Shown: piece after piece, positions 1-64,000 of the stretch
How positions within the stretch are numbered: the stretch's first letter is position 1
Layout: each line of letters opens with the position of its first letter
Assembly: GCF_964199755.1 (NCBI RefSeq)
Contig: NC_133911.1
Location: 5,049,001-5,113,000 of the forward strand
Direction of reading: 5' to 3'
DNA length: 64,000 bases
From: Larus michahellis
Lineage: Eukaryota > Chordata > Aves > Charadriiformes > Laridae
Translations under genes and position numbers: made by a program
The notes under the pieces: generated by a model
Database searches by the model: none
Told to the model about the DNA's origin: nothing
The model's input: only the letters and a program-made list of their open reading frames with translations

Positions 1-839
1 GACGCTTTGGTGCAGAGGTGACCTCCTGTTCCTGACACTTGTTCACACCCTCACGCGCTGCTGTGTGGAATCCTGCAGCGTGTAACAGGTATAAACCCCC
101 CAGATTTCTCTTCTCAGCTCATTTCAAAGCCTATCTACCCAACTGGATACACAAGGATTATGAAGTGCATTGCAGGGCGTGTTTGATTAGTTTAGTCCTT
201 ACACAGTTCAGTGCAACTGTCAGAACAAATGACTTCTTTAGGGGACAAAGAGAAAAATACACATCTGGTTAATCAACTCGATATTACAGCAGTTCCCAGA
301 GATTAAATATGCACTGCATAAAACAGCAAACCAGGAAAGGCCTTTTAATGTTAACAATTCACTTGCAAGGAATAAGATTTTGAATAAAACACCTGCTTCT
401 GTTCTTCAGCACAGTCTAATCCTAGAAACCTGATTTCGCATGAAAGCCGTAACTCACCTATGGCTCTTATTGTTGAATTTCTGTTATTATGTACCTCTTC
501 GCTGAAAACAGTAATTGCAAACATTATTGCAAGTGGCAGAGACATTGCAAACAGGAGTGCTGAGATTTCACCGCTGTGAGCTTTCTCACCAAGGGTTTAA
601 TATTGCTGCCCGTCACCTGAAATCAACAGCAAAGTCTACTGCCTTTGGTGGAGGCTGTAGCTCTCCTCGGCACCAGGTGAAAATTCCATTCCTGGGGAGA
701 TTTCTGCTCCCTTTTTGTTATTAAACCATGGGTTTAGGGGTCGAGAGGCCCTGGTGGGCAGAAAGGGCTGTCGGCAGTGTGTCATTCTTGGGGGAGGAGA
801 AGGCTTTTCAAAGGGAATGACATTTGCCTAGTAGCAGGA

Positions 840-849
840 TATAAAAAGG
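840..849 (+). promoter_or_regulatory. Candidate TATA box (TATAAAAAGG)
   Basis: A perfect TATA-type motif lies about 1 kb upstream of the CA6 start codon. It could drive a distal CA6 first exon or an unrelated transcript. No matching donor or open reading frame ties it to CA6, so function is inference only. Confidence 0.3.
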
Positions 850-1444
850 CAGGCAGAAGTTCCGCACTCTGTTCCCTGGTCTGCCGAATGACCTTTTTTT
901 TACTGGACCTCGGGCAATTATTTGCTTGGGACACACTTTTAAGGAAATCGAGTGTCTGAAGATGTACAGAGCAGCTGCTGAAGTCCGCAAGAGCATTTAG
1001 ACACCTGACACCAGCTAGTTTTTATTTGAATGCCTCTCTCTTTTTTAAAAAGCCATCAGGGTTTCAGCATCTTGTATCGTGCCTGTATCTTTCAACGGTC
1101 TAAACAGTTTTTCAGAGCTCTGAATTTTCCAAAGGTTGCAAATCTCACGCATTCCAAACTAAGTTTTCAGTGAGCAGGGAAGGTGTTGAAAGCAAAATGC
1201 TTTGAAATGCTAGGCTTGTAGGAGTGAAGCACTTTTAAACCTGGCCTCAGAAGTACGATTTTCAAAGGAGTTAAGTGTCTACAATTTTGACTTCTAATAA
1301 GGCTGTGAATGCTCAGCGCTTTTGTAAACCAGTCGCGTAAATGCCCTCTGCCTTGGCTCCTTCCTCTGTGTTAGAAGGAAAGAGTTGGCCACCTCAGGGC
1401 AGCGTTGGAGAGCTGTGTTAGGTAGCTTTGCTTACAAAGTGTTG

Positions 1445-1514
1445 TTTTACACGTACTTGCAAGGAAGATCTTCTACCTGTTTTACACGTACTTGCAAGGA
1501 AGCTTTTCTACCTG
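1445..1514. repeat. 35-bp tandem duplication (2 copies)
   Basis: Two adjacent 35-bp units (1445-1479 and 1480-1514) both begin TTTTACACGTACTTGCAAGG and end TTCTACCTG or TTTTCTACCTG. They differ at only a few bases, consistent with a fairly recent slippage duplication in the CA6 upstream flank. Confidence 0.9.
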
Positions 1515-1845
1515 CTCATCAGGACTGAATGGGCAGGAAAAATGGGCAGAGAGTGTGTATCAGCTGGGGCCAGACCGTGACTCCGAGCCATGGGGGCAAA
1601 CCTGTTCCATTTGCGCAGACAGCTTGGGTTCAGAGGATCAATAACATGCCTTTAGCGTTTAAAGCTGACTTTCCAAATAAAATGTCTCTGTAGCATTGTT
1701 TGCTGTTATTGTTTTGGATGGGGGAGAAGGGCGGGATGGGTGCTGGAAAGCCCGGACCTAGAGGAAATTGGTATTGACGCTTCCTGAGGATTTTTAAAGA
1801 AACGCGCTCCCTGCCTTGGTTCCGACTGCAGGGACAGCGAGGGAC

Positions 1846-1924
1846 ATGTGGCTCACAGCTGCCCCGTTCCACCTGCTCCTGCTGCGTCTCAGCTGCTCTC
1901 ACCTACTGCACTGGACGTACAAAG
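1846..1924 (+). CDS. CA6: CA6 coding exon 1 (signal peptide)
   Basis: It encodes residues 1-26 plus one base. The start [15 protein letters not shown] is a leucine-rich signal peptide, followed by HWTYK, which aligns with the DWTY at the human mature N-terminus. G at -3 of the ATG gives a fair Kozak context. The donor AAAG/GTAATG is at 1925. Confidence 0.85.
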
Positions 1925-4900
1925 GTAATGAAAAATGAGGCTGTTTTGGGATTGCTACTTACTGCCGGCTTGCTAAAGACGCTCCCATCCTTTTTGTACC
2001 GCAGAAGCAACACTCGGCTTGACTCTCTTTCCATTTGTGAAAGATCTCTGCAGAGCAGCTAATTTATTCCACTTTATTGATGCCCGTGTGTCTTGAAAGT
2101 GATTCTCTTCAATGTCACCCCTTTTCACTCCTTTGTGTGGCTGGGACGCATTGTCAGAGTTGGCAGACACACGAGGTTCAAACAATGGGGAAAATCTTTT
2201 CAATGTGTTAGAATAAAAGCTGCCCTTTGGATGATCCTGTAAGGAAAAGCTTTAAATACTGCCTGCTCATTATTTTATTGTCATATCCCATGCGGTACAG
2301 ATCACTGAGAAGTGCTTATTTATGTATTTATATATTTTGTGAAGTTTTATCTGATTTTTCGTTAGTTTCAGGGGGTTGTTTGCAGAGCTCATTGAAGTAA
2401 ATGGTAGTCCTCTTACAATCTTCAGTGGGCTGGGAATCAAGCTAAAACAAAGGACATTGTTGAATAGAGGTGATGTTGCAATTAGGACACTAAGCTGCTT
2501 GTGGAAGTTTTCTCTGGATTTTTTTTTGGCCAGGCTGTCTGCATCTCCTAAGCCCCCCCCCATTTCATCCACGTCAGGAAACAAATACCTGCTTAAATGA
2601 AATAAAAATAAAAGAATTGGCAAATAGTAACGAATCCCCAGGTGCGGCTGTAATTATAATAATTTGAAAGTTAGGACGATGAACTATTTTCTTTTTAAAA
2701 CAATCACCTCTCCATCCAAGCCATCTCTGCAGGATTTGAGGTGGGCGAGTTCAACACCGCACGGTGATTATGCCTTAGCTCCAGCTCTGTTTGTCGCAGA
2801 CGGACATGGCTCTGACATGGATCAATATATTACAGTTCTGGGGTGGAAAAGAAAAGGTTTCCATACTGATTGTCAGTCACAGCCGTGGCAGAAATAGAAT
2901 CAAAATTTCTACTTATGCTTAAAATCATAAATATAGCACTATGGAGAGGGCAAATAGCCTTGAAGGGTTCAAGCACTTATTAATAGTTTCAGCATCGCTC
3001 AGACCTCTGCAGGAAAGATTCAAATTAGGGTTTAGAGGCTTAGAGCCATTGGGAAAAGGAGAGCATCCAGCGTGCCGGGTCTCCTACACGTTTGCTCCCT
3101 CCATAGGTGACCACAGGAGGTTTTTAGCATTAAATACTTGCAGGGACGATGAGCACGTGCAGGTGAAGCCAGGGACTTTAGTTCCTAGTCCCGTGTCAAA
3201 GGGGGAACCTCTAGGGGCATCAAGAGCTCAGAGCAATCAACCGAATCCTGAAATTGGGACGCCCAGGTCCTATTCCATGCCAGGATCTGTCTCACCAAGG
3301 ATCACTTTGTCATTATTTGTTGTGTTTTACACACAACACACAAAGGGAGTGCCAGGAAGAAGCATGGCGCTGTGCTCAGGAGAGGAGGTTTTGTTAATAA
3401 AAAACACACCCAGGACACCGAAGCAACCCCAGACCACTCCTATCCCAGAAAACATACACAAGATTCCATTTATTTAAACCATTTCATCCCTATTCTTCTT
3501 TTGTTATGTCTCTCCCTAGTTAAAAATAGCAAATTTGCTGCCAGTTCCTGGTCCTAAGCAGAGACTGCCCACCTATTGCCCTGGTCCTGTTCACTCTCCC
3601 ATTGGCTGAGAACCCGATTCCACGCCTTCAGCAGCTGAGAGCCATTTAAATCCCCATTTCTATATAAACACTGCTTCTCTTTTTTGGAGGTTCAGTCTCC
3701 AGCGATCAGTAAGCTCTGACTGCAGTGCAGGTTTCTTATTTTGCAGCACCGTTGTCCTGCAGGCAGAATAATGTGTATTTTCACCCTAGGGAAGGCAGAG
3801 CAACCTTTTATTGCTGCAGCTCCTGGTGTTATAATAACTGGATTGGCATGCCCTGCTGGCAAATGAGAAGCGTTTTCCTTCTCCTGAGCTAACAGCAGTT
3901 CTCACCATGTCCTAATAACCTGGTTTGCTTCTCCTCCACCCAGAAGGCGAGCTGGATGAAGAGCACTGGGGAAAGCACTTTGCAGGCTGTGCTGGCAGAC
4001 ACCAGTCTCCAATTGACATCCAGAGGAAAAGAGTGAGGTACAACCCCCAGCTACTGCAGCTGGAGCTGAGTGGTTATGATGGGCCTTTGCAAGGGGACTT
4101 CACGATGACCAACAACGGTCACTCTGGTAAGACTGGGGGGATCCTTCTCGTTACCTACCCAAAATGAGGAGCTGGTGAAGAAGTCATTGCTGGGAAAGGA
4201 GCAGTGTGAATCATAAATCAGGGATACATCTCAGGGAGGTTATTTGGTCCTGCAGCAGCTCTAGCTGTCAGACACCTTTCTGTCAGAAGGAGAACTCTAA
4301 GGCAGCAAAGGCTGTCTGTCCCCTCCAGCCCCGTTCTGCCCCGAGCCACTGTGTGGTGCCACGGATCACTGCACACGTGGCATCCCAGGGCCTCCTGTGC
4401 CCCGTTTCCATGGCAATGCATGATGCTGGCAGCCAACAGCACAGGGAAGAGGCCAGCAGCAGCAAAGAAAAGGCCTTACATTTTTGAGATGCAGATCTCT
4501 TTAGTGGTGGGGCTGCCCTGAAAACCCAACCCTTTTATCCACGCCTCTTGGTTCACATCCTGCACTGCTGAGCTCAGGTTTCCGTGCATCAAACTGGGCT
4601 GAGTTCAATGGGAGAAAGGACATACCTTCTGCTGGGACAGCTGATGGAAGACACACCTGAACCTGACAGCTTTCTGCTTTTAAGCTACAAAGCAGGCTGT
4701 GGTGTCTCCTCTGGAGATTTCACCCAGGCACTGTAGCATGCAGTTATGATATTGCATTTGCGGCATAAAGGAGACTTTATGAGTTCATGTACGTATTCTC
4801 CCAGTGCACGCAGGATACAGGAACAGCTCCTGCGTGTTCATCTTGGCATTCTGCTGTAGCTAGAACATTAGCACAAACCTTTTGTGGCCAGCAAGTGACC

Positions 4901-7900
4901 CTAGATTGAAATGCAGTGGAATAAGGCAGCTTTGCCGTAGGGGTAGGCAGTTTTTTCTTCCCTGGCTGAGCAGATGTCCTGGGAGGATGTCAAGCTCATG
5001 ACAGTGCAGGAACAGATTATTCATTTTAGCTGATTGAAATGCTATTCACGACAATACCCTTTTTCCTTTTTTTTTTTTTTTTTAAACTCACCTTACTTTG
5101 CTTTGCTATCTCCTCCTGCTCTCCTAGTTTTGCTGTTTTCCCCAATCACACAGGAAAGCTCTCCAGAAACGCATATATGAACCAGAGAAATAAAAGGCGG
5201 TTATGGTTCTGCAAGATATTTTCTCTGACAGACATTAAAAAGGGATAAAAGGCAGCTAGACCGTTACAGATTCACCCTTTCTTTCAGCGTACTAAAAGAC
5301 TATAGTAGTGAATGGTATTTGGTACATACCGACTCCTCTCTGCACTCAGAAAATGCATCTTTTGCCCCTGTGCAATAACAAGAACTAGAAGCGACAGGAA
5401 TAGAGAACAGTTCAGTAGCCAGTTTGCACCTGGGGTTTGGGTAGGTGTAGGTCACACGAAGTACAACGCACAGGAGAATCCCTCCCTTGCTGGCAGAGGC
5501 TCTGTATTTCAGGTCTCGGGACGGGGCGCTGAAGCACAGCGCGGGTCAAAAGCCTTGCCTGCGGTCACACAGTCCCAGGGCAAGGCTCATGATTTAGGAG
5601 CTCCCAGATTCCCCTCCTGCAGTCTGCAATTCATTGTCTAAATAATTCATCAGCTGGTACCGTTGGGATAATGCGTTTGGACTACAGATGAGCAACGAGA
5701 GAATTTTCTAATAGCTGCAGTGGGGAGGGAATGAGTATTTTTTTGGGAAGGTGTTTGAAGCCAAACTGGTAGCTCTGTAATCCCACACGACAGTCCTTTC
5801 TTCCCCTCTGTAGCGGAGAGAGAAGTACGGACTGAGAGCAAGGCAATGAAGTGATGTGAGACATGCTGCCTTCAGAGAGAGACCGTTGTGATTGTCTTTC
5901 TAAAAGTCAAAATGAATAAGTACTCCTGTTTGTCGCCCACACAAGCTCAGCGTTCACTTAGACGCTCTCATGGCAGCATTGCTACCCTGGCTGCCTACTA
6001 ATTAATTCCTGCAGGTTTAGCTTTCAGATCTCTGACTGCACACGTGTATTTTCCTGTTCTTTTGTTAACCTCAAAACAGCGATTTTCTGATGCGGGGCAC
6101 TTCAGTCAAGCACAAAGCAGAATGACTGTCCTTATTCACAGCTCTGAGGTCAGGCTAGGCGTTCCTACTGGCTTCAGTGAGGCGGGACAGGGTAGAAATA
6201 CCTCTTAAGGAAAATATTCCACCGGGCCACATTAGCAGCTCTGAAAGCGACAGGAGATGGATTTATCAGCAGGACTCTCCTTACAGGCTCTCAGGCGCTG
6301 GAGACCAAGCGTCTCGCCTAGAAACAGCTACGCTTCCTCTCTAGTTGTGTAATTACCAGGTTAATCCCGCCTGATAAAGCCTATTTGCAGTAGTGCAGAG
6401 TGTCTGCATAAGGAATTTGCACCAATCTAACACGTCTGTGCAGACGCACTCGCACAGGTAACCTTAGGTTAATGAAGCCTTTTGTATTTGGCATTTGGAC
6501 TTTTTTTTTTTCCTCCGCCCCGCCCCCCAAACAGGATTAGTCCTGTAGTAGGTAGGGAGGACACACAGAGCTCTGGAAGGTTAAAACGTCATTCATGCAA
6601 GGTATGTGCGATTTCCTCCAGTGGGAGATTTTTCTTAGAACTGGGACCTCAACTGTGGCCTTCATTAACTCATTTCCCGGAGCTGGGAAGAGAAGCTGGC
6701 CGCGTGTGCTGGGTCCTGTGAGGCAGTGAGGGACAAGAGCCCAAACTGCAGAGCAGAAACGCTAGAAGATGGCATGGTTGTGCTCAGATTAGGATCACAG
6801 AATGTGTTGGGTGGGAAGGGACCTCTAAAGGCCATCTCGTCCCACCCCCCTGCAGTGAGCAGGGACATCTGTAACTAGATCAGGTTGCTCAGAGCCTCAT
6901 CCAGCCTGGCCTTGAACGTCTCCAGGGATGGGGCCTCCCCCAGCTCTCTGGGCAACCTGGGCCAGTGTCTCACCACCCTCAGTGTGAAGAACTTCTTCCT
7001 GATGTCTAACCTAATCCTGCCCTGCTCTAGTTTAAACCATTGCCCCTCGTCCTGTCGCTCCATGCCCTTGCAAACAGTCCCTCCCCAGCTTTCTTGTAGG
7101 CCCCCTTCAGGGACTGGAAGGAGCTCTAAGGTCTCCCCGGAGCTCAGAATCCCAGCGGATTTCCCACTGCCTGGCAAAACCAGAGGGAAGCCAGAGTAAG
7201 GCACTTCCATCTCAGAGCACTCACACTTTCCACACACACTTTACGTGGGTGAAAAGTAGAAGAAAACCGGGCTGTTTCCTACCTTCATATGCTTTCAGCA
7301 AAGTATTTGCATAAAATATCTTACGGAAGGGTTAAGCTTCCCGTAAACTCAGAGCACAGTTCTCTGGCTGCTTTTACACAATGTAGAAACCATAGTGAGG
7401 TACTTGAGGTAAATAACCGTAATTACAGAAGGCAGTCAGCAGAGATCTTCCGTAAAAGGTAAGGTAGATGGGTTTTTTTCCCCCCACTCTACACTCTTTG
7501 GGATATTAAAGAAACATGTTTTCACCTTGTCTGTCTGTAAACAGTTTAAAACCAAAAGAAACCTCACAAACTCAAACTATGACTAATGAATCGTATATAC
7601 TGTGCTCCATTTTGCAAGGAGAGTTGCTATTTTTAGGCTTTCATTAGGATGAGGCAATTCTCCATTTTCACTCCTAGGTTGGGCATATTTATTAACATAA
7701 TACATGATTTGTGGCAGTGCATTAGCAGGAAGACAAATGTTTCATAGTCTCTTTGTGAATACTCCTTGGCAAGGAGAAGCGAAGAGATTTGTCTCTACAA
7801 ATCCTTCAAGCATTAAGGCAGCTTTTTTCAAATTTTCAGGGCTCTGGCCTGGCACACCCGTTCCTAGAAAATACAGAGTACTGGAAATTCTGATGACAGG

Positions 7901-10900
7901 TTAGATAAGGCCAGTCACTTTGTTGATTTCTATCCCCCTTTTCTTCTGTGGAAATTAAGTCGTTAACAAATCTGTGCAGAGCCCTGCAAGATGTGATGTG
8001 CTAGGAGAGAGATGAGCATTAAAGCGCTTTTATTAGTGCCTAAGGGGAAAAAACCAGACGAAAAAAAGGCTGCAGACACAGCTAGCGCCCAGTCATCTTT
8101 GTGGTGCACAAGCCTGAGGTCAGGAAAAATTTTATGCACACCTAAGTTTAAGCTTCAGTGGTTTTCTTCGCACACTGGAGTTATTTCCCAGAACATGACT
8201 GTGCCAGCTTATTTCTGAGAGGGTTTTCTTGGCAGAAAGCACAAGGCGCTGTCAGTGCAGCTACAGGAACGGGCAAGGCTGCACACCTTACTGACTCCAA
8301 TCCTATTTTTTTTTCAGTTCAGATTGATTTGCCACCCACCATGCACATCTCCAGAGGGCTCCCAGGCCTCTACACAGCTGTACAGATGCATCTGCACTGG
8401 GGTGGCCTGGACCTGGAGACCAGCGGCTCCGAACACACCATAGACGGGATGAGATACTTCGCAGAGGTACGTGCGAATGGAGCGGGGTGGAGGGAGGGCG
8501 TGTTGCAAGGCTGGCAATGGGGAAATGGGATGCTGAAGCCCACAAAGCCTGCAGGAAGGAATGCAGAAGCAAGCGGGAGAAATGGGGCTCCCAGAAGTGC
8601 AGGTGGTTGGTGCTACGCAAGGGCTGAACCTGAGGGTGCTGGCACGGAAGGCTAAAAGCCGTTGCAATAGCACTAATATCCTTCAAAGATGGAGTTATTC
8701 CTCCACATTCATCACAAACCTATTAAACTAAAGGTCTATTTGGCTGCGCTGGGAGGCACAACCAGCAGGAATTGGCATGGTGAATCTCCCCTTGGGTCCT
8801 TTAGAGCACCGAGGAAGCCATTTATCACTTCTTGCTAAATGACCCTGTCTCTCTTCTGACAGCTGCACATTGTCCATTACAACTCAGCTGACTACGCAAG
8901 CTTTGAAGAAGCCAAAGACAAACCAAACGGATTGGCTGTGCTCGCCTTCCTGTATGCGGTAGGTTTGTCGCCCAGGCTGCGGAGCAAGGCCAGCCTGTGA
9001 TTGCTGGTTGTACCAAAATCGCCGCCCAGGCACAAGCAGCCTGTACTCGCTGTGCTCATCTATCCTAAGAGATGACGCCTGCCACCGGTTTGAGGAAGCT
9101 GTGCTGCAGCAGGACCATTCTTTCCATATGCCATCTGGGGTTGACACAGTACCAGCCAGTATGACCTGGGAGCCCCAGAAAAATTTACCCCATAAGTACA
9201 GATGGATTATCATCTGTACAGATTTTCCCTGCTGTTCCTCAAGGCCTTGCTCTGATTTGCCAGTGGGAACACTTGATTTTGTGGGGATTTAGAAGGGGTG
9301 AAAAAGGATCCTTATAGTTCACTATTCTACCCGAGATCTACGTGTACATACCTTATCATGCCTGGGATTGTCCAGCCTATCGAGATATGCAATAGTATCT
9401 GTTCTCTTTGTCTCCCAATTCATCAATTAGTCCCCCAAGCTCATTAGTAGTGTAAAAGGACAGGCAGGTCACTAACCTTTTGTTCAAGTTTCCATGCTGT
9501 GTTTAGGATGGACACTTCGAGAATACCTACTACAGTGAATTCATTTCCAAACTGGCAAAAATCAGGTTTGCAGGTAAGACCTGGAAATGCCTTTCTCCAT
9601 CCTGGATATTCTCAAATCCTGTACATACGTACTGGGTCTGGGGACAGACGTTTTGTTGCTGCTTTGCTTGCAGTTACGTGGCCAAGCAGCCTCAGCCACG
9701 CACAACTTCATGCCCTTAAAGGTCCCCTCCAACCCAAACTATTCTGTGATTCTATGGCAGTGATTTGCCAACCCCAGCTCTGACACCACTCTCATCTTCC
9801 TCTTTGTTCCCCATTAATTATTAATATATTGCCTCTCTGCTTCCTTTTGAGGTCAATCAACAAAGCTCTTCTCTCTGGATGTCCAAGCCATGCTGCCAGA
9901 AAACCTCTCACACTTCTACAGGTACCAGGGCTCACTAACAACCCCGCCTTGCTCCGAGAGCGTGATCTGGACCATCTTTCATTCTCCCATTGTCCTGTCA
10001 CACACACAGGTAAGTGATGGCTGTTTACCAGACAGAGCAGTTTCTCTTTCCTCCACGCTTCACCTTTCCACGCAAGTTTCCTTTTCTGTCCTACAGTGAT
10101 TTTGGGAACAGAGGATCTAATAGGGCATTTCTCACATAGAGCTTTTGGGATAGACTCCTAAGCAACTGGAATTACAGGGGACTGCAACGGCACAGTGATG
10201 CTACATCACAGCAAGGGCCGGTTTTTGCATAGCAGCAGTTTACCTGAGGTCTGGTGAGTGATAACAAAGCGCTCTGCTCAGGTAAGCTCAACCATCCTGA
10301 AGCACTATAAAAACAAGAGACCAGGCAGAATCAGCAAGGCAAAAAACTGCTGCAGGAGTGTCCAACCCCCACCCCTACAAACCGTAAAAGAGCCATTTAT
10401 AATGTTAAAATAACGACAAAATAATTGGCACGTTTTTAGAAGACTGTTTCAGGTTTTTTCTTGTCTGCACTGACGTTGTGCAGCTGGATCCCACCATTTC
10501 AGGAGTGCCAGCCGTGAGCTGCTCCGTGACAGGAGAGGGTCTGTCCAGGCTCCAGCGGAGGCATTACAGAGGACCTTGTGGTCCCCTGTACAACCCCACT
10601 TGTCCCAGCAATTGAATAGTGTCCCATGGCAAGATCCCCTTCTCTCCTCTCTGCCTGCCTTGGCAGGACAAAGGCTTTAGCAGGAAAAAGTAATAATCTG
10701 ACTGTTGAATCCTGCAGAGTGATTCATCTTCCTTAATAACAGAGAAGCATTAGAAACGTTTTTTTTCCTAGGAGAAGAACAAGATGAAGCAGAGACTGCA
10801 GTAGTGGGGGATCACAGCGTGTTCTTATTTGAAAAAGAAATACTCTTTTTGGCAGGGGGAGGGCTAGCAGGCACTTGTGAGAAAACAATGTGCTACAGGA

Positions 10901-13118
10901 TAGCAGCAAAATCTCCATCCATGCATATCATCATGCAGATGTTAAAAACTGCCTTCGGGCGAAATTTCTTTATCCTGAATTAGCTGGTAAGAGCCCTCGT
11001 GTTCTGTTCCTTTCCTTCTGCTAATGCTCAGCAAGAGACGCTGTGGGTTCCTCTAGAACAAATTACTCTGTTTAAATCCCGAGCTGCAGGATCTGCGCTG
11101 CACTCCCAGGCAAAGCTGTTGTTCCCATTCCCCTCCATAATAAGCCCGCATCGCCCACAGATCAGCCTCCTGGAGAACACCTTGCTGGACTGGCAAAACA
11201 GGACGCTGCGCAACGACTACCGGCACGCTCAGCCCCTCAACGGGCGGGTGGTGGAGTCCTCCTTCAGCGCCAAACTCACCCGAGGTAAGGGCAGCCAGCA
11301 GCGAGGATCCCGGCTTTCCCCCAGGAGGGACAAGAAACTTGTATGGAAGGAGCTATGTCGAAGACACTTAAGCTAGGGCATGGTGGGGCTCGCCTCTCCC
11401 AGGAGCAGCAGTGTCCCTACACAGCAGGTGGAGGTGGCCCACGTTCCTCTTTGGCCCCTGCCAATACATCTTGCTTCTAACGGCGCAGTGGTGGCTGTAG
11501 GTTGTGTGCCAGCCCCTTGTTTGGCTGCAGCGATGTCACACAGCCGCCAGCCCCTTGCTTTAACTGCAAGGGGGTCACACAGCTCTCCCAGGATGAGTGG
11601 TGCTACCTGACACCACGCAAGAATACTGGGTTCAGGTGCGTCTCCATCCGTACAGGTGAGGTACACTCACCATCGCAGAAACCGCTCTGGCGTGGCTGGT
11701 CAGCCAGGCACCATACGGAGGTGAGACACTGCGTTTTAAAACAAAAGCTTTCCCCCAGACCTTCAACAAACTAGAAAGCAGAAAATCGACCATGTGCAGG
11801 TCCTGGCCTCCTGTAAGTTCAGCTGTCTGATTGCTCTAGAACAATGCCATCCAGAAGAATTCAGCCTCAGGCTGGAACAAATCCAGATGCAGCTCCAAGA
11901 CGTGAAGAGAGAGTTGCTGAATGGAGTGAGCCACACAGGTGAGAAACACACATCTATTCTTGAGTCCAGCTTACCTTCCAAGGACGGAGAGCCCATGCCC
12001 TACTGTCCTTGATAGCCTAAATCATTAACAGGTTTGGTACTGATACGTGCAGGTAGAATTTTGTCCCACATCTAGGCCTGCTGATGGAAATGCTTCAACT
12101 ACGGCATCATTAAAGCTAGCTCTAATCTGGCTACTCTCGCCGCGACTTTCTTCTGAAAGAAGTGACACCATCATTTTCTCCTGAAACATGTAAACACATT
12201 TTTACAAACAGTGAGGGATTTAAGCTCACAGTTCCCCTAGGATAAACAATCATCATCTCTATTTTACACAAGATGAGAAAAGAGGGAGGGGAGGAGGAAG
12301 TGATTTTTCCCAAACAATTGAGTACGGGAGCTAAAGTTTTCATCAGTTCAACACACCCCCCCCCGCCGTTGGTACAACACATGCCAGCTACTGTGGCTCA
12401 AGACTGCCACAGCCCTGCCCGTTCCTATGGGTATATTCTTTCGGATGTGGGCTGATTTATAAACACCGCAGGAAATGTAACAGCTGGCTTTTTGGTTATT
12501 TCAGGTATTAAATCCAGCACTTTTCCAGCTTTCTACTTCCCTGTGGAAAACATTGAGAGTTTTGTCAACGTTCATCCTCGCCATGATATGTCTCTCCAAG
12601 CCTTCACCTTATGTTTCTGGACAAGAGCCCAGCACACTGGCACTCAGACTGTTCTTTCCTACTCCACACAGGAGAGGGATAACGAGCTAGTGATGACCGT
12701 AGGCACAGATGTGGGACTATGGATAGGAGGCCATTTCATCAGCTTCCCCCTGTACCACAAGGCACAAGACTGGCTGCACTACTGCATGGCATGGGCCTCC
12801 CAGTCTGGAATGGCAAATTTATGGCTCAATGGAGCAGCTGGTAAAGCAAAGAGTATCCAGAAGGGGTACGTGAGCCAGGCTGGAGGGACACTTGTCCTTG
12901 GGAAAGATAGAGACACTCTTCTTGGGACGTTCTCCAATGGTTTTGCAGGATGGATGACTCATGTGAACCTGTGGAGCCAAGTTCTCAGTCCTGCAGATGT
13001 TCGGGCACTTGCACTGTGCAAACCAGGGCAACTGAAGGGAGATATCATAGCATGGGGAGAAACCTCCATGACCCTCTTGGGAGGGGTGGTTCTGGAGTCT
13101 GACACCAGCTGTCAGTGA
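1846..13118 (+). CDS. CA6: CA6, secreted carbonic anhydrase VI with C-terminal pentraxin domain (9 coding exons)
   Basis: The gene encodes a zinc enzyme that interconverts CO2 and bicarbonate; CA VI is the secreted isozyme (saliva and milk in mammals). Exons are 1846-1924, 3944-4126, 8318-8466, 8863-8958, 9507-9573, 9852-10009, 11161-11284, 11840-11938 and 12505-13118, all with GT-AG borders and consistent phases, giving 522 aa. Order: hydrophobic signal peptide (about 1-20), carbonic anhydrase domain (about 22-285), helical linker (about 286-315), pentraxin domain (about 325-520). Zinc ligands are H112, H114 and H139; the proton shuttle is H86; the gatekeeper pair is E126/T221; C42 and C225 match the CA VI disulfide. 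N209 and N257 are glycosylation sequons. Human CA VI is about 308 aa and ends shortly after the helical segment; the pentraxin fusion is the form known in non-mammalian vertebrates. Identity is secure. The exon 8 acceptor is the least certain border, because an in-frame alternative exists at 11759. Confidence 0.93.
3598..3668 (+). promoter_or_regulatory. CA6: CCAAT/TATA cluster in CA6 intron 1 (candidate internal promoter)
   Basis: An inverted CCAAT box (ATTGG, 3601-3605) sits about 60 bp before TATATAAA (3661-3668), and a candidate donor (GTAAGC) lies near 3707. The cluster is about 280 bp before exon 2. Mouse Car6 is known to have a stress-induced, signal-less transcript from an internal promoter. 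Whether this cluster plays that role is inference. Confidence 0.35.
3944..4126 (+). CDS. CA6: CA6 coding exon 2
   Basis: It encodes residues 27-88, starting [13 protein letters not shown]. It contains C42 (disulfide partner), the QSPIDI motif typical of alpha carbonic anhydrases, and NNGHS with the proton-shuttle histidine H86. The acceptor is CCACCCAG and the donor GTAAGA. Confidence 0.92.
6792..7150 (-). mobile_element. Truncated CR1 LINE (3' end) in CA6 intron 2
   Basis: The minus strand matches the avian CR1 3' region as I know it: on the plus strand, GGATCACAGAATG, then GGGAAGGGACC, CAGCCTGGCCTTGAA, GGGATGGGGC, CTTCTTCCTGAT and AAGGTCTCCCC in the usual order. The plus strand begins with the complement of the CR1 terminus, so the element lies on the minus strand. 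It is a non-autonomous fragment. Confidence 0.88.
8318..8466 (+). CDS. CA6: CA6 coding exon 3
   Basis: It encodes residues 88-137, including MHLHWGG with zinc ligands H112 and H114, and GSEHTIDG with E126 (Glu106 of CA II). The acceptor follows a long T-tract; the donor is GTACGT. Confidence 0.94.
8863..8958 (+). CDS. CA6: CA6 coding exon 4
   Basis: Exactly 32 codons (residues 138-169). LHIVHYN carries the third zinc ligand H139, and GLAVLAF is the conserved core strand. The donor is GTAGGT. Confidence 0.93.
9507..9573 (+). CDS. CA6: CA6 coding exon 5
   Basis: A 67-bp exon encoding residues 170-192, with [14 protein letters not shown] matching the human NTYYSNFISHLANI. The donor is GTAAGA. 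Confidence 0.92.
9712..9756 (+). mobile_element. Very short CR1 3' tail in CA6 intron 5
   Basis: CTTAAAGGTCCCCTCCAACC followed by CAAACTATTCTGTGATTCTATG is the last ~45 bp of a CR1 element in plus orientation, ending in the ATTCTATG-type terminus. Confidence 0.8.
9852..10009 (+). CDS. CA6: CA6 coding exon 6
   Basis: It encodes residues 192-244. [12 protein letters not shown] holds the active-site gatekeeper T221 (Thr199), T222 and disulfide C225, and W231 follows. N209 lies in an NLS glycosylation sequon. Confidence 0.94.
11161..11284 (+). CDS. CA6: CA6 coding exon 7
   Basis: It encodes residues 245-286. [18 protein letters not shown] aligns with the human NDYRRTQPLNHRVVESNF and completes the carbonic anhydrase fold. 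N257 lies in an NRT sequon. The donor is GTAAGG. Confidence 0.93.
11840..11938 (+). CDS. CA6: CA6 coding exon 8 (helical linker)
   Basis: It encodes residues 286-319. The reading [20 protein letters not shown] aligns in register with the human CA VI C-terminal helix. L297, I300, L304, V307 and L311 form a 3-4-3-4 heptad, suggesting an amphipathic or coiled-coil helix. I chose the acceptor TTGCTCTAG by this homology. An upstream in-frame acceptor (TTTCCCCCAG, exon start 11759) would add 27 residues including two extra cysteines. Confidence 0.75.
12505..13118 (+). CDS. CA6: CA6 coding exon 9 (pentraxin domain)
   Basis: It encodes residues 319-522 and the stop codon. Pentraxin landmarks: C355 and C412 (the conserved disulfide pair), a signature-like HYCMAWAS at 410-417, D377-N378 aligning with the CRP calcium residues D60-N61, and NLWSQVLSP near the end. 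The signature has A414 where Ser/Thr is usual. Of the second calcium segment, CRP E138-Q139-D140 reads D453-R454-D455, and the Q150 loop is two residues shorter. Confidence 0.92.
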
Positions 13119-13125
13119 CCCCAAC

Positions 13126-13153
13126 TATTTTTTTTTTTATTTTTTTTTTTTAA
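13126..13153. repeat. Poly(T) tract just after the CA6 stop codon
   Basis: A T-rich run interrupted by a single A lies a few bases after the CA6 stop, inside its 3' UTR. It is a simple low-complexity tract. Confidence 0.85.
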
Positions 13154-13464
13154 GGCAGCAGAAGAACCCAAACTGCTGGGGAAACTAAGAAAACCTTAGA
13201 TGATTTGCTTGTTTCTCCTTCTGCTTTGTATAGGCTCACTATGCACCCGCTAGTGCTCCAGGTCATTTTTCCAAGTAGGTACATGGGAGCAAAGCCTCCA
13301 TCAGTGGGAGAGAGGCAAAGAATAGAGCGGAACTTGGCAGAGTCCAACACCTTGTGCTGTCACATCCTTCCCAGGAGTTTGACTTAGGTCACCATACACA
13401 GATCTTCCTACATGCCAAAGAGCCACTCTCTTTGGTCAACGGAGCCACTTTCTCAAGTGACATA

Positions 13465-13680
13465 TAGAATCATAGAATGGTTTGAGTTGGAAGGGACCTT
13501 AAAGATCACACAGTCCCCTCCCCCAGCCCTGGGCAGGGACACCTCCCACTAGACCAGGTTGCTCCAAGCTCCCTCCAACCTGGCCTTGAACCCCTCCAGG
13601 GATGGGGCAGCCATGACCTCCCTGGGCAACCTGCTCCAGTGCCTCACCACTGTCCCAGTAAAAATATCTCTCACACCCTT
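13465..13680 (-). mobile_element. Truncated CR1 LINE in the CA6 3' UTR
   Basis: The plus strand starts TAGAATCATAGAATGGTTTG (complement of the CR1 3' terminus) and runs through GGAAGGGACCTTAAAGATC, CTGGCCTTGAACCCCTCCAG and GGGATGGGGCAGCCATGACC. It lies between the CA6 stop and the candidate poly(A) signal, so it would be transcribed antisense within the CA6 3' UTR. Confidence 0.9.
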
Positions 13681-13731
13681 CACCAAGCCTCAATTTCTCA
13701 CAGTCTTCCCTGCATGCATCCTACCTCCCAC

Positions 13732-13772
13732 TTCTCACCATCAAATCCCCATTTCTCACCATCAAATCCCCA
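13732..13772. repeat. 21-bp period tandem duplication
   Basis: TTCTCACCATCAAATCCCCA occurs twice with a one-base spacer (13732-13751, 13753-13772), directly after the CR1 fragment. Confidence 0.9.
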
Positions 13773-13974
13773 CCCTACAGATGTATTGTACAGGACAGGG
13801 TACGTAAAGCCCTTGGCAGGACAGTGTGGTGCTACGCAATCATTGTGCTTTCATCAGTGGCATGCCCTCCTTTCTGTAAATGGATGTAGAGACCAAGCAC
13901 GGAAACAGCTTCTTTTTCAACACGTATACATCACAAGTTTGAGGGCAGGTATAAAACTCTTCTTCTAACGTTAA

Positions 13975-13980
13975 AATAAA
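13975..13980 (+). terminator. CA6: Candidate CA6 poly(A) signal (AATAAA)
   Basis: This is the first canonical AATAAA I found after the CA6 stop, about 860 bp downstream and beyond the embedded CR1 fragment. No transcript end can be proven from sequence alone. Confidence 0.45.
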
Positions 13981-14086
13981 CCATGCGAGGGGCTATCTCC
14001 ATCAACAACAAAATCCATGCCAGGCTGTTCAACAATTCTGCTTTTTTCAAAACAGAGGGAAGCAGTCCTCATAACAATTAATTAAA

Positions 14087-14092
14087 TTTAAT
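14087..14092 (-). terminator. SLC2A5: Candidate SLC2A5 poly(A) signal (ATTAAA)
   Basis: No AATAAA was found on the minus strand between 15094 and 13980. The common variant ATTAAA occurs here, giving a 3' UTR of about 1 kb. It would place the SLC2A5 end about 100 bp from the CA6 end. Confidence 0.35.
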
Positions 14093-15093
14093 TTCCCCAT
14101 GTTAAATTATGCCATAATTAACCCCCCAACCCATTAAATTAAAAAATACTTTAAGAAATCCTCGGGTTTTATCAGTGTGCACTTTACTTTCTTCTGAGAG
14201 TCAGCACCAATTCTTCAGACTCAGCTTTTCCAAACAAAATCAGCCTTCAGGTGGAATAGTGCCCCCTTAGGGGACACAACCAGAAACCTGTAGAAGGACC
14301 AAGCTTTAAATCATTTGATGACTTTTTCAAGTTGTTTCAAGTACCTGAGAACTGAGTTATTTCAAATACTAAATTTAAGCAACTCAATGCGAGAAGCTGA
14401 AGACAAGTTTGGACACATTTGCAAACACAGGCTCCAACCTGTAGCCCACTGCACAGAATCAGCCCGGATTTGATCCCTGCAACGCAGCTGGGAGGTTCTT
14501 ACTGGGTTCAACACCACGTGTCTCTGGGACGAATGAGCTCCAACTGGCTCATGTGTACAGAGTAGGGATATGGGGGTTATTAAAGGATTAAGAGAGGGAC
14601 TTGCTCTTTGGCAACTGAAATGTAAACACTAGGGAGTGAAATGAGCTAAACAGCTCAAAGACTAGAGTACCAGTGAAAAAAATGGGTATAAATCGGCAGT
14701 GAATAAGCATCAGCTGGACGGATGACTCCTAACCTCAAGAATAAGGCTTCGGAAGGACTCAGCAGCAACAGTTGAGGACTAGGTTTGATCTGAAGGAGAG
14801 AGCTGGGTGAGCAGGGAGGGGGTGAGATTATAGTGATGTGCATTTCCAGTTTAGCGGTCATTTGAAGCACACAAAGGACAAGAGTTGACAGGATAAATGC
14901 CATTATCAACCCATTTAACAAAGTACCTCAGAACAAATAAGGCGCTCTCCACCCCAGAGTGCCAAAGGCCTGGCATCACTCATGCTGGACCCTCAAACAC
15001 ATGAATGGCAGTTCCTCAGAGGAATATAGTGCACTCCTTGCATGTGACTGACCAAAACCCAGTCCAAGGGCCAGCTTGTGTCACTGAGCTGGG

Positions 15094-15327
15094 TCACAGC
15101 TCAATGCTGGCGAATTCTTTCTTCTCTGTCTGCCCGCCTGGGACAGTGTGGAAATCTTTAAGCTCTTCTTTGTCACCCTGAATCTCCACCTTGTTCCTCT
15201 TGGCCATGATCCTGTTGATTTCCATGAAGGTTTTGTTCTTCGTCTCAGGAACAATAATGAAGATGTAAACTATAGTGGCGAGGCAGATGGCACAGAAGAT
15301 GAGGAAGCTGTAGGCCCCCAGTCCAGC
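15094..15327 (-). CDS. SLC2A5: SLC2A5 coding exon 12 (C-terminus)
   Basis: Residues 443-519 and the stop. It holds the last helices ([13 protein letters not shown]), the sugar-transporter end motif PETKNKTF and [13 protein letters not shown], then a hydrophilic cytoplasmic tail. The acceptor is GCCCCTAG. Confidence 0.93.
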   Translation of the reverse strand, partial: AGLGAYSFLIFCAICLATIVYIFIIVPETKNKTFMEINRIMAKRNKVEIQGDKEELKDFHTVPGGQTEKKEFASIEL

Positions 15328-18300
15328 CTAGGGGCAACAAAAGACGACAGAGCAGGGATCAGAGGAATACTCCAGTTGTGTACATTACATGATTTGGGCA
15401 TGCTGAACCCTGCAATAGCTATAAAAAAAAGCAGCCACGGTGATGGGCACGTATCTTAAGTTGAACGACTAGAAGTCAGGGGTGGTCTTCTCACACCACC
15501 ACTGTGGATTTATGAAGCCACCATGGATTTACTGGAAAAGGAAGGCAAGGGTCTGTTACATAAATCAAACTAAATTCACCAGCTCCCTTTGCCCGGGCCA
15601 AAAATCGGCAACTGTAGGAACTCATGGGTCACTACTGGTGGGGATCAGTTTGAACTGGTGACCTCGAGATCAAAAGCTAAAATTGTCTAAAATGGAAGAT
15701 GGGGAATTTGCAATCTTTTCCATGCTCCTGAATTCAGGATCAGACGTTCACCTGAAAAAAATAACTGCTTTCTTTTGAAGCCTGTGCAACAGACCGATAA
15801 GAGAATGCTGATTAACATCTGTTTCTTGCCCTTAATATATAATCCTGCATAGAGGTATTGGGAACCAGCTTGGGCATTTACAGCTCTCAGGATTAAAAAG
15901 GCTCTCTGTAAGAACACAGGGGTGAAGATACTAATTTTAGGCCGAAGTCTCGTCCTGTCGTGTGATTGCATCTTACCTCCATGTAGAGGAACACAAGTCC
16001 CACGGTGAAGTTGCATATCCAGTGCACAGACCCACCCACCATGAACGCAGCAGGCCGGGATGACTGCAGGAACATCTCCGTGATCAGCAGAAAGGGAATT
16101 GGACCTGGAAGGTAGTTGCATATTCAGAAATCCCAAAGGCAATCCCCCCCACCCCCGAATTCCTAGATTACACTATTCATTTCAGTGGCAGGCAATGGTT
16201 TCTAAACTACTAGTGTATAGAAATACCCAATAAATCAAGGAAGGGATTAAATAAAAAAAAAGCCAGGGCAACTAAATGACTTTCCTATGCTCACACACAG
16301 CAATCAACCTCTTCTCTCCTATGGCTGCACCTTAACCATGAATCCATCCCCTGCACAAATTGTAAAATAAAGTTGATAAACACGAACTGTGTCTCCAGAG
16401 AGCACCCGGTGAGCAGCAACTAAGCTGCTTCTTGATTGCTTCTTGAAAAAGAGAAAAACAGAGAAACACCCCACCACATGCAGATGTTGGAAAAATGACT
16501 GGTGGGACAAGCCCCCAGGCCCCTGCCCTGTACTGCCGCCCCGTGGTACCGTTCAGCAGAATCAGACCATGTTCTCATTAACGGGGTCAGGCCACTGGTC
16601 CAGCTGGCCTGGTGGTCTCCCTCCAGCAACCTCCCTGCCCCCGGCGCTTGAATCTGACCCATGGCATAAGCAGAAAGTATGTAGATGTAATTCCATCTGC
16701 CAGTGAAACCTCCGCAGGAATTTCAAAACCACATTGCTGCATCCAGCGAGGGTCTGGCGGGGCTTTCCAAGCTCAACAGACAACTCTACCGTGCTGAGAG
16801 AGAAGATGAGTCAGGACAAAGCCTTTCCAATACCCGCATCTATCTGCGCATCTCCTTTCTGCCAAGTGATCTGCAGGGCCACATATATAATTTCAGTTGC
16901 TTCTAATTTGATTTGTTGCCTAGGGATGCAAGGTCTCTGCCCAGTCGGTAGCGCTCACTATCTCAGCGTAGTTTTGCTCCAGATATTGCTGGGGGGCTCT
17001 CAGTGACAGGCACAATTGTGCCTTTGCTTTTTCTCTTCAAAGCCAGATGCTCCCCTGCCTCAGGGGCACAGCCCACAAATCACTGGAGCTGCTGACAATC
17101 AGCGAGGTGCACAGCCACAACGAGAAGAAATTAGATCTCCTTAGATCAGCTCCACAAAGCTTTTGATTTGAAATTCAGCATAGCACTCGGCTTTACCCAG
17201 CCTGTGGAGGGGATTGGACTAGGCTGTGCGTACTTACTGGCTCCGATAGCATGTCCGATGATGTACACAATGACGCACACTATGCTGAGGTAAGACATCC
17301 ATGAGACAGTGGTCTGTGAAGAGTTTAATCACCGGTTAGATGTGGTTCCTATCTGAACATCACCAGCACATTAAAGGCGCTATTTACAGTAAGGTTCGAA
17401 GACATTCTAAAGCCAATGTCACCCTCTATTGCCAGACACGTCCATGCCTAGACACAAAAATCATAGCCTGAGCGTGATCCTCACCTCCAACAAATGGATG
17501 CAACAGGTTTAATGAACGTGACGTACTAGAAGTAGTATTCAGACAAGCAGTATCGCAGAGTTTCCTGGGTCTAATCTAGGTAGATATAAAAGCACAGAGA
17601 CCTTTCATATGGTCCCCTCCCTCCCTGGCAGGGTGTGGAAGCAACTTCAAAATATACCACTGGCCTGTTCCCTGGAAGGTCCAGAAAGGCATGGGTAGGA
17701 TCACCCCGGCCATTCAACTACACACCTGGAGATTGAGGGCCAATGTTAACACTGCACAGGAGACACAGCACAACCCAAAGCCAGCAAGGAGAAGGACTCT
17801 CCTCCCCAGGGATTCCACGATGAAAACCTGAAAAAGACAGAAGAGGGTGAGAGACCAGACGCCTGGGGAACAGCACTTCTTTTTCCAGCAAAATTTATTA
17901 AGGTAGTCCTCAGCTTTTATGAAATTCAGTGGAATTTCTACCATCTACCGATGGATTGTGGGCATGAAATCACCCAGGAACAGCAAAAAGCTGGATGTAA
18001 CACCGAGAGAATAGGCAGGCCATCCTGCAGTACCCAGTCCCAGCAGGAACTGCATGGACACCCCGCATGGCAACACTGGAGAGCAAGAGGAGGGCAGATC
18101 AGCCTGGAGACCAGAGACGGAAAGCTTCTGAGGCGCGTGAGAAATCAGCATGATTAATCACTTTGGTGAACATAGCTGCCTTCGGCCAAGGGACACTGCA
18201 GGGCGTCTACTGCGCAACGCGCATCACAGTATGTGTAAATAACACAACCTAATTTCAACAGTGATGGACAGGGGAGATGGGACAAGCTAGAGCTCAAAGA

Positions 18301-21300
18301 GCCCCAACAGAAACTTACAGCAAGTAACGTCATGACGACGTTGATGGCACCTATCGACACAGTGACATATTGAACGTTGTTGCCATCCACACCGGCCGAC
18401 TGGAATATTCTGTCCGCATAGTAGAAGACCTGCAGAAAACCAGAGCTAGGTTTCTATGTGGCTAAAGGCAGAACGCGAGAATCCCATTTTGGCTGCTTTT
18501 ACATCCTGGAACTGGTGCACAGAAGGCTAAGAACTGAATTCTTTCATTTTTGGAGACATCGATGTTTGGATCCAGGTACTAGCACCTTACCCTAAAAACA
18601 TCCAAGCTATCCTTAACAGGACAGCTTGACTCTGTATCTAGTACATGTGTGTACTGGATTTGGTACTGGCCAGGGTCAGCCCACCACAACATGATGCAGA
18701 ACCAGTGCCTCTGATGAAGGGGTACTCCTGCGTCCTAGGTTCTAGCTCCTGTGTTGGCACTGCCCCACATCATCCATCCCTTTGTTACTCACCCCGCTGC
18801 CCTTTCCCTCATGCCTTCCCACTCACCGCATTAACCCCAGAGAGCTGCTGGCCCATCATCATGACAATGATAGAGATGAGCTGCCATCGCAAGCCTCTGA
18901 AGGTGCACAGGCTGAGTACAGTAAAATGTCCTTCTTCCTTTTCTGACCGGTCTTCTTGGCGCATTTCTTCTATCTCATCATCCACATCATCCCAGCCTCT
19001 CAGCCTCTGCAGAGCTAGTTGGGAGAGGAAGAAGAGTTATGGACCCCAGAGAACAGGTCTACAGCAAGCTCTCCTGCTTCCAATCGAGACAGAACAATAT
19101 ATAAACCACGGGCAGCAGCGCTTCTGTGGTGGGAAGTCAGGGATTCACATATGCAGAGAGAGGAGCAATGTCGCAGGAATTCCATCCTCCAGCAACATGC
19201 CAATGAAGAATTTCACACTCGCTTCACTGTTGGCTGCTCTCAGTCACGTCTGACAGTCAGATCTATCCCATTCCACCTCCCCTTTCATTAAAGGATGCTA
19301 CTGTACCTTGTCGTGCCTCCTCTTCATTGTCCTTTTGTAACAGCAGATATCTGGGACTCTCAGGGAAGAAGGGCAATATGAGGAGCTGAATTAGCGATGG
19401 GATCCCAGTGAGCCCCAGCAGCACGGGCCAGCCTGCAACAAGTGAGACAAGATGACAACTAGGAGAAATCTTTCCCCAGTGGAGCCCACAGAAAAGTCCT
19501 GAGCTTTACCTTCGACATTCCCAAGGATGCTGCTGAGACCAAAGATCTGAGCTACAAGGATCCCAATGCTGATAAAGAGCTGGGGTACTATCCCCATAGC
19601 ACCTCTCAGATTTTTGGGGGATATTTCTCCAAGGAACATGGGAACCACATTGGAAGCCAGACCTAGTAGTCAGAGAACAAAGTTAGACATGCAGCTGCCT
19701 GATGTCAGCACACTCCCCAGTAAGATTCCTTTTCCCCCTGTGCAAGACCAAAGAAAAGAAATCAGTATCCAAACAAGCCGATGGGAGGGTGGAGGGATGT
19801 GATTTCTTGCTGGCTTTTAGAAATGCTTAGTAACATTTTGCAGACAGCATTGCTGGTTTGAAATCTCTTGGAAGTAGCATGCTGGAATAAGTATTTCTAT
19901 TTTAATAGACATTAAGGACACGGGTTATTTGAGGAACATTGCATGGTTACCCACAGTAACCCCGGAGAGCTGTCAGGTGCCGTGCTTATGCTGTAAATCT
20001 TAGCATTCAAAACCCAAACTCCTGGAGTCAAGTGACCACACGAGACACTGATCTTACATTTCTAAAGATCCTAGCCTCCAGGAGCTTGGAGTTACGAAGG
20101 TAATCAAGCTATTATCTGAAAGCCAAAAGGTGTGGAAGTCAGTCCTAAAGCAACTAGAAAACATAGAATAATCTCACGAGGTGCTGTGTGTTCAGTTTCC
20201 CTCCCCGGGCACGGCGGCCACTGTTCAAGCGAGGTCAAGCTGTCAAGGGCAACTCGGGACAGCCAGTCCAGATTCCTTTATGAGTTATAAATAACTGGAA
20301 AGAGGGATCACAGTTAACAGGTCCCTTAGTATTTATTCAGAGAAGCAGTGCTAAGAGCAGCTGCCAGGCTTAGGAGAGTCAAAAGCCAGAGCAGACCCGT
20401 TGGAACGCTGTAACTCCTCTGCCTTAGCTCACCAACCGCGCCTGCTGCAAGTTGCTTTCCTACGTCAGATGAAGTTGTTTTCCTACGTCAGGTTCTTGTT
20501 TTCTCATTTTATCTTTACAGGCTACCCCAACTCACTAATTAACCGTGGAGCATGTCAGTCTCACCCAGCCCAAAGCCAATTAATTGAGCCTAAGTGCTGT
20601 TAGGATCGTTATCAACCTGCTCTGCACGCACTCCGTCCGGTACTGCACGGGGTACCCAGCCACGCTGTTTGTTCCACGTTACTGTAGCTCTAAAACAGCC
20701 GCTTATACCAGCAACTCACACACACCCTTTTCCTTGGCTTCCCACTGCCTTTGCCATAAACCCGGAGGCTCTGAACCCTTCACTCTCCCTTTTAAAGTTT
20801 CTTTTCTCCTTCAGGAAGAACAGGCAGTTCCAGAACTGGATTGTTGGATCTGGCATTGCCTCCAATGATTTTGACTTAGAAGGATTATTCTATTTCTGAT
20901 TATGTTAAATTAGAAGGATTATTCTATTTCTGATTATGTTAAAAAGCAAAAAAAAAAAAAAAAAGAAGAAAAAAGAAAAAAAAAAAGCTAGGCTATCTGC
21001 TTTAAGCTGTCTGAAAAAACAGATTATCATCATCAGGTTTTCTGGCTGTTGGAGCTCCAGTGCCTAGCAGATGCTTATTACAGAGGATAGCTGCATCTAC
21101 AGACACACATCTCCTCTGTACATCTTAATTTCCAGTCTCACTGCCAGAGTTTACTACTTTAGCAGTTCCGTGACATGCAGATGACAACTGTTACTCAAGC
21201 AAGTACAGCATTGTTATGCAGATGTATGGCTGAAATGTGCTACCTGTAAAACCATCTGTCACGAGAATAAAAAAAACCCCTTCACACAGCCAAGAATACG

Positions 21301-24300
21301 TTTATTGCTCTCCTTTCACCATCCAACCTCTCACTTACCAGCATATATTCCCATGATAACACGTGAAAGGATGATTACTTCAAAGGTTTTTGCTATCTCT
21401 GAGGTTCCCATAAGGATTGCAGCAGTAATGGAGAAGAGGTTATTTATCAGCAAAGTGCCCTTTCTGCAAAGCAATAGAGAAGGAGACAGATTCCAGTGAT
21501 TTCTTCTAAGGCCCCAGGAGCGGGTAGATCCCCTCTGTGTTATACTATCCAAAACTCAAATGAATCACCATCCCAAAGACTAATCAAAGAGAAAATGGTG
21601 ATTGACCCATTTTTCCTGCAGGGAATGAAGGCTTCAAGAAAGAACTGCAGTTTCTCAGGAAACCCGCTCTTAGCCCCCAGCCCAGAACTGTCATCGTTGC
21701 TCTCTACCTGGCTCAGCGCCCAGCGTACAGCCTGGCCTTGACTATACTAAAACCATATAAATTCTTCTATGTGTGGGAGGCAACCGGTATCGCCGAGTCC
21801 GGCAACTAATCACCAGCCCATCTGCCGTGCAATCAAGGTGCGTGTGACACAGTCAGGCTCCTGAGGGGCTCGGCAGGCTGGAGTGACCAGTGAGGCAAGT
21901 CTTGTCTGAACCCAGCGAACTGTTGGTGAAGGATGTTAAACACCACTGTCACGTACCGGCCACAATTGTTGACCATAGGCCACACCATGAGGGACCCAAA
22001 CAAGCCACCCAGAGGATACATGGACACAGTAAGGGACCAGAGCAACGTCTGGAAGCCACTGTCCATAGGCACTCCAGTCCTGTTGAAGTAGGTTCTGTTG
22101 TAGAAGTCTTGCATGTACTGGAAAGAAATACAGAGCATGTTTAGCACAGTCAGTAAAATTTTCATGCTGTAAGAGCTAATTAACATCAAAAGCCATAAAG
22201 CTTTACACAAATGCCTTGATAAAAACCAGAATGGCCGAGTTGGAAAATGAATGCAAGAGAGGGGTGGAGAAGCCTGCACTAGAAAACTGTTCCTACAAGT
22301 TATCCTGCCTTATAGGATTAGCCTGGTTTCCAGAAGCGAAGGCTTTCCTCGTGCCCCATCCCTGCTGGGCAAAGTCCGAACAGCTGAACACCCACCTCTC
22401 CTTTGCTGGGGAACCACTTTTCACCAGGTGCCTGGTGATTCAGAGCATGGAGGAGCACAAGCACCTGCCCACCCAGAACCTTCTGTTACACCCCTGCCTC
22501 CTTTTGTTTGTAAACCTGCTCCTGGGGTCCGACCTACCGGGGCTGGAGAATTGATGACGGACACATTGTACCCGTACTGGAAAGAAGATCCAAACGCAGA
22601 TATCAGTGCTACCAGCGCAAGCAAAAACGTCATTTTCTGCAGAGGGGAAAAAAGCCACACACAAACACCACCTTAGAAGCAGGTTTGGCTTTTAGGCATA
22701 AACAACACTCAGTAAAAATAATGAAATAACCCTAAGACTTGCCTTCTGTGTTGTTCAATTCACGCTACTGTATAAAGAAAGTCCAATGGGTTGTTTTCGT
22801 TATAAATCATTTTGTTCTGCTTGATTTGCACATAGTCATTACAGTAATTCATTCTACTCTTTCCCGCTATTGATGGATCATTTGGGTGGTGAATAGTTTT
22901 TAAGTTATCATGCTTAAAATACCACCCCGCAGGGAAAAAGTTGTACGCAATTATTCTTTTCTCCAACATGCAAATTGGTTAGTGAAATAACACAGGATAT
23001 TGGCAGAGGAAAGCTTTAAAAGGAAAAGATTTTGCACAAAGCGGCAAAATCTCTTACCTCTTTATTTGCTCTGCTTTCACATGCTGGCTTGTTCTGCCTC
23101 CCACATTTCAGGATCAAGCTGTTTATGGATCTAATTCGATCGCCATTGAAGCCAATTAGAATTTATCCAAGAGGCTGAGGGAGGGCTCGCTCGGGGCTGT
23201 AAGAGCAGCCTCTGCAGTTAAACAGAAGGGCGAAATTGCCATCTGGAGTAGGATCAAACATCAGCCACGTTTGTGGGTACACACTCCTCAGGGCTACAAG
23301 CAACTCGTTTTTCGCAACAATTTCGCTTCTATTCAGTCCTCAGGCTGGTCCTACTGTGGTGACTGGGGTTTTGGGGATTTTTTTTTTTTTAATATTTTTT
23401 TTAATAGCCCACTAATATATCTCATTGCTGCTATGTCAATAAAGTAATTTTTCATTCAGACACATGTAATTTTTTGTCACCGTCATTAGCCTTAATATCT
23501 GCAAGGTTTTACGTCCCAACATTCAACTCCAGGTTCCACGTGAAGGATATGTCATTTCCCTAATTAAATATCTGTCCAAAAAGCTGCTGGTACTCCTTAT
23601 ATTCCTGCTATTCCTCAGAGCCTCTAGCAGCTCACCTCCAGAGGTCTGCAAAGTTTAAGGCACTGCAGGTCAAAATTCAAGTCGATCTCAGACCAAGGAT
23701 CAGGAGGAAGCTGAGGCTTCCAGCTACGTTTTCTAGGAATAGACTGTTGACATTCTGGCGTTGTGACGACAAGCAGGCTGCCTTGCTCTCGTTACACAAA
23801 TCCCAGGAGCTCAAAAGAGCCGCTGGTGTTAATTATTCACGCTCAGTACTTTTAGGAAAACCTCTGGCATACACGAGCATTGCATTGTGCAAGATCCCAC
23901 AAAAAACGCTGCTGTAAAGGCAGCCCCCATCCAGAAGCACCTGCTGCCTGGAACCGATTAGAGCGTAGGAAAGAAAACTCACACAGGGAAGGGGAAAGTC
24001 ACCCAGAAGTGACATGGTCGGTCAGCTGCAGACAGAGAAAGCCAGGAGACTCAGCACAAGACTACGCTGCAGACAAACATAAATGGGGCTTAAGAACACA
24101 GGTGCCTCTGCTCTCCCTGGGAGATCAGTTGCGGATGTGGTAGCCAAAAAGACGTCGGTCTTCTCCTTCCCTTCCAAGTACCTGCCGATCTCAAACAGCT
24201 TGCCCTGCATCTCTGTGGGAGGCCGAAGTTGGAAGCGCGGAGCCTGGCATACTTACCCCCTTTGAACCTTCATCGCAGTCGGAGCTCTCCCGCTTCTCTC

Positions 24301-24313
24301 CTTTCAACTTCAT
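15094..24313 (-). CDS. SLC2A5: SLC2A5, facilitative fructose transporter GLUT5 (12 coding exons)
   Basis: This is a plasma-membrane major-facilitator sugar transporter with 12 predicted membrane helices. Exons in transcript order: 24257-24313, 22538-22636, 21957-22117, 21339-21463, 19510-19662, 19307-19432, 18827-19014, 18319-18429, 17726-17827, 17238-17313, 15977-16104 and 15094-15327. Phases agree throughout and give 519 aa (human GLUT5 is 501). Family motifs: GRKGT after helix 2, PESPR (222-226), QQLSGVNA (296-303), ESLGRR, and PETK (469-472). Q175 in VPQLFI matches the GLUT5 glutamine whose change to Glu shifts rat GLUT5 toward glucose, and the helix 5 stretch follows GLUT5, not GLUT7. 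N59 and N64 are sequons in the first external loop. Oddity: the helix 10 GPxPIP motif reads GASPIP (398-403). SLC2A7 is the nearest alternative and fits less well. Confidence 0.93.
15977..16104 (-). CDS. SLC2A5: SLC2A5 coding exon 11
   Basis: Residues 400-442. [18 protein letters not shown] and [11 protein letters not shown] follow human GLUT5 almost residue for residue (helices 10-11). The donor is GTAAGA. Confidence 0.94.
17238..17313 (-). CDS. SLC2A5: SLC2A5 coding exon 10
   Basis: Residues 375-400, a 76-bp exon. It includes H395 in IGHAIGA, a histidine kept in GLUT5, and A399 where the family motif normally has proline. The donor is GTAAGT. Confidence 0.92.
17726..17827 (-). CDS. SLC2A5: SLC2A5 coding exon 9
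   Basis: Exactly 34 codons (341-374): [18 protein letters not shown], with the conserved GRR loop between helices 8 and 9. The acceptor and donor are CAG/GT. Confidence 0.93.
18319..18429 (-). CDS. SLC2A5: SLC2A5 coding exon 8
   Basis: Exactly 37 codons (304-340): [16 protein letters not shown], then [16 protein letters not shown] (helices 7-8). The donor is GTAAGT. Confidence 0.93.
18827..19014 (-). CDS. SLC2A5: SLC2A5 coding exon 7
   Basis: Residues 241-303. The cytoplasmic loop [18 protein letters not shown] leads into LRWQLISI and the helix 7 motif QQLSGVNA. The donor is GTGAGT. Confidence 0.93.
19307..19432 (-). CDS. SLC2A5: SLC2A5 coding exon 6
   Basis: Residues 199-241: [18 protein letters not shown], then [12 protein letters not shown], the conserved loop after helix 6. 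The donor is GTACAG. Confidence 0.93.
19510..19662 (-). CDS. SLC2A5: SLC2A5 coding exon 5
   Basis: Residues 148-199: [18 protein letters not shown], then [19 protein letters not shown]. It holds Q175, equivalent to the GLUT5 fructose-selectivity glutamine. The acceptor is GACTACTAG. Confidence 0.93.
20876..20943. repeat. 34-bp tandem duplication in SLC2A5 intron 4
   Basis: Two identical adjacent 34-bp units (20876-20909, 20910-20943), beginning TTAGAAGGATTATTCTATTT. They run straight into an A-rich tract (about 20941-20987). Confidence 0.95.
20941..20987. repeat. A-rich tract
   Basis: A run of A broken by a few G and one C directly follows the 34-bp duplication. It resembles the tail of a retroposed sequence, but no element is recognisable on either side. 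Confidence 0.8.
21339..21463 (-). CDS. SLC2A5: SLC2A5 coding exon 4
   Basis: Residues 106-148: [27 protein letters not shown] and [12 protein letters not shown] (helices 3-4). The donor is GTAAGT. Confidence 0.93.
21957..22117 (-). CDS. SLC2A5: SLC2A5 coding exon 3
   Basis: Residues 53-106. The external loop [15 protein letters not shown] carries sequons N59 and N64; helix 2 follows ([15 protein letters not shown]). The donor is GTACGT. Confidence 0.93.
22538..22636 (-). CDS. SLC2A5: SLC2A5 coding exon 2
   Basis: Exactly 33 codons (20-52). [20 protein letters not shown] is helix 1 with the GLUT5-type [10 protein letters not shown] segment. The acceptor is CTCTGCAG and the donor GTAGGT. Confidence 0.94.
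24257..24313 (-). CDS. SLC2A5: SLC2A5 coding exon 1 (cytoplasmic N-terminus)
   Basis: Nineteen charged codons, [19 protein letters not shown], joined in phase 0 to exon 2. A good donor (GGGG/GTAAGT) and the TATA box just upstream support this start. The short N-terminus itself is poorly conserved, so this exon is less certain than the others. Confidence 0.8.
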
Positions 24314-24347
24314 TTTGGTGTTTTAACCGCAGATGCCGAGTAACAGG

Positions 24348-24356
24348 CTTTTATAG
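24348..24356 (-). promoter_or_regulatory. SLC2A5: SLC2A5 TATA box (CTATAAAAG)
   Basis: A textbook TATA box on the minus strand lies about 40 bp before the start codon. The usual 25-30 bp spacing puts transcription start near 24325, leaving a 5' leader of only about 10-15 bases unless initiation is further upstream. Confidence 0.65.
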
Positions 24357-24399
24357 CCAAAACAGACAACACAGGGGACAGAAACGCCCCGCATGGAAA

Positions 24400-27300
24400 A
24401 CCCGCCTCTGTGACTTTTCAGGAAACATCCAATCAACGACAAGCTCTATCAGCCGAAGAAAGTTGTCGTCTGACCATTCCCCTTCTCTGCGTGACTGCCT
24501 CGTGGCTTCTCTTTCTTTTTTTTGTTAAAATCTGTTGCCGCTGGGTCACCTCTTCCGCCAAATCTTGACTCAAACCAGAGGTGCCGCCCAGCTACAGGGG
24601 AAACAGGCTCACGTCTCCAACTAGAAGGGGCAGACATATCGCAAAATGTGCTAAACGAGCTCTTTTCCCCCAGCTATACGCATCTGGACAAGACCAGTCT
24701 ACAGCAATAGAGCCACCGCTCCTTCCCCCTGCAGCTGATGGGTGGACGGTGCAGCTGAAGAGGCCACCCAGCAACTGTGACATTCTGGTGGAAAGGGGCC
24801 ACTCTGTGGGAGCATCCTCAGCGGCAGAGAGGGTGTTTGCCATGGCCACAGCCACAAAACCGAACAGCGTTAACCCTCCTGCAGCCACAAATTGCGTGTC
24901 TGCCTTTGGGCTGAAATACTGCTCATTGTCCCACCTCGCACGGACCAATCTGCTCAGAGAGCAGGTTCATCCTCTCAGATCCGTGGGTTTGACGGTGCGC
25001 AGAACACTCTTTCCACTAAAGCATGTTGCTTTCCCCTCAACACACAAGGTACACCATGTGGTTTCAGGCTTATTATTAACCCCCTACACTATGAGACTGC
25101 TTTGAACAGTACAGGACTTGGTTAATAGTCAACTACAATTTGTAGAGTTTATCACAGAGAAATGCAAAGTTCACAGATACCTCCAGCAATCAGAGAAACT
25201 GGAACCAAACCTTATTGTTACTGGTGCACCTGCCTTTAACAGCCAACTAAAAAAAAAAAACCAAACACGCACCCTCTTGGGCAACAGGAGTTGTTCACGT
25301 GTTTTGCATGCATTCCTTGCATGGTTGCAGCCTCCCTTGCCCCATGTGGAAGCATTTGGCTCTAAAAATAGGAAGGGGAACAGAGCCCTGTTGCTGTCGG
25401 GGCAGTGGAATGCAGTCCCTAGACTTCTTGCCGTTTGTCTTTTATTTCATTTGTTCTAAGCTAACAACCTCAAGGATGCTGTTTGCTCCGATATTGTGAC
25501 AGAGGATCACACCTCAGGAACACTCCTGCTTCATAGTCCCACCATGTGGTGTCTCAACTGAAGAGAGGTGCAAACCAGAATATCCACTTCGCCCGTAACT
25601 CATGTTTCTCCACGTTCCTCTGCATTCCCGTTGAGAACGTAGCCGGCTGGCGCCAACCGAGACACTCCGAGCTCGCTCAGCTTTTCCCACGCTGCCTTCA
25701 ACCATTGCTCAAAGCACCCCAAAACAAACGGGACAGGGCATACATGCTCACTCCGCAACTGGCTTAGTTCTCACTTTCACAGATCTTTGGCCAGAAGAGG
25801 GAAAATGGGAAGTGAGCCATTCTGCCCCAGCAGTGGGGAAATTGCAAGGAGGACAAGCTTCTTTCATGAAATTCCTGTTCTTTAAAGACAGTATCACTCT
25901 TGTGGATAACTCTTATAAGAAAGGAGCATTTTCTGTCCTGGTCTTTAAACCCCTTCCCTGAACTTGAAGAAATAATCTTGATACATACAGAAATCAATCA
26001 GGACATGTATGTTTGTCCTCCAAAACCCTTCACCAGAGTAAATATTTGCTTATGGCAGCAGAACACTTTGAATATTTGCCAAACACACAAGAATCCACAG
26101 TAACAACATCCATAAAGTAGTAACTGGCACTGGGATGATCTTGGAGGAGACTGATGAAGGGAGACAGGATGGTGAATGAACTTCTTGGACTTTCAAAGCA
26201 ATTGCAGGGCTATAGTTTTTTTCCACAGTTGAGAACCTGTTGGACTTGGGCAAAGAACAGAGCCAGTAACAAGTAAAGAGAGACGATTTTACAGGCATTT
26301 TACAAGCACATTTTCAATTTCAGCTACAGCACATACTAAGCTTCTTACACCTGCTCTTCACCCCAGACTGCGTTTGCCTGAAGACATTAACTCAGCTCTG
26401 TATCTTTTCTCCTCTGGCCTTATCCACCACGCGGTGAGAGTTCCCATGCATGTATACAGGGAACTATTTACACTCAGCCCAATTGTCTGTGCTCAAAGTT
26501 GGATCCTATGAAATCCTGGCAGCTTTGGCAAAAATAGCTAAGAGGGGAGGGCTTAGTTTCCAGGAGAATGAGTCTGCTGGAGAACACCAACTGTGAGCTA
26601 TACAGAAGTGACGGTGAGCCGAGGAGCTGGCAGTCAGCCACGCCGCAGTGTGCTGATTGCAGTGCTTGCAGTAAGATTTCTTAGGAGACATCCCACAGTA
26701 TATGGCACGAGTGTGATGTTAGCAGCCTTTTCACCTGCATTTTGAGAAGGAACTGCATGTTCAGTCAAGGCTAATTCAGTATCACGTGCACTGGGGCCTC
26801 AAGGTGAAACAATAATTTAAGTAACAAATTATTTGCCTGCAAATAAGTCATGCACAGATACTGCCTTATCAGCTGTGTAAGTCGCTTCCAGCCAATTCAG
26901 CAAGAGGCAGATACAGCAGTCTCATCCCTAGCAATAGGAAAGGGGGTTGCTGGATAAATAAGCACACTCGGCAGGGAAACGACAGCAGACACGAGCCTCT
27001 GGAACTAAGAGGTAAGCGAGACCCTGTTCTTGCTGCACGAAGGCGACGCTAGGTAGCATCCTGCCAACCTTCTTCCTTTTCCATTGCTGCCCTCAAAGAC
27101 CATCTCGGAAGAGCCTCAGCCACACAGCTGCATCCCCAAGATAAAACCAGAGGAGCAGAGAGATCTGTAACCTTACCGTACCACGATCTGTTAAGTTGGC
27201 CTGGGAACTGTGTGGTCCTTTCTCTCTTGGCAGGGCTGCGTGACCTGAAGATGCTTCAGAAAGCGTTGGAATGCTTGGATGTTAAATCTCCATCCGTACT

Positions 27301-28960
27301 TTGTTCAGCACAAGCACCCAGCTGCAGAAGCACCCAACTATCAAAATACCTACAACTGCCCTTTTGGACTTTAGTGAGCCCATTTTTCTCTCCAGGACAG
27401 AAATACTGACTGTGCCAGCCAAGACGCTGCCTTGTGCCAGCTCGTGCCCCTCTGCCTCCACTGCTGCAGTTCCATATAGGCTTGCACAGACTACAAGATA
27501 CACCGAATTCAGTGCAGCACAACAGACATTCCCACTGCTCCTGAGCAGCAGGAACGACTTGTTTTATGCAACCGTTAAATCTTCTAAACATTAGGTTTGG
27601 CAGCGTTAGAGTACTCTGGTGTCACCTCTGTAACCGTTCTTCATGATGAGAAGATAGTAGTGGCATAACTAGAAATTACTCTTCTAAGATGCTCCCCTGC
27701 TTTAGCAACAGGATTTACCCTTTTCTTGCAAATATGCAGTTTGTTAAACACACAACTTCTAGGTTTTAAAGTAAAACCGACACTGCCCAAATCTTTCTGT
27801 ACTACAGAACCCTGGTTCACTCCTAGAGCCAGGGATCATCTTGCAGTTGGACTCAAGTCTTGGGAAGAAGACAAAAAGGGTAAGAAAAAAAAAAAAGAGT
27901 AAATAGGATTTTCCAATGACCAGATCAGTATCAACAGTACCAGTAAGTAGTCTAACAGTACTGCTCGTATGTATAGGTGTATAGAGCGAACATTTTTTCA
28001 AAGGCTTGTTGTGCAGTCAGGAGGCAGAGCACTGACACAAAGGACACAGTGCAAGTCCTCCCAACAAGGCAGCCAAAACACTGCAAAGAGCCTTCGCTCG
28101 CGTCTAACCCTGCAGAACAAACAATCCTCCCTCTGCTTGCTGTCTCCAGCATCTGGACTCCTTTCCTCACCTGCCCAGGTCAATCAGTTAAATTCGAACT
28201 CAGTTATGAAGCAGGATAAAGCAGATATCCCAGCTGGGAAGCATTGGGCAACCCTAGTAACAGACACTGTCACTCCATGGGTTGTGAACATAGCCCCGGT
28301 CCAGCACCACTTCCTGCACCAGGGGGAACAGGGTCTTGGCTGCTTCCAGCCAAGAGATGGCAAAAGTTTGAATCTATCCTGAGAAAAGCTCATTCACAGG
28401 TTGGAATCACATGGCAACTTACAAAGCAATACTCAACCGCCAGCCTGCCCACGCCTCATTTGTTTTTCCCCCATAATGACTTGAATTTTCTCTACTTGGG
28501 CAAGTCCTGGGTTGGCACCAGCTCTCTCCAGTGTTAGTCCCACCTACTTTACAGCCTCATCTGGAGAGGGTGCAACTGTAATCTCACCATTATGTAGTAT
28601 TTGTAATCTCACACAGCCAAGAGCCACAGTCCATAAGGTTAACAGGAGTCCCACACGCACTCCTCAGAGGTCTTTCCACAGGTCCTAGTAAGAGGTCAGT
28701 AAGAATGACCTATAACACATACCGGTCAACAGGTTGCTCAAACTGATAAAAGGTTTACATTTCCATACACAGAAAAAAAAAAAGATAAGAGGAACATATC
28801 TACAAATAGGTAGAAGAGATTTGCCTTCCTGTACATGTCTTAGTCTTTATGGTAGACACAAAAGAAACCTGAAGGAAGATCTCGCAACAGTTTCTCATCC
28901 AAATTCTCCAAGGGGCTGAGACCCACCACAACATGCTTGAACAACATCTTGGTAAAGAAA
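24400..28960. other. Intergenic region between SLC2A5 and the probable GPR157 3' end
   Basis: No exon of a known gene was recognised on either strand; in particular no second GLUT exon (SLC2A7) is present. A possible plus-strand transcript is noted at 26953-27409. Confidence 0.55.
26953..27409 (+). other. Possible short spliced plus-strand transcript, unknown
   Basis: Promoter-like elements (CCAAT at about 26894, GATAAATA at 26953-26960) precede a candidate exon ending at 27011 with donor GTAAGC. A good pyrimidine-rich acceptor (CTCTCTTGGCAG) ends at 27233. The frame after it, from ATG near 27251, encodes about 52 residues beginning MLQKALECLDVKSPSV and ends at 27409. I recognise no family and see no signal peptide. 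It could be a chance arrangement or a noncoding RNA. Confidence 0.2.
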
Positions 28961-28966
28961 CAAAAC

Positions 28967-28972
28967 TTTATT
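28967..28972 (-). terminator. GPR157: Candidate GPR157 poly(A) signal (AATAAA)
   Basis: This is the first minus-strand AATAAA I noticed downstream of the GPR157 stop, giving a 3' UTR of about 3.2 kb. It is a position-based guess. Confidence 0.35.
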
Positions 28973-31900
28973 TTGTAAAAGTTGGAGAAAATGTTTTTAA
29001 AAAAAAAAACAAAACAACAAGCGAGGAGCTGTAAATAAGGTAAAACACTATCTCCAAATAGCAAACAAAAACCATTCCCTCCCCAGCTCGGATATAACGC
29101 TCCCAAAGCAAGAGCCGACTGCAGCCTGTGCTTCAGCAGAGGACGTCCGGAGTTCAGAGCACACGCCAGGCACCGTCTTGCTGCTGGCGAGGGCAGTCCT
29201 TGCTGGAGGCTGGGGTGGTACATCCCAAGATCCCTGAGCACCAAGGGGGTCTGCAGAGTTCAGATTTCCCCAGGAGGCAATAAGCACGCTGCCATCACAA
29301 ACCCCGATGATGACAACCCCTAACCACCATGGAGGAGGAATAAACCATCAGGAGGAACTACCCGTCACCACCACCAAACAAGCACGTTTGCACACCACTG
29401 TCCACATTCAAGTGAAGAACAGGAGCCAGACCGGAGCTCCCTGGAAGACCTCATGCACTAGGACCAGAATCCATGCCCAGGATAGTAGTCCTACTCAGCA
29501 GCTACTAAAGTTTTCCTATCGCCACAGTATTTGTTCACCCCAGAACTCACAACATATTTGCCTTGTCAGACAGAAACCCCAAACAATTTTTCAGATTTAT
29601 AGTGGAGGGAGAGGGGAAGGAGGGAAGAAAACCAGGCAGTTAGAGTGCAGCCAAACAGTATCTTCCAGAGGGTCCTGAGCAAAGTTCAAGGCCAAATGCC
29701 AAGGAGGAACGCCGGGGCCTCTTCCCTTTGCTCGGCTGCTCCAGCGGTGCTTTTCCCCAGGCTCTAGCTCCCTCTGTGGGACTCCGGGATGATCCTGCAC
29801 CTGCTCAAAATGAAGCACAGTTAAAATCCAGGACTGCCTCACCTTCCCGCAGCCAGCGCGCCCTGGTTTGCCCTGAGCCAGGACAACAGGCTTGCTGCAG
29901 CCCAAGCTGCAGGGACATCAGCAGCTGAAAACAGCCATGATGGACCCATTCCTAAAGCGCAGCCAGATACCCCAACCTCAGCCACCTTCAGAAACAACAG
30001 AGTTAAAATCCCCCGGTCCGTGGCTGACAGGAAAGAGTTCAGAGTCATCTCCACAGACAACGGGGGCTGGAGGGACAACTGCCCCCAGCACCGCCCTGCA
30101 CTCGCACGTCACGCCAGGGGCCGAGGGGGACCTGCCAGGAGCAGCCATGCATTTCTGCACACCACCTCCCCGATTATCCCATCATCGTTTATATTTGGGC
30201 TGCAGTCAGCTTCAGTGTTAGGAGCCACAGACGCTTCTATGAAGTCCTCTGCTGGCTGTTTTTCCTTCTCTGTCCTTGCCGACATGAAGATGGACAGAGA
30301 CTTTCCGCTTGTATCAGCACAAGTGCTGTTGCCAAAAGCTGGCCTCTACAAACCACCGTGCTTCCCTGAACCCCTGGAGCTGGAAATGTAATTCTCTTGA
30401 GCTGCACATTCCTCCAACAACATTTCTCAGAGCTCTGTAATGGAAAAGGGCAAACTGAGAATGAGGAGTCTGTTTGGGTTAGGTTTTTTTTGAGGGGGTG
30501 GTTGGTTTTTTGTGTTTGTGGTGTTCTGTTTTGTTTTCCCTTAAGCCAAGCCGGTGACAATTTCACTTCTTCTCTTCAGGGATGGCTCAAAAAAAAACCC
30601 AAACAACAAAACACAGCACAATTCTAAGTCTCAACACTTAAGATTTAGTACCCTGCTCTTCTGCAAGAAGTTTTTAACGTAGGTCCTCTTTCCAAGCCAT
30701 ACTGGATTAACACGAGGTTGAGGTACCACGGTTGCTACTTAGCTTTTAGAAGTTTCCAAAAGCCTTTTGAAAGGAGCCAAAAATCTCTTGAAGTCATCTA
30801 TGCCAGAGATAAGATGTTTGCATCTACTCTTCAAAGACTCTAGTGATGCTAAAGAGCTGAACCCCTCTACAGCCCCATGAAACGTGTCAATGGGCTCTTG
30901 AGGACACCACCTTCCCATGCTTACACAGCCTGTGCGCAAGGGGGCTTAGGTATATTAGTATCATAATAGAGTTAATGCCAAGTCTTCAATTCAGGAAATA
31001 GCAGGACTTGCCTCTGCCTATAGTCCCATGAGATCACTGTATTATTTAACTGCTCTGCATGCTGTTAACATGACTAAAATTAAACTAATAAGAGCAGCTT
31101 TGGAACAGCTGGGTGCCTGGAGCAGCGGGAGCCCAACAGCTGCCCTCTCTCCCCAGGCAATTCACGAGGCTCCTCTTCTTTTTGCAGGAACTTGTTATAC
31201 AAGCTAAAACGAATTGCCAATGGATTTTAAAAAATTCTTTGTTTTGGGGGCTTTGTGGTCTGGGAGGACTAGAAACAGATGTACACGAGCAGTCTACTCA
31301 GAGACCGACCATAACCAATACCCAGCTCGCTTTCCAGGATGCTCGGCCCCTGCTCTGCCCGTGAGCCAGGCAGGTTCCCTGCCTTTCAGACCTGCCCTGC
31401 AGGTGTTTACCTCCTTCAGCTGCACTCTGTTACTGACGAGAGTGCCATCAATATCCGCCTCACCGGCAGAAACCCACACAGCACCCCAACCGCTCTTAAA
31501 TGCGTTAAGTCTTGACACCCCTGCACGCTCTGCAACCACTCATGGGGTCAAGCCCAAGGAAACAAGATGCTTTGAGAACTAGACGCTCACACAACTGGAC
31601 CCCTGCAAGGGCATCAGTGGCCAGTCTTGGACCTGAAATGATGAAGAGCTTCTGTCAAGTTTTTGCTGCTGCAGATTTCCTATGTAAGCTTGGATGAGTC
31701 ACCCTCCGCTTCCTTATAACGATCAGCAGCAGAGATTGCATTGCATTACGAGGAATACTTGAGGCAGTAAATACATCTGAACCGTGCAGCACTGAAGAAA
31801 TGTATATGTGCGTGGTGTTTTACATCAGAAGGAGCCACTAATTCCTCTTCTTCAGTTTTCACTGGTGCCCTGCCCCCATGGGCCAGACAGCACTGCAGTC

Positions 31901-32182
31901 TGTTTCCTCATTTTACAGGCTGGAGTAACAGACGCTACCCCAGCTCACAGGGAAGGGCAGCGGATCAGTTCTGTAAATGGTTTCACCCCAAAGGAGCATG
32001 ACGGGGAGCTGCTCTGGAGTCAGACAGGGAACCCCCACAGCGGCAGCAGAAACCGGCCTCTGTCGACTGCTGTCCCCCACCCCTCACCTCACGAAGCCGA
32101 GCAGAGACAGGGCAGGAGGAAAGACACGCTCGATCTTTACCAAGAAAGAAGAAATCAGCGCCGAGGTGTAGGCAGCCCAGGC
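28973..32182 (-). other. GPR157: Probable GPR157 3' UTR, otherwise no gene seen
   Basis: No recognisable coding exon lies on either strand of this stretch. The longer open frames match no protein I know and lack splice support. Its extent depends on the poly(A) candidate at 28967. Confidence 0.35.
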
Positions 32183-32398
32183 TCAGGTGCTGGAAAGCAC
32201 GGGTTTCGTCCCCTCAGGGCCTGGCACGTCCCTGGGGGGTTCTGGGCGCTGCCAGTGGCTGTCCGATCTTCGCAAAGGCCAGTCCAACTCATCGTGGTGG
32301 CAACAGCAAATGGAGGAAAATAGCCGAGTCCGGACCACCCGCGTACAGAGGACAAACATAATACAGTTGGCACCTCCTTGGAACGTGTTACCGATTCC
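32183..32398 (-). CDS. GPR157: GPR157 coding exon 4 (helix 7 and tail)
   Basis: Residues 263-333 and stop. GIGNTFQGGANCIMFVLCTR is helix 7. A CCCHH cluster at the membrane edge parallels the human polycysteine run and is a likely palmitoylation site. The rest of the tail is proline- and charge-rich and not conserved. Confidence 0.92.
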   Translation of the reverse strand, partial: GIGNTFQGGANCIMFVLCTRVVRTRLFSSICCCHHDELDWPLRRSDSHWQRPEPPRDVPGPEGTKPVLSST

Positions 32399-35300
32399 CT
32401 GCAAGGGCAAGAAAGGAATTAACCGGTGTCATTCCTACAGACCATCCCCCGGAAAAGAGCAAACATCGCGTCAGATCAGCTACAGTACTGCCCAACTGAC
32501 AGCAAATCCCACTTAGACGAGAAAAACAGATTCAGAAAAACCAACCTTGCACCCAAAAGCAGACCAGACGGCCGCTGTGGGCTGCTGCTTCTGCAGCCTG
32601 GTCTAGGGGAGGAGCGGGCTGAGCCCTGCGGAAGGACAGACACCCAGCATCCCTCCTCTGAGCCTGCCTTTCCCGCAAGCAGCCGGCATCGCCCAACACG
32701 CCCACTGCAGTGACTCTCTGTAGCCACTAGATGCTGTGAAATGGCCATTGCAGAGCGAGCATCCCAGACAGCGCTTGCCAGCAGGGAGTAGATGCCCTTG
32801 CAACGCGCGTTTCTTACCAGTACGCGCCGCATCCTGCCATGAAAAAGTGGCATTAAGAGCAATTAATCCTCATCTCCCTCCCAGATCCTCCTTCTAATGC
32901 ATTTCCTGGCAAATACTTACATGCAGGACAACCAGGAGCGAATTCTGCACTGCAGGGGAGTTACAGAGGGTCAGAATGAATCGCACAGTGCTCCAGATGC
33001 GGAGGACGATAAAGATGACAGGGATGAGAATCAACTTCTTATCTGCTATGGAGGTCCGGGGTGGAAATGCAGGTGCTCTTGAGAGGATGGGGCGATACTC
33101 TGAGAGCGCGGCATGCTTCCAGGGAGGGTGGGAGGGAGACAAAAAACATGAACAAAAAGCTATACAAGTCGGACATTTAGCTCCAGGGATTCTTTCCAAA
33201 GCAAACTAAATTTTTGCATCTTGTGGGAAGTCAGCAGGAACACTGTCTTCAGCCACATTCTGCCCTTGGTAACGCAAAACATTCCTACTGAAGCCAAGGA
33301 GTGGCAAATAAACGAAATCCGACCCTTATCAGAGTCCCACTAAAGCTTTATATTAACAAACATCACTACGCAGTTGCCAAGAAACCAGGTCATAACAATG
33401 TAAAAGAGCAAAAAGAAATAGTTTTGCTGGTCTGGTGACCTGGCCCCATTGCTGCTGGCTTTACTGCCTCGTAAATACATGGTTTGGCCTTGCAAATGTC
33501 TCTTGACAGATATATATATAAAAATATATATTTTTATATATATATATATATACATACACATGTACGTGTATGTGGGAGAAGTCCAGCTCATCTTTCTCAA
33601 ACTATTAAAACTTTTGGCCTTCACCATGGCTACAGCCAACAAGTTCCACAAGGAATTTATGCCCAGGTGAGCCAGCCCTTCGGTATGTTTGTGTAGAACC
33701 TGCTGCCTGATTTCCAACCACATACTGCCAGCAATGTGCTTCCATGGATTTGGGCAAGCCAGCCAGCCTCTCTATACCAGCACATGTAGAACGAAAACCT
33801 GGGATCTGTGTCCTGGGTCAGGGTGGGCAGAGGTGTAAGGCCCATGAGACCTTCCTATTGTGGAAGCTACTGGATGCACTCAGATTCCTGGATGGGGGAG
33901 AGCAGGTCACCACAGCACCCAGAGCAGTGTCTGGGACATAGGATGCTGAATACCAGGGTGTTAACGTGGGTGAAGAGATTAAAATCTCAGGATAGCTGAC
34001 CTGCAGAAAATGATTCCTCCTACCATTAGGGCTACAGAGAATAGACAACTGATTCATAGTATTCTCCTTCACTCCAGTACCCCCAGTCCCGACACTTTGC
34101 CTCCTCCAGAACAGAGCCGTGTGACAACGCCGCACGGTGCCCCCAGTTGAACCCTGCTGAGGGCTTTCAGCGCAGCTTCCCACCCGCTCCCATGCAGTCT
34201 GTTCCCTTTGGGAAGCCCCTCGTGCACACCCTGCGCCTGGCCCCCCACAACAGCTACTTCCAGAGTTTCTCAGACTGCGCAGAAGCCTCTGCTGCAAAAC
34301 CCACTTCGTCCCAAACCCAGCCCTGGCTGCCTCTTGCTCCTCCATGGAAGGGGGAGACCTCCCGCCAGCAAAGAGCCTCAGTAAGCAGGTACCAGGCTTG
34401 GCAAAATCGCTAGTGATGACAAGAGAGACCCTCCAGTCCAGGAGGCCCTGTGTGCTGCTGCTCCAGCCCTCAGACCCTCCGTTACGAGAACGGTGACCAC
34501 CGCCTGCCCGCAGCACTGCTCCTGCGGGCGTCAGGGCTGGGAGCGGGGCCAGGAGAGCAGAGTGCCCGAGAGTCCCTGGCAGGGCAGGAGGGTGACAGCC
34601 CGGTCTGGTGGGGGCTCAGGTTTCCCCGGCAGTCACGCTGCTATCTTTGACAGCGGCTGGAACACAGCGTCCTGTCTGATTTATGTCAGGTGATGGTGAC
34701 GAGCACCAGCAAGCCCTTCCCAACACCCCTTTCCCCGGGCCCTTAGGACTGCTTAAGGCTACCTTCTTCCAACACGTCTGTGGGATCCTGCCCTAACCAG
34801 ATCCGTGTTTATCCCTAACAACCACAGCACGCAGGTTTGCAGTGGCAGCATTTTCCAGGACATCTGTCCCGATGTTTGGGGTTTTTTCCCCTACTACAAC
34901 TTAGAGGAAAAAAAAGGAATCTCTGGATGTCGTTCCTCCTGCCACGCTCAATCTAGATGTCTTTATTATGCAGATGTTTTATTACACAGATGTTGTCCTA
35001 GATGCCCCCTGGATTCTCTGTGTTCACAAGGAACAGCAGCAAATAGGCTTCCGAATTCTGAAACCCTCCTAGGACGGAGCGTATTGCTGATGCCTATGGT
35101 GCTAATGCTATAGTGCCCAGACTCCCAAAGGGGGCTTTATGCTGCTAGTACCAAACAGGTATTCATAAATGCAAACTATCATTAGAGATCCTAAAATGCC
35201 TGAGGTTAGGTAAGTCGGGATGCCAATCTCAGGCTTGGCACAAGTGGAACCATGGAAGACTGACTAAAGCTGAATTTCATCCTTCACATCCTGTTTCAAT

Positions 35301-38300
35301 TCTTACTGTAGGATTTATGCTTCTCTCACATACATCCCATAACCCCTTAAGTTTCCAAAACGCTTTTACATCCTTCTAGTGCTAAGTCATTGTGTAATGC
35401 TGCTGCAGCTGCTCCATCGGGTGTGCTGCTCCTCCAGTGCTGGATGCATTTCAGCAGTACGTGAAGCACCTCCTGCCTGGGTACCTGCTACATACGCAGC
35501 CAAATCTTCAGAGCAGGGGAGGACAGAACCACACAGCAACTCTGTAACCTAAGCTGAAAGCAGCAAAATACTCACCGCTCTATTAATGTGCTTCTTGATG
35601 AGAATGTAGAGCACTGGCAAAGTCACGTAGGCCAGTATCTCCCAAACTTTCCCTGTTAGCAACATCCACAAGACCCGGTCCTCTGCGTCCAAGTTGACCC
35701 AACACCAGCCCACAGAAACATTGGAGGCATCATAGCCAATCTTCTTCAGAGCAACAGCAGCCACCGTAATGCCAAGGGGGACTCCCCAGCTGAGGAAAGA
35801 AGATGAAGAGCAAGGTTAAGCCAAGAACATACTCAGTTTAGTCCCTCCACACTCCAGGGAAAAATGGGTGACGGACCAAGGGATTCTTCATCAGACAGGA
35901 CAGCAATACCCGTTCCAGAACATCAACACTCCCGCGTCAGGCCGAAGGGGAGCGACAGACAAAGAGGTATTTGACAGCACACAAACGTGGACTGCAAATC
36001 CGCTTCCCGGGGACCTACTCGAGGAATTTGGATCCCCAGTCCCGAAGGACAGACGCATAACGATGTGCCGCACTCTGAGCTGGAAGCGGGCCCGCACGGC
36101 AAGCGGTGAGCGTCCAGCGAGGTGAACAGGAGACATCCCACCTACTCCCCTTCCCCCCTGGATACAGGCGAGGTGGAGGATTTGACGAGGCCAGAGCATT
36201 GTACAAGGTGACCATCCTGTAGGACCCAGCCATTGACGAGCACGCCGGCTGACGCACGGCTGTCAGAACAAGCGACCGACGCCATGTTCTGATTCCTGAG
36301 TGACACCTGGCACAAAGGACCAGCACACAAAGAGATCCACAGTTTTATTCCATCAGTAGGGGTTTTTTTTGTTTGTTTGTTTTTAAGTGGAGATGTGTTT
36401 GTTTTTAAGTGGAGATGTAGTCAATATTTTGGGAGCAAAAGGATAATTTCTGAAGGACAAAGGGCAAGTTTCTCGCCAAGTAAAAGCGCTGTCAGCAACA
36501 GCAAAAAGCTAAGAAAGCGAAGAGGAGCAATATTCTCCTAACTGGGAGCGGTGTTCTGACTTCGGCTTCTCTCTTGACAGCAGAGGCAAATACAGGGAAG
36601 CATTTAGAAGAAAAATAACTGGTGACACACATGAATTAAGTCATTCAGCAGCTCAGGCTGCCCACAAAAAAAACCACCCATGAGCAAGAACTGAAAAATT
36701 CCATGAGCCCAAATGTGAAGACACTCAGCCCTTTCTGGGTGCTGCTAATAGCCAGGGCTTCGCAGCCTGGGATGTGCAACCCACCAATTACCCACAACTG
36801 GAACACTGCCCTGCACTCAGCTGAATGCATCACCTGCCCGCCCCATAGTCATCCTCAGAGAAGGGTTCTGTGGAGGACAAGGACAATTCCTCAATACGTG
36901 ACACAACTCCTCAATACATGACACGAATGCTTCAGGGAATGCTCAGCTCGAGCTTCCAGCGCAGCCCTCCTGGCCTCTCCAGATGCAAAGAAAACAAAGC
37001 CATTACTGCACTGCTCTCATTACCTTCCTGCCTCACCCTCCTCCTTCACCAACAGCCTGGAGCAGCTGCAGAGAACATGAAAAAGATCTTCCTCCTAAAA
37101 CCAGTTTCACATGCATCACACCACACAGGCAACCAGCAGTTGCCTCCACCAGATTATCTGAAATTCCACAGCCCGACTGAAAAAAAAAAAATAAAAAAAT
37201 CGGAGATAATCCCATGATATTAGATCTCAAAAATAGCCTATTTCCTACTCTTAAACAACGTCTGGGTTCACCTGCTCACAAAACAAGTATAAATATTATG
37301 CTGTAAAACAAACCAGAGTCAACCTCATAGCACGTTTAGGACATTTTGTTTCAGCGTTCAGTTCAGAACAGCCAGTGCTCGTCGAGGCACTGCTGTTATT
37401 TAAGGAGAGTGCTGCCCTCCCCATGCTATTATCAGCACAGGCTTTCTAAAAAACATTCCAAACATCGCCACCACCATGAAAATTTCTACGCTGCTCAAGA
37501 CTCATTTTGGTCAAAATGGTGATTTACCTGAAAACAAGGATTAGAGACGCAGAGACATTCAAATTTCAGTACGCTTGGAAGAAGCGACCACTAAGGTAAA
37601 GAATTCAAGAGAACTGGCACCTCCTTAAAGAAATCATAACAAGGCACACAAGCACAAATGAGTCCAGCAGCAAGAAAAAGGAAGCGTATTAAGAAACTAA
37701 TTTGCCTAAATAATGATCTCCACAGTGACCTGAAACTGAAAGAGAATTATACGAGATGAAACCAGGTCAAATTACCAGGCAGGGATATAAGAGAGAAGAG
37801 CATACAGACACAGTGAGAGAGGCCACGGTAGGAAAGAAGAGACCACTAGACAAGGGACTTAAAATCTTCAAGTATTTAACTGGTACAAGAAAGAACATGG
37901 AAGAAAACTGCCACACATCAGGCAGTTCATTTTCACTTAAATAGCATATTGGGATCAGACGGCTACTACAACTAACACCAAGGACAAAGGATTACAAACC
38001 CAAAGTGAAGTTAGAAAATTTAGCAATTAGTCAGGCATTTCACTGAACTTCTTCAGCTCCATTTTAGAAAACTGGAAAGGAGAACTGAGAGTTGTGATTT
38101 GATTATTCTTAAGAACGCCTAAATGACAGGTTCCCCAGGACTGCAAAATATCAATGCTTTATACCCATTTAGAAGAATGGAGCAACGGAAGAATCAGACC
38201 ATTCTAACACCCAGGGCACATGTAAAGACTGGAATAAAAAGGATCCAAGATAACAGAAAGAGGCAGAAATTTTACTCTTGAGCCGTAAAGACAATGCAAT

Positions 38301-41300
38301 TATGTAGGTTGGGCCTTTCAAAAGCACACTCGGATCTAAACACAATCAGTGTGGGAGAGAAGGGAAAGAAGCTACTGCTTGCACCTCTGTACGAAGGCTT
38401 GCAATGCCATCCCGAAGGGAGATACATCAGCGCTTATGTCCCTAATACAGCCCCCAGCAACCTATTCGTAACAGCGCATACAGCCCAGCACATCTTTCCA
38501 CATTAACACCAACGCTGCGCTTACACAAGGTGAGAACAAGGACCCCTAAACTACAGCAGCCTACAAGTTGTTTTGGTTTTCTTGTCCTCGGCGTGCCTGG
38601 GTCAGACGGGTTAATACCACACTGATTTATGCCGCACAGCTGCTTTGTTTTTTCCTCACCCCCAGAGGCTCTCGCAGGCAGGGAAGATTCGCAGTCACCT
38701 GCCTGCACAGGTTAGACAACAAGCCACCCTGCCAGCAAACCTGCAGGCGATCCCTTCTGGGGACAGGAATTTTTACTCTACAAAGAGAGGGGAAAACAAA
38801 GAAATAATAAGAGTCAGTCTTCTGGATACCCAGCCAATTTGAGGAAAGAGCTTTGAGCATACATTGCAAGCAGAACTCCAGACCAAATCTGCTCCAATTT
38901 AAATCTTTGCTTTCCCTCCCCGTCAAGCGTCAGACGGGTTGCAGTCCCAAAGCACCAGCGAAGCACTCCAGAATGTAAAAGCTAAGGCACCCGCAGTCAG
39001 GGAGCTCGCGCTTTGGCTGGCCCAACTGACAAGTGTTTATAGACTAAATGACAAAGCCACAGCAAGTTTCAAGAGATCCCTGCACCTTACAGGCAGCGCT
39101 GAGGGAACTTAAGCCCAGTCCTGAAATTTAGCACTGCCACAATCACGCGTGATGCGCCATGGAGGGCTCGGATGTACAGTAGTGCATGGAAGGGCCCCCA
39201 TGTACTCCATGGACATGCATGCATATATACGCATGGTTATAAACATATGTAAGAATAGACATGTATTTCACTTTTCTATATAAGCACACACATGTATTTT
39301 ACCTCTTTACGTGTATATAAAAGCAAGCATGTATATGCTTATAACCATCTGCATAGCCTCATCATGAAATGCAAACACTTCAGAAGCTGACAGCAATTGC
39401 TATCAAAAGCAAAGCAAGAAACAATCCCAAGGTGGGTTCTGGTCCATTCCTCACCCCGAGTTTGGATCAGCTACTCTCACGGCAGAGGTGACATTACCCA
39501 GCTAAATGATGCTTGGTATTTAGAAATCCAGAACAAGTGAGGCAGCCAGGACCTCTACACTCCAGATGCCAGGACGGACACCTTACAACTACATAAATAT
39601 TTTGAAAGCTAACTGCAAGCTTGTTTTCAAAGCTCAGCTGAGCTCAACACAAGTTTAAAACCAAAGCAGAGCCTGCGGTTCTCTCGTCTAGCAGTGGAAT
39701 AGGTGGATGTGTTCCCACATGACTGTAAGGAACAACATGCAAGGAACAAACTTGTTTGACAGGTTTCATCCAGTGTGACATCCTAATTTCCCTAAAAAGA
39801 CCATTTCAAGGACTGACTTCCAACATATATTTACTCAGCTAAAGAACAAACACGCTCTGGTCATACTCAATATCAAGAGTGTTCGTCTTCACCAACACCT
39901 GCCCCTTAGGAGTAACTGCTTGTGAAGAATAGGAAACGTGCGACCGAGCTCCATCCTGCCTGGAGTCCCTTCCACAAGCGTCTCAGAATGACTCTTCACA
40001 CACTGGTTGCTGCAACACCAACCTATCAAGCAAGGGTGGGGAGGGGGGGGGGAAATCCCTAATCCAAAAATCCCTGCTTCTTGCCTAGACAAAAATACTG
40101 GAAACTTATCTTTAAGTCCTTAAAACATCATCCGCCCTTTGTCACCTTTCCCTTTGCCCTGGACAGGTCTCCATCACCTACCTTCTGCAATTAATGCATG
40201 TGCTAGTACCTTTTGGTACCGGTTGCAGAAGCTCCTATCCGCATGGTATTGAAAGATTTTTAGGCTAAGAGCACCGCAGACAGACAGACAGCGGGACTTT
40301 GAAGCACTGAAAAGCACGAGAGGGAGCCACCTCCAAGGATGATGTCCAGAATTTGATTTCATGATGGAGTTCTCGGGTAATGATAAAATTGCAGGGAAGG
40401 AAAGAAAGAAGATGTGTCACAAGGGGATGGGCAGGGAACAGGTCCTCACTTGTTTTCTCTGGCTTTTCATACAGATCGTAAAGCAGGAAGACGCTTTAAA
40501 CACCATCTCTGCGCAGAATGGGAGCCGTCTGCGAAGCAGAACCTGGTAACAGGTTGCCGATGAAAGCTCTCTCTATTGCCCTTTAAACAGAGCAAGTGGA
40601 GCTGATCAATACCAAGAACAGAAAATGGCACTTTATTTTTCCTGGGAAGACCTGAAAAATCAACCTAGTGGATTCAGCCAGAGGAAGTTCGGTTTGAACA
40701 CTCCCTTCCCCTCCGTCGCAGGGTTAGAGCCATCTGTCAGGATTCTTACAGTTTTAAAAGAGTGCACAGATTACGGCCAACGTTATTGCAGCGAATTTGC
40801 CTGTTCCTTTCTGCAGGCTGAGACGCGTTAAACCCGACGGAGAAGGTAAAGCACAGACAAAAGCCACACAACAAGTGATTAGCAGACAGGAAAATTACAA
40901 ATAGGCCAGATTTGCATCAACTCTTTGATGTAGCCTGATGCAGACAGCACACCCATAACAAAGTCAGGCTCCTTTTTTTCCTGTTCTTTCAGCAACATGT
41001 GGCTCTTCACCAGCACTCCGTCCCCGTCCCCCCCGGAATTCTTAAATGCAACATTCCCTTCACTTGAAATGAAATAACCCAACGAACTCCACTGTCCCGC
41101 CGCATCTTATTTCACCGTCACCTCCCTCAGCCCGGTGTACGCCGACGGACGCGCAGTCACCTCGGGCTGCCTCCCATGCAGACCTTCCTGCCCAGCCGTA
41201 ATCGGAACAGGTAGGGCAGGAATTGGAAGTTCCTCCCTGATTCACACTTCGCCTTAACGCCTTCCTCCGGCCCACCTTTACCTGGACACAGCTCCAATTC

Positions 41301-42587
41301 CATCGCCTCCCAAATGACGCTTGTTTGAAAATAAAAGGTGACAAACATTTGACTGAGAAAACAAAGAAAATTCAGTACTTGCCCTGATGGCTTTTTTTTT
41401 AAAAAAAACCAAACAGATCATTCCTCTTATAATTTATTGCAAAAGCTAGAGGGCACAGAGGACTAAAGGATCACTGTTTTGCTCAGCGTGGAGGTAGCAC
41501 ATGATTCCACAAGCTCAAATTGCATAATGAAAGCTTTTACTAAACATGATGTGGAAAATCAGCTTGTTAAATAGCAGAAACTGAGACATAAAGCTGCACT
41601 GTGGTCTGTTTTGTCTTGCTTTCAATCAAACATGCCAAAACAACCTTCAGAGTGCTTTGCCAGCAGCCTCCTCACTTGCAGGCTATATTCTCCCACATTT
41701 ACAGCAACCTGCCTGGGCAGAGGGGAAGGATCTACAGACCAGGCTGCCACGGGGAAGACGGGGACCTGCGGAAACACATCCCAAACACGGGAGTTTTGGC
41801 AACAGCACGCTGATATTTCAAACACAAGTTTCATTTCTAGGACATCAGAGCAGATTGCGGAGGGAAAGCAGAAGCCAGGATTTTCCGAATCGTTACCTCT
41901 TACCGGAGATTCTCCTAGGTGACCTTAAACAAATAATTTTTAAGTTTTCCACATCTCCATTTCTTCACTTGGGAGGGAAGAGGGCGGGGGGGTGAACAAG
42001 CAAGGCTGGTTAGTGAAAAGACAGCAAAATCCCTGTTTAAAAGGCACTTGAGAAGGGCACACTACCCTTAAGAAAAGCGCAGGTGACTCCAGCAGCCATC
42101 CTGGTGCTTCACGGCGGAGCCGAGTGTGCCAGCGGTGGCTCCTGGCCACAGGCTGGGTGGCTTTGGGGTCCGCACCTCGGGGCCTCACCGGGACGGCCGA
42201 CAGCACCCACCTCACGACGTGGAAGCAGCAGAGCAAGCCCGTGCCCGTGGGCGAGCCCCTCACAATGGTGATATAGAGGTAAAGGGCAACGGCCATGGTC
42301 CAGAAGAAGGAGCTGGTGTTGGAGAAGGTGGACAGGGCGCCCTGCAGCACGCAGTCCCATGACGTCCTGTCGAAGTCCTGCAGCACCCCGTAGAAGTAAG
42401 AGAGGGCTGAGAGGAGGTCTGCCAGCGACAGGTAGAGCAGGAGCTGGCGGGGACGCGTCCGCAGCTCCGGCCAGAGGGCGTGGGTGCAGACCAGCAGGCT
42501 GGAGCCCAGGAAGGAGAGCACGCAGGACACCAGCACGACCCCCCGCTCCGAGGCGTACAGCCGGGTGGGGGGCAGCGGCTCGGGCAT
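32183..42587 (-). CDS. GPR157: GPR157, orphan G protein-coupled receptor (4 coding exons)
   Basis: This is a seven-transmembrane receptor; mammalian GPR157 is reported to signal through Gq in primary cilia of radial glia. Exons in transcript order: 42211-42587, 35576-35789, 32921-33115 and 32183-32398. Phases agree and give 333 aa (human is about 335). Helices 1-3 lie in exon 1 (about 16-36, 47-68, 80-108). C79 (WDCVLQ) and C155 (VGWCW) are the likely extracellular disulfide pair. Long stretches match human, including LADLLSALSYFYGVLQ, KKIGYDAS, ADKKLILIP and GIGNTFQGGANCIMFVLCTR. The start MPEPLPP matches the human proline-rich N-terminus. Only the cytoplasmic tail after CCCHH is diverged. 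The order next to SLC2A5 and MIR34A agrees with human 1p36. Confidence 0.93.
32921..33115 (-). CDS. GPR157: GPR157 coding exon 3 (helices 5-6 region)
   Basis: Exactly 65 codons (198-262): HAALSEYRPILS in the intracellular loop, then DKKLILIPVIFIVLRIWSTV and CNSPAVQNSLLVVLH. The donor is GTAAGT. Confidence 0.93.
33508..33575. repeat. (TA)n microsatellite with flanking CA/TG-rich end
   Basis: Alternating TA runs broken by short A and T runs, followed by CATACACATGTACGTGTATG. It lies in GPR157 intron 2 and can fold on itself. Confidence 0.9.
35576..35789 (-). CDS. GPR157: GPR157 coding exon 2 (helices 4-5)
   Basis: Residues 126-197: VAAVALKKIGYDASNVSVGW with sequon N149 and disulfide C155, then LWMLLTGKVWEILAYVTLPV and HINRA. 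The acceptor is CTTCCTCAG and the donor GTGAGT. Confidence 0.93.
36374..36417. repeat. 22-bp tandem duplication in GPR157 intron 1
   Basis: TGTTTGTTTTTAAGTGGAGATG occurs as two adjacent copies (36374-36395 and 36396-36417), preceded by a GTTT-rich run. Confidence 0.9.
39233..39348. repeat. Imperfect inverted repeat (16-bp arms)
   Basis: The left arm ATGGTTATAAACATAT (39233-39248) and the right arm ATATGCTTATAACCAT (39333-39348) are complementary with one mismatch, separated by 84 bp of AT-rich sequence. It lies in GPR157 intron 1. It may be a chance palindrome in AT-rich DNA or the ends of a small old transposon. Confidence 0.6.
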
Positions 42588-42790
42588 GCCGGACCGGGCG
42601 GAGGGACGCGGCACCGCCGGGCCCCGGCAGCGGCGGGAGCGGCCCCGCGGCCCGGCCCGGCCCCGCCCGCCCCCGCCGTCATGTGAGCCCGGCCCGGCCC
42701 CGCCGCCCCCGGGGAATCCCGGCCGCCGGACGGGCTGGAGCGCGCTCGGGGGGCGCTGGGGCACGGCCTGCCGCCGCCCCGGCAACAACC
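42100..42790. promoter_or_regulatory. GPR157: CpG-rich island over GPR157 exon 1 and promoter
   Basis: The sequence is strongly GC- and CpG-rich, with repeated CCCCGCCC and GGCCCGG blocks upstream of the ATG, in contrast to AT-richer flanks. No TATA box was seen, as usual for such promoters. An E-box-like TCATGTGA lies at about 42679-42686. Confidence 0.8.
42211..42587 (-). CDS. GPR157: GPR157 coding exon 1 (helices 1-3)
   Basis: Residues 1-126, GC-rich. The open frame extends upstream of the chosen ATG, but the conserved N-terminus starts at MPEPLPPTRLYASERG. The exon ends FHVV plus AG before donor GTGGGT. Confidence 0.92.
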
Positions 42791-43041
42791 TTTTTAATTT
42801 ACAGCAAAAAAACCCCAACCTACCCGACCCAAAAACACACACAAAAAAAAAACCCACAGAAAACAACAACAACAACCCGCCGAGACCGCCTGCTGCAATG
42901 TGACAGAAGGGACTGATTCGGAAATAAGTGCCTTTTTTTTTTTTCCCACTACCATCTCCTAAAAGCATCCTTGATACCCTTCTTCTAAGGAGGGCTCACA
43001 ACTCTCCCACCCTTTCCCAAGGCAGAACTGTATTGATAAAA

Positions 43042-43411
43042 GGATCACAGAATGGTTGGGGTTGGAAGGGACCTTAAAGATCATCCAGTGCCACCCCCTG
43101 CCCTGGGCAGGGACACCTCCCACCAGCCCAGGTTGCTCCAAGCCCCGTCCAACCTGGCCTTGAACCCCTCCAGGGATGGGGCAGCCACAGCTTCTCTGGG
43201 CAACCTGGGCCAGGGGCTCACCGCCCTCACAGCAAACAATTTCTTCCTGATATCTCATCTAAATCTACCCTCTTTCAGGTTAAAACTGTCACCCCTCGTC
43301 CTCTGGCTCCCCTCCCTGCTCCAGAGTCCCTCCCCAGCTTTCCTGGAGCCCCTTTAGGGACTGGAAGGTGCTCTAAGGTCTCCCCGAAGCCTCCTCCAGA
43401 CTGAACAACCC
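43042..43411 (-). mobile_element. Truncated CR1 LINE (3' end)
   Basis: On the plus strand, GGATCACAGAATGG and GGTTGGAAGGGACCTTAAAG lead through AACCTGGCCTTGAACCCCTC, TTTCTTCCTGATATCTCATC and AAGGTCTCCCC in the usual CR1 order. The 3' terminus is at the left, so it is a minus-strand insertion. Confidence 0.9.
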
Positions 43412-45474
43412 AATCTATCTACGTATCTCAGTATTTCACAGAACACTTGTGGGGACACAGTTTGAACCGTATGTGTTCAGATACCCAGGATCAGAGGTTA
43501 TTGGGCAGCAATCCTGCCCCGGTTCCTTCACCCCCCCCCCAGGTGGCACCAATGTTATCTTTACCTTCCACATTCTTTACTTTGAAAAACGCCAGCGCTG
43601 ACTCTTGCGGTGACTCCTGCAACCTGCGAAACAGAAAAGGATAAGCAGACACAATAGAGCATTCACTATCACGTTAAACAGATTTTACATTTCTCCAGGT
43701 AAGAAAGTGCCTCCCCCCCTTCAAAGAACTTACAAGTTGAAAGCACGTTCTTGTTTGCTTCTAACTTGCCTGACACTTCACCAGCTTCCACACAGACAAC
43801 TCAGACCTTACACCTTTGATGGGGAGAGTGACGTGCTCAGTTTCCAAAGGAGATAGTTATTGTTTCAGGTGCCTTGTTCTCTCAAACAGCTTAATCTACC
43901 CTAGCTACCTAGAAGAATCCCTGCTGAACTCACAGTTTTTAACAAGATTTACTCTGACCTGTAAAACCTTATCCCCCCCACTCCTCTTCTCTCAGTACCC
44001 TGAAACCATCCAACACACCCTAGAACTTGCATCTGACAAATATCTTTAAAAAACCCACAAATTATTCAGTGTTTGCATTTTACTTTGGGCCATGGTATCC
44101 TTTCAGTTTTACATTTCCATCTTCCAAACTGAGAAGGCGTTCTTCTCAATGTTTTAAACCACTTCTTTTGAGGAGTCTTGTATTTTAGAACATACCATTT
44201 TACAACTAAGGCTTTCAGGGTAACTAGTATTTAATTGAACTCTGTTTTTGCACTATTGCCAGTTTACTGCACGAAAACAAACAATTGCACTTTTTTACAA
44301 ATAAAGCCCTATTGTTCTCAGATGTATAAGAGGGCCACTACTGCTTCATGGTTTTCAGAGCAGGTTTTCCCATTTTTCCACTGCAGCACTTTCTTCTTCC
44401 ACTACTCCGCTGCACAGCTGTATTCAAAACCTGCAGGCAGTTCCACTGCCTCAAGCTTTTGATGATCTTCATCTGGTTTTGACTTTAAGTTCAAATCCAA
44501 TTTTCTAATGAATCCTGGAAGTCCTTGGGGATCCATCAGTTGGTCAGGGTAAGTCTTCACACCCACTCCGCCAGTTCACAAAGAGCTTTTCACTAACGTT
44601 CAGCTGTGCCTTGGCTACCGAGGATTGCCAGTTCTGAATAAAGTCTTTAGAGGTCTTTTATCAGATTGATTTAAGCCAGTTTTCCCACAGTACAACACGG
44701 GGCCGCGTGGGTCAGCACACAGAGCACCCCACAAATGAACCATCCCTCCCATCGCCTTCCCCGTGCCATCCAAACACCCCACTTCTGCTCCAGACATGCA
44801 CCTCCGAGGACAAGTCACCCCACACTTCTCAAGACCTTGCTAGATGTGAACCACAGAGCTTTTTAAAATTCTCTTTACTAAGTCTCCAGCTGTATCCAGG
44901 CTCAGCGTGCTGCCTCTTGGTCACCTTGACGCATCTGGCATTTGCTCTGTTAAAGTTACTTCCTTTGGAAACAAGATCTTTCTACGGACCTTTTTGACCT
45001 TTACCACTCAGTTAAACTTCATTCAAGCAGGCTTTTACATTTGTAAGTTTATTTAGGAGTCTGATGCTTTCTGCATGTTCTGTGTAGGAAAAGGAAGTTG
45101 CAGCAACTTGCATTTCCCCGGAACACAATCTGACACTGATAGCATTTTTTAACTAATTATTCCTGGCTTTCTTTAGCTACCCTCTGACCCCAAAAAAGCC
45201 ACGAGACAAAACTTTGTCAAGGCTGCATTCCCAGTTGTGGCTCTTACACATTCTTGGCTTCCTCATTGTTCTTTGGTTTCCCTTTGCCCACTTTTATAGC
45301 TCAAGACAGTCACCCACTTATCGCAAACATCCAGAGAAATCACTTCATCAAATACCCTGGGCTTCGGAGCGTTGCTTTTATTTTGGGGTGATGGATGTGG
45401 CTCTACAAGACAGCTTCATTATGTCTTGTAAAATAGTCAGCAGTTTCTACAATTTATTGTGACCTGACAAACTA

Positions 45475-45500
45475 TTTTTTTTTTTTTTTTTTTTTTTTTT
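45475..45500. repeat. Poly(T) run, about 26 bases
   Basis: An uninterrupted T homopolymer with no recognisable retroposon body on either side. Confidence 0.9.
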
Positions 45501-48500
45501 AAGAACTGGAGAGAAGAGAATATCTGAATCACAACCACAAGTTTGTGGAAATGAAAGTTCTGGTTTTGTCTCAACTCACTGAGAGATGTATCTTTCCCTT
45601 CGCAATCAGAAAGAAACTGGACAGGCACAGGGATCTTCTGCCAGATCTCGCCCTATTTTCTAGAAATAGGAGTATGGTAAGTGCACACACCGAAGTCACC
45701 GCTCAGAAGGACATGCGTGATGAGTTAGTGCTTCAAAACCGAGTCTTACTAAAGATTCCCACTACCTTTCATTTTCTTGACATCTGCACGTGCAAGACAC
45801 CCACACCCAGCATCTCTGCGCCATTCCTGTACGCTTGGTGTTGTTCCCTGCTAGTTGCAGGGCAGCGGTGCAGCTGTCTCTGCCCAGATACACATTCCTG
45901 CCCTTCAGTCCCATGGAATCTGCAGTTGTCCAGAAGACAGAATGATTTGGAAACTGTGATACATGGCAATTCAAAGGCAGTGTTGTGTGTAGCTCAGACG
46001 AGGCAGAAGTAAAAAAATCGAAGCGACTAGCTTGTCCTAAAGCAACATTCAAAGTGAAGATTCTCCTTTGAGAATTTCACCTTCAGGTGCTCTTAAAGCA
46101 CAGGGAGGCGAAGCAACCTGGTATTTGGTGGAAAGACACAGAAAGTCTTTTTTCCTGACTTGAATTCATCTCCCCAACTACTAAAAGAACTTTCTGACAC
46201 ACAGGCTATACCCTGCATCTTATAAAGCATGAGTTGAGCTATAAGTACATAAATTTACCTCCACTAACCACCATGAGGTAGAATGTACTGATATAACCCT
46301 TTAAAAAAAAAAGTGAAAAGGCTTCAACAGGAAGCGTTTCTTTCGCCTTTGCAGCCAGCTGAGAAGCTGGGCTGAGGCACAGTTCGCAGTTAACTGGGAA
46401 CCTGGTTATACGCCTTAGGGCTTTGGGGCGGTTATTAGGGCTCAGCCCTACCTCCGCACACCCCAGACGCAGTCCTTGCTTGCCTCCATGCCACCCTACT
46501 CTCCTGATTTTCTGCCAGATCAGCAAGACAACTTTTATCTGAGATAACACTTCATGGAAAAAGGACACGAGCAAGAGTTCTGCTCTCACTCTGTCCCACC
46601 CCCCTGATGTGCTCCAAGGCCAACTCGGGTTCAGCAGGGTGAGAGAAGTGTCTGGATTGCTCCTGAATAATTAGGACTCTATTTCACATCACCACTGCAG
46701 AGGACATACACGTGAGAAAGAAGAGACTTAGCCGTTTAGAAGAGACTTATATCTGTTTGTTTTTGATACCCAGCCAAGAGCATCTGAGCTTCCAGTACCA
46801 TATTCACTTTAAGGCCACAGATATAATCACAACAGAATAATATTCTCCGACTCCAAGTGCCAGCTGCCAGCAGAACCAGCCATCCTCACTATCCGCAAGA
46901 GGTCACTGCTGTTCCAGGCAGTAATAGTTCTCCCCTCATCATTCTCCTGCTCTGACAAGAGCTTCTCCGCCGTTTCGTTCTCTCTGATGAAGGCAGATGG
47001 ACCAGCAGATGGACCTTGGTCACCTTTTGCCATCCCTGCTTCGTGCCCACAGCTTAGACAGAAGTAGTTGCAAGTAACAACTTGGAAAAGAGTAGAGCCC
47101 GGTTTCATTGCACCCAGAAAAGAAAGCAGATGCTTACTGAAATAACCAGAAATATATATTTTTTTTTAAGAAGTCAGCCATTAAAGGCTCAGTTTGGACA
47201 AAAACCCTTTAATGTTTTAGTTTTCAAATCACCATGCAGTTCCTCTCAAGGAACTGTCAGTACAACTGTTTGTGTACTCATCAGCATCTCAGGGCTCAGC
47301 CTGGGAGCAATAAGGCACCCAACTCCCGCCCTTCTCAGAGGAACGCGAAATGAAACGCACGGCGTGTAGCCTTTCACTGACGCAGACCTGCACAGCTGGG
47401 CTGCTCCCATGGGAGACACTGTATGTACGAGAACATCTAGCCAAGAGTTAACATAAACCTAACTCTGGAATCCTAATGCAATTTTAAAAAAAAAAAAAAA
47501 AAAAGAAGCTAGCCAACAGCTTTACCAGCACCTGAGCTCTTCATTTCCAGGAGAACCAGACCATTTTTCTAAATCATCACCTGATCCTTAGGTCCACTGC
47601 ATCAGCTGAAAGGAAGCCAGAGCAGCACGGTTAAGAGAAGGCTTCCGAGGGAGACGAAAATCCTCATGTTTGTCCTTTGTTGCTTTTTCTAGCATGTGAC
47701 AAAAAAAACAGTAATCTGCATTTCTAGCAGTCCTTGTGCAGATTAAGGACCTAATCCTTGACTTTATTAACCCCATCTATTCCATTTTGGATACACACTA
47801 ATGCAGACAGCTTCTGACATAGCATTAGTGAAAGACATCTCGGGCTGCTCGAGAAATTCCAAAATGATCACTGACAGCCTTCATCACAATTTCTCAGTAG
47901 CTGTCCCCTCCAGACAACAACTTCTTCAAATAGATTTAGAAGAATCAAGCAAGAGAAACCCACGAGGAAATACATTCCCTACACCTCTACTAAGAACGCT
48001 AAGCAACAAGGAAGTCAGTTAAACAGGCGCAGACACCACAGCCAACCCTCACGCAGCTTTTCTTCTCAGAAAAAGAGCTTTCAGAGATTTGAAAGGTTTT
48101 ATTTGGCAAACACTGGCATCAGGACAGCTCTGTAACGAGTACAGCAAGGTACTACCGAGTCGAGCAGGAGGAATCTGACACTCAGATGCGAAGAGTCATG
48201 CTGGAAGTTCAGCACAGTGGGAGGCCATTTACATACAGGGAACAGACTTGCTGGAAGCAGAATTGCAACACACATAGAAGTACGTAGAGCCAATAAAATA
48301 ATTTGGAGCTATAAAGGATATGCACTGTTTTCCCTGACTCTCCTTGCATGGGAAACTACAAAGCAAAGTTCCATAGTTTTGTAATTAGTTAAGTTCATTC
48401 TAGGTTCTCTGGAATTAACAAATGCTATATGAATTCCTATTTTACTTTGATTACGCAAGACTAAATACTGTGACTTTCTCTGCTGCTGCTACTTCTAGAT

Positions 48501-49329
48501 TAACACCCCCCATTCTCCTGCTTCCCATCCCCCTGTTGTTCAACAGCAAAACAGAATTACGCCCTCCGCGGCAGGCAGGTCTGCTTTCGGTGTCTGAGCA
48601 CTAGCTGGCGTGTTAGATGTTACTCCAGCCTGACGCCTTGTGATTCTCAGGAGACTGAAATATGCAGTTGCCTTATCATCTTTAACCAGACCAACACGAC
48701 AGGCAACTGTTAGAGTCACAAATTTTCAGCTGTTGGCAGGCTCGGCATTGGGATAGAAGAATGGCCCTGAGGCAAGGGAGACAGCGTAAAAACCTGCTGG
48801 ATGGAGATGAGCCTGGGATTTATGCAGTGTTTCGTGTTCCACCTCCCGTGCACTGGGATAGCAGAGCGGAGTGTGTGAACGCGACTGCTGAAACGGGAGA
48901 CACCCATCACTTACCAGCAGAGCACTCTGCTGGATCTGTTCAGCAAGCCCCATGGCTTTTCGTTTCGTCAAGGAGAGGTGCTTAGTCATAGAACGCAGTT
49001 TTCCATTAGCATCAAAAATGTGTAGTCAGGCTGCAGAGATGACACAAGGATTCAAGCCAGCAACTCTCCAAAAACAGCCATGAGCAATGCGAATTTTTCA
49101 CAGGCAGAATGTAATTAGTTACACTGCTGGAATCAAGCCAGCACAATCAATGAATTAGAGCGTGCTCCAAGTGTTGTGATAGTTTTTCATTTCAAATTTA
49201 AATTAGGAGATTTATATGGGCTATTCCTTCGTGCCGTGGCTGCATGGAGAAAAATAAAGGTATTAATATAGTACATTCACAATGAAACAGAGTATGCCAT
49301 GAACAAAAAACCCATTACATTTAAGACCT

Positions 49330-50790
49330 GGTCTTACAGTCACCCAGCTGAGACTGAAGTACGGAGAGGTGGCACTTAGGGAAAGGGCACTCGCAGAGAG
49401 TACAGCGAGGCACTCTTTATAGGGAATTTCATGGCAATCTTTCAGTGATTATTTTTTTTTTGCTATTCTCATTATCTATAATAAAAATGTATAGACTACA
49501 TCTCTTCTACTTAGTAGTAAGAAAATAGGCCAAATAGTAGTATTTTTGGGGTGTAGCTTTTACTGTGAATTGAATTGGGCATATACACTGTACTTTGCAA
49601 CAGAAAGGTCTGCCGACAGCCTGTAGTTTTAACACAGATGAGACAGGAATATAAAAGCTAATAACGAGACCCCTCAAGTAGGAAGAGTCATGAAGCATGT
49701 CAGCTTCCCTGGTTACTGAGCTAGGAGCCTCACTCAAGTTATTTCACACAAGTTATTTGAAATAGATGAAGTGCGAAGCAGCAAAGAGACAATTCTGCCA
49801 AAGGGAAAGGGTGCAACAGCCCCCAGGAGACCATTTCTTTCATTGACGCAAGGACACTCAACATTTACAGACCAGAATCCAAATATGACCTTGAAAAATG
49901 GGATGTAAAACACAATATCATACTTCTCACCCTCCTTCTTTGAAGGCAGACATAAGATGTTTGTGCTAAACCATTCACAGATTCCCTCCCCGTGCGCGGG
50001 TGCTGACTGCTCAGGTCCCAGCAGACCAGCGCACAGCCACCACCCTTCATCCAACTAAGGGGTCAGCTGTGGTCACCTTCCCAACACGGCACTCCAGAAC
50101 ACCACTTGGCATTCAACAACGCTGTTTGCGTCATGCTTCTTTGCCAGGTAGCAAAGAGCACATTTAACAGAACTATTTGAAATACACGTATTTACAGAAA
50201 CGGGATGGTTAGCCACTGCCAGCCATACTGGTCTCAGCACTACTGCAGAGCTACGTTACAGGAAACGTGAAGAGCAGAACATACTCTTGTAACCTGGAAT
50301 TCAAATTCACTGACTTTATTAACACAGGTGAAGTTGCTCAGCAATTACATGCAAAGCAAGGCAGGTCAAGCCCCACGCGTTTGTCACTCCGACCACATTC
50401 CAGCCATTGCTTCAGTTCCATTCAGCCAACACCCAGCTCAGACGCCAGCATGGAGCAGCGGCACTTTGGGAAGGGGCACTAGAAAGGGCATTTACATAGA
50501 ATAGAAAGAGGCACTCTCTGCAGCAATCTTCACTGTGATCTTCCAATTATATCCTTTTTAGCCATTCCTATTGCCTATAACACCCCGTTTCTCCCCAAAA
50601 AGCCTGGAACTCATGGTCATCTTTGGCTCCATAAAGAAGCAAAAAACATGAAAGTAAAAAGCCATAGAAGAGTAGTATTTTATCAGGAAATCTGATGTAC
50701 TAGCTCAAAACATCTGTCTCATGACAATTACCCTGCAAAAGGCAGACATGAAGTTTCAGAAGACTTGCAACAGAAGGATACCGTGCTCCC
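49330..50790. repeat. Diverged local duplication (two copies about 1.1 kb apart)
   Basis: Segments at about 49330-49620 and 50420-50790 share ordered blocks. GGCACTTAGGGAAAGGGCAC pairs with GGCACTTTGGGAAGGGGCAC; GAGGCACTCTTTA with GAGGCACTCTCTG; GCTATTCTCATTATCTATAA with GCCATTCCTATTGCCTATAA; TAGTAGTATTTTT with GAGTAGTATTTTA; TTGCAACAGAAAGG with TTGCAACAGAAGG. Spacing is similar but identity is low, so this is an old duplication or two copies of an unrecognised repeat. Confidence 0.55.
50315..50320 (-). terminator. MIR34AHG: Candidate poly(A) signal for the MIR34A host transcript
   Basis: This is the first minus-strand AATAAA I noticed downstream of the miR-34a hairpin, about 1.4 kb past it. 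Assignment is positional only. Confidence 0.2.
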
Positions 50791-51772
50791 TCCTGGCCAC
50801 CCATTACCTTCTGAGTGCAGAACTTTTCTAGACAGTTCATGAAGTTGCACAACTTCCTGTAATTGGTGCAATTATGTTCATGTCTGGATTAAAAAAAAAA
50901 GGCACACAGAAGTGTTAGCAACCAAAGTCATAGCTAGCTTTTTAAAGAGGGGTGGAGTTCCCATGTCCCCGGATTTTGACACCCAGCTCATGCCAAGTCA
51001 GCAAGGGCCATAGAGAAAAGACAAAACCAACTTGGTTTGTTCAAAATTACTGTAAGCTCTTATCCTCTGTGTGACTACCGGAAGTCTAAACAAGATTTAG
51101 GCACGGTCTTTCGGTCTTTCAAGATTGGGATGCTCTTACATTTCCTCCCTTAGAACAATCCCATAATGGATTTGTCCTTTCCATAAATCTTCCTTGCCTC
51201 CCTCTTATCCAGACAATGTAAGTAGCAATGCCTCATTGCCTAATTAAAATCTAACTAATTCTTCCCCAGAAAGACTAGCTAAGTTTTTGGGCACCTGAGT
51301 CGGTGTATTTGCGATGCATACCTGCTCACCAGCACCCAGGAGAAATAGCGACGACAGGTGGGTTGCTCCCATGCTAGGTTCAAAGCCAAGTTAGCTTGTC
51401 ATTAGCAGCCCGAGATTGATGTTTGGATGAATTCTTCCTAAAAGCAGATCCTTCTCCCAATTTCTAGTGTAGCCTTTTTGCAGCGTTACTAACAATAGCT
51501 GGTATTTTACCCTCCGGAAGATGCATGTGGGAAGGACAAAGAACAAGCAAAGCAACTTGCAGCATGTTTATCTTCTCTTTTCTTCATCTCATCTCTGATG
51601 CAGTGACCACATCATCAGGCGTCCTGTGGCATTTCTCACATTAGCGCTCCGCTCCAGCGGACACCTCAAGCTGCAGTGCACCACAGTACCCCTGGGCAGC
51701 ATCCCAACCTGGATCCCCATCCACCTCTCAAGCCAGGGAGATGAGGCAGGCCCAACAATGTGTAGCACTTCT

Positions 51773-51794
51773 AGGGCAGTATACTTGCTGATTG
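51773..51794 (-). ncRNA. MIR34A: Mature miR-34a-3p
   Basis: The 22-nt opposite arm, beginning CAATCAGCAAGTATAC, matches human miR-34a-3p and pairs with the 5p arm. Confidence 0.93.
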
Positions 51795-51815
51795 CTTCCT
51801 TGACTATTGTTCACA

Positions 51816-51837
51816 ACAACCAGCTAAGACACTGCCA
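51816..51837 (-). ncRNA. MIR34A: Mature miR-34a-5p
   Basis: The 22-nt guide strand, beginning TGGCAGTGTCTTAGC, is identical to the vertebrate miR-34a-5p including the seed GGCAGTG. Confidence 0.97.
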
Positions 51838-51929
51838 AAGAAACACTCACAGCTGGCATCACGCAAGGAGGGAAGTTAGGGCAGGTTGTTCGAGCTCCTC
51901 CTCTCTTCTCATTCACAGAAGGCATGAGT

Positions 51930-54900
51930 CTGGGGACAAATAAAGAGTCAATGAAGCAACTGCAGCAGTACTGAAGCAAACAGCCTTCAAGGGAGAAGAG
52001 GCTTAAAACCATGAATTGACAGTTACCCTGTCCCTTACACCTAATCTTGTTTAAGGCCTCTAAGAATTACAAACATTAACATGGTAAACCCAGCTTACTT
52101 GTCTGCAAATCCATATTTATCTCAATGAGTTCCAAGTTTCACATACCACCATTCAGGCAAGACAGTGGAACAACAGAGTGTTTCCAGGGGCTTAATAGTT
52201 TAAGACACAAAACTGTTTAAACTCTTGGTGGGTTCAGTTGACTGCACAGCTCTGCTCTTAGGCCACACAGACAGGAAGAGAGCTCACTGGGAACACAATC
52301 ATCTGCAAAACAAATGAAAAGGAGACCAATACTTACTTGTACTAAAGCCATTTGACTTTGCTATTAAACATGTGGAACAGCCTAAGATACACAAGATACG
52401 GTGTTATCTAGCATTCTTGCAATCCTCAGTTCCTGGAAACACACGAACATGTGAGAAGACAACCTTCAGGGCAAAGCAATTCCTTAACTCTTGCATCACA
52501 GCCTCAAAAGCAGGTTATTACTCAAGGGCCTCTTGTGCAACACTCCAGTATAAAGGTAAAACATGCTGCATGACTAGAAGCTCACTGGCTTTCGTCAGCC
52601 TCTCATTTCTTTAGGTGATCCACTGGCAACACTATGTCTGTATACCCCGAGACATCTAAGCCTTCCATTCCCCCTCCTAATGCACCAGGTTAAAAATTCC
52701 CCAAGCCCAGGAATTTAGTTTGTGTTTGGATAGTAAGACAGAGAGCGCTAAGACTCTCCATTCTTTCTTGCTGTCACCCTGTTTTGCTCACAGTGAAACT
52801 ACATTTCATCTTTCAATAAATTATCAGAAACCTGCCATCCTGTGGAGAAAGGCATGAGCACCAGCTGAAAGGCAAGAATTGGAAACACTTCAAACTGAAA
52901 AGCAGACGTTAAAACCCCAGACTCCTGGCTATCACCGGGCCTTCAGAATGGCCAGCATTTGGGAGCATATATTTTTTCCAAAAGACAGAGTAACCCAAGA
53001 CAAACCTGTTGGGTTTACTTCAGGAGTCGTGAGATAGAGTTCAGTGGCTTCTGTTGTACAGGATGGCAGTGCGGGTGATGGGAAGAGCTCATGCCCTCTA
53101 CGTGATATCGAAGGAGACTGACAAAGGTGAAATGAAGTGCTGTAACTGCACGTCAATCAAACCAGCACAGCAGAGAACAATAATACCTACCAGGCACTGT
53201 GATAACAGAACAAGGGCTCCATTCCCCCTGTCCCAGGAGCCAGCACCAATTAATTAAGAAATCACTTCTTGACTGTAACCTTTTCACCCTAAGGAAAAAA
53301 GCAAACAATTCCAAAACATCAAAATCGAGACTTGACAACAGTACCCACCCTCTTGCCCTGAAAACGTGTCCCACTCTGGAACTAGCTGTCTTGTTTAAAC
53401 AATGACCTAATCATCCCTCCAACATTTCCCATCAGGATCAGAACAAACCAGACTATCTCAAAGGCAATTAACAGGTCAGGGACAAGCACAGCTATAGGAG
53501 AGCAAAACAATCTGGTACAGAAGAGGAAGACACTACTTCATCTTTCATCCTCCTCCGGGGACGTACGGGACTGCAGAATTGCTGTTTTGGGAACTGTAAA
53601 ACTTTCCTTTGAGCCACTAAAAATTAAGCACAACAGGGCCAGGGAAAAGATGCTTTAGGGAACAACCTTGTGTGTATGCAGCAGGAAAATGATCCTGCTT
53701 TTAATTTTTCAAATCATTTTAGCTCCCTTCTGCTGCTTGCTTCCTGTAAGAGTTCCTAGTGCTTTAGGAAAAGAGGAAAACAACTGAAACTATTTAACAC
53801 TCTGGGAGACCATGGAGCAGCAAAACCACCCTCGTAATTCAAGGCTCACAGGAAGGGCAGCCCTAAAAAGAAATATGTGCCCAACACCCAAAGTAGAAGA
53901 GAGGGAGTGCAGCAGTACATGGGTACTGCTCAGCTGGTCCAAACGAGCCTCAAGCCTTCAGCTGCAAGGGGCCAGCATCTTAGATGCTAACGTGTGTCTC
54001 AGTTGGATCTAATCCATTGAGTCCTGCTCCTGGTAGCCAAAGATCTCAATAAATCTAGACAATATCTATTAAATTAGTGCAGCTCATTATATTCTTTATG
54101 GTACAATCAATCTAAGATGTCAACTGAATGGGGACTGGCACAGTACAGCGTTATGGTAGAAGAATGCATTCCTACCCTTGAAGGGTTTATTCTGCACAAA
54201 CATTAGCAACGGTATTGCACGAGACAAGATATTAATTCTTTCTCCCAAATCACTGCAGAGTCATCTTAGAAAAACATCATCTTTCCTTAACATGGACAAA
54301 AATCTTCCTGGTATTAAGTATAAATGAAGGCAGGGAGGTATGTAGGAGCATTCTTCTCCACCCTTCCTATTGATGTACCTGGAGAGAACATACAAGCTGC
54401 AGCTCAAAAGTTTTTAATTACATGAGTCTGGGACAATAGACATGACTATTTTTTTCCCCACAAATAAGAAATGCACAAGCCTCCACAGATGTGAATGGGA
54501 TTTCCCATCATGTGGAGCCCAAACAAGCTGGCAATCAGGCAAGGATCCTTCAAGTTTTACAAGTCCAGTTTGAAAACTACGCAGCAAAAGCATCGTCTCT
54601 GCAGAGACCCGGAGTCATTTAACTGATTATTCACTGCTGTGGCTGCAGGAAAAGCAAGCATTTGCAATACCAGAGTAAGTTATCCTGCTCTTGAGTTTGC
54701 TCTTATTTCTAGATGGTCAGAAGCTATATATCTAGGGATGACTGACTTGGGAACAGCTTTGAAGCCTTACAAGGAAACCAAACAACTTACCTAGTTTAGA
54801 ATTAGCAGGGACCTGTGCAAAGGTGCTGGCCAATAAACTGAGCAACTTTTCCGTTTCAGCAACTTGTCTAACAGCAAATCTTTTCTCCTCCCTTTAGCTC

Positions 54901-57900
54901 AGATACCTGGCAAATTTACTGTGAGCGTGCATTTACGCAAAGCATTCTGCTTTAGGGAACTGGCTACAAGGAATTAGCCTATAAAGGAATCACTACTAAA
55001 AACCAACAAGCTGGTGGGTGTGGAGGATGGAGATACTCTCCTGTTACGGAAATACTGCATTCCAAGAAAGGTAAGAAGTCCTGCCAGGTAAGATCTGCAG
55101 CAATCATTCCGTCATCAACAAAATATGTGATAGCATAAGCTTCATTTAATTGGGCACATTTACTTCAAGTTCATTCCCAGCATTGTGTCGTCCTGCTATT
55201 GTCAACAAGAGGAGTTTTAAGCTATGACTGACCTAGTCACAAGCCTTGAGCTACTACGTGAAACAAAGTTTTTGATTTGAACTGATTTGAACAATTCCTG
55301 CTGGAAGCCTGATGCAAACATGCTCTGTCACTGGAGGCTTCAAGTACTTCCTGGTTTAAGGCAAAACAAAGCCGAATTTTCATCTGTGAAATTTGTGGGT
55401 GAAGCTGAGCAACAGGAGAAAGCTTGAATGAGAAAGATGAAGTGACAGTTTTCTTCTGAAAACTTCAGAAAGTTCTTCTGAAACTTCAGAAAGATTTAGG
55501 ATGGCAGAGACTCCTGGTTATCAGCTAGTTCGACTACCTGTTTTAAACAAGGCTAACTTCAAAACTCGGTCAGGATGCTCAATGTCTCTTATACAGGCTG
55601 TTTTAATCAACCCTGTCTATTTCTAAACCATAGAATTAGAAGTAATGTCTATCCAAGTCTATTATGCTTACTAGAATGAACTGGAATCCCAAAGAAAAAA
55701 CATTTTAAAGCTTCTAAGGCATCTAAACTTACACCGAACCAATAGTGGTGGTTGCAGAACAAGAACAAGTCCTCTCCTTTTTCCCCAAAGAAGGTGTCAG
55801 TCTTCCCTATTATGAACCTTCAGGTAGGAGAGGAAGTGTCCTGCTTCTCCAAATACAGTTTTCCTGACTTATAACCTTACAGACAGGATTCCCTCTTTAA
55901 GATAATAGATTTGATAAATTCTGACTTTGATTTGCTACAAGTCCTCTGATATGTGGATCCTGAGTTTTGGGTTAGTCTCTTCAAAAGTTTTCAAACTAGC
56001 ACTGTATTATCCCATCTCCTACTGCATCTCCTGCAATATGCCACCAAGTCACCCAGAAAATGGTTCTAGGCTATGACTCTTGGCAATGCTTATTAGTCAT
56101 TGTTATCATCATACTTTTCCTGTCACTTTCTCCTCCAAACTCCCTATAGCATCCTAATACCCCAAATATAGGACACGTGCTGCTTAACAACTCCTGTTTG
56201 CCTTTTTTTATTTCTCATACGGCAGAAGCTTTCCTTATGAGATATAATGACATAGGAAAGATATTTACCAGTTTCTTACAGTCCTGTGGTAGGAGATCAT
56301 CCAGCTGGCAGTGGTACCTGAAGTCCACCTAAGCTCCCAGGTGAGCCCAGCTTCCTGCTGCCAAGCCTGATATACTGCAAACAAGCCGAACGCGGGCTCC
56401 AGAGCGGCGCAGGTACCTGCTTCATAATTCACTCTCGCTGCAAACTCAGACGGTTCCGGCTTTCTTGATATAGCTACGACTCCACCCCACGTAGTGCCAC
56501 CGCTCCTGCAGGCCAGCCTCACAGCTCATAAGGAAATGGGACAATACCTTTGCAGTGAGTCACAGGCTGTTTAAAACAAAGCAGAACTAAGAGAAAAGAA
56601 TAGACAGTACTAGCAATTCCTTTCCCTAAAACACAGAAAGACAGGCAAAAATCACACAAGATAAGTAAGTGACAGAATGACAGATAAGATTAAAGATAGC
56701 CTCCTAGTTTGAGATCGGTCAGCATTCCTACCTGTAGGACAGTCGCATTCCTAACCCCACTGGTTTCCAGCTAGTCACTTAGCTCAGGGGGACACAGCCA
56801 TTTGGGTAGCAGGCTGTTTTCATCTTATTGCAGGTGACAAGCAAAAAAGCAGCAGCAGTTTTGTAGCCCTGGATCACGTTGCAGATGGAAGCCAGATTTG
56901 CTCTCAGTAGCTTCTTTTCCGCAAACTTTCCTGCACGCTGAGAAGCACAAAAGCTCTCAGATATAACCGGGGAAATTCAAGGAGGAGTTCAGGTTATTAC
57001 ATTACTGAGATCTGCAGGAGTGCTGTCTGTCACTCAGTCACCTACTCCAAGACACAAAACTTCCATAAAACACGGTGCGGTTAAGGATACTATGAAGACA
57101 ATCTACAGCAACCACCTCCTCCCATTCCTTAAAAGGCATCATATTTAAAATCCACCGCATCTCACCCGAGTGAATCTTCATTTGGGATCTGATCGGGCCT
57201 GGCTAATATCACTGGCTTCAGCAATATTAAATCCCCACATCAAAACTAGATAAAGCCATGGAATGAATACACACCTCACTTTCTGAATTTCTCCACATAC
57301 TGTGCAGTGAGAAACACACCCAGAGTACAGCAGGCTCGTGCCTTCTTCTACCACAGTTAAGCAATTCATTCTTTGCCAGATTCAGTGCAACTTCTTCCTT
57401 TCTTTCAGATTTTATTTTTCCTTTTACATGAAGACAAGCCAAGAGCCCTCTGCATTCTAGCAAATTCTGTTCTTTCCCTTGTAATACCAACATCTAACAA
57501 AGCTTTCATTACCTTTTTTCCCCCCCTCTTCTCTCCCAAAGGAGATCAGAGATGTCCAGCAGCAACATCTTAACTTTGACGGCAAGCCCTTTAAAGTAGT
57601 CCAGTCTCTGGCTGGAAGAGCACCTAGCACTTGTGTTACCACGAAGACACATGCACCGTCATATCTCACACATTGACCTTACTGCATATTATCTCTTCCC
57701 TTTACACAATTCCCTCCCCGTATCTTATCTAACTTAAATAAAACACACAGCCAGAGTGAACTTCATCACCCAAAAGTTTAAGCAGAAGCAAACGTGTCCT
57801 GTTAAGCCTGCTCCGCGGTCATTTGTCAAATACCATAACAATTGTTTCTCCCTCTTACATCTTAGAGAAGGTCTTTACAGAGTTGTCACTTTGGAGCTTA

Positions 57901-60900
57901 CACAAACAGCTCACAGTTCTACCAGCAGCCAAGGTAGCTACTATGTCTACACAAGTGCCATTAATTTTTGGGGAGACATTCCACAGACATAAGTACTTCC
58001 CAGCAGCGAGTTGTGCAAACCAGTAAAGCATGGTGGACGGCCCCATCCAAGGCTGCAATGCTGCTGGAGCTCCTGGACGCAAGGCTAGCCCTTTTCCTAG
58101 CTGGCTCCACTCTGCAGCAGTCAGTTTAAGCAAAGAACACCAGGTTATTTAGGGATTATGCTGATTCAGTATCTTGGGACAGGCCTGGGCAGGATCCTGT
58201 GCGCTGCAGGTTTCAGAGGAGTGTAAGCCACACGTAAGCACCCGTGACTCATTAACCAAGCAATGCAGAAGCATTGCCATAGATGATAAACCCAAAGTCA
58301 TAGCTGTCACTAGCGCAATGTATACTCTCACATGTCAGTCCGAAAAACAAAATCCTGTGGGTTTATAGCCTAGACGGGCCTGAAAAAGACAAGTTTATCC
58401 AGCCCAAAAAGTTCCTGACCTGTCCCCCAGTTCAGTCTGCTGGGACAGAGAGGACACTGCAAGGCTGATTCATAGCAGAGATTTTACTGACTCTGATTCA
58501 TAGCGGAGAATAAGCCAGTGCTGTCCTTTCCGGTTTATTAAGCTCAGGCTCCTCCTTTATCAGAACTTCGAGGGATCTTTATAGAGTCTCCTTCTGGACA
58601 TGCCTGTCTTTTGTTCCAAGGTCAGACCCACCCATTTGTACATCTTTGCCTCAATGCAAGAAGCCAGGTGTCAAACAGGGTGTGCTGCCTGCACAGCTTC
58701 TCCCCTTGTCTGAGCTGCATTAGGGAAATTCACGTTTTGACGCCCACTACTGCTCAGTCCGCCACTCACCGCAATAGCCAGAGAACTGCAGAAGAGTCCC
58801 ATGCACCAGTGGCTGACGTTGCAACCATCCTCTACGCTGAGATGCTCACCATGCACCACCAAAATGTGCAGGGAGATGTGAAGATCGGGATTATTATCAG
58901 CATGTTATCCGGCCTTCCCATCTGCCCAAGGAGATGGGATACACCTTGTGACACCGAAGGCTGGTGAAAGGGCAATAGGATGCCTCCAACACAACGAGGG
59001 AAGTTACTCCCAGGTGCTCCCCAGAAGCACGTCTTCCTCCCCACATTCCCCCTGCCCAAGGTTACCTGTACTGAAACAGTGCCAGACATCACTCCTGCCT
59101 TTAGCTTCACCTTGGCTTTCGAGGTGATTAAAGCCTGTGTTTAGCAAAACTTGACATGGGCTATATCTACTTGCACAAGGGAAAAGACTGTCGTCCCTTG
59201 TAAGATGCATTTCGATTAATCATGAGCGCACTGCGATACCCTAGACAAGGTAAGAGTCTTGCATCTTAGCTGCCTCCCTTGTGAAGAGGTGTAGCAGTAG
59301 ATCCACATCACAAGGGGAGAACATCTACAAGAAGGCTCGAGTGCAAAAGATTCAAACTCCATTTTCAGCAGTATACAATTTGTTTGCTCTAATTCCTCTT
59401 ACCAAAGCCTTCTCTTGTCCACTGGGTGACGGATTCTTATTTCAGGGAGAAGGTCACTTCAGACAGGCTGGGCATAGTGTTTTGATGCCTGGTCACTGCT
59501 CCTTCAATGCATTCAAATGCAAACAGAAAAAAAGTACATAGAACTGAAGGCTTGAATTAGAGTCCCGCAGTTGTATAAGCCCCTTCAGCTGAGACTCTCT
59601 TTGGAAACAAAACAATGGCTCATGTGTTATTAACTTCTCTCTGTTTGCATTAAGAGATGGTCTGTACCAGTTACTGGAAGATTACTGGTGTTCTACCTTC
59701 AAAACACAAGGAAACACAGACTTGCCTACAAAATGGACTAGCAAGTTTCATCATACGCTTGAAATGAGATCTTAATCGTACAAGGAAGCCTGCTGAGAAG
59801 TCCTCTCCATCCAGCTATAGAGAACAGGCAGAAATAACTGGTTTTTATAAAAAGGAGGACTGACACCTTTTCAGCAAGAACACACTGATGTATTGTTTCT
59901 CATTTAACCATCTTCCTCCCAAGGCCATAGTATAATTGAGCACAAGGAAAAGATTTTTCAAAATCTGTACTAAAAATCCTCTAGATCCCGCACTCTTTGA
60001 GACAAGGAACGTGCACCAAGATGTTCTCTCCTCATTATTGGTACGAAATCCACTATTGTGTCACTTACATTACAAGCCTGTCCGTCCTCCATGATACATA
60101 ACAGCTTGAAACAGAGCAAAGTACTAGAGAACATGACGGGCAGCTAGCAGCAACACACAATTCATAAGCTACTGTGTTCAGAGGAGCTTTTCCTTTTCTG
60201 CTCTGATCAAACTCTCCTCCTAAAGCTTATCCATAGTTCTGTCTGCCCAGATAGACGTTTTTGTCAGCCTTTTTAAGTGAGAAGAATGTTAAAAAGCCCC
60301 ACAAAACTAGTTTTGGAGAATCCCAATCTGATGAAGCAACAAGCACCCCCAGGATTACTCCACCAAAATCAGCGGAGCTGCTCAAGCAGTGACTTTAGCC
60401 TCATGTTACTACTTTAACATCACTCATCCCTCAAATATTTCTTTTGCGCATCAGCTTTGTGAAGCTACTTAAAATAGGTCAGTTAACTTTCTCTTGGGGG
60501 ACGAAGCACAGTGTGAGATGACAAGACAGAAACGTAGTCACCGGACCTGCCTGTACTCAGCATCCTTGGGCCAGGTGCAGGGGGCAGCAAGTGGGAGGGA
60601 AGAAAAAGGAGCCTCATTATTTAAGAATCCTTCGCCCCTCTTACTCTGTTTGGAGTTTAGACTGAGTAGGTCATTTCGCAGAGCCCAGAGCCAACAGTTG
60701 CACGTGGCTTTGTTGGATTCGTTAGGCCTGAAGCAGAGTCTCAGATGCAACTCCACCCACAAGATCCATTCCTCTGTTAGACTACAAGTTCCTCAAAGAA
60801 TAGAAGAGCTGCTGTCTGACCAGTGTGCCCACTGGAACTGTCAGTGTTGAAGGGTTAAGGCCCAATCTGAAACTCCTGCAGCTGTCTGCAAATGTAAACG

Positions 60901-62485
60901 CATGCGCAAGCGTAATTCCTTGCTGGAATGGTGCACCTTTAACATTACTGCATGCCAATGCCATCAATGGTAGAAGCGAAGTAGTCACTAGAAGAGAATG
61001 GCATTCATCAGAACCAGATATTACATGTTTACTTTCAGGTCCCGCAAAATAACCCTTCTTATCTCTGGTCTACTAAACAAAACAAGACAGCACCCCACAG
61101 CACTTAAAAATTATGAATCCAGTAACAACCAAACTCACCCTCACTAGGTGGAAACTCCAAAACACACTGGCATACGTACAGCTAAGAAAATACCAAACCA
61201 GACTGTACAGATGAGAGGTACGTTGCTTACAAATAAATACATTTTATACCAGAGATATAAGACCTAAGCATGGGTGGGCCTGTCTTCAAAATACAGACAA
61301 AAACTTCAAATCCATTCAGCCCACCTGCTCTGCAGAGATGCCCCTGAAAGGCAGCAGGGGAGGTAACACCAAACCCTGGGCCCAGGCTGGTGTAGCCAGT
61401 TAGCTCCAATGGACTGGTACGTACGTACTTCTGATCTGAAATGACTCCTAGTGTCTTTTTCAATTCTTATCTGAGCTAGCCCTTCCACAAAGTAATGGAA
61501 AGGTGCCCTCCTATGTAATGTAGCGGTTATCTAGATAGTCCCATGGACAGTTTGCACAGACACACGAAACCTCATGATAAGCAGGTGAGTGATGCTCAGG
61601 GCACCCAGATGCGGGTAAAGCCAAGCTTCACTTTGCCGGTGCTCAGGAGGACTGAATGGGAGCAGAGGGGAGCAAAGCCAAACACAGCGTAACAGAGCCT
61701 TCTTCCCCACGTGAGCATCAGGTGATACCAGCATCCGAGCTATATTATTTATCATTTCCATTACAAAATGAACGTGGAGGCAACGTGTTGAGCAGGGTAA
61801 TGACACTGGGAATAGGATGGGGAGGGCAGTTTTGTGCTAAGTGTAGCAGGAGCAGGGGAGAGCTGCCAGCTCCTTGCAAAGAATTAAGCATTCAGCTTCC
61901 ATGCTCCCCTATGTAAATGCTAGACATGGCAATGAGCCACAGAGTGGATAATACCACACAAACTAATTTACCTTGTCTCCTGAACGTAGAAGTCAAACAA
62001 CTAACTCACCAGAATCACTCACTGCTCACTGGGCTCGAGCTGCTGGCTAGCATCCTCAGCTTTCCCGGTCCAGCTGCAGCCCATTCACACAGTGTGAGCA
62101 CACAGCTGCTTTTTTGGGTGCTATTACTTTCCGGGATCTCAAAAACTAGGCACTCACCAGTATCCCCAGCTCCAATGTGCATTTCTGTATGAAGAGCTTG
62201 AAGGCAGGGGGCTACAGAAGAGGAAAGACAAAGAAAAGAAGGTAAAGGAAACACCCCTTTCTCCATCAGGACAGACTAGCAAGGGCAGTTACTGTAACAT
62301 TCTCCTACTGACTTTCCAGACCTCTGAAAGTTTACCTAGCTGCACATTTTTGCACAGACCACGACCACCTCCACAGCCCCGGTCGGACACAAACAGGCTC
62401 TGCAGAAAAGCTGACAGAGAGTGTAACACGGGCAGAGACACACAGCACATCTGCAGGGACAAGCACAAACGCAGCCTGCACTTAC
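51930..62485 (-). other. Presumed intron of the MIR34A host gene; no other gene seen
   Basis: No protein exon was recognised in either strand of this 10.5-kb stretch. A short near-duplicate, CTGATTCATAGC followed by A/G and GAGA, occurs twice at about 58465-58483 and 58493-58509. Confidence 0.5.
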
Positions 62486-62640
62486 CTGAAGAGACAGAGA
62501 AGGTCAGGAAGGCTCCGGTTCAGGAGGCTGCCGGGGTCTCTCAAGGAGGTCTGGTCAGCAGAGCAGCTGTGAGTCGCAGAGGCAGATCCCCTCTGATCCA
62601 CTGGGATCCCTGTGATCGCAGGGACAAAGGCAGGCTCAGG
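62486..62640 (-). ncRNA. MIR34AHG: Probable first exon of the MIR34A host transcript
   Basis: It lies directly downstream (minus strand) of the p53 element and ends CTGTCTCTTCAG at a perfect GTAAGT donor. The 5' border is not visible in sequence and is placed only by nearness to the p53 element. Confidence 0.5.
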
Positions 62641-62643
62641 CCT

Positions 62644-62663
62644 GAACAAGCCCAGACAAGCCC
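62644..62663 (-). promoter_or_regulatory. MIR34AHG: p53 response element of the MIR34A promoter
   Basis: On the minus strand the two decamers are GGGCTTGTCT and GGGCTTGTTC. Both fit RRRCWWGYYY with no spacer. The human MIR34A element, as I know it, differs at one base (GGGCTTGCCT). It lies about 10.8 kb upstream of the hairpin, next to a consensus donor. p53 binding at the human site drives miR-34a induction. Confidence 0.88.
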
Positions 62664-64000
62664 AAATAAAGGCTCTTCCTGAGCCTGCCCGGTTACGAGA
62701 GAAGCCGGCCCTCTGGATGTCACAGCTCGGGACCAGGCACGGTCCCCACGGCCCGCGGGCTGGTGGGAGAGGTCAGCACACAGCCATTTGGGCCAGCACA
62801 GGACCGAGTTTCTTCAGTGCCACATCCTCGATTTCAGGGAAGCTGAAATAACACCGAACGGGAGCACTTCGACCTCAGCACGCTCGTGCCAGGGCTGAAT
62901 TTAATCTGTTTCACTGAGGGAATCCTGCGTTAAGGAAGAACGAGGGGTATCTCCAGGACTCTTCCTGGCAAAGAAATGTAACCCACAACTTCACAATCAC
63001 ATCAGAGGCTCCAGTAATTGGAAAAAGCGAACCGGCAACAGAGACATACTGCAGCAAGGCCACCAGAAACCCATCAGTGCAGGAGCCCAGGTTTAAAGGC
63101 ACACACAACCGGACCCATCCCTCGGGGTCTGAGGCTTTTTTCCTGACAGCCCACAAAGCTTAAGTCCACGCATCCCAAATATTCCCCCCCCTGCAATTTT
63201 GTTAGAGGTAGTGGGGTTGTGGAGGGGCACTAAGGCACCTCATTCATTCTCCAGAGAAGCACTTATTGTGTACACAGCTAATTAAAAAGGAGCCCCCTCA
63301 GAGACAGAGCTGCAGCAGCCTCCTCACCACTCGCACAATGCGGATATTTTTCCTCTCCTTTGTATCAGTGAGTGTTCACATTTACTTTTCTTAATAAAGC
63401 TGCAGGGCCAGATTCCAATTTCAGCAGAGCACAGGCTCAGAGCAGCCTTACTGGATAACTCCACTATTACCTGCTTGAGAAAGTAAAGAATCTGGCCCGT
63501 TAAATCCATCCCTGATAACAAGAAAAAGCCTGTGCAAAATGAAACAAAGTTTGCTGGTTTGGTTGTTGGGTTTTGGGTTGTTTGGGGTTTTTTTGTTGTT
63601 TTTTTTTTTTTTTTGTTGGTTTGTTTGGTTCTTCTTGGTGTTTGGTTTGGTTTGTTTGGTTTTTAAAAAAAAAAAACAAACAAAAACAAAAAACAGGCTT
63701 CTGTACAGACCACCCAATGCTACAGCATTTTTCAACCAACAGTTAAGAGCCCCTCTGAAGCTCCCAGTGCCCAGAGAGGTCAGGCTAACTTACCCTGAGG
63801 CTGTCCCCTGCTGCAGCAGCAAACGGCACTTCCCTCCTCTGCTTTCCTCCAGGTGCCCTTGTTTCCCTGCAGTGATGTGAAGATGCAGCTGGGGGAAGAA
63901 AAAGGGGTCAAGACATACAGCATGACGGGGTGAGTGGGATATCTGACAGCTCAAAGCATTTTTTTTTTTTTTTTTTTCAATACATGTCCATAAGAATACT
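62664..64000. other. Flank upstream of the MIR34A promoter, no gene recognised
   Basis: No exon matching H6PD, the next human gene, was seen. The stretch contains a T/GT-rich then A-rich low-complexity block (about 63545-63690) and a terminal poly(T) run (63960-63977). Confidence 0.5.
63545..63690. repeat. T/G-rich simple repeat followed by A-rich tract
   Basis: Runs of TTTGGTTG, GGGTTTTGGGTTG and TTTGTTTGG type precede TTTTTAAAAAAAAAAAAC and CAAACAAAAAC. The two halves are roughly complementary, so the block can fold back. The long open frames across it are artefacts of low complexity. Confidence 0.85.

Follow-up and report, generated by a model that had tools for sequence, protein, structure and literature searches.

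The window analysed here, a stretch of 64,000 bases of Larus michahellis DNA, carries a miR-34a hairpin and, upstream of it, a 20-base sequence with the form of a p53 response element. This raises the question of whether the sequence is the avian counterpart of the element known from human MIR34A, or a site of the same form with another origin or another role. We consider positions 62644-62663 to be orthologous to the p53 response element of human MIR34A and to lie within or next to the first exon of a predicted miR-34a host transcript, with a probability of about 0.9. This reading is based on sequence and gene order, from which we also infer p53 binding, a transcription start, splicing and p53 induction at the element.

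Gene order around the miR-34a hairpin

Rfam recognized the miR-34a precursor (RF00456) with 63.3 bits against a gathering score of 53.4, and mir-34 was the single Rfam match at gathering score within the window. Pfam named six of the seven open frames submitted and gave no match for the remaining one (overlapping, 42.1-42.7 kb). The markers of the locus are the following:

8152-8655 (8.2 kb), same strand as the pentraxin exon: carbonic anhydrase exon (Pfam)
12456-13118 (12.5 kb), same strand as the carbonic anhydrase exon: pentraxin exon (Pfam)
about 22 kb: sugar transporter exon (Pfam, 22.6 bits against a cut-off of 22.3)
41940-42995, minus strand: open frame for part of a seven-helix receptor, taken as GPR157-like from its position (7tm_2, 27.2 bits; Dicty_CAR, 21.9 bits)
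51767-51844, minus strand: miR-34a precursor hairpin
beyond the right end of the window: H6PD domains, namely G6PD and 6-phosphogluconolactonase, in two frames (Pfam)

The order CA6, SLC2A, GPR157, MIR34A, H6PD is that of human, and gene names that go beyond the Pfam domains are putative. The element is found on the strand of the hairpin and 10,800 bases upstream of it (62644 minus 51844, measured from the RF00456 match), just where the initial annotation had placed it (10.8 kb), and this is its syntenic position under the human order. In its siting upstream of miR-34a, on the same strand and among these neighbours, it resembles the element of human MIR34A (MIR34AHG). As a separate observation, the carbonic anhydrase exon followed by the pentraxin exon on the same strand presents the pattern of a CA6-pentraxin fusion, and we liken 8152-8655 and 12456-13118 to the fusion known from non-mammalian vertebrates. 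At least 150 keratin matches in the assembly (PF02422; 150 of 386 candidates scored) fit an avian genome.

The 20-base element compared with the human MIR34A element

A p53 response element was defined as a pair of RRRCWWGYYY decamers separated by 0-13 bases. A pattern scan of the 64-kb window located two perfect decamers, GAACAAGCCC AGACAAGCCC, with no spacer and no mismatch at 62644-62663, a site of this form that agrees with the double decamer described initially. The plus-strand letters of this interval are GAACAAGCCCAGACAAGCCC, which fit RRRCWWGYYYRRRCWWGYYY without mismatch or spacer, and its minus-strand reading is GGGCTTGTCTGGGCTTGTTC. Two features are listed here:

62644-62663, minus strand: predicted p53 response element, GGGCTTGTCT-GGGCTTGTTC, no spacer, 0 mismatches, 19/20 bases as in the human MIR34A element
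62628-62637, no strand assigned: possible third half-site, AGGCAGGCTC, imperfect, 6 bases from the element, with one mismatch in the central WW

The third half-site may be a chance match. Across the window and the 38 kb of contig that follow it, no zero-spacer site other than the element has both an intact C/G core and fewer than two mismatches. With a dinucleotide model of the window, 0.014 perfect sites are predicted per 64 kb, and the same kind of model built on the local kilobase predicts 0.0002 in 1 kb. Scanning the assembly (1.4055 Gb) resulted in 213 perfect sites versus 47 for the reversed pattern, a density of about 0.01 per 64 kb or about one per 6.6 Mb. When up to two mismatches are allowed, the window contains three sites against 3.76 expected from shuffles, which is no excess over chance, and the other two of these carry two mismatches each. 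A perfect site anywhere in the window is an event of about 1%, and therefore the weight of the argument rests on the position of the element and on its identity with the human one. Among the genomic matches listed, the perfect p53-like 20-mer GAACTTGTTTGGACAAGCTC (or its complement) occurs on contig C2 at 63860261, 68679340, 68811879 and 88816586; this fourfold occurrence may represent a dispersed repeat carrying p53-like sites.

The human miR-34a element is given as GGGCTTGCCT GGGCTTGTTC in Table 1 of PMC4225545, with identical letters in PMC5905954. Compared with the 20-mer printed in these two sources, the minus strand of the window agrees at 19 of 20 positions, and the one-base difference stated in the initial annotation was correct. 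Both elements as printed and read consist of two perfect decamers with no spacer, and the gull element differs from the human one by a single C-to-T change (GCCT to GTCT) with which the consensus still agrees. On the two strands of the window together, the expected number of places at no more than one mismatch from the human 20-mer is 4e-5. Up to three mismatches, the assembly holds 141 such places (58 forward, 83 reverse) versus 11 in the reversed control; only two of them have a single mismatch, the site at 62644-62663 and another on contig C38, and an exact match does not occur. The 311 bases around the element match only themselves in the 1.4-Gb assembly and are single-copy, so a repeat-derived element was rejected. 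A text search of the literature gave no match for miR-34a together with a string reaching across the human half-site junction, and a search of titles and abstract openings did not meet an avian MIR34A p53 element, which may still be in print.

The other mir-34 copies were also inspected. Two mir-34 hairpins above the cut-off were located at 6.593 Mb of contig C21 (6593249 and 6593932), among 63 of 168,356 candidates scored, and are taken as candidates for MIR34B/C. The same 63 included one more mir-34 match, on C41 and below the cut-off, and further copies in the assembly are possible. Within C21:6582001-6595000 (13 kb, of which 11.2 kb upstream), sites with an intact C/G core were no better than two mismatches at spacers of 0-1, and none had one mismatch or fewer at spacers up to 13. 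MIR34B/C as a second conserved p53 target was consequently rejected for want of a good site in these 13 kb.

The predicted host transcript

Splice sites were scored with a weight matrix, and the exon boundaries and intron length reported here are predictions. Acceptors were listed from 51845 to 53500 and ranked among the 4,697 minus-strand AG sites; CpG content was followed in 300-base bins, fifteen in all, covering 61200-65699. The resulting features are:

62480-62488, minus strand: predicted donor site at the end of the first host-transcript exon, CAG/GTAAGT, last exon base 62486, rank 1 of 3,938 minus-strand GT sites in the window
53288, minus strand: higher-ranked candidate acceptor, preceding the hairpin by 1,444 bases, rank 9 of 4,697
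52302-52318, minus strand: candidate acceptor whose exon would begin at 52302, preceding the hairpin by 458 bases, rank 14 of 4,697
51929-51945, minus strand: alternative candidate acceptor whose exon would begin at 51929, preceding the hairpin by 85 bases, rank 38 of 4,697
62700-62999, no strand assigned: 300-base bin with the highest CpG observed/expected ratio, 0.64

The donor lies 158 bases downstream of the element, and the early remark that a perfect donor sits next to the p53 site holds at this distance. With either of the two acceptors near the hairpin (52302 or 51929), the splice scores predict an intron of about 10.2-10.6 kb; since the acceptor at 53288 outranks both, the exon 2 boundary is provisional. 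The host intron is predicted to be roughly threefold shorter than in human. A shorter host intron had also been proposed initially, and this is supported by the distance between element and hairpin, 10.8 kb here versus 30.5 kb in human (30,476 bases upstream of miR-34a according to PMC4225545), the intron length itself being a prediction from splice scores. No strong CpG island was seen in the fifteen bins, the top ratio being modest. In the human layout described in the same source, the element is located 123 bases after the transcript start (PMC4225545). If this spacing holds in the gull, transcription may start near 62786, inside the bin with the highest CpG ratio.

According to the preferred reading, the pair of adjoining decamers would be occupied by a p53-family tetramer, within or next to the first exon of a non-coding host transcript of miR-34a. 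Transcription would proceed to the left along the minus strand, with splicing from 62486 over about 10.2-10.6 kb to a hairpin-bearing exon and subsequent processing to miR-34a.

Concerning the opposite strand, the human p53 site is described as lying within a promoter common to miR-34a and a head-to-head antisense RNA, lncTAM34a (LINC01759) (PMC6030072), which is also treated in PMC11735407. No strong donor was detected on the plus strand of the gull between 62400 and 63900, where the best score was 7.16 versus 12.69 for the minus-strand donor. An lncTAM34a-like antisense exon thus lacks strong donor support in that interval, and a counterpart in birds may or may not exist.

The p53 family and alternative readings

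A search for the protein that would read the element did not find TP53 in the assembly. PF00870 gave six exon matches, all within two loci, and a chicken p53 query gave 11 matches: each of the same two loci had five within it or nearby, and one was elsewhere. The two weakest of those in or near the loci had E-values of 0.01 and 0.1, and the remaining one (E = 7) was on contig C18. In comparisons with PDB sequences, the locus at 9.13 Mb of the contig that also holds the window (C20:9134299-9136282) was nearest to p73 and is assigned to TP73, and that at 28.94 Mb of contig C10 (C10:28942913-28945759) was nearest to p63 and is assigned to TP63; DNA-binding-domain exons of both genes are thus present in the assembly. 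POLR2A, a neighbour of TP53 in human, was matched only on a contig of 71,245 bases (C221), so the neighbourhood of TP53 seems to be assembled in fragments. This neighbourhood is GC-rich and often missing in birds, and chicken has TP53. The absence of TP53 from this assembly is therefore likely a gap due to fragmentary assembly. A literature search on TP53, missing genes and GC-rich bird genomes returned nothing.

These data bear on which member of the family reads the element. A constrained, orthologous element whose main reader in this lineage is p63 or p73 would be a special case of the preferred reading and not exclusive of it, and TP73 and TP63 exons were seen where TP53 was not. However, the short POLR2A contig points to a gap and TP53 exists in chicken, and we regard such a reading as quite improbable. 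Very improbable, in our estimate, is the stronger form, in which the lineage has no working TP53 and reading by p63 or p73 keeps the element near-identical, selection coming from the wider p53 family. In yeast, the human miR-34a element was reported to be highly responsive to p53, while p63 and p73 also activated it, though much more weakly (PMC4225545); as far as that report goes, the weaker response counts against p63 or p73 as main readers, and the fact that they respond at all suggests that the whole p53 family could maintain the element.

The element could also be orthologous while the main miR-34a transcript starts elsewhere, leaving it as a distal enhancer or inactive. The modest CpG ratio nearby and a core promoter that was not identified would agree with this, but the top-scoring donor on the minus strand follows the element at 158 bases, which is consistent with the human layout given in PMC4225545 (element 123 bases after the start), and we find the possibility unlikely. 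As for a non-orthologous site that arose by chance or was gained independently, perfect sites do occur about once per 6.6 Mb, which makes one in the window an event of about 1%. Nevertheless, identity with the human element at 19 of 20 positions is expected only 4e-5 times in the window, and the site occupies the syntenic place, on the side of the miR-34a gene where the element should lie. We hold this origin for the least probable of all, and a chance match was rejected on the 213 perfect sites genome-wide, the two single-mismatch places among 141 and the 4e-5 expectation.

Orthology with the human MIR34A element is supported by the perfect decamers, the 19/20 identity, the rarity of single-mismatch places, the hairpin on the same strand, the best donor of the window, the syntenic markers, the non-repeat surroundings and the response of the human element to p53 in yeast. 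Counting against the preferred reading are the failure to find TP53 in the assembly, the modest CpG ratio, the higher-ranked acceptor at 53288 and the lack of a good site in the 13 kb at MIR34B/C. The initial annotation had proposed that the link from p53 to miR-34a is kept in this lineage; synteny, identity, strand and donor favor this at the level of sequence and orthology, and its functional half is presumptive, TP53 itself being undetected in the assembly. The element provides a precise site for work in bird cells, and it confirms a well-known circuit whose conservation was expected and comes as no surprise. Should the element be functional, the switch from p53 to miR-34a would date back at least to the divergence of birds and mammals; its 20 bases would have stayed nearly unchanged despite an about threefold difference in the distance to the hairpin.
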